Shown here in pieces: positions 1-34,080 of a stretch of DNA of 34,080 nucleotides. A program made the position numbers and the translations under genes. The stretch comes from a virus. The stretch is taken from positions 1 to 34,080 of the IMG/VR virus record IMGVR_UViG_3300034109_000282. One strand, 5' to 3'. How positions within the stretch are numbered: position 1 is the first letter of the stretch; each line of letters starts with the position of its first letter. A model generated the notes under the pieces. It did not search any database. It saw only the letters and a list, made by a program, of their open reading frames with translations, and was not told the origin of the DNA.

Positions 1-148
1 CGACGTAGCTTCGTTATACCCCTCGATAGACTGCGCTGCTAACTCAACAGGGCTACCACCACCAAGTGTTTTCTCGGGATCGTACCAGAAGCCCTGAATG
101 TGAACGACGTCTTCCTTGCGTACTGTGTACGCTACCTGTCCATCGTAG
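1..148. repeat. Left copy of the terminal overlap
   Basis: Bases 1-126 are identical to 33933-34058. Over the last 22 bases (127-148 against 34059-34080) there are five mismatches, at 127, 130, 133, 142 and 145. All fall on third codon positions of the minus-strand portal gene and all are synonymous. The overlap joins the portal reading frame exactly. This shows a circular map, or a circularly permuted or terminally redundant molecule, with the ends drawn from slightly different genomes. Confidence 0.95.
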
Positions 149-591
149 TATAGGTAGTGTTCAACGTCGCCGTAACCATCGTTGACAGGGGCGAAGTTCT
201 TATCTGAATACCAGCGCATGCCGATGATAGCACCCGAGGCGTTGCGTAGCTTATACCCATAGGCATTACCACCAATGCACAGGATCGTCATGATCTCACC
301 AAAGGTCACACGCCACTGATTACGTGTTAGCATCCCCACGATAGGGCTTTCGAAGTCGTAACCGTTGGGAGTGATCACACCGATCTGTGCTTCCGGCATC
401 ATCAGCGAATACGTCAGAGTGCACGCCACAGCCACAGGGTTCGCCTTCCACATCTGGTAAGCACCACGCCAGTTGACGATAGGTGTGAAGTTATGCTTGT
501 TCCACAACTCCGTCACTGGTATAGGTAGGTCGTTCTGTGCGACCTCACCAGTAGGGGAGATATACTGCTTAATCCGAGTTAGTATGCTCAT
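1..591 (-). CDS. Portal protein, N-terminal part (continues at the other window end)
   Basis: This is the first 197 codons of the portal, the ring through which DNA enters and leaves the head and to which the terminase docks. It starts at ATG 591, inside an ATGA overlap with the methyltransferase stop, and reads open to base 1. Joining base 1 to base 33932 keeps the frame and gives a protein of about 648 aa. Visible portal-type features are an N-terminal helix-rich stretch, a central run ending in GGNAYGYKLRN, and a later ...DVVHIQGFWYDPEK... segment as in HK97-type portals. It lies just after TerL and the methyltransferase and before the protease and capsid genes. It is broken only by the choice of map origin. 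Confidence 0.9.
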   Translation of the reverse strand, partial: MSILTRIKQYISPTGEVAQNDLPIPVTELWNKHNFTPIVNWRGAYQMWKANPVAVACTLTYSLMMPEAQIGVITPNGYDFESPIVGMLTRNQWRVTFGEIMTILCIGGNAYGYKLRNASGAIIGMRWYSDKNFAPVNDGYGDVEHYLYYDGQVAYTVRKEDVVHIQGFWYDPEKTLGGGSPVELAAQSIEGYNEATS

Positions 592-1901
592 AAGTCCAAA
601 GTGTTTTGTTTGTTCTTGAAAGCGTGCTCAATCCGTGCACGTGCTATATCTACGTATTCGGGTGTCATGTCAATTCCGATAAACTGCAAACCTTCCAAGA
701 TGGCAGCCTTGCCTGTGGAACCGCTGCCCATGAAAGGGTCGAGAACTGTTCCGTTTGGTGGTGTTACCAGCCTGCACAGATAGCGCATGAGATCGGTAGG
801 TTTGACGGTGGGGTGGTGGTTGCAGCTTGGCTTTTTACTATCACTCAAGCCTTGGTCTGTTCCTCCTTCATCCCCAAAAACCTGCTTTGCCTCCAACCCC
901 TCGCACCCCTCGTCCCTGTCTCGCTTGCTCGCTTTGGCGCAGTAGAAGAAACGGGCTGCGGAGCCGGAGTCGCCAAAGCCTTCGTGTACGTCATCGCGAA
1001 TAGACTGGCGAGCGTCGTCTGTAAAAGCTTGGTGGACACGACCTCTGCTATCCCTACCGCTGCTTTTTCCCGTCACCGGAAACATCCCCACCACCTCATC
1101 ACTCCCGTCGTGGATAAGGTTGGCGGGGAAGCGGCCGGCCCTATGGTTGAAATCTTCAGATTCTGCAAATCCAGTTTTTAGTTGCCCAAAATTGCTATTT
1201 GCTGCAGCTTCTGCTGACCTCCCATGAAAACCGGCTTTTTCTTTGTCGTTATCATTTATGTATCCCACCCTGCACCCATCCACATTCACCCCACCCGTCC
1301 CCCATTGCAGTACGTTCGCCGCTACCGTTCCCGTGAACGGCTTACGTGCAACGGTGATAGGCTCCAGCGCAGGTTTAAGCGCAGTGCCCCAGCCTTGCCA
1401 TTGACGGGCGGCTTCGGTGGCGGGGGCGGGCAGCGGGCATTTGCATGATGTGCCATTGCGCGATTTGTTGCAAACACCACAAATAACAGCGGCGCAACCA
1501 TCCGATAAGGCGTTTCTTTGCTTGGTTTTGCGCTTCTGATGTGGGTCGTCCTCACGTTCGGCCCCTGCCGCCTTATCAATCGCCTTGCTTATATCGTGCG
1601 ACTTCGGGAAACCGCTGCCATACACCCAAGCAATCATATCGCGTATCTCAAACCCTGCATCCTCGATGCGCACTGCCATACGGTGCTGTGTTCGTGTTCC
1701 TGCGAAGGCTAACAAATGCCCACCAGGTTTGAGCACACGGAGGCATTCACGCCAGATCTCCTCGCTTGGCACGTCGTAGTCCCACTTCTTGCCCATGAAC
1801 GCCAGACCATAGGGCGGGTCGGTAACGATCGCGTCGATGGAGTTGTCTGGCATTGTAGCCAGAACATCTAAACAGTTGCCCGTGTGAAGTTCAAAACTCA
1901 T
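588..1901 (-). CDS. DNA methyltransferase, beta class (N6-adenine or N4-cytosine)
   Basis: S-adenosylmethionine-dependent methylation of an exocyclic amino group in DNA, probably to protect phage DNA from restriction. The catalytic motif DPPY is at residues 28-31, and the SAM-binding motif DPFMGSGSTG is near the C-terminus (about 388-397). Catalytic motif first and SAM motif last is the beta-class order. At 437 aa it is longer than a minimal enzyme. A large middle insert (about residues 100-350) presumably carries target recognition and includes a Cys cluster (CGVC...CKC, about 140-155) that could bind zinc. The ATG overlaps the TerL stop (ATGA), with GGAG about 10 bases upstream, and its own stop overlaps the portal start. 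Its place inside the packaging genes is unusual. Specificity cannot be read from the sequence. Confidence 0.92.
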   Translation of the reverse strand: MSFELHTGNCLDVLATMPDNSIDAIVTDPPYGLAFMGKKWDYDVPSEEIWRECLRVLKPGGHLLAFAGTRTQHRMAVRIEDAGFEIRDMIAWVYGSGFPKSHDISKAIDKAAGAEREDDPHQKRKTKQRNALSDGCAAVICGVCNKSRNGTSCKCPLPAPATEAARQWQGWGTALKPALEPITVARKPFTGTVAANVLQWGTGGVNVDGCRVGYINDNDKEKAGFHGRSAEAAANSNFGQLKTGFAESEDFNHRAGRFPANLIHDGSDEVVGMFPVTGKSSGRDSRGRVHQAFTDDARQSIRDDVHEGFGDSGSAARFFYCAKASKRDRDEGCEGLEAKQVFGDEGGTDQGLSDSKKPSCNHHPTVKPTDLMRYLCRLVTPPNGTVLDPFMGSGSTGKAAILEGLQFIGIDMTPEYVDIARARIEHAFKNKQNTLDL

Positions 1902-3070
1902 AAAAAAACAACTCCAGCACCCTGTGATTTAACAGCCGCCATCTCAGCGTAAACGAGAGCATCCACCATATCGTCGTGGTTGCCCTCTGGGAAAGAAAGT
2001 AGTTCCTGTTCGAATGAAGGCTCCAGCCCCCGTACGTGTGTAACCAATAGCTGCTCATACCTTGCCAGCAAAGCGTGGAAGCGTGTTACCTTATCACGGT
2101 CTGGCTTGACAGCCTTGACAGGTAGGGATGTCTTGCGGAGAAGTTCCTGCACGACTGCCACCTGATACTGGACTGCCTCGATGTTGATGCGCGATGGGTT
2201 CCATTTTGCCGCTAGGCTTTGCACGCCTTGGACGACTTCGTGAAACCCTACCTTACCTCTCCACATGTCCAGCACGTACCTACGCCCCGAGTCCTTGTCA
2301 TACCCCACTACGGCAATAGCGGTATAGTCAGCGGTGTCTGACTTACTGATGGCAAGGTCAACACCCATCCCGATCTTAAGATCCCTAGGCACTTGGTCGC
2401 TGTTGACGTACGTGATCATCTCACGTTTAACCAAAGCCCCCTGCACATCTACAAACTCTGCGAGGTATTCCTGATTGAATACCACGGTAGGCAGTTCGCG
2501 CTGTGCAGCGTCTATCTCATCCTGTGCAATGTATGGGTTCACACTCGTAGGCATACGGAAACTGGCATACGTTTCATCTAGTCTGGCACGTTCGTACATA
2601 GCGTGGAAATCGTTGCGTCCCTTCGGTGTCGAGAAGAAATACCCGTCACCCTTGTAATCCGTCAATGTCGGACGGATCGCTTCGTTCCAGGCGTCCATGA
2701 AGTTCCTAACCATCGCCACCTCATCACAGACGACCCGTGCATACTTACGACCCCGCACACTGTCGAAGGCGTCTAATGACCAGCAGTCGATGATACCACC
2801 CGTCTCGATGGTAAGGCGCTTTTCCTGTTCACTTACACCCGTGATTATAGGATGCAACGTTGTCTTCAGCGCTTTCCACACATCGGATAGCATCTTGTAC
2901 GTGGGGGCGAAGTAAGCCGCCGGTTTGCCCATGATAGCCGATTCGATAAGCAGGGCTTCCGCCATAACGGTCTTGCCAAACCTACGACCACAGGCGACCG
3001 TGTTGAATCGCCTCCGATTGCGGAAGATTAGTTTCTGGCCGTCGTGTAGCTGTGCGTCGATGGTAATCAC
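1898..3070 (-). CDS. terL: Terminase large subunit (packaging ATPase and nuclease)
   Basis: Motor that cuts the concatemer and pumps DNA through the portal. The Walker A-like motif CGRRFGKT is at residues 27-34, the Walker B segment ARVVCDE at about 111-117, and a coupling-type FFSTPKG at about 145-151. The RNase H-like nuclease domain shows GVDLAISKSD (Asp238) and the C-terminal acidic motif HDDMVDAL (about 366-373). At 390 aa it is on the short side for TerL but all motifs are present. It starts at GTG in a GTGA overlap with TerS, with AAGGA upstream. Which packaging type (cos or pac) it uses cannot be decided from the sequence. Confidence 0.96.
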   Translation of the reverse strand: MITIDAQLHDGQKLIFRNRRRFNTVACGRRFGKTVMAEALLIESAIMGKPAAYFAPTYKMLSDVWKALKTTLHPIITGVSEQEKRLTIETGGIIDCWSLDAFDSVRGRKYARVVCDEVAMVRNFMDAWNEAIRPTLTDYKGDGYFFSTPKGRNDFHAMYERARLDETYASFRMPTSVNPYIAQDEIDAAQRELPTVVFNQEYLAEFVDVQGALVKREMITYVNSDQVPRDLKIGMGVDLAISKSDTADYTAIAVVGYDKDSGRRYVLDMWRGKVGFHEVVQGVQSLAAKWNPSRINIEAVQYQVAVVQELLRKTSLPVKAVKPDRDKVTRFHALLARYEQLLVTHVRGLEPSFEQELLSFPEGNHDDMVDALVYAEMAAVKSQGAGVVFL

Positions 3071-3456
3071 AACGAAGCGTCCTTCGGCCCTATGGCGATG
3101 ATCTCGGCATCCTCAATGTGCTTGGGTTCCTCATGTGTAGGGGCCAGCACTATCCTGATGTCTGTCTTGCCTGACACCTCCGTTGCAGCCTTGTCCGTCT
3201 GTGCTAGGTGTTGTTTGCCCAGCCAGATCAGCATCGTGTTATCACCTGACAGGGCTTTGTCGATCTGTGTCTGTGCCAGCTGGAACCTGACGTCGTTGCG
3301 TTCGTTCTCGATCATGAGGGCATAGTCAGCCTTCAACTCACTCACTGGCACGTCACGGTTCAACAGAACAGAGCACCACCGTGATAGGGCAGTCCACCCC
3401 ATCATGGCACGTGCACGACGTTTCAGTTCGGCCTCTTGTGAAGGTGTTAGGTTCAT
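3067..3456 (-). CDS. terS: Terminase small subunit
   Basis: 129 aa, directly upstream of and overlapping TerL by four bases. It should recognise the packaging site and feed DNA to TerL. The stretch with ALSGDNTMLIWLGKQHLAQ (about residues 69-87) matches a segment commonly seen in small terminases of this type. The N-terminal part is helical, which fits a DNA-binding domain. No good Shine-Dalgarno site is visible before ATG 3456; the 45-base gap upstream instead carries an inverted repeat and a DnaA-box sequence. It is the first gene of the late block. Confidence 0.85.
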   Translation of the reverse strand: MNLTPSQEAELKRRARAMMGWTALSRWCSVLLNRDVPVSELKADYALMIENERNDVRFQLAQTQIDKALSGDNTMLIWLGKQHLAQTDKAATEVSGKTDIRIVLAPTHEEPKHIEDAEIIAIGPKDASL

Positions 3457-3460
3457 TCAG

Positions 3461-3498
3461 CTATTAAGTTATGCTTAATAGTTGGCCACTTATCCACA
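3461..3498. promoter_or_regulatory. Inverted repeat plus perfect DnaA box ahead of the terminase genes
   Basis: In the 45-base gap between the DnaA-domain gene and TerS there is an 8-bp inverted repeat, CTATTAAG (3461-3468) and CTTAATAG (3474-3481) with a 5-base spacer. Nine bases further on, the plus strand carries TTATCCACA (3490-3498), the consensus DnaA box. The site sits where a late promoter or operator would be expected, but I do not see a convincing -35/-10 pair. Binding by the neighbouring DnaA-like protein is inference. Confidence 0.55.
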
Positions 3499-3501
3499 AC
3501 A

Positions 3502-3801
3502 TCACAAGCCCCTCATAAGACTAGCGTAATTGATCTGCTGTATGTCAGTCACCACAGACCTCACGTCGCTGTACATTAGGTAGGCGTCCTCGATGCTGGC
3601 GATGCCGTGCAAGACCGTAGCATGGTGTTTTTGGCTGTGCTTGGCAATCGACGTTAGCGTCCACCCGTAGTGTTTGCTTAGGATATACCATGTAATAGAC
3701 CGAGCCCGTACCACATCAGCACGTCGTGTGGGACTGTAGGCATCCTCGAGTGTGACACCGCACAGTGTGCATACGTCGGATAGGATCAACTCGTATAACA
3801 T
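3502..3801 (-). CDS. DnaA domain IV-like DNA-binding protein
   Basis: 99 aa that match only the C-terminal DNA-binding domain of bacterial DnaA; there is no AAA+ ATPase. The signature region TSIAKHSQKHHATVLHGIASIE (residues 50-71) parallels the DnaA helix-turn-helix that ends ..HTTVLHA..KIE, with H60, T62 and V63 conserved. The preceding part (GVTLEDAYSPTRRADVVRARSITWYIL) also fits domain IV. Start ATG 3801 has AGGGGG four bases upstream. It is the last gene of the replication block. A perfect TTATCCACA lies four bases past its stop and a second copy at 32566. Its role could be origin binding, regulation of late genes, or interference with host initiation; the sequence does not choose. Confidence 0.85.
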   Translation of the reverse strand: MLYELILSDVCTLCGVTLEDAYSPTRRADVVRARSITWYILSKHYGWTLTSIAKHSQKHHATVLHGIASIEDAYLMYSDVRSVVTDIQQINYASLMRGL

Positions 3802-3809
3802 AAAACCCC

Positions 3810-4241
3810 CTAATTCTTTTTGACGAACTCGATGGCATCGTCGACAGATCTGACGATCCCATAGGGTACGCCATAGCGCAGACAGCAGTCTGAAAACCTG
3901 TTTTGCGTTTCCGACACCCTACCCTTGGCAGCCTTAACTTCTAGCATCCATGCGCGGCCGTCACGATATACAGCCAGGTCAGCGTGGCCAGATGTGGCGT
4001 TGATGTTCACCACGCGGTACGAGGACAGCCGTGTGCCGTGTTCCAGCTGTTGAGTGCTGCTGTTAACACGGACAACCATATACCCGAGCATGCACAGTTG
4101 ATCAGCAATCGCTTTCTGCACTACCCGTTCGGGTATAACACCTGATGCTTTCTTGGCAGCCTTGGCACGCTTGGCAGCCTTCAACTCATCCAGCAGCCTA
4201 TGCTCGCTCGCATCCCAGTCAAGATCGTCTATCTCTCTCAT
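3810..4241 (-). CDS. VRR-NUC domain nuclease (PD-(D/E)XK superfamily)
   Basis: 143 aa. Conserved nuclease residues are visible: E38 in the first helix (PERVVQKAIADQL), SGHADLAVYRDG with D88, and the E-x-K pair in MLEVKAAKG (E101, K103), followed by a Gln (Q113). This arrangement is typical of stand-alone VRR-NUC proteins, which act on branched or structured DNA in phage replication and recombination. The first about 30 residues are a charged Lys/Ala-rich helix. I chose ATG 4241 because it overlaps the upstream stop (ATGA) with AAGGGA before it; a longer reading from 4271 is possible. It may resolve replication intermediates before packaging. Confidence 0.85.
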   Translation of the reverse strand: MREIDDLDWDASEHRLLDELKAAKRAKAAKKASGVIPERVVQKAIADQLCMLGYMVVRVNSSTQQLEHGTRLSSYRVVNINATSGHADLAVYRDGRAWMLEVKAAKGRVSETQNRFSDCCLRYGVPYGIVRSVDDAIEFVKKN

Positions 4242-4912
4242 TGCATCCCTTGGTTGTTGTAACAGTGCCACAGTCCGTCGGTACCTTCAAACCATGTGTA
4301 GCCGTCGACGTTGTACTCATACATCAGGGACAGCATGGTCTTGCCTGCCTTGACTCTTTGCCGTTCGACCACAGCCGACTCCAGTACCTCATGGCGTGGA
4401 ATAAGTCTGGCCTCGGTAGCGTTGAATTGGGATAGGTCGGGGCCGTCATCGGGTAGGAGGCCATCCCACGCGTCGCCTGGTGGCTGTTTATACCGCTTGA
4501 AATAGTCCCAATCAGCAGATAGTACGTCGTGTAAATACGTACCTCGGGTTGCATCGACGACAGCATCTATGTTTTCCGGTTGCAAGGTGCCCCCTGACGT
4601 AGCAACCGAGGTCAAATCGTCGCAACCGTAACGATACCATTGACTTACGAGGAAATCCAGCATCCTCTCGGTTGCTAGGTTGCAGGGTGAAACTATAGTT
4701 TTCACTCTATACTTTTCATTTATTTCTCCTTCTACTTCTAATATATTCTTACAACCTAGCAACCTAGAGAAGTATATATATATAAATAAAGGGGTTAGGT
4801 CGGTTGCCACCTGTTCGTCTGAACTGACAACCTTCTGGCAATCCGGCAACCTAGGTGTGGCAACCGGACTCAGAAGCCCCATTTCGACCAATTCGTCACG
4901 TGTGAACAGCAT
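4238..4912 (-). CDS. Unknown protein encoded across a candidate replication origin
   Basis: 224 aa, family not recognised. It starts at ATG 4912, overlapping the primase stop (TAATG) with GGGGAG upstream, and ends in an ATGA overlap with the VRR-NUC gene. The nucleotide sequence of its first half is unusual: repeated GCAACC/GGTTGC elements and a very AT-rich stretch, which gives short motifs such as VATP, VATD, LATE and VATS in the protein. The C-terminal half looks like an ordinary folded domain and ends with aromatic-rich DGYTWFEGTDGLWHCYNN. By position it could be a replication initiator or loader carrying its own origin, as lambda O does. That is inference from layout only. Confidence 0.75.
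   Translation of the reverse strand: MLFTRDELVEMGLLSPVATPRLPDCQKVVSSDEQVATDLTPLFIYIYFSRLLGCKNILEVEGEINEKYRVKTIVSPCNLATERMLDFLVSQWYRYGCDDLTSVATSGGTLQPENIDAVVDATRGTYLHDVLSADWDYFKRYKQPPGDAWDGLLPDDGPDLSQFNATEARLIPRHEVLESAVVERQRVKAGKTMLSLMYEYNVDGYTWFEGTDGLWHCYNNQGMQ
4578..4865. other. Candidate replication origin: iterons, inverted repeat and AT-rich tract
   Basis: Within about 290 bp there are about nine copies of GCAACC or its complement (near 4579, 4602, 4622, 4670, 4678, 4759, 4802, 4846 and 4860), plus near-copies such as CAACCT at 4752. An 18-bp inverted repeat with one mismatch lies at 4665-4682 and 4752-4769 (core GGTTGCTAGGTTG / CAACCTAGCAACC). Between and beside the arms lies an AT-rich stretch that includes TATATATATATAAATAAA at 4773-4790. 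Iterons plus an AT-rich tract inside a replication gene is the architecture of lambda-type origins. Replication function is inferred. Confidence 0.5.
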
Positions 4913-7053
4913 TAGAACTCCCCTTCCTCATCTACGTTGAATGGCGAATGAGCACCGCTCTTCGTGCCTATAATCACGTTGTAGCCCCTTCGCGTGCCCG
5001 TGGTGGTCTTTTTAGCTATTCGGGGTATGTTGGCCTTGGCTAATGCCCTTCCAAGCCCGTAGATGAACTTATCGTTGATTTGCAGGGAGATCTTCTCTTC
5101 ATCGTAGACACGGTTTGCCAGCTGTGAGGCCACCTCGGATGTAGTCAGGAACGGCACATGAGCCCCTGAGCCCTCGGGTCTGTGCGTTATGTACTTTGCC
5201 ACGAGGTCGTCGTATTGCGTCAACACCTCGAAGTGCTTATTCCAGTCGTTGATCTTGCTGATCTCACGATCATCAAACCAGTAACGTTTTCCCTCACGAT
5301 AGTAGGCCACAGCCTGCGACCACAGACCGTCGATGTCAAACTGCCTTATTGAGGTAATGTCGATGTTGCCCCCTACCGGTATGACAGGGAACCGGCGCGA
5401 TCCCGTTTCGTCGTTGAGAAACGTTCGCCTATTGACAGATCCGGCAAAGGAGCATCTCCTGGCGTACGTCGTCTCATACTTATCGTATGGGGACCGCAGG
5501 CGCATGGTGTCGGACGTGATGATGGCCTTGATAGATTCGTGCTGTTTCTTCGTCATGCTCTCCAGTTCGTCATCTACGACCATGAAAGACCTGGCAATTA
5601 TCAGTTTGACGTCCTTGTCATCGGAGATGCTGCCCTCATGGTAATAGTCTTGGCGAAGCTCAACAGGGCATAGGTGCCGTAGGTAGGTCGTCTTGCCTAT
5701 CCCCTGCCCGCCCTGCAGAATTAGCATGATGTGGTTCGGTTTGTGATCTAAAGCACCAGCCACAGCCCCGATAAGCCACTTCTCGATGATCATTTCGAAT
5801 ATCGCATGCTGTACTTCGGCCGAATTGTGCTTGCCATCGTCGATGTCGGCATCGTGTGGCAGTAGCTGGACGTAATCACGGATGAAATTACGATCGCCTG
5901 CTTTCCACTCGTCCAAACCTTCGAAATACGACTTGATAGGGTCATGCTTAGGTACGAAGTCACTATCGAGCACTTCGTTCATGCGCTCCTTGGTGATTTT
6001 GATTCCTATCTTCCGCATCTTCCGTAACTGTGAGTGCACCCAATAGTCCGTCAGGGCTTCAAATTTGACATCGTTGTCGCCTCTGAGCTCGATTTTGCCA
6101 GTGATCACGTTCTTGCGGAACTCGTAACCACTGGATAGGTACGATTCAACCTTGTCGAGGATCTCGGTAGGGTCTTTGGTCTCGAGTTTGATGATGTCCT
6201 TGGGAACCTCATACCCATGTAGCTTGGCGTAATAGTACAGCGTGGCAGTGGTCACCCGTGTGAGCTTATTCTTGAGAACATCGGCATATGTCAGGCCTCC
6301 AGACATCGGTGACCACTCCTCGAGGAGCTGTGCGGCCATCTTATCGTCCCCCAGGGCGTGTGCGACTGCTGCCACTACTTTCTTCCACTGGATGTGATCC
6401 TGCTGCTTAGGTATGACACGTAGCATGGCCCTGATCTGGTCGACGTTAGGCTTGGTACCACCGAAGGCGTTGAAAGCAATCTCGAGATCCCGTGCCTCCT
6501 CATGGCCGTCTGTCATGTCGGCGATCTGATCCATAGTCAGGATGTTACCCCAGACATGGATCTGTGCGTTCTTAGCACCGAACCAGATGCGTACGGCATC
6601 TCGTGCGTTGGTATCGCCTCCGAAGCGTTCAGCAAGGGCCGTCGTGATGGCCTTGTAGTCTTTGGCGTTGCGTATGGGCTCTTCGGTTATGAACATAACC
6701 CTATAACGTGGGTTCTCTGCAGTATGCGAGGCTGTCGTGTAGGCGAACGAAGCGTACTTGCGGAAATAGGGATCTGCCTCGATGTCGTCGAAGCTATGCT
6801 TGCCATTGTCGACGTCGACACCCACGATCTGTGCAGACTTGAAAGCATCGCCGTTACGCTTGGCAAACCCTGTCTTCTGATCGACGTGAAGGTCAGCACA
6901 GCAGATAGGCCAGCCGTGACCTACGAGGTGGTTGATTATGTCATCGCTGACCATCTCGACAGGTGAGAGCTGGGCGCTTAGTGCCACCCAGTCCTGACGT
7001 GTTGCAGCCTTGTTGACAACGGTTTTGTTTATCGATAGACGTATTACTTGCAC
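4912..7053 (-). CDS. Primase-helicase (primase-like N-terminus, PriCT-like domain, VirE-type helicase)
   Basis: 713 aa replicative enzyme. Residues 1-190 contain VGVDVDNG and a ...SHTAENPRYRVMFI... segment typical of primase/polymerase N-terminal domains in phage and plasmid replication proteins. Around residues 210-255, MLRVIPKQQDHIQWKKVVAAV...LLEEWS fits a PriCT-like domain. The C-terminal half is a virulence-associated E-type superfamily 3-like ATPase: Walker A GGQGIGKTT (about 446-454), Walker B-like FMVVDDE, then ARRCSFAGSVN and TGSRRFPVI. It starts at GTG 7053 with CGGAG nine bases upstream in the shared early leader. It should unwind and prime at the phage origin; the next gene carries the candidate origin. 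Confidence 0.9.
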   Translation of the reverse strand: MQVIRLSINKTVVNKAATRQDWVALSAQLSPVEMVSDDIINHLVGHGWPICCADLHVDQKTGFAKRNGDAFKSAQIVGVDVDNGKHSFDDIEADPYFRKYASFAYTTASHTAENPRYRVMFITEEPIRNAKDYKAITTALAERFGGDTNARDAVRIWFGAKNAQIHVWGNILTMDQIADMTDGHEEARDLEIAFNAFGGTKPNVDQIRAMLRVIPKQQDHIQWKKVVAAVAHALGDDKMAAQLLEEWSPMSGGLTYADVLKNKLTRVTTATLYYYAKLHGYEVPKDIIKLETKDPTEILDKVESYLSSGYEFRKNVITGKIELRGDNDVKFEALTDYWVHSQLRKMRKIGIKITKERMNEVLDSDFVPKHDPIKSYFEGLDEWKAGDRNFIRDYVQLLPHDADIDDGKHNSAEVQHAIFEMIIEKWLIGAVAGALDHKPNHIMLILQGGQGIGKTTYLRHLCPVELRQDYYHEGSISDDKDVKLIIARSFMVVDDELESMTKKQHESIKAIITSDTMRLRSPYDKYETTYARRCSFAGSVNRRTFLNDETGSRRFPVIPVGGNIDITSIRQFDIDGLWSQAVAYYREGKRYWFDDREISKINDWNKHFEVLTQYDDLVAKYITHRPEGSGAHVPFLTTSEVASQLANRVYDEEKISLQINDKFIYGLGRALAKANIPRIAKKTTTGTRRGYNVIIGTKSGAHSPFNVDEEGEF

Positions 7054-7062
7054 GTGGTTATT

Positions 7063-7071
7063 CTCCGTGTG
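7063..7071 (-). promoter_or_regulatory. Shared early leader motif with Shine-Dalgarno (ACACGGAG)
   Basis: Minus strand CACACGGAG, nine bases before the GTG of the primase-helicase, fixes that start. The same element, [T/C]ACACGG[A/G]G, precedes the genes starting at 12785, 12499, 11461, 10540 and 8255. In three of these a CAACCAC sequence lies a little further upstream. Confidence 0.6.
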
Positions 7072-7077
7072 TAGATG

Positions 7078-7281
7078 TTAAAGGATTATGAAAGCTAACA
7101 ACTTGATAGCCACGTAAGCTATCCCCAGTGCTACTGCACCGATTCCAGCCACTGCAGCCACGAAGGCGAGCGTTGTGGTGTATACGACAGCCTGACGTGC
7201 CCAGGGGGGCAGAGGCGAAGGACGTGAGATGATTAGTTCACGTTCAGCATCGAGGGCTTTGCGGAAGTCATCGCGGTTCAT
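7078..7281 (-). CDS. Small membrane protein
   Basis: 67 aa, family not recognised. A short charged head (MNRDDFRKALDAERELIISRPSPLPPW) is followed by a long hydrophobic stretch (about residues 31-67, AVVYTTTLAFVAAVAGIGAVALGIAYVAIKLLAFIIL) that could make one or two transmembrane helices and runs to the C-terminus. Start ATG 7281 is chosen for its ATGA overlap with the upstream gene and AAGGA nine bases before it; a longer frame from 7320 has no support. It lies between a Cys-rich small protein and the primase-helicase. Confidence 0.75.
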   Translation of the reverse strand: MNRDDFRKALDAERELIISRPSPLPPWARQAVVYTTTLAFVAAVAGIGAVALGIAYVAIKLLAFIIL

Positions 7282-7490
7282 GGTGCTGCATCCTTGGTTG
7301 TTGGCATAAAATAGAAACACCCATCGTCGTATGTGAACGGTGGGGTTGTGATTATGACTCGAGGGTCAAAGTCTGTTTTGCCGTCGTCTTTGGCTCTTAC
7401 TAAGCTGTCGTAGACAACCCAGCGGGCGCACTTGTCCTTCTGTGCACAGGGGCCGCCAATGCAGACGGCGATGTCGAGTGGTAGGTTCAT
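7278..7490 (-). CDS. Cys-rich small protein
   Basis: 70 aa. Four cysteines are spaced CIGGPCAQKDKC (residues 10-21) and then a single C at about 58 (DDGCFYFMP). This pattern, ending in a C-[YF]-F-x-P motif, resembles small proteins I associate with Bacteroidota and their phages, probably a zinc-stabilised fold, but I cannot name a family. It overlaps the next gene by ATGA. Function unknown. Confidence 0.7.
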   Translation of the reverse strand: MNLPLDIAVCIGGPCAQKDKCARWVVYDSLVRAKDDGKTDFDPRVIITTPPFTYDDGCFYFMPTTKDAAP

Positions 7491-7493
7491 AGA

Positions 7494-8255
7494 TTATACC
7501 GTCCAATTTTTGTGTGGAAAATCATGAAACATGTTCCTAATTGCGTAAACATCTAAATCATCATCGTAACTCAAAATCTTCTCTTGTACCATTGCGCCCA
7601 AAATCGCACGCATCGCATCCTGGCTTACTCTATAACCTGGGGGACGTTGCGGCATGTTATGACAATACCATTCTAGTGATTCTGAAATTTTCGATATAAT
7701 ACACTTACCAAAGTGTTTAGTGATATCATCATAACTGGCTTTGTTCTTTTTCTTTTTTATGTATTCACAGATAGTTTGTTTGGACAAAAGCATTCCAGGC
7801 AATTTCACACCGTATGAAATACCCCATTCATATAATGGCACAGGTTCATGTTGGTATGAATTTTCAAATGCTTTGAATAACTGATCTATCATTTCACGTT
7901 CGGCAAGCCCACGCTGGCCCTCATCCAATGTATCTTCAAATCTAATACCTCTGCTGATAAACCACTCATGGCCCTTGTGCTTATCTAAAATTGATATTGC
8001 ACCGAATAGCTTTTTAAAGAACAATTCAAACAGTGCTGTCTCTTTATATCCATTTAACCATTGACAAGCTATCTCGTCTTCATGGTATCCAATTTCAAGA
8101 TAATTCTCAACTCTCTTAATTAAATTTTTTGATCTACCAACTTTCACAATCAATTGGTTCCAATCTTCTCGTTCTATCTTTGATGGGTCTAATTTGTATG
8201 GTCTGGCAATCATGTATATGCCTTCCATGCCATCATTTAAGTCATCATATTTCAT
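7494..8255 (-). CDS. GIY-YIG-like (T5orf172/MUG113-type) nuclease domain protein
   Basis: 253 aa. The N-terminal part has GIYMIARP (residues 12-19) followed, after a spacer, by VKVGRSKNLIKRVENYLEIGY (about 38-58). This is the usual start of GIY-YIG-like domains (GxxYxx...KxGxxxxxxxR). The C-terminal half is helical and Lys-rich and may bind DNA. The gene is visibly more AT-rich than its neighbours, in both codon choice and poly-A/T runs, which suggests recent acquisition. It begins 14 bases after an intrinsic-terminator-like hairpin, so its expression probably needs read-through. Possible roles are a homing-type endonuclease or an anti-host nuclease. The catalytic Glu was not assigned with confidence. 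Confidence 0.7.
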   Translation of the reverse strand: MKYDDLNDGMEGIYMIARPYKLDPSKIEREDWNQLIVKVGRSKNLIKRVENYLEIGYHEDEIACQWLNGYKETALFELFFKKLFGAISILDKHKGHEWFISRGIRFEDTLDEGQRGLAEREMIDQLFKAFENSYQHEPVPLYEWGISYGVKLPGMLLSKQTICEYIKKKKNKASYDDITKHFGKCIISKISESLEWYCHNMPQRPPGYRVSQDAMRAILGAMVQEKILSYDDDLDVYAIRNMFHDFPHKNWTV

Positions 8256-8268
8256 AGTTTTCCCGTGT

Positions 8269-8303
8269 AAAAATTAAGGGCCGGCCTTCCACAACCGGCC
8301 CTT
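8269..8303 (-). terminator. Intrinsic terminator or attenuator before the GIY-YIG-like gene
   Basis: Minus-strand hairpin with a 9-bp stem AAGGGCCGG / CCGGCCCTT (8295-8303 with 8276-8284) and a 10-base loop, followed by AATTTTT. The T-run passes directly into the Shine-Dalgarno region of the gene starting at 8255, so there is no room for a promoter between them. Confidence 0.75.
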
Positions 8304-8353
8304 GTTCCAAACTCCACCACAGGCGTTGCTGTGTTGGTATTTACTACCGACAC

Positions 8354-8370
8354 GCAGGGGCATACCCTGC
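8354..8370 (-). promoter_or_regulatory. Small hairpin after the gene ending at 8378
   Basis: Perfect 6-bp inverted repeat GCAGGG (8354-8359) / CCCTGC (8365-8370) with a 5-base loop, eight bases past the stop of the upstream gene and ahead of the 8269-8303 terminator. It has no T-run of its own. Possibly an RNA-stabilising hairpin. Confidence 0.4.
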
Positions 8371-8377
8371 TTATTGG

Positions 8378-8881
8378 TTAGTAAAAAAACTTCTCTACTG
8401 GTCGTCCGTATACGTTAACGTATGCGAACTGATCTACGACTGGTCGGTACCTGTTCAGCACGTAGTCAATCATAGGGCGAACCTTGCCAATGGTCTTGCT
8501 CATGTGGATCTCGAGTGCCAGCCTCTTCGCATGCTCGGTTTCGGCGTACTCAGCACGTTTCTTGTCAAGGTATTTCTTGATGATCGTGATTTGTCGCTGA
8601 TCGTAGTTTGGATCCTTCGCTGGCACTACGGCCCCGTTGGATTCTATAAACGTTGCCAGTTCTTCCTGCAGTTTGTTGAATGCACTTACGAAAGCGATAA
8701 AGTTACCACAGGCAACGGTGCGGGTACATCTTACGTTGTTGCGTATCACCTGTATTCTTAACTGGATGCAGTTTCCTTCCTTGCGTGCTGCTATGTTCTG
8801 TACAATAGGAATGTAGGCAAGCATTTTTGAATCGCTATGCTCACAGAGTTGCTTCCACACGTCAGAAAGGGAGCGCTGCAT
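8378..8881 (-). CDS. Unknown early protein following the SSB-like gene
   Basis: 167 aa, not recognised. It starts at ATG 8881 with a strong GGAG six bases upstream and overlaps the last 20 bases of the SSB-like gene. The protein is mixed alpha/beta and basic, with a helical, charged middle (about 95-130, KKYLDKKRAEYAETEHAKRL) and an aromatic end (VDQFAYVNVYGRPVEKFFY). The overlap with the SSB-like gene suggests translation coupling and a related role in DNA metabolism. No catalytic motif seen. Confidence 0.75.
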   Translation of the reverse strand: MQRSLSDVWKQLCEHSDSKMLAYIPIVQNIAARKEGNCIQLRIQVIRNNVRCTRTVACGNFIAFVSAFNKLQEELATFIESNGAVVPAKDPNYDQRQITIIKKYLDKKRAEYAETEHAKRLALEIHMSKTIGKVRPMIDYVLNRYRPVVDQFAYVNVYGRPVEKFFY

Positions 8882-9515
8882 CGTCGTCTCCTAGGGATGG
8901 TGGTAACGTTTCGTTGACGTTAACAATACGATCATTGCGCTGCAGCTTAACAGCTACCTTATTCTGAAACTCAGCAAGTAGGAAGTCCATCTGCTTTGTG
9001 TCGTCCCAAATCTCCTGGCCGCGTACCTTGACCTTTTCCAGATCTGGTAAAATGATCTTCCCATCGACGGGGTTGATGGAACTACAGTATAGCCGCTCGA
9101 TCTTTTTTCCACGCTGTGAGACAGTGCAGCCGGTGATGACTCTGCTGGCGTCGTCCTTTGGTGAGAAGCTGTAAGGCTTGACTGTTGTGTCCAGCGTTGC
9201 ATCCCACTCGGGATTGCAGAGCGCCTGTATAAGTGTTTTACCATAGTTGGAGCTGTACTTGAGTGTGAGAACGTAGGTGTAGGGCGCATCGACGAAGGTG
9301 ATCCGCCACTGCTTACCGAAGTCGGTATCAGCAACCTCGATGGCCCGCACAAGCCCTGTGAATTCGTCGTGCACTAATTCGTGAACGGTGTTGCCGTCCT
9401 TCGTCACACGAGACACAGACTCTGCTGTAGCCTCACGTAAGCGAATGCGGCACTTGCCATCGCTGAGGGTAAAGTATGTAGCTCCTGTAGCTACTGATGA
9501 TGATTGAAAACCCAT
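8862..9515 (-). CDS. Single-stranded DNA-binding-like protein
   Basis: 217 aa. The C-terminus, SLGDDDAALPF, is an acidic tail ending in hydrophobic residues, the hallmark by which bacterial and phage SSBs dock partner proteins. The body is beta-rich (FTGLVRAIEVADTDFGKQWRITFVD...YVLTLKYSSNYGKTLIQAL), which is compatible with an OB-fold. It sits between a RecB/Cas4-like nuclease and the replication genes. Start ATG 9515 has AAGGA ten bases upstream. Its 5' region carries a strong palindrome. The SSB call rests on the tail and context; the OB-fold is inferred. Confidence 0.65.
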   Translation of the reverse strand: MGFQSSSVATGATYFTLSDGKCRIRLREATAESVSRVTKDGNTVHELVHDEFTGLVRAIEVADTDFGKQWRITFVDAPYTYVLTLKYSSNYGKTLIQALCNPEWDATLDTTVKPYSFSPKDDASRVITGCTVSQRGKKIERLYCSSINPVDGKIILPDLEKVKVRGQEIWDDTKQMDFLLAEFQNKVAVKLQRNDRIVNVNETLPPSLGDDDAALPF

Positions 9516-9574
9516 GATAGGTGATCCTTAAAAGGTGAAAAATGTGGGTTGTGTGGTTGGTGTAACAATACGCA

Positions 9575-9604
9575 CCGGTGTGTATCAACCACAATACACA
9601 CCGG
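9575..9604. promoter_or_regulatory. Perfect 11-bp inverted repeat before the SSB-like gene
   Basis: CCGGTGTGTAT (9575-9585) and ATACACACCGG (9594-9604), with an 8-base spacer CAACCACA. It lies seven bases past the stop of the nuclease gene and 60 bases before the SSB-like start. There is no T-run on the minus side, so it is a poor terminator; an operator, or an RNA hairpin controlling translation, fits better. The spacer holds the CAACCAC motif, in opposite orientation to the early leaders. Confidence 0.55.
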
Positions 9605-9610
9605 CACGGT

Positions 9611-10540
9611 TTACGAATGGCCCACGGAGAGAAGCCAGTCGTCGTCAGTCAGTGTTTCGTCGTTATTTGCCAGCCGTTCGTAGGCAGCCCTTGCGATGTC
9701 TTCAGGGCGCACAATCTCGATGGTCGCTTGTCCAGGTAAAGTTCCCGTGTAAATCTTTTTTTCGCGTGGCGTTCGTAGTGTGCCGTTCATGGATTTGAAC
9801 AGCAGGCACCGTGCGGCTATTTCGTTCAGACTTACCTCGCCTGTCTGACGTTTCCACGTCCACGTTGGATCGGTTCGCCAGTCCTTCGGTAGCCAGTTGT
9901 ATATCTCAGTCACGACAGGCCAGCCGTGTGCTTCGGCATGTTCGTTCCATGCAAGCCTATACATCTCCAGCTGGACAGCGTAGTCGTCGTATACCGACGT
10001 GCCGCTCTTGAAATCAATTATGGCGATTTTGCCATTATTGAGCTTGCATACGAGGTCACACGTGCCTGCAAACTCATGGCGGTCGCTGTATAGTAGCATC
10101 TCAACAGCGTAGACTTCGGCCACATCCTGACGATAAAACGCATCGAATGACATAAGGGCCTTGGAATGAAACTCGGACAGCTTAGCAACGTCTGTAATGT
10201 TACCGCCGACCCAATGCCCAGATTCCGTATGCAAGTCTATAAAACTAGGGTACCGTCCCTTGTATTCTAGCACTGCGCTCATATACCGCTCAAACAGGAT
10301 GTGCATCTGTGTTCCACGGTCTGCGGCTTCGTCACGTAGCTGGTTAGCACCTTCGACGCCATGCTTGGCATACCATGCAATAAGCCCTGGGGGCGTTGGT
10401 GAGGTCGCCTTGATGATGCGGGTGACAGAAGGGTACCACTTAACGTCGACGTCATTAACCCGTGCATAGAACCGGTCGCCTCCGTCGTCATAACGGAACA
10501 GCGGTGCCGGCCGTTCGTGGTTGTGTAGGTTCCAGATCAT
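9611..10540 (-). CDS. RecB/Cas4-like PD-(D/E)XK nuclease
   Basis: 309 aa. The motif series is clear: RGTQMHILFE (H80), E147 in AVEMLLYS, EFAGTCDLV (D162), IIDFKSG (D176, K178), then YAVQLEMYRLAW (Q190, Y194). This is the RecB-family order shared by AddB, Cas4 and phage exonucleases, so a DNA exonuclease for recombination or host DNA breakdown is likely. No Cys cluster of the Cas4 iron-sulfur type is visible. Start ATG 10540 overlaps the RHH gene stop (TAATG), and the early leader ACACGGAG lies within the end of that gene. Confidence 0.85.
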   Translation of the reverse strand: MIWNLHNHERPAPLFRYDDGGDRFYARVNDVDVKWYPSVTRIIKATSPTPPGLIAWYAKHGVEGANQLRDEAADRGTQMHILFERYMSAVLEYKGRYPSFIDLHTESGHWVGGNITDVAKLSEFHSKALMSFDAFYRQDVAEVYAVEMLLYSDRHEFAGTCDLVCKLNNGKIAIIDFKSGTSVYDDYAVQLEMYRLAWNEHAEAHGWPVVTEIYNWLPKDWRTDPTWTWKRQTGEVSLNEIAARCLLFKSMNGTLRTPREKKIYTGTLPGQATIEIVRPEDIARAAYERLANNDETLTDDDWLLSVGHS

Positions 10541-10728
10541 TAGTTGTTCTCCGTGTAATAATTGATGTACTCAATTACGAGTTGTCGCAGTAGTGCCGAC
10601 TTGGTTAGGCCTTCGGCCTCTGCAATGCTCTTCAGGTGGTTGTTGTGCTCTTCAGGGATTCGGAATATAACGTTTGGATTGTAACATGGTTTCCGGCCAC
10701 GTGGTCGTCCGCGTTTACTTTGTGACAC
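10540..10728 (-). CDS. Ribbon-helix-helix DNA-binding protein
   Basis: 62 aa from GTG 10728. A basic start (SQSKRGRPRGRKP) precedes PNVIFRIPEEHNNHLKSIAEAEGLTKSALLRQLVIEYI. That is a beta strand (NVIFRIP), a helix, a turn at GLTKS and a second helix, the standard MetJ/Arc fold of small repressors. I prefer GTG 10728 because GAGGGG lies five bases upstream; ATG 10749 or TTG 10755 in the same frame have no ribosome site. It is a likely transcription regulator of early genes and could bind one of the palindromes nearby. The target is not shown by the sequence. Confidence 0.75.
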   Translation of the reverse strand: MSQSKRGRPRGRKPCYNPNVIFRIPEEHNNHLKSIAEAEGLTKSALLRQLVIEYINYYTENN

Positions 10729-10909
10729 GGTACCCCTCAATATACTCATCGTCAATAGCAGAGGCCACTTCCCAGATTTCGTTCATCTCCCTACGGCATT
10801 CCTGCAGCGTCTTGGCCTTGTCGATGCTGTCAACGATTACTCCGAGGTCGTCCACCCACTTGCGGAGCACAGAGATAGGGATCTCACGTGTGAGGGGCTT
10901 GTCAGTCAT
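10715..10909 (-). CDS. Small unknown early protein
   Basis: 64 aa starting MTDKPLTREIPISVLRKWVDD, mostly helical and acidic. ATG 10909 is supported by GAGGTG five bases upstream and an 8-base overlap with the upstream gene. An upstream extension to 10999 is in frame but has no support. Composition suggests a soluble helical protein. Function unknown. Confidence 0.7.
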   Translation of the reverse strand: MTDKPLTREIPISVLRKWVDDLGVIVDSIDKAKTLQECRREMNEIWEVASAIDDEYIEGYRVTK

Positions 10910-11249
10910 GATACACCTCATTAAGATTTCTAGCGGCACGTTCGGCGTCTGTCTTATCGTCGAAGAAATAGGTTGTCTGCAACACGTCGCCATTGCCATA
11001 GACTCTGTGCAGAGTCCAGCGCTGGACAGGTTCTACATATTTCTCATGGTCTGTGAACTCAACGACGCGGTATTCAAACTGCGATGCCTTGATGCTATTG
11101 ACTAAATGTAGGCAGTTCTCAAGCTCACAGTGCAGCTTGTACGTTACGTTCTCGTCAGGGCCGTGGTTGACGTAATAGTCTTCCCAGTATGCCTGTGCTG
11201 CTATTGCCAGCAGTTTATAGGCATTCAACAGTTTATCTTGCTTATTCAT
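10902..11249 (-). CDS. Unknown early protein
   Basis: 115 aa from ATG 11249, which overlaps the preceding stop (ATGA). The sequence has a helical N-terminal half (KLLNAYKLLAIAAQAYWEDYY...LENCLHLVNSIKA) and a C-terminal beta-rich part (EYRVVEFTDHEKYVE..RWTLHRVYGNGDVLQTTYFFDD) ending in a helix. An open frame continues upstream to 11414 without a start signal, and I treat that as chance. Not recognised. Confidence 0.7.
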   Translation of the reverse strand: MNKQDKLLNAYKLLAIAAQAYWEDYYVNHGPDENVTYKLHCELENCLHLVNSIKASQFEYRVVEFTDHEKYVEPVQRWTLHRVYGNGDVLQTTYFFDDKTDAERAARNLNEVYHD

Positions 11250-11461
11250 CGTTGCCCCCACAAGGTTACTGTCTGGTCTGGTTTGATCATCGGGTCTGGC
11301 GATATAGTGCCAGCCAAGGCGAACATGCCGATTGTTAGAACTGTCAGGAACACGCCAACAGTTAGAAGGCGTTGACGATGTGATCCCTCGATGCGAGGTG
11401 TGACGCGGAACCATAGGTTCCCATCGTAGCGTCCGGTCTTGAACTCAATGCTGAGTCGCAT
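11246..11461 (-). CDS. Small single-pass membrane protein
   Basis: 71 aa. Basic N-terminal part (MRLSIEFKTGRYDGNLWFRVTPRIEGSHRQR), then a hydrophobic segment (about 32-53, LLTVGVFLTVLTIGMFALAGTI) and a short polar tail. Start ATG 11461 follows the early leader TTACACGGAG with a 5-base spacer, and CAACCAC lies upstream. The positive-inside rule puts the N-terminus in the cytoplasm. It could modify the host envelope during early infection, but nothing specific supports that. Confidence 0.75.
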   Translation of the reverse strand: MRLSIEFKTGRYDGNLWFRVTPRIEGSHRQRLLTVGVFLTVLTIGMFALAGTISPDPMIKPDQTVTLWGQR

Positions 11462-11466
11462 AAAAA

Positions 11467-11510
11467 CTCCGTGTAAATAAGATTGTGGTTGACGTAGTAG
11501 TTGACTACGT
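11467..11510 (-). promoter_or_regulatory. Early leader with hairpin upstream of the gene at 11461
   Basis: This stretch contains, in minus-strand order, a 7-bp hairpin (ACGTAGT at 11492-11498, ACTACGT at 11504-11510), then CAACCACA (11484-11491), then TACACGGAG (11467-11475). The hairpin lies two bases past the glycosyltransferase stop and has no T-run on this strand. The order CAACCAC to ACACGGAG to ATG matches the leaders at 12785 and 12499. Confidence 0.5.
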
Positions 11511-11511
11511 T

Positions 11512-12171
11512 TTATTGCATTGCAAGATTAACGAAATCTTTTCGATTTTCCAAAAGCCACTCCCGAGAATTTTTTGCATCCTCCTCGTAATTAGCCACTC
11601 CGAGCGTCTGCGATCCGACATGATGCACGTATGACCTGGACACGAACACCTCATAGCCACGCTTGCGGATGTCGAAGCACTGCACATCGTCACTGTAAAA
11701 ATTGATCGGTGGGAAGTCTACCCACGTCTCCCGTGTGTAGACAGCCAGCAGAGGAGCCACGCTAGGCACTGCGATAATCTGCAGTTCCTGCTGGTTCTGG
11801 ATTGTCCTCTGTTGTTCCATACCGTAGGTGAACCGTATGTTCTGCGGGCTCATCCTCACGTAGTCAGCACGTGATGCTATGACTCCCCAGTGCCGTTGTT
11901 CTCCCTGGCATATCTCGATGTCTTCGTTCAGCAGTTGGAAGCTGTCAGGGCGCAGCACGATGTCGTCATTGGCTATGGCGAACGTCCTATGCCCTCCTCG
12001 GATCATTGTGTCTACGAGTTCGTTGTAGCTTGTCCCGAAGTTACCGAGCGAGTGCTGGCGGAATACCTCCACATCGCGTGGTTTGTACTCACGTAGTGAT
12101 GCCAGGAACACCCGTTCGTGAGGCGTGTAATGGGCGCGGCTTTTGTGGCAATAGCCAAGGGCTGTAATCAC
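11512..12171 (-). CDS. Glycosyltransferase, family 2-like (early)
   Basis: 219 aa. RTFAIANDDIVLRPDSFQLL (residues 62-81) carries the NDD triad (68-70) that stands where GT-A enzymes have the metal- and nucleotide-sugar-binding DxD. Downstream SVAPLLAVYTRETWVDFPPINFYSDDVQCFDIRKRGYEV fits the acceptor-side segment of family 2 enzymes. Start is GTG 12171 in a GTGA overlap with the small gene upstream, with AAGGG eight bases before it. Its place among early genes suggests modification of the host surface or of DNA bases rather than of virions, but no hydroxymethyl-base enzyme is present to support DNA glucosylation. Substrate unknown. Confidence 0.75.
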   Translation of the reverse strand: MITALGYCHKSRAHYTPHERVFLASLREYKPRDVEVFRQHSLGNFGTSYNELVDTMIRGGHRTFAIANDDIVLRPDSFQLLNEDIEICQGEQRHWGVIASRADYVRMSPQNIRFTYGMEQQRTIQNQQELQIIAVPSVAPLLAVYTRETWVDFPPINFYSDDVQCFDIRKRGYEVFVSRSYVHHVGSQTLGVANYEEDAKNSREWLLENRKDFVNLAMQ

Positions 12172-12353
12172 TGCTGCTGCCCTTCGTCTAATGAATTAGC
12201 TGCAGCTACCGATAGCTCGTCGATGATTTCCCATAGCTCTACGCTATATCCAACACCTTCGCACTCAAGGGATTTGGCAAGGTCGCAGAGCCTGTTGCTA
12301 ATCTTGAACAGCTCGATGTGGAGGGTTACGAAGCGTTCGGTGGAGATGCTCAT
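12168..12353 (-). CDS. Small unknown early protein
   Basis: 61 aa, helical and acidic (MSISTERFVTLHIELFKISNRL...ELWEIIDELSVAAANSLDEGQQQ). ATG 12353 overlaps the stop of the upstream gene (ATGA) and its own stop overlaps the glycosyltransferase GTG. No strong ribosome site, consistent with coupled translation. Function unknown. Confidence 0.65.
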   Translation of the reverse strand: MSISTERFVTLHIELFKISNRLCDLAKSLECEGVGYSVELWEIIDELSVAAANSLDEGQQQ

Positions 12354-12499
12354 TTCGCACCGCCTTTCGGCTTTGCCTTGGCTTGCGCCTCTGCTTTGGC
12401 CTTGGCATCAAGACAGGCTGCCATCATAGTCTTGCCGTAGCCTTCAACTTTCTTACCTGATGACGTCAGGATGAAAGCCTTGTAGATTGGTGTCTTCAT
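12350..12499 (-). CDS. Small basic early protein with Ala/Lys repeats
   Basis: 49 aa. After MKTPIYKAFILTSSGKKVEGYGKTMMAACLDA the tail is an A-K repeat (KAKAEAQAKAKPKGG) that could bind nucleic acid. Start ATG 12499 is fixed by CACACGGAG with six bases to the ATG. CAACCAC lies about 13 bases further upstream. The open frame extends to 12586 but without a better start. Not recognised. Confidence 0.7.
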   Translation of the reverse strand: MKTPIYKAFILTSSGKKVEGYGKTMMAACLDAKAKAEAQAKAKPKGGAK

Positions 12500-12554
12500 T
12501 GTGGTCTCCGTGTGCTTGGTGGTTGTGCAGTGTAGGATGCTGCGCCCCGTTATA

Positions 12555-12785
12555 TTAAACCAGTCCGTACTTCTGTGCAAGAACACTAACAGCTACACGT
12601 TCTTTACCAGTTACATAATCAAGCAAATTCTCAGCTTCATCGTGTGTGATTTCATCAAATGCTTCTGCTTTTGTAATACCATAATGTGCAGCAATGTTCT
12701 CAAGTATAGCTTCAAATACACTGCTTTCTAAAGCCCACATAAAAATGCTGTTTTTAACACCTTGGCTTGTTTGGATTGCGTTCAT
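12555..12785 (-). CDS. First early gene, small unknown protein
   Basis: 76 aa, mostly helical and acidic in the middle (FEAILENIAAHYGITKAEAFDEITHDEAENLLDYVTGKE). Two ATGs stand in tandem at 12788 and 12785; the second is six bases from CGGAG, like the other early genes, so I take it. It is the first gene after the promoter at 12824-12852, so it is expected early and strongly. First-in-line early genes often encode host-takeover proteins; nothing in the sequence identifies this one. Confidence 0.7.
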   Translation of the reverse strand: MNAIQTSQGVKNSIFMWALESSVFEAILENIAAHYGITKAEAFDEITHDEAENLLDYVTGKERVAVSVLAQKYGLV

Positions 12786-12791
12786 CATCGT

Positions 12792-12811
12792 CTCCGTGTA
12801 TACTGTGGTTG
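12792..12811 (-). promoter_or_regulatory. Early leader motif (CAACCACA ... TACACGGAG)
   Basis: 5' untranslated leader of the first early gene. CAACCACAGTA (12801-12811) is followed by TACACGGAG (12792-12800) and the start codon. The same arrangement stands before the genes at 12499 and 11461. Confidence 0.6.
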
Positions 12812-12823
12812 TTTGTTGTGTGC

Positions 12824-12852
12824 AATCTACGGGGTAATACTTTGCAATGCAA
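12824..12852 (-). promoter_or_regulatory. Early promoter, sigma70-like
   Basis: Minus-strand TTGCAT (12847-12852), 17-base spacer, TAGATT (12824-12829). Transcription would start near 12817, giving a leader of about 30 bases to the gene at 12785. It lies directly after the terminator that closes the upstream unit, which is where an early promoter is needed. Activity is inferred from sequence only. Confidence 0.6.
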
Positions 12853-12861
12853 GCAAATAAT

Positions 12862-12886
12862 AAAAAACCCGAAAAAAATTTTCGGG
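12862..12886 (-). terminator. Intrinsic terminator
   Basis: Minus-strand hairpin CCCGAAAA / TTTTCGGG (12879-12886 with 12868-12875, loop of three) followed by six Ts (12862-12867). It closes the small structured RNA and probably also read-through from the late tail genes, insulating the early promoter just beyond. Confidence 0.9.
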
Positions 12887-13072
12887 CTTAAAATTTAGGA
12901 GGGGTGTAGGCGTGTACTGACGCCTCGTTTTTAACTTTCCGATAGTCCTGTACGTTTAATCACCCGGCTCTCGGACTTACCTGCATCTTCTGAAACGATT
13001 GAAAGTACCATTTCAATTACCGGTAAGCTCACCCCTCCATATATGGCCAAAGCCAACAGCGGCTAACTATGT
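12862..13072 (-). ncRNA. Putative small structured RNA
   Basis: The segment has a closing 9-bp stem GGAGGGGTG (13030-13038) / CACCCCTCC (12898-12906). Inside it are a stem pairing 13022-13028 with 12975-12981, a 7-bp hairpin ATTGAAA/TTTCAAT (13011-13017 with 12998-13004), a CCGA/TCGG stem (12971-12974 with 12939-12942) that competes with AGTCC/GGACT, and a 6-bp hairpin AGGCGT/ACGCCT (12920-12925 with 12908-12913). Two of the hairpin loops end in GUAC, which is self-complementary. The terminator follows, and a promoter-like sequence precedes it at 13079-13106, giving a transcript of about 210 nt. No known RNA family recognised. Alternative: a short ORF in this segment (frame open 13060-12934, in-frame ATG at 13013) without a well-spaced ribosome site. 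Confidence 0.55.
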
Positions 13073-13078
13073 GTTTAC

Positions 13079-13106
13079 AATATAATGCTTTTCTCACAAC
13101 AGACAA
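13079..13106 (-). promoter_or_regulatory. Possible promoter of the structured RNA
   Basis: Minus-strand TTGTCT (13101-13106), 16-base spacer, TATATT (13079-13084); transcription would start near 13072. TTGTCT is also one arm of a possible hairpin (pairs with 13120-13125), so the match could be coincidental. Confidence 0.4.
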
Positions 13107-13251
13107 ATCCGTCACCTTATTGTCTATCGTAAAGCCTTGAGCCTCTCCGTCCAAACTTTGTGCAGTTTGTGGAGTTCAAAACGGCGAACAGGCTCCATTT
13201 CTAATGTTAGCAGAATCTCAAGACTCCGCAAAAACAACACTACGTGTTCTC
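13101..13251 (-). other. Hairpin-rich gap after the last tail gene
   Basis: No convincing gene. Minus-strand pairings in order: AACAC/GTGTT (13244-13248 with 13236-13240) followed by TTTTT, a weak terminator-like end for the late genes; an 8-bp stem with a UUGA loop (13222-13229 with 13210-13217, includes G-U pairs); GAGCCT/AGGCTC (13190-13195 with 13139-13144) enclosing AAACT/AGTTT-type pairing (13164-13169 with 13152-13157); and AGACAA/TTGTCT (13120-13125 with 13101-13106). Short open frames exist, the longest about 48 codons across 13031-13177, but none has a clear start. Confidence 0.4.
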
Positions 13252-13791
13252 TCATAGGGCCGTGCAAGCCTCTGTAAAGATCCGCACACGTGCTGTCGAG
13301 TCTGCTGCATAGGTCACAGATGTTGACTTATTTGACAACACGACAGCAAACAAATTCGAGGCTTGTGCTGAAGTGTTGACACGTATGTACTGGTCAGGTT
13401 TTACCACGGCATTCCACACGGTGTCACTGATACGAACATAGTTGGTGTCTGCAATGTAGAACCCACCGATTAGGTTAGTAGTAGAACCATTGTAGACAGC
13501 GCCGGATGTTGGGGCCGTTGGCGACGTGCCGTTGTATATCAAGACCAGTAACGGTGTTTTCTTGATGTTGGCAGCACTCGCTGCCGTCTCTTCGAATTCT
13601 ATCTGTCTCAAGATTAGATGTTGGTTGGAAGTCTGGGCAGTGCCTGAAAACGTCAGCACAGACGTAGATAGTGGGTAGTATTGACTGATCGCTGTGGTAA
13701 TGATACCACCTAACGAAATCCAGCCGTTATCTGTTGACTCATTAGCTGTTAAGATATTGGCAGCTACTGGCGTATTTGGTAAGCAGGACAT
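13252..13791 (-). CDS. Structural protein at the end of the tail module
   Basis: 179 aa, Ser/Thr/Asn/Ala-rich and beta-prone, of the type common in minor tail and fibre proteins (STSVLTFSGTAQTSNQHLILRQIEFEE...YIRVNTSAQASNLFAVVLSNKSTSVTYAADSTARVRIFTEA). Start ATG 13791 has AAGGA six bases upstream. It is the last gene of the late block, followed by a weak hairpin with a T-run. A role at the tail tip or as a receptor-binding accessory is inferred from position. Confidence 0.65.
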   Translation of the reverse strand: MSCLPNTPVAANILTANESTDNGWISLGGIITTAISQYYPLSTSVLTFSGTAQTSNQHLILRQIEFEETAASAANIKKTPLLVLIYNGTSPTAPTSGAVYNGSTTNLIGGFYIADTNYVRISDTVWNAVVKPDQYIRVNTSAQASNLFAVVLSNKSTSVTYAADSTARVRIFTEACTAL

Positions 13792-13819
13792 GATAATTCC
13801 TTGTGATTAGTTTCAGTTA

Positions 13820-14629
13820 TTAAGGCTGGGCGCCCTTGTAAAAGACGTACCCGTTGCCGGATGTGGCTGTGTTGCCCGTTGTGTTCAGTTCGCAGTTCTC
13901 ACGATGGCCTGTAATGTAGGCATAGATGGACGACGGGAACAGAACACCTCCCTCTTCCGAGGGCCCGCCTGTTCTTGCTATCATTTTGACTTCGAGCTTG
14001 TCACCAGCACGGAGTGGGATGTGTGCCCCACCCATCAGCCTAGCGTCACGGATGTGTGGCCCGTCTCCCATGTTGTGATAGTCGACCATATCAATGATAC
14101 GAAACATCACACCGTTTACGAAATAGGCAAGACGTGCTTCGTCAATCTGTGACGTGTTCGAATACCTGATCTGTACGTACGTATGCACCCACCAGACGCC
14201 TTTGTTCTGATCGGTTGGTCGGAATGACCAGGTGTCGTCATAGTCTAGTGATTCGTTTTGAATGCCCTGCGTCCGCAGGAACTCATTGTTAAACGGAACA
14301 GGTGTGTACACGTCCGTCATAAACGACCAGTTGCCGTTTAGATCCCATTGGAAAGACTGCTTGTAATCACCCACCCAATGCTTCGACCTGTGCTCGCTGT
14401 TGGCCGTAGCCTTCATGATCTTATTGGTTTCTGTAAACAGAAAAGTCTTGCTGACCATATTGTTCACAGTGATCCTGTAGTTCAGGTCAATGTAGTATTG
14501 GTAGTTGTAGATGTCACCATCAGGTGCTTCGCCAGCGTATGCCTGACCAAAGGCACCCATTCGTCTACGCTCAAAAGCAAGGGAGGCGGGTGCTATCTTC
14601 CTATTGTTTACAGGGTCGTTTATAGGCAT
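13820..14629 (-). CDS. Minor tail or tail-tip protein
   Basis: 269 aa. Beta-rich and aromatic (IYNYQYYIDLNYRITV, GVWWVHTYVQIRYSNTS), resembling a jelly-roll or carbohydrate-binding fold. It starts TAATG-overlapped with the upstream tail gene with a perfect GGAGG before it. Position after the large tail-hub-like gene suggests a distal tail component that contacts the host. No family named. Confidence 0.65.
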   Translation of the reverse strand: MPINDPVNNRKIAPASLAFERRRMGAFGQAYAGEAPDGDIYNYQYYIDLNYRITVNNMVSKTFLFTETNKIMKATANSEHRSKHWVGDYKQSFQWDLNGNWSFMTDVYTPVPFNNEFLRTQGIQNESLDYDDTWSFRPTDQNKGVWWVHTYVQIRYSNTSQIDEARLAYFVNGVMFRIIDMVDYHNMGDGPHIRDARLMGGAHIPLRAGDKLEVKMIARTGGPSEEGGVLFPSSIYAYITGHRENCELNTTGNTATSGNGYVFYKGAQP

Positions 14630-16395
14630 TAGGAAACCTCCTGCGAATTGGTTTGTGCTACGATAAAATATCGGACTTTAGAGGTACCTTCAAACCAGTT
14701 CATGCTTATCGAGGTGGGCAGTGCTTGTGACCAGTCGATATTTACAAATGTATTTACCACGTTATCTGTGAGCTCATGCCTACCTGCTAACCCTTGGGGC
14801 CTAACGTATTCCGAGGCTGTGTAGTTGTATTCTATCTCGGCCGTTGCGTTGTTTTCGTCAGCGAATACGTGAAGGTGTAGTAAACACAAGGCAGCAGCCA
14901 TGCTGGTCTGAGTCTGCATCGCTGCCATCTGTATTCGGAAAGCGTCCTCATTGCTTAAATCAGCCTTGAACTGCACAGGTTGCTCCGATGCCGTCGACGA
15001 AATTTTCACCCATTGTGTTGACTTTGGGCCGTACCAGTATTTAGTCGTTTCATGAACCTTGATAAAATCCTTGATAGAATTTAGGAACATGATGTGATTT
15101 GTTTGTTTTAAGATGTCAGAACGACCGACACTCTTATGGTAGTCTTTATTAAGTGTTACAGGTATGTTGTGGATGATAGGTTCTATGTTCATTGAGCGTG
15201 ATGAACGTGAGCCTTTTTTGAGCCTTGTGATTTCTGTGGCGTCGTCTTGGTTACTGGTCTCATATCGTGCCTCGACTTTGCCGATGTTGTCACCACGTTT
15301 AACTATTGACGGTAACGACAGGGCGCTGTCTATCGACAACGTAGCATCTGCAACATCTGATGTGTTAGTTCCATCACGTGATCCACAGATACGCTTAACG
15401 TACCAGGTGCAAGTGATACGATCTACACCCGATGCACTACGATAGACGAACTGATAGCTTGCCTTTACAGCCATAGCCTCGCACAGATCGCGTATGATGT
15501 CATATACAGTAAGATCACTTCGGCCCCATCCGTAGTTGTCACCTCTGGAGTATAGGCCACCTATGGTAGCCCCAGCATATTTTGGCTCGAAAGCATTAGT
15601 AAGAAAGACAGCAGTAGTCGGTGTTATAGCAGTGCCAATCTGTCTCGGGGTGTTGTTTATGTTCTGTATTGTATACAACTCCAGAGCTGTCGTCAGCAGA
15701 TCATCTACGACGCCAGTGAAATCGAACATGTCCGTCGCTGTGGATGTTGTCCGTGCGTAGTTGGTTTTGATATGGCTGCTCATTTCCGTTCTAATATGAC
15801 CAACTATATCTTCAAAAGTGTCGCCCAAAGTCACGCCAATAGCAACTTGAAATTGCTGGCGTGACGGGTCGTTCTTCATTATTATCTGAAACGTATTTTG
15901 AGAAGGTGGTTTTATTCTGCCTTGCTTACCACTAAAAACGCTACGGCCTGTTTTGGTTTTCATAGCATGGAACAACATATCGACAAGCTGAACACTGTAG
16001 GCATAGCTGCCATCATCCAAGGGCTCCAATTCGACAGCTTCGACGTTATCCTCGACACCTGCATACTCGACAGTATACGTCGCCCCATTCGTGCCGCGGT
16101 CTGACCACAGGATCCACAGGTTGCACTTGTCCGTCGCAGACGGGTCGACACTGTTCTCGATATAAGTTTGCATAGCTGACGGCAGCATCGACCATGCTAG
16201 TTTGAAGCTCAGAGTTTGGGGCTTTACAAGCCCGTAGGGTAGCCCGTCAAACTCAGCCGTCTGTTCACCCAGTTCCAGCAAACAAACGTCCCCTAGGGGC
16301 GTTATGGTGCCACCGAGGGCCGTGTCATACGGCAGCAGTTCCAGCCGGATGTTCCAGCCATTAGGCAGCTTGCGTTGTATTCTATAGTGAGGCAT
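14629..16395 (-). CDS. Large tail protein, probable tail hub or baseplate-like
   Basis: 588 aa. The order tape measure, about 170-aa protein, about 590-aa protein is the usual siphovirus order TMP, distal tail protein, tail hub/lysin. The N-terminal half (RLELLPYDTALGGTITPLGDVCLLELGEQTAEFDGLPYGLVKPQTLSFKLAW) is beta-rich as in hub proteins. No peptidase or lysozyme motif is visible. It ends in TAATG overlap with the next gene. ATG 16395 abuts the upstream stop and has only a weak ribosome site. Confidence 0.65.
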   Translation of the reverse strand: MPHYRIQRKLPNGWNIRLELLPYDTALGGTITPLGDVCLLELGEQTAEFDGLPYGLVKPQTLSFKLAWSMLPSAMQTYIENSVDPSATDKCNLWILWSDRGTNGATYTVEYAGVEDNVEAVELEPLDDGSYAYSVQLVDMLFHAMKTKTGRSVFSGKQGRIKPPSQNTFQIIMKNDPSRQQFQVAIGVTLGDTFEDIVGHIRTEMSSHIKTNYARTTSTATDMFDFTGVVDDLLTTALELYTIQNINNTPRQIGTAITPTTAVFLTNAFEPKYAGATIGGLYSRGDNYGWGRSDLTVYDIIRDLCEAMAVKASYQFVYRSASGVDRITCTWYVKRICGSRDGTNTSDVADATLSIDSALSLPSIVKRGDNIGKVEARYETSNQDDATEITRLKKGSRSSRSMNIEPIIHNIPVTLNKDYHKSVGRSDILKQTNHIMFLNSIKDFIKVHETTKYWYGPKSTQWVKISSTASEQPVQFKADLSNEDAFRIQMAAMQTQTSMAAALCLLHLHVFADENNATAEIEYNYTASEYVRPQGLAGRHELTDNVVNTFVNIDWSQALPTSISMNWFEGTSKVRYFIVAQTNSQEVS

Positions 16396-16907
16396 TATAT
16401 CAAACTCGATGCTTGGCGGAAACGATGCTTCAAAACCAGTGTAAGGTTACGGTTGCCGAATTCCTTGTTCAGCGAACCCTGCCATGACTCCAGCACGACA
16501 GGATAGACGTGTCCCGATGTTGTCGGGCTTGTCCGTGATCCGGCCGTGAAACGCACCCAGAGGTATTTCTTGCCGTTGATGCCATCGGATAAGGCGAAGT
16601 AATCATCAAGATCTGTTTCGGTAGTTGACGCGTCAAACAGGAACGGCCAGCACTCGACAGTCCAGATCGTGCGCCTGTTCGCAGTGCCGATGGTGCCACC
16701 TCCGATGTCGACTAACGTAGACGTTTCGAATTCGGCATCTTCAGCCGGTGCCAGGATAGGGCACGAACCGCCTGGGAATCCAGTTGTGATGTTGACATAC
16801 CCTGACAGGGCCGCCAGTGACGAAGCCGCCACCGTGTCGTATGCCGTCGATGATGTGTCGGCATTGGCAGCGTATAACCACATCTGCCATGAACTATTGC
16901 CTGCCAT
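16395..16907 (-). CDS. Probable distal tail-like protein
   Basis: 170 aa, immediately after the tape measure gene, with AAGGGG six bases before ATG 16907. Sequence is beta-rich (RTIWTVECWPFLFDAS...KYLWVRFTAGSR...NRNLTLVLKHRFRQ). By position it should join tail tube to tail tip. No family match recalled, so the call rests on order and size. Confidence 0.55.
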   Translation of the reverse strand: MAGNSSWQMWLYAANADTSSTAYDTVAASSLAALSGYVNITTGFPGGSCPILAPAEDAEFETSTLVDIGGGTIGTANRRTIWTVECWPFLFDASTTETDLDDYFALSDGINGKKYLWVRFTAGSRTSPTTSGHVYPVVLESWQGSLNKEFGNRNLTLVLKHRFRQASSLI

Positions 16908-16908
16908 G

Positions 16909-19900
16909 TTAACCCCTTAAACCACGCACAGCGGCGCGGTATCTGTTACGTTCATACAAATATGTGTCCATGCCCACGTCCACGGCGACGGCCATCTGTC
17001 CCTGTATTCCGTTCGGCATCGAGTCCAGACGTCTGCGGATGGCAGCAAGTTCTTGCCTCATACCCGACATTTCACCCGTCACGTCGGTAGAAACCACCGG
17101 CGCCTGAAACGCCAGCGGGAACTTACCATCGTTCATTTGTTCCAAGATGCCCCGATATTTGCGGGTGTTTTCTTTGTTGATGACAAACTCGCCCTTGTGG
17201 ACAATGCCAGCCGGTGTGTACTTGCCACCGTCTCCAGTGTAACCACCTTCGGCGAAGCCCGAAGCCGATGCCTTAGCGGATGCGAGAAGAGCCAGCAAGG
17301 TTGCCGTTGCAGCTGCAGCTATGGCAGCGCCCGCTAGTGACTTCTCGACAAATTCCTTACCGAAAATTTGAGCAATGAAGATAGGCACCAATGCCGTCAA
17401 CACATCGAGTGCCAACAATACAGTTGCTTTGCCGAAGTCCTTTTGTTCAGTTAGGATCTGGGCAAATGCAGAGCCAGCGACGGTGGCCAGTTCGTCGTAG
17501 ATGTCAGCAAAAGCCGTGGCACCTTCGGCAGCCGTTGCAAGAACGTTAATGTTTTCCTGAGTTAAGGCTGTAAACTTTTCGTTCAGTTTGCCTAGGATCT
17601 TATCAAACAAACTAGGCACTTCGCCCAATGAACCCGCTAGTTCGTCAACTGCATCTTGGTATGCTAGTGTGCCAGATGTGATGTCGTCAACTATTTTCTT
17701 GGTTGCCTCTTCAGACGCTTTTTCGGGTTTCTTGAAAACAGCATCCCAATCTATGCCCTGTATCCCCTTGATCGCTGTTTTTCCAAATGACTTGAAAGCC
17801 GTTTCATCAAGTGTAGGCTTTAACTGCAGTTCCTGCGCTGTCAACATTAGAAACTCGACTTGCCGCTGTAGCGCTTTGGTTATGTTTTGTTGAGACCTAC
17901 GAACTACGTTTACCTCGGTAATCTCAACGTCAGCGGGGCCCTTTAACTTAAGACCCTTTAGTTCAGCCTCGATTTGCAGATCGCGAAAATCATCGAGTAT
18001 AGCCTGCTTCGATTCGTCTTTCAACAGGCGTAGCTTCGTGTTTACTGGTAATCCATCGGGGCCTAACTCGATGCGGAGTAGTTCCTGTGCTTGTGTTATC
18101 CTATCCTGCAGCTGGGCAACGTCAAACTTCTCGAGTTCAAACTTAACGTTAACAGCTTCGCCTGCAGCCTCACGTCGTGCTAGTGTTAACTCAAATTCCT
18201 TGCGTGCTGTTTTCTGGCTGTCGATATACTGATCGAGTGCTTTCTTGGCTGCTTTGTACTGTGAGGTTTCCTTCTCCGCTTTCTTATCATCAGCAGCCGT
18301 TGCCGTTGGCGTAGGTGGTGGAGTAGCGGCCGCAGTTGCTGCAGCCTGTGCTTCCTCGACCTTACCAAGTGCTTTTAATTGCGCGTTAAGGGCGTTGTTG
18401 TATTTCGTGATACCATCGAGGCGCTCTTTGGCGTCCTTGATATTCTGGTTTGCAAACTCAGCAAAGGCGATCCGTAGCTTGTCCGCCTGTTCTTGTGTCT
18501 TGACTGAATACAGACGGTTTGCGAAGTCGATGGCGAAGTTGTCGACGTTGCCCAGAATATCACTAAATACGTCCTTAAACTCCTCGAGTGCGACGTCACG
18601 CTGTGCAGCGAGCAACGTCTGATTAGCCTGTCGAAGTTTGTTCTGCAGACCGATTGCTTCGTCGCCTAATTTGTTGAGTTCGTTGGTAGTCAGTTTAGAG
18701 ATCTTCTGCACACCATCGAGGTTTTCCGAGAAGGTCTTGGTTTGATCGATAAGGTCTGGATATTGCTCATCAAGTTTGCCCTGAATCTGCTGGAGTTTCT
18801 TGTCCTCTTCGACCGTTCGGTTTGTTTTCTTGGCAAGTTCAGTGAACTGTTCAGCCAATGACTTGGTTTGTTTCACCGTCGTCTGGCGTTCTTTGTTGCC
18901 CTTGATTTGTTGCTCGACAAGTTTCTTCTCAGCTTCGGCGTTTTCTAAAGCCTCCTCGGCTGAAATGTTCATAGCATCAGCAAGAGCTATAATACCAGCG
19001 GTAGCTGCAACAACAGCAACAGCCACAAGCCCGATTGGGTTTAATGCCAACACAGCGTTCCATGCTGCCGTTGCCGCTGCTGCTATACCTTGCCCGATTG
19101 CTACTGCATTAGTCGCTAGTGCATAGGCACCGACTGCAGCCGCTGCTGTTAAGAGGATAGGGCCGATTACGTCGAAGTTATCAAACACTGCCTTAACAAT
19201 AGGGGCCAACGTTTGGAATGCGTTGATCAAACCTACCTCAATAGCGGCCTTAAACTTATCAAACCGAGCCGCTAGGGTGTCGTTATTCTTTGCCGCTTGA
19301 TCGAAGGCCTCGCTTGTGCCTGTTACGCCATCTGTGAACGCCTCGATATTGCCGATGTTGTCTAGCAAGATACCGGCCGTTGCCGCGTTTTCCGTACCGA
19401 ACAGAGTGGCCTTAAACGCTGCTTTCTCCGCATCGGTGCCGAGCTTGTCGATTCCGCCTTGCAACTTCGTAAGTGCAGCCGACAGGCCTTGACTTGTAAG
19501 CGTTTCCCCGAGATCCTTAACCGACAAACCAACGCCCTTAAGAGCATCTTCGCCGGGGCCTGACTGTTTAATCAATAAGCCCAAAACGTTACGAAGCCCA
19601 ATGCCAGCCTCGGAGCCTACCTTGCCACCTACAGCGAGGGCCTGAATAGCGGCGTTGGTTTCTTCGAAGGATAAGTTGGCGCCCTTAGCAGCGACACCAG
19701 CCTGCAGGATAGCGTCTGCCACCTGTGGGATTTCAGCGGCGCCCACCTTAGCAGAGGCCGCAAGAACGTTAATAAAACGCCCTGACTCCTCCGCGAGCTT
19801 CGCCGGATCGCTTGCGTCGATGCCGAACTGTAGCATTGAGTTAGAAAGCGCATCTACGGAAGCCTTGGCATCGAGGCCTGCAGCCTTCGCAAGTACGTTA

Positions 19901-20427
19901 ACGTTCTCGGAAACTGCAGACAATGCCTCGGGTGTGCTTGCTAGATCAGGGCCAAACTTAGACAGCACAGTCTGGAAAGCCTCCAGCTGTGTTGTTGCTG
20001 ATCCTCCAAACTGTTCAGCTAATCCCTTGGCACGTTCGCCCAGGTCATTCAATCCATCGCCCGTAACGCCAGTTACAGCTGATACCGACTGCAGGGCGGT
20101 CTCGAAATTAGAACCCGCTGCTATGGCCTGTGACAGACCTTCCTGCAGCACGCCCCCGAGCTGTGCAGCAACGCCACCGATAAGACCGCCAGAAAACGCA
20201 CCCTTGAAAGAATCCGACAGCGAAGACGCGGCGTTCTTACCTGTTGTCTCCGCTACGTTTTCAAGGCTTTTGAGGCTTTGTTTGGCACCGTCGGTATCGA
20301 CAACAGCGTCGATGTTTAGGGCCTTGCTTATCTGATCTGCTGACGTCTTGGAATCACTAGCGGCTTTCTTCAGTGACGATGAAAAACCGCTAGTGTCCAG
20401 TTGAAGTTCATTCTTAAAAACTGCCAT
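16909..20427 (-). CDS. Tape measure protein
   Basis: 1172 aa, the longest gene, in the expected place after the tail chaperones. Residues 1-420 look like the conserved phage tail tape measure domain (NELQLDTSGFSSSLKKAASDSK..., then Gly/Ala-rich FGGSATTQLEAFQTVLSKFG...). Hydrophobic stretches follow at about 435-500 (ILLTAAAAVGAYALATNAVA, GLVAVAVVAATAGIIALADAM), and coiled-coil Lys/Glu-rich stretches at about 500-800. Another hydrophobic pair lies near 1030-1095. The C-terminus has EGGYTGDGGKYTPAGIVHKGEFVINKENTRKY, a tail common in tape measures. By the usual rule of about 0.15 nm per residue the tail would be about 175 nm. Start ATG overlaps the upstream stop (TAATG). Confidence 0.95.
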   Translation of the reverse strand: MAVFKNELQLDTSGFSSSLKKAASDSKTSADQISKALNIDAVVDTDGAKQSLKSLENVAETTGKNAASSLSDSFKGAFSGGLIGGVAAQLGGVLQEGLSQAIAAGSNFETALQSVSAVTGVTGDGLNDLGERAKGLAEQFGGSATTQLEAFQTVLSKFGPDLASTPEALSAVSENVNVLAKAAGLDAKASVDALSNSMLQFGIDASDPAKLAEESGRFINVLAASAKVGAAEIPQVADAILQAGVAAKGANLSFEETNAAIQALAVGGKVGSEAGIGLRNVLGLLIKQSGPGEDALKGVGLSVKDLGETLTSQGLSAALTKLQGGIDKLGTDAEKAAFKATLFGTENAATAGILLDNIGNIEAFTDGVTGTSEAFDQAAKNNDTLAARFDKFKAAIEVGLINAFQTLAPIVKAVFDNFDVIGPILLTAAAAVGAYALATNAVAIGQGIAAAATAAWNAVLALNPIGLVAVAVVAATAGIIALADAMNISAEEALENAEAEKKLVEQQIKGNKERQTTVKQTKSLAEQFTELAKKTNRTVEEDKKLQQIQGKLDEQYPDLIDQTKTFSENLDGVQKISKLTTNELNKLGDEAIGLQNKLRQANQTLLAAQRDVALEEFKDVFSDILGNVDNFAIDFANRLYSVKTQEQADKLRIAFAEFANQNIKDAKERLDGITKYNNALNAQLKALGKVEEAQAAATAAATPPPTPTATAADDKKAEKETSQYKAAKKALDQYIDSQKTARKEFELTLARREAAGEAVNVKFELEKFDVAQLQDRITQAQELLRIELGPDGLPVNTKLRLLKDESKQAILDDFRDLQIEAELKGLKLKGPADVEITEVNVVRRSQQNITKALQRQVEFLMLTAQELQLKPTLDETAFKSFGKTAIKGIQGIDWDAVFKKPEKASEEATKKIVDDITSGTLAYQDAVDELAGSLGEVPSLFDKILGKLNEKFTALTQENINVLATAAEGATAFADIYDELATVAGSAFAQILTEQKDFGKATVLLALDVLTALVPIFIAQIFGKEFVEKSLAGAAIAAAATATLLALLASAKASASGFAEGGYTGDGGKYTPAGIVHKGEFVINKENTRKYRGILEQMNDGKFPLAFQAPVVSTDVTGEMSGMRQELAAIRRRLDSMPNGIQGQMAVAVDVGMDTYLYERNRYRAAVRGLRG

Positions 20428-20696
20428 TATCGTTTCCCGATTCGGCGTTCGTGCCTGTTCTTAGCTATCTGTGAATCGGTCGGTTGATCCCATGAATGAG
20501 CCCGCACAAGTGCGACCCTTCGCAGAAATTCCGACGCTGTGAGGGAAACTACCACTTCGTCGGGTGTCATTTTCCACAACTTGCCGATCTCGATGGCCAT
20601 AAGAACGTCGTGCTCATGTGCTGGCACTACGTCGGTTCCTGTGATGCGCTTGGGGTAAGGCTTGCCCGTGTCGTCAACAGGCGTTTTCGTCAGCAC
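20427..20696 (-). CDS. Second tail assembly chaperone (possible frameshift product)
   Basis: 89 aa if started at GTG 20696. It sits between the first chaperone and the tape measure, the position of lambda GpGT's second part. The GTG has no ribosome site, and its frame is open upstream past the stop of the first chaperone as far as 20783. Expression by a +1 (or -2) frameshift from the first gene is therefore likely, making a longer fusion protein. The sequence is helical and basic at the end (SQIAKNRHERRIGKR). Confidence 0.7.
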   Translation of the reverse strand: MLTKTPVDDTGKPYPKRITGTDVVPAHEHDVLMAIEIGKLWKMTPDEVVVSLTASEFLRRVALVRAHSWDQPTDSQIAKNRHERRIGKR

Positions 20697-20733
20697 GTCG
20701 TAGGCTTCGTATATCTCAGCGACGGCTGCGACC

Positions 20734-21270
20734 TCAGAGTTTAGCGACGCCTCGAAACCACTTGACGGATTCGACCACCTCCGTCAGGTCTTGGTCTTCC
20801 CAGAATTCGGAAACGGACATGAGTGTCTTTTGTTCTTCGGTCAGCTGTGATAAATCCATTATGACCTTCAGCACCTCAATGCAGGCGTTGATGGCGTCGT
20901 CGTTGTCCAGCGGGAACTCTGTAATTGGATTGTTCAGGGCTTGCCAGATGTTCGGGAACGACTCGAGAAGTTCCGACTGGATGCGCTGTGTTACCATCGA
21001 CTGCAGATCAGAGTCGGTGATGTTAGGGATAGCCTCACGAATTTCCTTGCCAATCTGTGCAGCGTGCACGGAGTTAGCACCACCCGACAAGGTAACGATC
21101 TTGGCAGCATTGGGCGATTCCTGCAGGGCCTTCTGGAAAGCCGCGTTCTGGCCTAGACTGCGAAGCGTTGCGATTGGGTTCTCGACAGCCTTGATGATAC
21201 GGCGCGAGATGATGTTCTTCAGCGGGATCTCTTTCTGTTCACCCACGAAATAGAGTTTAATTGACGGCAT
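20734..21270 (-). CDS. Tail assembly chaperone
   Basis: 178 aa from ATG 21270, which has AGAGGA seven bases upstream; in-frame codons up to 21339 lack a start signal. It lies between the major tail protein and the tape measure, the standard chaperone position. N-terminal PSIKLYFVGEQKEIPLKNIISRRI suggests a small beta-rich head, and the rest is helical and acidic. It should coat the tape measure during tube assembly. The stop overlaps an open frame leading to the second chaperone. Confidence 0.7.
   Translation of the reverse strand: MPSIKLYFVGEQKEIPLKNIISRRIIKAVENPIATLRSLGQNAAFQKALQESPNAAKIVTLSGGANSVHAAQIGKEIREAIPNITDSDLQSMVTQRIQSELLESFPNIWQALNNPITEFPLDNDDAINACIEVLKVIMDLSQLTEEQKTLMSVSEFWEDQDLTEVVESVKWFRGVAKL
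20737..20783 (-). other. Window in which a programmed frameshift would have to occur
   Basis: Between the stop of the +1 frame (20784-20786) and the stop of the first chaperone (20734-20736) both frames are open. The first frame ends ..GCT AAA CTC TGA G, and slipping +1 on CTC before the TGA gives TCT GAG, in frame with the second chaperone. This resembles stop-codon-driven +1 shifts as in prfB, but no clear upstream stimulatory ribosome site is seen. Confidence 0.4.
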
Positions 21271-21310
21271 GACAAGTCCTCTTGTTACGGCATGTGAAAC
21301 AAAATAGGCA

Positions 21311-21360
21311 GGGGCCGCCATGCCGCGAACGGCCCCCACCAGGTAACCTCGGAAGGTTAC
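21311..21360 (-). promoter_or_regulatory. Two hairpins after the major tail protein gene
   Basis: In minus-strand order, GTAACC/GGTTAC (21355-21360 with 21342-21347) overlaps the stop codon. It is followed by a 7-bp GC-rich stem GGGGCCG/CGGCCCC (21330-21336 with 21311-21317). A loose TATTTTGTTT follows. Probably a partial terminator or mRNA 3'-end that lets the tail tube protein be made in excess over the chaperones. Confidence 0.5.
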
Positions 21361-21932
21361 TTATAGACTACAGTTCCGTATGGAATTGTTCCGAACAGCG
21401 TTACAGGTACGGCCGACGTCATGAAGTCAGTGAAGTATGTAGCAGCGAGAGTGATAGGGTTCTGCAGCTTGAAGCCTTCGAAAGACAATGTGACGCGGTT
21501 GTATGTTTCGCCCGCTTGTGTCCATCCACCCGATTCGTTGTTCAGGCGCTGTGGGAAAACGCCTACCTTACGAACGGCTGTATTCTGCTGGTTACCACCA
21601 CCAGCAAGACCGCCCTTGACTGCACAGATTAGCTTCTGGTTTTGAGCCGAGCCAGTCTCATTAGTGCCGTTCTCGAGAAGCAGGTCCTCGATAGCGCCTG
21701 CGCCTGTGTTGGTTGCTGTCTCGATAAACGTCTGCAGCGCCTGCGTGTCTTCGACGTGCTCGATAGAAATCGAGTAAGCACCAGAAGCAGCGTCACGTGT
21801 TACATCTGTTGAGATGATGTTATCATTGAGTTTGTAGAGGTATGTCGAACCGACGCCAATTGTGCCGGTGTCTTCGACAGTCCATGCGCCGAAGGTATTA
21901 CCACCGGCGACGACCCGTGTTGCGAGTGCCAT
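21357..21932 (-). CDS. Major tail tube protein
   Basis: 191 aa, beta-rich, starting MALATRVVAGGNTFGAWTV, located between the connector genes and the chaperones. Size and place match siphovirus major tail proteins. A strong AAGGA lies before ATG 21932, and two hairpins follow the stop, both consistent with high expression. The sequence (YSISIEHVEDTQALQTFIETATN...YNRVTLSFEGFKLQNPITLAATYFTDF) suits a tube fold, but I recognise it by context. Confidence 0.75.
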   Translation of the reverse strand: MALATRVVAGGNTFGAWTVEDTGTIGVGSTYLYKLNDNIISTDVTRDAASGAYSISIEHVEDTQALQTFIETATNTGAGAIEDLLLENGTNETGSAQNQKLICAVKGGLAGGGNQQNTAVRKVGVFPQRLNNESGGWTQAGETYNRVTLSFEGFKLQNPITLAATYFTDFMTSAVPVTLFGTIPYGTVVYK

Positions 21933-21933
21933 G

Positions 21934-22677
21934 TTATTTGTCCTTAGTTACATAATACATAAATGATCCTGAGTCACGGTGTATCATCTGCGTCCAGTAA
22001 ACTAACTGGTCGTCGTCGGTACAGTCCGCGATCTCACGTGCGAGCCCTCTCACGTTACGCCTCACCTTGGCCATCATCGAGTCGGCGTCGACTTCATAGC
22101 CTACGTGGTGCACTAACAGTGAACAGGTCTCTAATGTCAGCCCCTGCTGTTCTATCGACCATGTGATCTGTTCGTGTGCAGCACCCTTGAAAGCAAAGTC
22201 TTTCTTGTTACGAAACACCCTCGTCTGTGGATGATGGTATCTCATAACATTAGTATTGCCTTCGTGCTTCGGTTGTACTCCAACACATCCGCACACAAGC
22301 CCGCCAACACCGGCGGGGTAAATCGTCAAGTCGTCAAACCAATTATGCTGGTGAGTTAGCAGACGGTCGTCGGCGTCTATCCACATGACCCACCCGCGAG
22401 AACAGAGACCAATGCAAAGGTTGCGAAGATTCCCGAAGTGCAAATCTTGCCACTGCGTTTCGTAGTAACGAACAACGGTGCCGTTGTTAAGTGTTATCTT
22501 TTTACGTTCTACAACCTCTGAATTGTCGCCCTGTTCATTCCAAAGCACGACCACCTCGCAGCCGCTAGGTAGCGTTGCAATCATCTGCATGACGTGGTGT
22601 GCTTCGCTCTTGTGTGCTATGCAGGCGAAACTGACGTCTACCTGTTTAGGCTCTGAGCTTTGGTTCGTTGCCGACAT
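21934..22677 (-). CDS. Glycosyltransferase family 2, inside the tail module
   Basis: 247 aa. GWVMWIDADDRLLTHQHNW (residues 95-113) contains the DADD metal-binding motif (101-104). It is preceded by WQDLHFGNLRNLCIGLCSRG, the usual family 2 stretch before DxD, and followed by RVFRNKKDFAFKGAAHEQI, also typical. The N-terminus is SFACIAHKSEAHHVMQMIATLP. I start at ATG 22677; TTG 22686 is also in frame. It overlaps the small gene upstream by 32 bases and ends two bases before the tail protein start. Likely it glycosylates a virion protein, given co-expression with tail genes, or a host surface polymer. Confidence 0.8.
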   Translation of the reverse strand: MSATNQSSEPKQVDVSFACIAHKSEAHHVMQMIATLPSGCEVVVLWNEQGDNSEVVERKKITLNNGTVVRYYETQWQDLHFGNLRNLCIGLCSRGWVMWIDADDRLLTHQHNWFDDLTIYPAGVGGLVCGCVGVQPKHEGNTNVMRYHHPQTRVFRNKKDFAFKGAAHEQITWSIEQQGLTLETCSLLVHHVGYEVDADSMMAKVRRNVRGLAREIADCTDDDQLVYWTQMIHRDSGSFMYYVTKDK

Positions 22678-22885
22678 ATAGAACAACTTTCGCTTGTGAT
22701 GGTTCGTTTAAGAATTGACCGATGATGATCTCCTGAACATCACGAACAAAGAATTCCTGCACGGTCGTACTAGTCACATCGCGTGGCCTGTGATCCGTGA
22801 ACAGATCCGAGTCGACCCTGACGTCGATGTCACCATAGACGCTGTGGATCTGGCGAAGATGCTTCATCAGTTCAGATACAGTCAT
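22646..22885 (-). CDS. Small unknown protein between connector and glycosyltransferase
   Basis: 79 aa, starting MTVSELMKHLRQIHSVYGDIDVRVDSD. ATG 22885 overlaps the upstream stop (ATGA). The first third, SELMKHLRQI...YGDIDVRV, resembles short phage proteins with a helix then a beta strand, of unknown role. The 3' end overlaps the glycosyltransferase gene by 32 bases. Confidence 0.65.
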   Translation of the reverse strand: MTVSELMKHLRQIHSVYGDIDVRVDSDLFTDHRPRDVTSTTVQEFFVRDVQEIIIGQFLNEPSQAKVVLYVGNEPKLRA

Positions 22886-23355
22886 GCTTGCTGGAGATAA
22901 GATATAGTTACTTCGTACAACAGTCCCACCTTGTCCGACTTGTCGTCGACGTAGCCTGTCACGTTGCCCGTTTCGATGCTGTGCAGTGTTACAGTATAAC
23001 CTGCACTGGTGACGTCTGAATAAGGGAGCGTAGCTTCGACAGCGTCCATAGCCTTATCTATTTTCTCGCTGAGTTGCCCGTGCATGATGGTAGCAGTGCC
23101 AAGTTCCTGTGAGTCAAGGCTGTTCTTCTGGACTGCGTAGATGCCCAGCAGTAAACGACGTATTGAGGTGCGGAATCCCGACTCCGTGTTCAGAGGTGTT
23201 AACGTGTCGCTGATGATGTTAACGTAAACGTTCGCCTTGGTATTAGACAGGGCCGTTTCTTTGGTGAATACGTTGATGACGTTGAAGGTCTTATCGTCAG
23301 ACAGTTTGTCCTTGACAAGATCCAACGCCATAGCGTACTTCGATGTGGTGCTCAT
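22882..23355 (-). CDS. Probable tail terminator or tail completion protein
   Basis: 157 aa. Position after the gp10/gpG-like gene and before the tail tube fits the tail terminator of siphoviruses (lambda gpU-like). The sequence is alpha/beta (KVGLLYEVTISYLQQA at the end is a strand pair typical of this fold). ATG 23355 lies in ATGA overlap with GAGG upstream. No motif confirms it. Confidence 0.6.
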   Translation of the reverse strand: MSTTSKYAMALDLVKDKLSDDKTFNVINVFTKETALSNTKANVYVNIISDTLTPLNTESGFRTSIRRLLLGIYAVQKNSLDSQELGTATIMHGQLSEKIDKAMDAVEATLPYSDVTSAGYTVTLHSIETGNVTGYVDDKSDKVGLLYEVTISYLQQA

Positions 23356-23900
23356 GACGAAGCCTCGGCTAGTTTACGTAGCATTATGTCGATGATACGG
23401 GGAAACGTTGTTGTCTGGAAAGACTCAAAAGCAGGGCGAATGTATGGCCTTGCTGGAATCGTTATAGTATGGGGTTTGGTTACTGGCAAATCACCACCCT
23501 TGGCTTTTGATACAAATTTGGCCAGTCCATCATCACCTATAAAGTAAGGCGTTCCCCCTGGATGGTTTATAGTGCCACCGTATTCATGAATGCGAGCGTA
23601 TGGTATGACGTTTAAGTCGATTTCAAGAATGAAGGTGTACGTGCTGCCACTTTCAACATACCGCGATTTGTTGCCCTTGGCCCTGTATACTGTGGCAGCC
23701 TTGAACAGGTTGCCACTTACCAGCTGCAAAGTGCTCCCTTGCGGCTTGCGTGGGTACTTCGGGTTGCGGTTTGTCTCGCCGTAGTTCTTCGAAATGTCTA
23801 CAGCAAGGGCAGTCTGCATCCGTTGTGGATCCAATGCGTCCTTGGCCGCTGCAGGCAAGCCCATTAGAATTAAACGTACATATTCGTCAACACTAATCAC
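23352..23900 (-). CDS. HK97 gp10/gpG-like head-tail completion protein
   Basis: 182 aa. IPYARIHEYGGTI (about residues 96-108) and ITIPARPYIRPAFE (about 144-157) are the two landmark segments of the virion morphogenesis/gp10-type family. It joins the connector to the tail. I use GTG 23900, in GTGA overlap with the connector gene and with AGGG upstream; TTG 23906 is too close to that site. Confidence 0.8.
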   Translation of the reverse strand: MISVDEYVRLILMGLPAAAKDALDPQRMQTALAVDISKNYGETNRNPKYPRKPQGSTLQLVSGNLFKAATVYRAKGNKSRYVESGSTYTFILEIDLNVIPYARIHEYGGTINHPGGTPYFIGDDGLAKFVSKAKGGDLPVTKPHTITIPARPYIRPAFESFQTTTFPRIIDIMLRKLAEASS

Positions 23901-24475
23901 AGCCAAGCCCTAACAATATACGGTGCCAGCCGTGCACGGAATCGGTTTGTCAGGTCACGATAGACGGTCGTTACTGTCGTGCCGCCCTCTGACGAAGCCA
24001 CCGACTGAAGTCCGATCCTGTTTTCACGCCCTGAGTAATCAGTGTTTTTGAATAACTCCACGACCATTTCCGAGCAAACACTTTTAATATCAGCAGGTGC
24101 AGTGGCGTCTGTATAACCGACCGTAAGATTTGCACGCCACAGAACGTAGTTAAGACCTTCGTCATAGTACACCTGATATACACCGTCTGCTTTCACTACG
24201 ATAGCACCTGTGGCTGTTGTCCAGGTTGCATCGTCGACGTGTTCCTTATACTGCAGTGATGTCAATGTAACAGGCACGGTGTACGGTAGGATATAGGTCT
24301 GCATCCTGTTCCCTACGAAGTCCAGCGCTACGGTCTCGGTTTCGATAGGTTGTTTGCAGATGCCCTTGATAATAGAGCCAGCCTGCAGGATGAAACCAAG
24401 GATGCGCGTGTCTTGCGTGCTGTCTCCGATGTTGAGATAGCTTGTTTTAATATCAGAGACAGTGACTAATGCCAT
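23897..24475 (-). CDS. Head-tail connector protein (gp6-like)
   Basis: 192 aa. The helical N-terminus (VSDIKTSYLNIGDSTQDTRILGFILQAGSIIKGICKQPIE) and the following LPYTVPVTLTSLQY and LTVGYTDATAPADIKSVCSEMVVELFKN match the head-tail adaptor family, where a beta domain is inserted in a helical bundle. ATG 24475 directly follows the endolysin stop with GGGG upstream. It docks under the portal. Confidence 0.8.
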   Translation of the reverse strand: MALVTVSDIKTSYLNIGDSTQDTRILGFILQAGSIIKGICKQPIETETVALDFVGNRMQTYILPYTVPVTLTSLQYKEHVDDATWTTATGAIVVKADGVYQVYYDEGLNYVLWRANLTVGYTDATAPADIKSVCSEMVVELFKNTDYSGRENRIGLQSVASSEGGTTVTTVYRDLTNRFRARLAPYIVRAWL

Positions 24476-24937
24476 TTACTTAATCCCCACAACGTCAAAA
24501 ATTGCCTGGTCGGTTTCGTTCAAATCACTTGAAAAACGTGTTGATAAAATTAGGTCTTTCTTGTACAAAGTTACGCACACCTTATCCGACTGGTTACCAC
24601 CGAGAAGATACACGCTGTCACCCTTCTCGCCTGTGTAGAAACCGACGTGGTGGCCGCCCTTGCGTTTCAAGACAACAACACAGCCGTACTGCATCGGTAC
24701 CTCTCGCCCCCACTTCAGCCATGACTTGGCTGCAGCGGATCGTGTGATGGCGTAGCCAGCTTTGGCGAAAACCCAGTTCACAAACGACGAACACCAAGGC
24801 ACCTCGTCTGCTTTGGCTTTCAACGTAGTTAAGGCGTGGTATTCTAGGATCCTCGGAGTGTGCGACGAGATGCCAGTGATTTCCTTGATGCCCTTTTCAC
24901 CTTCGGCAATCTTTAGCCAGCTGTACTTGTTAGACAT
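24476..24937 (-). CDS. Endolysin, CHAP/NlpC-like amidase (TIGR02594-type)
   Basis: 153 aa. VPWCSSFVNWVFAKAGY (Cys49), GGHHVGFYTGE (His96 and His97) and LLGGNQSDKV (Asn115) are the catalytic Cys-His-Asn set and context of papain-like peptidoglycan amidases/peptidases of this family. The N-terminal KIAEGEKGIKEI...TPRILEYH is also typical. No signal peptide, so a holin is needed to reach the wall; two membrane proteins lie upstream at 26304-26928. It is placed between head and connector genes, which is not the usual lysis position. Confidence 0.88.
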   Translation of the reverse strand: MSNKYSWLKIAEGEKGIKEITGISSHTPRILEYHALTTLKAKADEVPWCSSFVNWVFAKAGYAITRSAAAKSWLKWGREVPMQYGCVVVLKRKGGHHVGFYTGEKGDSVYLLGGNQSDKVCVTLYKKDLILSTRFSSDLNETDQAIFDVVGIK

Positions 24938-25220
24938 CTAATTGGTTTCCCTTCGATGTTTTGTAGGATTGCCAGGCCATTTCTTCGAACAACCTTGTCC
25001 GTTCTTCGTTGTGGTCTTGCCCTGTGGCGGCCTCGAAAGCGTGGTACCATTCGTGCAAGAACGTCTTGAGTTGAGTTTCTATAGTAGTCAGCCGGCCGTC
25101 TACGTGGGTTGCTATGCGGATGGTGTGTTTCTCAGCGTCGCACTCGCCATAGGCACCGCGCATCTTGCACATCCGCACACGCCATGTGTGGCCTCCGAGT
25201 TTGAACGACGTGGGGATCAT
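24930..25220 (-). CDS. Small HExxH metalloprotein (putative zinc metallopeptidase)
   Basis: 96 aa. LKTFLHEWYHAFEAATG carries HEWYH (H56, E57, H60), the zinc-binding and catalytic motif of gluzincin-like and SprT/ImmA-like peptidases. A third ligand may be Glu73 or Glu79-80 in NEERTRLFEEMAW. The N-terminal part is beta-rich with two Cys (C18, C27). ATGA overlap with the phosphoesterase gene and GGAG upstream. It lies directly before the endolysin. Possible roles are cleavage of a host regulator or a virion protein; the substrate is unknown. Confidence 0.75.
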   Translation of the reverse strand: MIPTSFKLGGHTWRVRMCKMRGAYGECDAEKHTIRIATHVDGRLTTIETQLKTFLHEWYHAFEAATGQDHNEERTRLFEEMAWQSYKTSKGNQLDV

Positions 25221-26287
25221 CTCACTTCTCCGTCAATTATCATCTTGTTATAAACTGTGAAACGTCCCGAGTCCTGAAGGTCGACAAGAGCGAACCCGTG
25301 ATTCCAGCCGTTACGAGCCGCGTAGAAAGGGTTTAAGTCGCACAGGCACCCAACAGACCACCCTGCTATGAAAGACCCGTCTAAGGGCCTGCGAATCATG
25401 TCCGTGGACGTTCTATGCACGTGACCCACTAGGATATTGTCGAGAGCCTTCATTCGGTAGTTTCGCCCTGGTGTTACACCACCCCCACCAAACCACTCAT
25501 GACCGTGATCTATCCACAGCTGGCCAGCCTGCATCTTACCGCGTTTTGATACCCACTCGATGCCGAGTTCACGTAGTTTCAAAAACTCCTCGAGGTAAAC
25601 GGTGCCGATTAGTTCCTTCGCCTTACGTGCAAGGTAGCGCTGGTATCTTTCTTCGTGGTTGCCCTCACGGTAGACGATCCGTACGTTGTCCCCAAAGAAA
25701 GCCCTTAGGTGTTTCAGCATGGCGATGGCAACATCGAGCTCCCACTTCCACGACCGTTTCCCTTCAACCTTTTCGTGATCGCTCAGGTTGTAGACGTCCA
25801 ACATATCGCCGTTTAATACGAGCGTGTCTATGCCCTCATCACGGAGTGTTTCTATTGCCGTCCAATATGCGCCGTAGAAATTACCGGCTGCGTCTTTGCG
25901 TAGGTCATGGAATGGCCAGTGTGCATCCGAGATGATGCCTATCTTACCAGGTCGTATTTCGCATACTTCGTCATCACGTAGTTCGCCTGCTATGGCATCG
26001 TCGAAGGGAACCGCCCCATATTCGGTAGGTGGGGCCTCGGCTGTTCGCAGTTTCTTGAGTGCTTCAGCTTCGCGTTCGTGAACGCTGGCAAGGGCTGACT
26101 TGGCTTTGGCGACCTTGGTAGCCATCAGCTCAGGGTTCTCAGCAGCGAAGGCATGTGCGTTCTTGATTTCAGCGCCGCGTATTATGCCACCCTTAATCTG
26201 GGATTTCTTCATACGAGCCGCACGGTAATCTTCTATGATTTCCCGTACGGCATCGTACTCTACATCTGACAGGCGTAAACGCGGCAT
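25217..26287 (-). CDS. Calcineurin-like metallophosphoesterase
   Basis: 356 aa. All metal-binding motifs are in order: GIISDAHWPFH (D121, H123), LVLNGDMLD (D161), REGNHEERY (N210, H211), IDHGHEW (H261, H263) and LVGHVHR (H289, H291). Residues 1-110 form a helical region with a possible helix-turn-helix (VREIIEDYRAARMKKSQI). Such enzymes hydrolyse phosphodiesters or phosphomonoesters, including nucleic acid ends or cyclic nucleotides; the substrate here is not evident. ATG 26287 has AGGG upstream. It overlaps the metallopeptidase gene (ATGA). Confidence 0.92.
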   Translation of the reverse strand: MPRLRLSDVEYDAVREIIEDYRAARMKKSQIKGGIIRGAEIKNAHAFAAENPELMATKVAKAKSALASVHEREAEALKKLRTAEAPPTEYGAVPFDDAIAGELRDDEVCEIRPGKIGIISDAHWPFHDLRKDAAGNFYGAYWTAIETLRDEGIDTLVLNGDMLDVYNLSDHEKVEGKRSWKWELDVAIAMLKHLRAFFGDNVRIVYREGNHEERYQRYLARKAKELIGTVYLEEFLKLRELGIEWVSKRGKMQAGQLWIDHGHEWFGGGGVTPGRNYRMKALDNILVGHVHRTSTDMIRRPLDGSFIAGWSVGCLCDLNPFYAARNGWNHGFALVDLQDSGRFTVYNKMIIDGEVR

Positions 26288-26303
26288 GTCTGGCCCTGTC
26301 TAT

Positions 26304-26660
26304 TTACTTGGAATCTTCAGCGAAAAAACCGATGATGAAGATAGCGACCGCAGTGATCGCTTCCTGTGGGATAGTGTAACCAGTAACCGAGTTCACCACA
26401 AGGGCGATGGCAGACACGACGCCTGCAACGGTTGTTTTCCAGTTCTTCATGAGAAGACCTCGGGAGATAGTGAATAAGTGAGGTATCAGTCGCAACATAA
26501 TCCACCCATTGTGGATTTTATCAACAATGTTAGTGCTCGGCTGTTCTTCAGCATCGACGACAGGCAACGGCTGAACAGGTCGTATTTTCTGGAATACGTT
26601 CGGCCGTTCTATGCGCCTCGGAAGTACCTTTGTAATTATCGGGTCTTCACTTAGTGACAC
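26304..26660 (-). CDS. Holin-like membrane protein with possible dual start
   Basis: The supported core is 48 aa from ATG 26450 (GAGGT seven bases upstream): MKNWKTTVAGVVSAIALVVNSVTGYTIPQEAITAVAIFIIGFFAEDSK, two short hydrophobic segments with a polar turn and charged tail, typical of small holins. The frame stays open upstream for 70 codons to GTG 26660, which overlaps the upstream gene by 14 bases, giving 118 aa with a Pro-rich soluble part (VLPRRIERPNVFQKIRPVQPLPVVDAEEQPS). Without this extension there would be a 200-base gap in a tightly packed operon. The long form lacks a ribosome site. A holin and antiholin pair is possible. Confidence 0.6.
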   Translation of the reverse strand: MSLSEDPIITKVLPRRIERPNVFQKIRPVQPLPVVDAEEQPSTNIVDKIHNGWIMLRLIPHLFTISRGLLMKNWKTTVAGVVSAIALVVNSVTGYTIPQEAITAVAIFIIGFFAEDSK

Positions 26661-26928
26661 GCTTGTAAACTTTCTTTGCAGCAGGCTGCACATTCGTTCG
26701 TTCTTCTAATCTTACCAGCCGCTCGATTATCTCAACAATGCGCTGTGTTATTAGCTCATCTGATTTTTTAAGAGCAATGATTTCGTTGGTTGTATTGCTC
26801 ATCACTTCGTGCATGGCAATCACGTTGTCACGTGTTTCGCGGAAATCATTTACTAGCGTCTTAACCCAGAAGCCGATGATGGCTAGCATTGTGCTCATGA
26901 TGATGCCGAACATAGTCTCTACGGTCAT
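26647..26928 (-). CDS. Membrane-anchored coiled-coil protein (lysis-associated)
   Basis: 93 aa. N-terminal transmembrane helix (about 4-26, ETMFGIIMSTMLAIIGFWVKTL) followed by a long coiled coil (RETRDNVIAMHEVMSNTTNEIIALKKSDELITQRIVEIIERLVRLEERTN) and a basic end. This layout is seen in phage XhlA-like or spanin-like lysis accessory proteins, although classic XhlA has the membrane helix at the C-terminus. A strong GGAGGTGAGG precedes ATG 26928. Confidence 0.7.
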   Translation of the reverse strand: MTVETMFGIIMSTMLAIIGFWVKTLVNDFRETRDNVIAMHEVMSNTTNEIIALKKSDELITQRIVEIIERLVRLEERTNVQPAAKKVYKRVTK

Positions 26929-27185
26929 GCCTCACCTCCAAACAACGGCGGCGCTGGCTTTGGTACGAATGGTATCATTGGCAAGTCTTTAATCCATAGG
27001 AACTCTGGGTTAGCGCAATACGCCACTTCCTGCGCAGAGATAATCCAGTTATCCTCGATGTCGTGTATAGGATTGAAATAGCTATCCTGCAAGAACACCT
27101 GACCACGCAATGAGTCCGCTTGCTCTGGTGTTAGCTTGGCGCAGTAGTTAATTAGCTCTGTTACTGGAATCTGTGAAAGTATCAT
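26925..27185 (-). CDS. Small unknown protein after the fibre-like gene
   Basis: 86 aa (MILSQIPVTELINYCAKLTPEQADSLRG...). ATG 27185 and the stop both make ATGA overlaps. The C-terminus is Pro-rich and ends PPLFGGEA. The DNWIISAQEVAYCANPEFLWIKDLP stretch is conserved-looking. It may be a fibre-assembly or virion accessory protein, given its place between the fibre-like gene and the lysis genes. Confidence 0.65.
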   Translation of the reverse strand: MILSQIPVTELINYCAKLTPEQADSLRGQVFLQDSYFNPIHDIEDNWIISAQEVAYCANPEFLWIKDLPMIPFVPKPAPPLFGGEA

Positions 27186-28018
27186 ACCTGTCTTCCGAGT
27201 GAAGTTTGGTAGCGTTGAACGATGTTGTAGAGGTTAGTTGCGTCGGTGTCTGTCAGGCCGTCGCCGATCGTGGCGAAGGCACATTGCTTGTCGCTATACA
27301 ATACTGCTTGGTATCCACCCAACGTAACATTAGCCCTTGCACCTAAATAGAGATTAAAAGCAGTTATAAAACTTGTGTTTACAGTTGTTAAAGTAGCTTC
27401 TGAATTAGTATTTAACCATATTTTTCTATCATTGTTAGCCCGTGTCGATGCTAACCAATAACCGGAAGCGTTGTTAGTTGTTGTATAATTTAATACTGTA
27501 TTAACGTCACCTGCGGCGTAATTAGCGGCAGATCTTAATTGCACAAAGTCATTGCCACCGTATTGCTTTGATACACCTAATTCGCAACTCGTTGTTGCCG
27601 TAGATGAAGTACGGGAATAATACGATAGGTGCAAATTTATATTTGTCAAGGAAATAGACGGCACAAGAAAAGTATCGGCATAGGCATTGTTAGCATTCCC
27701 TACTGACCCATTTGACGAATGCGTCCACCCACCAAAGAATGACAATCTAAACGCCGCATCCGCATCGCGCGGGTCTTTAAGGTTAAACTTATGCGTCGTC
27801 GCCGTCCCACCCACGAACGGGTATATGGCTTTCATCTTCGTCCAGAGCTGGGCATTCTTCAGCCCACGCACAAGCTCAATAACAGCACGTTGCTGTCGTG
27901 ATGACTTGATACCAGCTGCATCTAGGAAAGCCCACGCATCGCGCTCTTCAGGTATGACCGTTAGCCCCTTTGGATTACGCAATGAAAGCAGGTTATATCG
28001 TGCTGATCTTACGCTCAC
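27182..28018 (-). CDS. Tail- or head-fibre-like protein with lectin-like domain
   Basis: 278 aa. The segment MKAIYPFVGGTATTHKFNLKDPRDADAAFRLSFFGGWTHSSNG (about 62-104) is one I recall from receptor-binding-type proteins of phages of Bacteroidota. The rest is beta-rich with repeated Ser/Thr/Asn and ends GDGLTDTDATNLYNIVQRYQTSLGRQV, the typical end of this group. A concanavalin-like sugar-binding fold is likely. It starts at GTG 28018 in a GTGA overlap. It may bind host surface glycans. Its location among head-proximal genes leaves head fibre versus tail fibre open. Confidence 0.7.
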   Translation of the reverse strand: MSVRSARYNLLSLRNPKGLTVIPEERDAWAFLDAAGIKSSRQQRAVIELVRGLKNAQLWTKMKAIYPFVGGTATTHKFNLKDPRDADAAFRLSFFGGWTHSSNGSVGNANNAYADTFLVPSISLTNINLHLSYYSRTSSTATTSCELGVSKQYGGNDFVQLRSAANYAAGDVNTVLNYTTTNNASGYWLASTRANNDRKIWLNTNSEATLTTVNTSFITAFNLYLGARANVTLGGYQAVLYSDKQCAFATIGDGLTDTDATNLYNIVQRYQTSLGRQV

Positions 28019-28356
28019 GTTGTAAGCTCACAACCAAAAGCAGAGAACGAAATAGACGTAGCATTGGATGACCGCACCGTGATGACGTCAGTAGCCGCAA
28101 GCGTTATGCCTAGCACTAGCGTTGTCGAGTCGTTGGCATTGACCGTCACGTCGTATGCTATGTAATGCTGGTTTGCAATAGATGCACCCGCAGGTCTGAC
28201 AGCCACGCGGTACGTGTACGCGGTCGATGTGATGTTTGCTATGGTAATGCACGACACCACCGTCTCGGTTGAAGATGGTACGGTATATAGGTCGGTTGCG
28301 TTCGTGTTAGCTGGGCAGGATTGGCCTAGCACTTTATAGACTTGTCCGCTTGGCAT
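28015..28356 (-). CDS. Small beta-rich structural protein
   Basis: 113 aa (PSGQVYKVLGQSCPANTNATDLYTVPSSTETVVSCITIANITSTAYTYRVAVRP...). Ser/Thr/Ala-rich with alternating strands; likely a beta-sandwich virion protein. ATG 28356 is in TAATG overlap with GGGGG upstream. Proteins of this look accompany fibre genes in other phages. Exact role unknown. Confidence 0.65.
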   Translation of the reverse strand: MPSGQVYKVLGQSCPANTNATDLYTVPSSTETVVSCITIANITSTAYTYRVAVRPAGASIANQHYIAYDVTVNANDSTTLVLGITLAATDVITVRSSNATSISFSAFGCELTT

Positions 28357-28592
28357 TATGCCCCCATTAAAAGAAAAGGATGCAACGGCGTAACAGTACT
28401 ACCACCACCAGAAGGCACAGCCCACGTCTGGTCACCACGCAAAAACGTCGTGCTATCAGCCGTACCAGTAGCGAGCCGTGCGGTTGCTACCGTTCCGGTC
28501 GTAATGTCGCTAGCGTCTATGTTGATCTCGTCACCGCTTTGCAGTTCCTGAATCTGACCAGACGCTAGGACTAATGGTTTCTTGACTGCCAT
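28356..28592 (-). CDS. Short fibre-like protein
   Basis: 78 aa. SDITTGTVATARLATGTADSTTFLRGDQTWAVPSGGG is the familiar repeat-and-end motif (..TFLRGDGTW..) of phage tail fibres, here without the rest of a long fibre. ATG 28592 has only a weak ribosome site. It could be a stump of a larger fibre or an adaptor. It is followed at once by the beta-rich protein at 28356. Confidence 0.65.
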   Translation of the reverse strand: MAVKKPLVLASGQIQELQSGDEINIDASDITTGTVATARLATGTADSTTFLRGDQTWAVPSGGGSTVTPLHPFLLMGA

Positions 28593-28595
28593 AAA

Positions 28596-29105
28596 TTAGG
28601 CCAGCGTGATAGGTTGCTGTTCTTCAAAGTTGATCTCGGTTGCTGACAGAGCGATGCCGATCTCTTGTGAGATATAGGTTGCTGTTGTCGGAGCCGTTGC
28701 AGATGCAGCGCCCGCCGTCGCTCCGCTCAAATAATAAGCAGCGCCGGGTGTCAAACCTGTGAGTCCTGTAATCGTACCATCGAGGTACACAGTTGCGTTG
28801 TTAGGTGATGTCGAGTTTGTCAAAACAAAGCCGATAGCACGACGTCCGTTGCTTGCGTCTGCCTTGCGTGCCTTGATTGTGCCGCCATCGTTGAACAGAT
28901 TTACGAGGTTGCCAGCCGATAGGTTCTCGGTAGTCGCTGCAACCTTAACAGTAGCCCCAATACCTGTTGGCAATACTGAATTGTCCAGCTTGCCCGATCC
29001 GTCGAGAGCTACAATCTTGCCCGCTTCCGTTGCGCCTGAAGATGATACTGTACCTTCAACTTCTGCAAGCTGCCCCGCGTTATTTTTGATATACTTTTCT
29101 GCCAT
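28596..29105 (-). CDS. Head fibre or decoration-like protein
   Basis: 169 aa. The start MAEKYIKNNAGQLAEVEGTVSSSGATEAGKIVALDGSGKLDNSVLPTGIG links a short virion-binding head to a beta domain rich in Gly/Thr/Ala (TVYLDGTITGLTGLTPGAAYYLSGATAGAAS). The LDNSVLPT element is common in phage fibre proteins. Position after the capsid genes suggests attachment to the head, but a tail fibre cannot be excluded. Confidence 0.65.
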   Translation of the reverse strand: MAEKYIKNNAGQLAEVEGTVSSSGATEAGKIVALDGSGKLDNSVLPTGIGATVKVAATTENLSAGNLVNLFNDGGTIKARKADASNGRRAIGFVLTNSTSPNNATVYLDGTITGLTGLTPGAAYYLSGATAGAASATAPTTATYISQEIGIALSATEINFEEQQPITLA

Positions 29106-29106
29106 G

Positions 29107-29580
29107 TTACACCGTTTGAATGATTGTGTCTATGTCAATTAGTAGTTTCGTCGCTGTTAAGGCCTTGCCTACGTGAACTACGATAGCGCCGTTCGTTGGC
29201 ACCGTCTGTGTTAGTGTTCCGTTGGTGCCCAGGTAAACCGTTCCCTTCGTCCAGTTCCAGTTGGCATCTGTCAAGATACCGGAGATCTTAATGGTCACGT
29301 TCGCCCCTGAGCTTGCGGCCGTGTATACGATGCCCACAACCTGTGCATTAGCAAGCGTGTTGTTGCTGGCGTACACAGCCTGCCCCGAGGAGTTTGTAGT
29401 AACAGCACGAAGTGCAGACAGGTTTTCGCCAGCGACCAGTGTGAGGTCATCAGAGATAGGCACGAGCCCACCTGATGCCACGTCCAACGTAATCGTTGAC
29501 TGATCAACGTTCAGCTTTACATCTTCGTCTGCAATGTTCAGGCTAATCGTCGACTGGTCTACGTTTATCGTGGTGCTCAC
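29107..29580 (-). CDS. Decoration or fibre-like protein with internal repeat
   Basis: 157 aa. The N-terminus repeats an 8-residue core: TINVDQSTISLNI (about 4-16) and KLNVDQSTITLDV (about 22-34). The remainder (LTLVAGENLSALRAVTTNSSGQAVYAS..VVGIVYTAASSGANVTIKISG..LGTNGTLTQT) is a beta fold like small capsid decoration proteins, and resembles the neighbour at 28596-29105. Start is GTG 29580, GTGA-overlapped, with GAGGTG upstream. Probably surface exposed on the virion. Confidence 0.65.
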   Translation of the reverse strand: MSTTINVDQSTISLNIADEDVKLNVDQSTITLDVASGGLVPISDDLTLVAGENLSALRAVTTNSSGQAVYASNNTLANAQVVGIVYTAASSGANVTIKISGILTDANWNWTKGTVYLGTNGTLTQTVPTNGAIVVHVGKALTATKLLIDIDTIIQTV

Positions 29581-29921
29581 TGCGTCACCTCACCGAGAAC
29601 AGTGACGTAACCTCTGAGAAGTTCGTTCGTTGAACTTGAGACCGTCTGTTCCAAATCCCAGACGTACACCTCGCCCACCGTCAACGATGCCGTAGTCGCT
29701 GCACTTAATGCTACCGAAAACGTACCTTGCGAAGCGTTTACTGTCGTAATCGTAAACGTTGCAGCCAGCACGTTGTCGATAGTCCTAATCTGGCCGGCGA
29801 AGGTGTAACCTGTTATGTTGGTCACCACCCCGTTCGTCTTATGTGTAAAGGTACGTGCAAAGGCTGCCCCTTGTCGTAGCTCCAAATCAACACGTGCGCC
29901 AGATGACGATAGGATAATCAT
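29577..29921 (-). CDS. Small immunoglobulin-like virion protein (BppU N-terminal-like)
   Basis: 114 aa. The order LELRQGAAFARTFTHKT..VTNITGYTFAGQIRTIDN...FTIT..ASQGTFSVALSAATTASLTVGEVYVWDLEQT...LLRGYVTVLGEVTQ matches the small beta-sandwich found at the N-terminus of baseplate upper proteins and in stand-alone phage structural proteins. It probably serves as an adaptor for the fibre-like proteins that follow. ATG 29921 has AAAGG six bases upstream. Confidence 0.7.
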   Translation of the reverse strand: MIILSSSGARVDLELRQGAAFARTFTHKTNGVVTNITGYTFAGQIRTIDNVLAATFTITTVNASQGTFSVALSAATTASLTVGEVYVWDLEQTVSSSTNELLRGYVTVLGEVTQ

Positions 29922-29944
29922 TGTATGCCTTTGCTGTGCTCACC

Positions 29945-29964
29945 ACTGGGCCCGTGGGCCCAGT
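29945..29964 (-). promoter_or_regulatory. Strong GC hairpin between head and fibre genes
   Basis: Perfect 9-bp inverted repeat ACTGGGCCC / GGGCCCAGT (29945-29953, 29956-29964) in the 55-base gap after the gene ending at 29977. No T-run, so not a standard terminator. It may stabilise the upstream capsid mRNA or attenuate the fibre genes. Confidence 0.5.
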
Positions 29965-29976
29965 CGTCAGAACAGA

Positions 29977-30414
29977 TTAGTCCTTGATGATGTTCGCAGC
30001 GAGGCCACGCTCGGTAGCATCGTTGATGCCTTCGCCGTTATAGAGAACAGCGATGCAAGATCCGAAAGTACCAGTCGACCCGTCGCCAGCTGTAGCAACG
30101 ACGTCGATATAACGCTTGCGACCTGCGAGGTTCACGAAGAACCCGAAGACCTTGTTATCATCGTTAGCTGTTGGCAGTGCCGGTGAACCCGACGCTCCGT
30201 AAACACAGCCTGTGATGTCAGCATAGCTTGAATCTACATCTGACTCCTGCAGCTTGAGGGCTGCCATTGCTATGTCAGTAGCACCAAGGCTGAAGTAAAC
30301 AGCGAGCTTACCAAAGCCAGCCGTGTCGATGCTGTTAGTTGTAAACGATGCATTGTCAACGATTGCAGCTGGTGGCGTAACGTTGACAACCTTCACATTT
30401 TGTAGTGCGTTCAT
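29977..30414 (-). CDS. Small head protein following the major capsid gene
   Basis: 145 aa. The pattern VKVVNVTPPAAIVDNASFTTNSIDTAGFGKLAVYFSLGATDIAMAALKLQESD...GRKRYIDVVATAGDGSTGTF is one I recall in phage proteins encoded just after capsid genes, likely a capsid decoration or stabilising protein. It is beta-rich. ATG 30414 has AAGGTG upstream and lies nine bases after the capsid stop. Exact function unproven. Confidence 0.7.
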   Translation of the reverse strand: MNALQNVKVVNVTPPAAIVDNASFTTNSIDTAGFGKLAVYFSLGATDIAMAALKLQESDVDSSYADITGCVYGASGSPALPTANDDNKVFGFFVNLAGRKRYIDVVATAGDGSTGTFGSCIAVLYNGEGINDATERGLAANIIKD

Positions 30415-30423
30415 GTTGTCACC

Positions 30424-31773
30424 TTATGAGTTAATAGTTACGAAACCAACAACAGGGCCTGTTGTACGTGATGCTGCAGTAGCGTTGTAGTTGCCCATTT
30501 CGTGTACCTTGATGTCGAGGTACTGAGTAGCCTTAACATAGATTGTGTCCGTGTCGAAGCCCTTGCTTGCATCTTGCTTGATCGATGTTGCCATGCGATC
30601 GCCAAGAGTTGCAGCCTGTGTAAGGTTACCGAAGTAAGCAAACACCTGGCTGTTTGCGTCTGCTGATGGCATCACATCAACGAACTCGACAGGATAGCCG
30701 AAGAGGCGCTGACCAAATGAGCCAGCAAGTTCTGCAGCTGTTGATCCGCCTTGTGCGTATGCGAGGCGCTCTGCTGTTTCGCCGAAGGCTACCTTGTTGA
30801 AGTACCACTTGGCACCCGTGAGTGCGTATGTTGGAACCTTACGCATACCAGCAATCAGGTTGCCCATTGTAACCTCAGCAAAGGTGTTGCCAGCACATAC
30901 CTGTGCTGAACCGAGGTATCCCTTGTGCGTGTCGTTCGTCCATGTTCCGCCGCCATCCTCGAGAACCTTGCGGAGCTTGCCAGCAAGACCGAGAACACCG
31001 CCGTATGTTGAAGTCCCGTCACCCAAGAAACCAGCTTCGTCTTCCTTCTTTGCGAACTGGCGTGCAACCGATTCAGCAAAGCGAAGGCCGAGGTTCTGTG
31101 TGCTGTTCATTACGAGTTCTTCAGAGAGAACTGCAAGGGCATACATTTTCTTTGCGTTCAACGTCACTGCATCAAATGACATGTCAGATGATGACAATGT
31201 ACCTGTCTCTGATCCCCAGTATGCCGTCACGTCATCGCCTGTGCGGAAGATGCGGATGGATTCGGAGCCCATAGGTTCAACACGTGTGTTGCGACGGAAT
31301 GATCCGTATGTGTCCTTCAGGTTAACGATAAGGCTTGATGTCTCCGTAGGAACGAAGATACCGCCTGTGGCGTCGTTGCCTTGTGTGTGTGTCTTATAAT
31401 CAAGGCCAGTAACTTCTGTGTACTTCTGGCGTGCTGTCTCGTTAGAAAGACCACCAACAAACAAGCCTGTTACGTAAGCCTTGTACTCAGCATCTGGCAT
31501 GTTAGCCTTTGCTGATGATTCGCCGACCTTGATGTCGTTTGTCTTAGGGAGCTTGTTCACTGCTGTCTTCACTTCTGTCTGGCGTTGTGCGTTCTTGGCC
31601 TTGATAGCTTCGAACGACTTTACTTCGTTAGCCTGCTCATTGAGCGCGTCGATTTCAGCGTTCAATGTCTGTGCAGACTTTACTTCGTCCATCGTTGGCT
31701 CTGTCTTAGCAAGGAGCGTTTCGAGCTCTGCAGACTTGGCGCTGATGGCGTCGTTGATCTGTTGCAAATTCAT
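30424..31773 (-). CDS. Major capsid protein, HK97 fold
   Basis: 449 aa. Residues 1-100 are a Glu/Lys/Ala-rich coiled coil (NLQQINDAISAKSAELETLLAKTEPTMDEVKSAQTLNAEIDALNEQANEVK), the scaffolding delta domain removed by the protease. From about 115 the HK97-type shell domain follows, with KDTYGSFRRNTRVEPMGSESIRIFR (N-arm and E-loop area), KMYALAVLSEELVMNS, FLGDGTSTYGGVLGL and GYPVEFVDVMP, all typical. ATG 31773 has AGAGGA upstream and overlaps the protease stop (ATGA). Confidence 0.95.
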   Translation of the reverse strand: MNLQQINDAISAKSAELETLLAKTEPTMDEVKSAQTLNAEIDALNEQANEVKSFEAIKAKNAQRQTEVKTAVNKLPKTNDIKVGESSAKANMPDAEYKAYVTGLFVGGLSNETARQKYTEVTGLDYKTHTQGNDATGGIFVPTETSSLIVNLKDTYGSFRRNTRVEPMGSESIRIFRTGDDVTAYWGSETGTLSSSDMSFDAVTLNAKKMYALAVLSEELVMNSTQNLGLRFAESVARQFAKKEDEAGFLGDGTSTYGGVLGLAGKLRKVLEDGGGTWTNDTHKGYLGSAQVCAGNTFAEVTMGNLIAGMRKVPTYALTGAKWYFNKVAFGETAERLAYAQGGSTAAELAGSFGQRLFGYPVEFVDVMPSADANSQVFAYFGNLTQAATLGDRMATSIKQDASKGFDTDTIYVKATQYLDIKVHEMGNYNATAASRTTGPVVGFVTINS

Positions 31774-32519
31774 GATTGTTTCCTCTTGTTTACTAATGCC
31801 CGCAATGCTTCCATTTCCATAGCAGCCTTTGCGGAAACCGGTTGTGCCGCGTCAATAAGCATCTTGATATTGCCTACTGCAGCGGTAAGTGTGTCCATCA
31901 ATTCGGTCAGGCGTGCCACGTTAGCCGACGATAGCGTGCGCCCTTCCTTCTGCCTAATCTCTGCGCGTTCGTTCAGCCTCGTAATGAGTCTATCGACGTC
32001 GGTTCCAACGTCTTCGAGATCATCATTGAGTCCCTTAGCGCTAATAAGTGCCGTTTGTGAGTTAGCACCGAACAGCACCGGTGACCACTCATAGAGTTTC
32101 CCCTTGACTAGTTCACGTGCTCCATCCTGTGCAAATGTTTCCTCGACTACCGAATAACCGATCGAGAACTCGTCGATGATACCTTCCTTGATGTCGGAGT
32201 AGGTCTCACGTCCTCGCTGTGTATTCATATTGAATTGGCCTTTGATATAAAGGCCGCCAAGGTCTTTCAAGCTATCAGGTAGCATGGCGTCGCCTGGCAT
32301 AAGCTCACGGGCTTCTAATGTCTTAGCCACTGGTGTTTTCCAGTCGTGAGCCCAGACGCCCTTTGGCAGTTTGGTCTTCAGCGATTCGTCGAAGAAACCG
32401 TACTTAACACGGTCGCCATAGCTGTCGACGTTATTGAATACGGAGACGATGGCCTCGATTACGCCACTGTCACCCTCTGCCTTGGCTTGAAATTCAAAAG
32501 TCTTACGTTCAATTTTCAT
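31770..32519 (-). CDS. Prohead protease, HK97 family (peptidase S78)
   Basis: 249 aa. Catalytic His58 in LPKGVWAHDWKTPV and Ser119 in GIIDEFSIGYSVVEE are in the family's positions. The start KIERKTFEFQAKAEGDSGVIEAIVSVFNNVDSYGDRV is the usual beginning. The C-terminal tail (about 170-249) is helical and may act in scaffolding. It cleaves the capsid delta domain during maturation. ATG 32519 has GGGGA upstream. A DnaA-box sequence lies 47 bases before the start. Confidence 0.93.
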   Translation of the reverse strand: MKIERKTFEFQAKAEGDSGVIEAIVSVFNNVDSYGDRVKYGFFDESLKTKLPKGVWAHDWKTPVAKTLEARELMPGDAMLPDSLKDLGGLYIKGQFNMNTQRGRETYSDIKEGIIDEFSIGYSVVEETFAQDGARELVKGKLYEWSPVLFGANSQTALISAKGLNDDLEDVGTDVDRLITRLNERAEIRQKEGRTLSSANVARLTELMDTLTAAVGNIKMLIDAAQPVSAKAAMEMEALRALVNKRKQS

Positions 32520-32565
32520 GGTGTGTTCCCCATACCATACGAATTTGGGTTATGCTGTTGTTTAA

Positions 32566-32574
32566 TTATCCACA
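32566..32574 (+). promoter_or_regulatory. Second perfect DnaA box
   Basis: TTATCCACA on the plus strand, in the 57-base gap between the portal stop and the protease start. It is identical to the box at 3490-3498 and in the same orientation relative to the genes. Confidence 0.5.
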
Positions 32575-32576
32575 AG

Positions 32577-34080
32577 TTAGGCCTTGGGTGATTGCCAGTC
32601 CATTTCACGAGCTCTGCAAAAGCACCTGCAATTCACCGAATTAGATTTTGACAAGCCAGGGCCTGCAGGATAGGGTGTCGTCTCACCGCCAACTGTAAAG
32701 TTACCGTTCGCATCTTCCAACTGATCATGCGCTGCAGCGTGTGCATCGCGCGCCCCTGCTAATGCCACCCATGACCTTTTGATCCCGCCCAACTCATCCC
32801 ACACGGATTTCTGCACCGTGCCCGTTGTGGCTGTGGCTGTAGTGCGAGCGATGGCATTAGCACGTGATACCTTCAGGTCAGAAAATTTTTCCTTCAAAAG
32901 CCTTGCCAGTTCCTCCTCACCAACGCCTGCGTTCTGTCGTAGTAGAGTCTGGATGTCGGTTCTGATGGTTCCTACGGAGTCCGCTATCTTATTGGCGCTC
33001 TCTGTTATACCAGCCTCACGGCCCCGTGTGAACTCGCCCTCAGCGTCGACCTCTTCCTGTGCTAATGCCAGCACAATTTCGGTCAGCTCGGTTCGGCTGT
33101 CCTCGGTTCCGTCAACGAAGTTCTTTTCCCAGACATCGAGGCTGAATTGATCGTCTATCTTCGTCTCGATGCGGAGCGCCTTAACGTCAGCCGTGATGGT
33201 GTCGTAGAGATCATCGAGCACACGCCCCCACTCCTTAGCGATATTCTCGGATTGCTTGTTCAGTAGGTCGTCGTATGCTTTGGCGTAGACCTGCGAATCG
33301 GGATGGTGTAGCCAGGCTTTTGTTTCAGGGCCTACGGTAACGCTGTAGTTTTTGTGAAAGTATTTGTCCGAAGACACGCCACCTCCGAGGCTTAGTGTTT
33401 CGGGTGTGTCGTCGACGTCTGAATCATCGTCTACGTCGCTGTCGTTGTCCGTAGATACCGCCTCCATGGCGATGGTCTCACCAGCCAGTGCCTGCACTGT
33501 CGAGAGATCGAAACCAAGTTGCACGCCATATTCAGGGATAGCAAGCTGTGCGTTGATCTGGTCAGCAATCATATTCCAGAAGGGAACACGCACCATGTTA
33601 GTGAAGTCCTTGCTTGCCTGTTCAAAATTGCTGTAGGTCGCAGAGGACAGCCCCATGTGCGTTCCCGCAATAATCGGGTGCACCTTGTAAGCACCACAGA
33701 TCCGCGTCTCGTACTGACCGAAGGTATCAGACAAGCCCAGTTCGTTCCAGTCGAGGGCAAGGCGCTTGACGTCTCTAACACCCCAGACAATACCCACGCT
33801 ACCACGACGTTCGCCTCCGTACTTGCGAGAAAAAGATTTTTGTGCAAGTGAAGCCTGTTCGCTGCTGAGTTCCTCATCGTACACTAGCAACGTCTTCGGC
33901 ATGGCATCGTTCTTGTGGATGTTAAACACCGTCGACGTAGCTTCGTTATACCCCTCGATAGACTGCGCTGCTAACTCAACAGGGCTACCACCACCAAGTG
34001 TTTTCTCGGGATCGTACCAGAAGCCCTGAATGTGAACGACGTCTTCCTTGCGTACTGTATAGGCAACCTGTCCGTCATAG
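32577..34080 (-). CDS. Portal protein, C-terminal part, fused to a MuF head-morphogenesis domain
   Basis: Continues the reading frame from 591-1 through the circular join at 33932; bases 33933-34080 repeat the start of the window. The portal domain runs to about residue 370 of the joined protein (KVHPIIAGTHMGLSSATYSNFEQASKDFTNMVRVPFWNMIADQINAQL is typical). After an acidic linker (TDNDSDVDDDSDVDD) comes a C-terminal domain like Mu gpF: ANAIARTTATATTGTVQKSVWDELGG..RSWVALAGARDAHAAAH...GGETTPYPAGPGL...NSVNCRC. Portal-MuF fusions are known; the MuF part sits inside the head and may help assembly. Total about 648 aa. Confidence 0.92.
   Translation of the reverse strand, partial: YDGQVAYTVRKEDVVHIQGFWYDPEKTLGGGSPVELAAQSIEGYNEATSTVFNIHKNDAMPKTLLVYDEELSSEQASLAQKSFSRKYGGERRGSVGIVWGVRDVKRLALDWNELGLSDTFGQYETRICGAYKVHPIIAGTHMGLSSATYSNFEQASKDFTNMVRVPFWNMIADQINAQLAIPEYGVQLGFDLSTVQALAGETIAMEAVSTDNDSDVDDDSDVDDTPETLSLGGGVSSDKYFHKNYSVTVGPETKAWLHHPDSQVYAKAYDDLLNKQSENIAKEWGRVLDDLYDTITADVKALRIETKIDDQFSLDVWEKNFVDGTEDSRTELTEIVLALAQEEVDAEGEFTRGREAGITESANKIADSVGTIRTDIQTLLRQNAGVGEEELARLLKEKFSDLKVSRANAIARTTATATTGTVQKSVWDELGGIKRSWVALAGARDAHAAAHDQLEDANGNFTVGGETTPYPAGPGLSKSNSVNCRCFCRAREMDWQSPKA
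33933..34080. repeat. Right copy of the terminal overlap
   Basis: Identical to bases 1-126 over 33933-34058, then five synonymous third-position differences over 34059-34080. See the left copy. Confidence 0.95.

Follow-up and report, generated by a model that had tools for sequence, protein, structure and literature searches.

The minus strand of the window, which is the whole stretch of 34,080 nt that was analyzed (IMG/VR virus record IMGVR_UViG_3300034109_000282, positions 1 to 34,080), holds a separate RNA unit at 12862-13106, in which a promoter-like site is followed by a structured RNA of about 210 nt and an intrinsic terminator. We rate this RNA as a new, previously undescribed family, whereby newness refers to the RNA and not to a proven mechanism. 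Its members occur in phages of very different hosts and frequently near tRNAs, and the RNA is probably a trans-acting, non-coding phage RNA that works as a folded object, with its conserved junction as the working site.

Organization of the RNA unit

The sigma70-like promoter (13079-13106) is composed of TTGTCT (13106-13101), a 16-nt spacer, and TATATT (13084-13079); with a chance expectation of 0.8 per shuffle, this match is not above chance by itself. The -10 box is found within the same sequence context in L007, a relative with another small RNA in this slot. The predicted transcript covers 12862-13072 (approximately 210 nt) when its start is inferred from the -10 box and its end from the terminator, which forms 11 bp with a loop of 3 and a U-run at 12865-12889.

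All elements of the core lie on the minus strand. The closing stem P2 is a 9-bp helix between the 5' strand GGAGGGGUG (13030-13038) and the 3' strand CACCCCUCC (12898-12906), and the conserved UA (12908-12907) stands just before the latter. The following strand, AGCUUACC (13022-13029), may pair with the 'mid' strand GGUAAG (12976-12981), the 3' side of P3, or alternatively with the 'end' strand CGGAAAGUU (12933-12941) to give P2b. The P4 hairpin (12998-13017) has 7 bp (13017-13011/13004-12998) and the hexaloop UGGUAC (13010-13005). A variable hairpin or pseudoknot (GUCC..GGAC, CCG..CGG) is predicted for 12939-12976, as read from the sequence with few close homologues. The unpaired junction strand AAAAACGA (12925-12932), with the family consensus UAAAACGA or AAGAACGA, is near-invariant in alignments A1-A3 and leads to hairpin hp2 (GGCGU-CAGUAC-ACGCC, 12909-12924), which has a 6-bp stem (12925-12920/12913-12908) and a hexaloop (12919-12914) that kisses the P4 loop.

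The 245-nt stretch reached a folding z of -3.5 and the 142-nt core a z of -4.9, and in either case none of 200 shuffles was as stable. This fold, together with the homology of the core to a wide family, bears out the initial annotation of a stand-alone structured RNA on the minus strand, for which stems, hexaloops, promoter boxes, and terminator were all located where it had placed them. The position between late and early modules that it emphasized applies to the phage of the window only; in other genomes, the RNA is part of a tRNA array or precedes lysis or terminase genes.

Covariation of the closing stem and the kissing loops

The members share a common core of P2, GAG/GAA/AG, a domain X, UAAAACGA, hairpin hp2, UA, and P2'. 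Across 37 sequences, P2 is 99.6% paired and covaries in seven of seven pairs. Taken together, P2 and hp2 show 125 double-change cells versus 31 in shuffles, and 98.6% of their cells are paired in the 37 rows, a value that drops to 28-54% once the structure is slid by 1-3 columns. Because the 37-row alignment drew on copies already found with P2, independent evidence for this stem comes from a swap test, in which 52% of 69 non-redundant sequences had a P2 of at least 8 contiguous bp versus 6.4% (maximum 14.7%) with swapped 3' strands.

The class nearest to the window has a domain X that starts with P3 and the hairpin P4, whose GUANN is paired with the hp2 loop CNNUAC. Of the loop positions, the third is paired in 15 of 15 members and the second in 12 of 15, and each of these two kissing positions shows several alternative pair types. 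The permutation p for the kissing covariation was 2e-5 with hand-chosen sites and 2.4e-4 when every GUA site was allowed. Within the window, the kiss joins GUACU (13008-13004) with AGUAC (12918-12914). The contact between the two hexaloops that had been suspected from a single sequence is confirmed by covariation of the variable loop positions. As both loops hold the palindrome GUAC, an intermolecular kiss is also possible. Stems without covariation among relatives would have spoken against a structured RNA; instead, the closing stem, P3, and the kiss all covary. The comparison thus shows a predicted architecture in which P2 closes the RNA around the arm P3-P4 and hp2, and the kiss between the loops locks a three-way junction. 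The most conserved part of the RNA is formed by the unpaired junction strands (AG or GAR; UAAAACGA; UA). Three members (L082, L086, and L163) carry CCUGAG...UAUGG, which is similar to a motif of group I introns, the 11-nt tetraloop receptor.

The same relatives speak to the coding potential of the region. The initial annotation had cautioned that a 42-codon frame with an ATG at 13013 crosses the RNA; an open frame with an in-frame ATG is indeed present, but it spans 13062-12931, comprises 43 codons, and has its ATG at 13011-13009. A short protein-coding gene whose mRNA folds by accident would be compatible with this open frame and its ATG. However, the ATG lacks a Shine-Dalgarno sequence, stops break the equivalent frame in most relatives rather than leaving it conserved at the protein level, and conservation tracks the base pairs, which leaves a protein-coding gene with a negligible probability.

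A 5' strand with two partners

The strand 13029-13022 is complementary to both the middle strand 12981-12976 and the end strand 12941-12933. For both pairings, cognate partners performed better than swapped ones (p = 2.5e-4 for 12981-12976 and p = 5e-5 for 12941-12933), and compensatory changes are seen in both alternatives. The predicted minimum-energy folds contain the first pairing in the window, L013, and L071 and the second in L049 and L086, and in some members the two pairings overlap by no more than a few bases. Since both pairings covary and the predicted folds differ by member, it is plausible but not proven that the RNA exchanges between two conformations. The earlier suggestion of a switch may thus apply to the mutually exclusive pairings of 13029-13022, which are other stems than those on which it had been based. 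For the latter, CCGA/UCGG and AGUCC/GGACU, few sequences were available, and they might just as well belong to one nested hairpin or to an H-type pseudoknot.

Distribution of the family

In a distant blastn search, phages of Escherichia, Arthrobacter, Rhodococcus, and Erwinia turned out to carry the 3' end of the RNA. The common 3' motif AACGAGGCGUCNNUACACGCCUA matches 105 IMG/VR stretches, where well under one would be expected by chance according to our own estimate. A relaxed pattern recovered extra copies that have C-G instead of U-A as their last hairpin pair, and short-query searches returned many further named phages. The named carriers are phages of Escherichia, Arthrobacter, Rhodococcus, Microbacterium, Acinetobacter, Pseudomonas, Erwinia, and Serratia as well as one Bacillus plasmid, and some copies are located on contigs assigned to candidate-phylum bacteria. 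In named phages, the locus nearly always has no annotated feature or merely a hypothetical protein. The CUS-3 region (at least 80% of it) is held by 116 E. coli genomes, and the RNA is unannotated among the matches listed. Each of the five phage records that were scanned whole contains a single copy. On the large-phage contig L128, a second model match at 3211-3311 (29.4 bits) is perhaps a second, diverged copy.

Among the cellular genomes of 84,980 species, 21 stretches match the pattern with its 18 fixed bases, of which approximately seven are expected by chance (own estimate) and five lie in apparent coding sequence. A covariance-model search of 369 genomes gave one match, the seed itself. 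From this rarity it can be concluded that the family is mainly phage-carried, with prophage copies such as those in the CUS-3 region. Close DNA matches to the window were not found among named phages. The major head protein of the window (30424-31773) has only distant named-phage relatives with approximately 25% identity, and the phage lineage of the window thus has no close named relative.

A covariance model was built from 15 homologues with the window left out. This model matches the window full length at 12897-13038 with 71.8 bits (E 3.4e-17), and the window has the family layout of P2, GAR/AG, X, UAAAACGA, hp2 (CNNUAC), UA, and P2'. Most other classes are matched as well, with scores of the distant ones resting mainly on the 3' motif, while the RNA-less syntenic contigs, the T4 rnaC/rnaD region, and the sibling prophage loci L143-L147 gave no match. 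A weak second match at 12523-12638 on the minus strand of the window (16.1 bits, E 0.009) lies within coding sequence and is probably due to chance. Covariance model R1 covers P3 and hp2 only, and the register of P2 differs by one base between subgroups. The scans of the collections used the exact or a lightly relaxed motif, which favors an intact hp2 and misses more diverged members, so that the conservation of hp2 is partly an effect of ascertainment. The inner domains differ greatly between the classes of the family, for which a single common function is assumed here.

Association with tRNAs

For 38 of the 97 non-redundant copies, ARAGORN predicts a tRNA no more than 400 nt away and always on the same strand, compared to an expectation of 12.9 for random positions in the same loci and a maximum of 23 in 10,000 simulations. 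For the copies away from tRNAs, a terminator follows just downstream in 9 of 46 cases versus 14 of 485 random ones.

The RNA is found in four arrangements. It is (i) free-standing, as in the window, or (ii) placed within a tRNA-like frame, as in CUS-3 with the acceptor UGUGGUG/CGCCACA. In arrangement (iii), a complete tRNA is contained in domain X; the tRNA of L099 and L110 ends with ACCA at or just before UAAAACGAGG, and domain X of L161 holds a tRNA-His. In arrangement (iv), the RNA is circularly permuted after a tRNA-like domain that ends in UGC and whose anticodon arm is degenerate (L045, L023, L128-L130, and L137). The latter three arrangements suggest that tRNA parts may be used as scaffold and as processing signals.

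Several tRNA-like elements were observed in the course of this comparison. In L045, L023, L129, L130, L137, L053, and L097, tRNA-like domains stand right before the RNA core, with degenerate or elaborated anticodon arms and a 3' UGC in place of CCA. The Q-holin slot of the E. coli prophages L143, L144, and L147 contains tRNA-like RNAs with the acceptor UGUGGUG/CRCCACA, in which other inserts replace the anticodon arm and none of which is annotated. A real tRNA-Asn and tRNA-Thr occupy the same lambdoid slot in L146.

Gain and loss at the syntenic slot

Ten syntenic IMG/VR contigs were located via the gene upstream of the RNA (13820-14629). Only one of them, L002 (the same contig as L012), possesses the RNA, which is identical to that of the window across approximately 200 nt despite differing flanks. 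Eight of the ten have about 12 nt or less where the RNA of about 200 nt stands, followed by the same terminator. Out of the nine syntenic relatives in which the RNA is missing, these eight have this terminator in common as well as a conserved promoter-like stretch downstream of it; the terminator of L007 differs. From this pattern of presence and absence, the RNA is best described as an accessory cassette that is gained and lost. In L007, the region at approximately 6540-6640 (syntenic with 12860-13100 of the window) contains a different small RNA with the hairpin CCUAAC...GUUAGG, a terminator, and the same -10 box. Since a different small RNA stands here behind the same -10, the slot appears to be a hot spot of small-RNA genes.

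Comparison with known RNAs

Rfam gave no match on the window at the gathering threshold, and permissive scans of the window and 20 other loci returned only tRNAs and terminator-like chance matches. The models of GOLLD and ROOL matched neither the window, where E values of up to 10 were allowed, nor the 20 other loci, in agreement with the early impression that no known family was involved. A description of the RNA was not found in the literature searched, where coverage of subscription papers was partial and a small chance of a prior description is to be considered.

GOLLD and ROOL are borne by phages or prophages and are often located near tRNA islands (PMC12286853; for ROOL also PMC12191101), and GOLLD has a conserved 3' and a variable 5' part, sometimes with a tRNA in the linker (PMC12286853). 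The RNA described here shares this phage-borne occurrence near tRNA islands. However, it is far shorter (115-230 nt), differs in sequence, and has no known nanocage.

The setting also resembles that of T4 species 1 and 2 RNA (rnaC and rnaD), stable RNAs in a phage tRNA cluster. Identity with these was rejected, as the T4 sequence lacks the motif and the rnaC/rnaD region gave no covariance-model match. Similar to tmRNA, for which permuted gene forms exist, a tRNA-like part is joined to a pseudoknotted part and permuted forms occur. Identity with tmRNA was likewise rejected, given no tmRNA match over the elements scanned and no conserved tag frame. Upstream of the element in Escherichia phage Jgk1 (L013, 1048-1173), a permuted-tmRNA match below threshold (34.7 bits; gathering 47) lies in a tRNA cluster. 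HK022 put RNA is comparable in that it, too, is a structured part of a phage transcript and stands between a promoter and a terminator, but the RNA described here is much larger, is found mostly in tRNA or late contexts, and occurs permuted. A simple tRNA intron was discarded as well, because an anticodon arm would not be restored from the flanks (L160/L066 and L014 inspected) and the sibling prophages showed no clean empty site.

Proposed role and alternative explanations

A peptide does not fit, nor does a single-gene riboswitch, given that the frame is broken in relatives and that the genes downstream are diverse. Along with the enrichment of downstream terminators away from tRNAs, these observations favor a trans-acting RNA. 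It would act as a folded object and not as a message or a switch of the next gene, with its tRNA parts serving as scaffold and as handles for RNase P and 3' processing. The conserved junction would bind or act on something common to very different bacteria, and the RNA may change its state when the 5' strand switches from one partner to the other. A universal partner is suggested by the wide host range. Translation or tRNA handling is the leading guess owing to the tRNA context, which is circumstantial, and a partner within the translation or tRNA machinery is a doubtful assignment.

Several copies precede genes in a way that would suit a cis-acting leader, which would bind RNA polymerase in the manner of HK022 put RNA and cause read-through of the terminator into early or late genes. 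The RNA of the window stands directly before a terminator and then early genes, the CUS-3 copy between Q and the holin gene, and those of Teacup, Aeromonas 62AhydR11PP, and a Vibrio phage upstream of lysin A, terminase, and a peptidase M15 gene, respectively; in addition, phage tRNA arrays are long untranslated transcripts. However, such a leader is unlikely considering that the genes downstream vary widely in kind, that RNase P would cleave the tRNA-like domain at the start of permuted copies, and that eight of nine RNA-less syntenic relatives keep the terminator and the promoter-like stretch downstream.

The architecture itself allows for two other explanations. Purine-riboswitch-type aptamers consist of a closing stem and two arms that touch via kissing loops, with conserved junction strands, and the same layout is present here, yet mostly without a regulated gene. 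The RNA could thus be a sponge that withholds a small molecule, e.g., a defence signal or a nucleotide, from the host, but as this leaves the tRNA association unexplained, we assign a low probability to it. A conserved junction with loop-loop docking, the receptor-like element of the three members mentioned above, two alternative partners for one strand, tolerance of circular permutation, and HNH genes close by in several phages would also be expected of a ribozyme, either self-cleaving or an intron-like mobile RNA, that is inserted beside or into tRNA-like genes. This is quite improbable, as free-standing copies offer nothing to splice, Rfam gave no match to group I or group II intron core models or to a ribozyme, and the sibling prophage loci hold other inserts in the same tRNA-like frame with no clean empty site or exon junction.

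Returning to the trans-acting RNA, we tentatively propose, at somewhat less than even confidence, a third class of tRNA-island phage RNAs after GOLLD and ROOL. It would be a compact, switchable three-way junction locked by kissing loops, kept as a trans tool by phages of unrelated hosts, often on a natural tRNA scaffold, and directed at a target common to all bacteria. The occurrence of an unannotated structured RNA in phages of both Gram-negative and Gram-positive bacteria implies a common target or chemistry, and it is testable in CUS-3 and related E. coli prophages, Arthrobacter Gordonviruses, Acinetobacter phage SR, and jumbo phages of Pseudomonas and Serratia. Furthermore, it suggests that tRNA scaffolds and circular permutation are used in nature for carrying functional RNA, and it bears on the old question of the role of non-tRNA stable RNAs within phage tRNA clusters.
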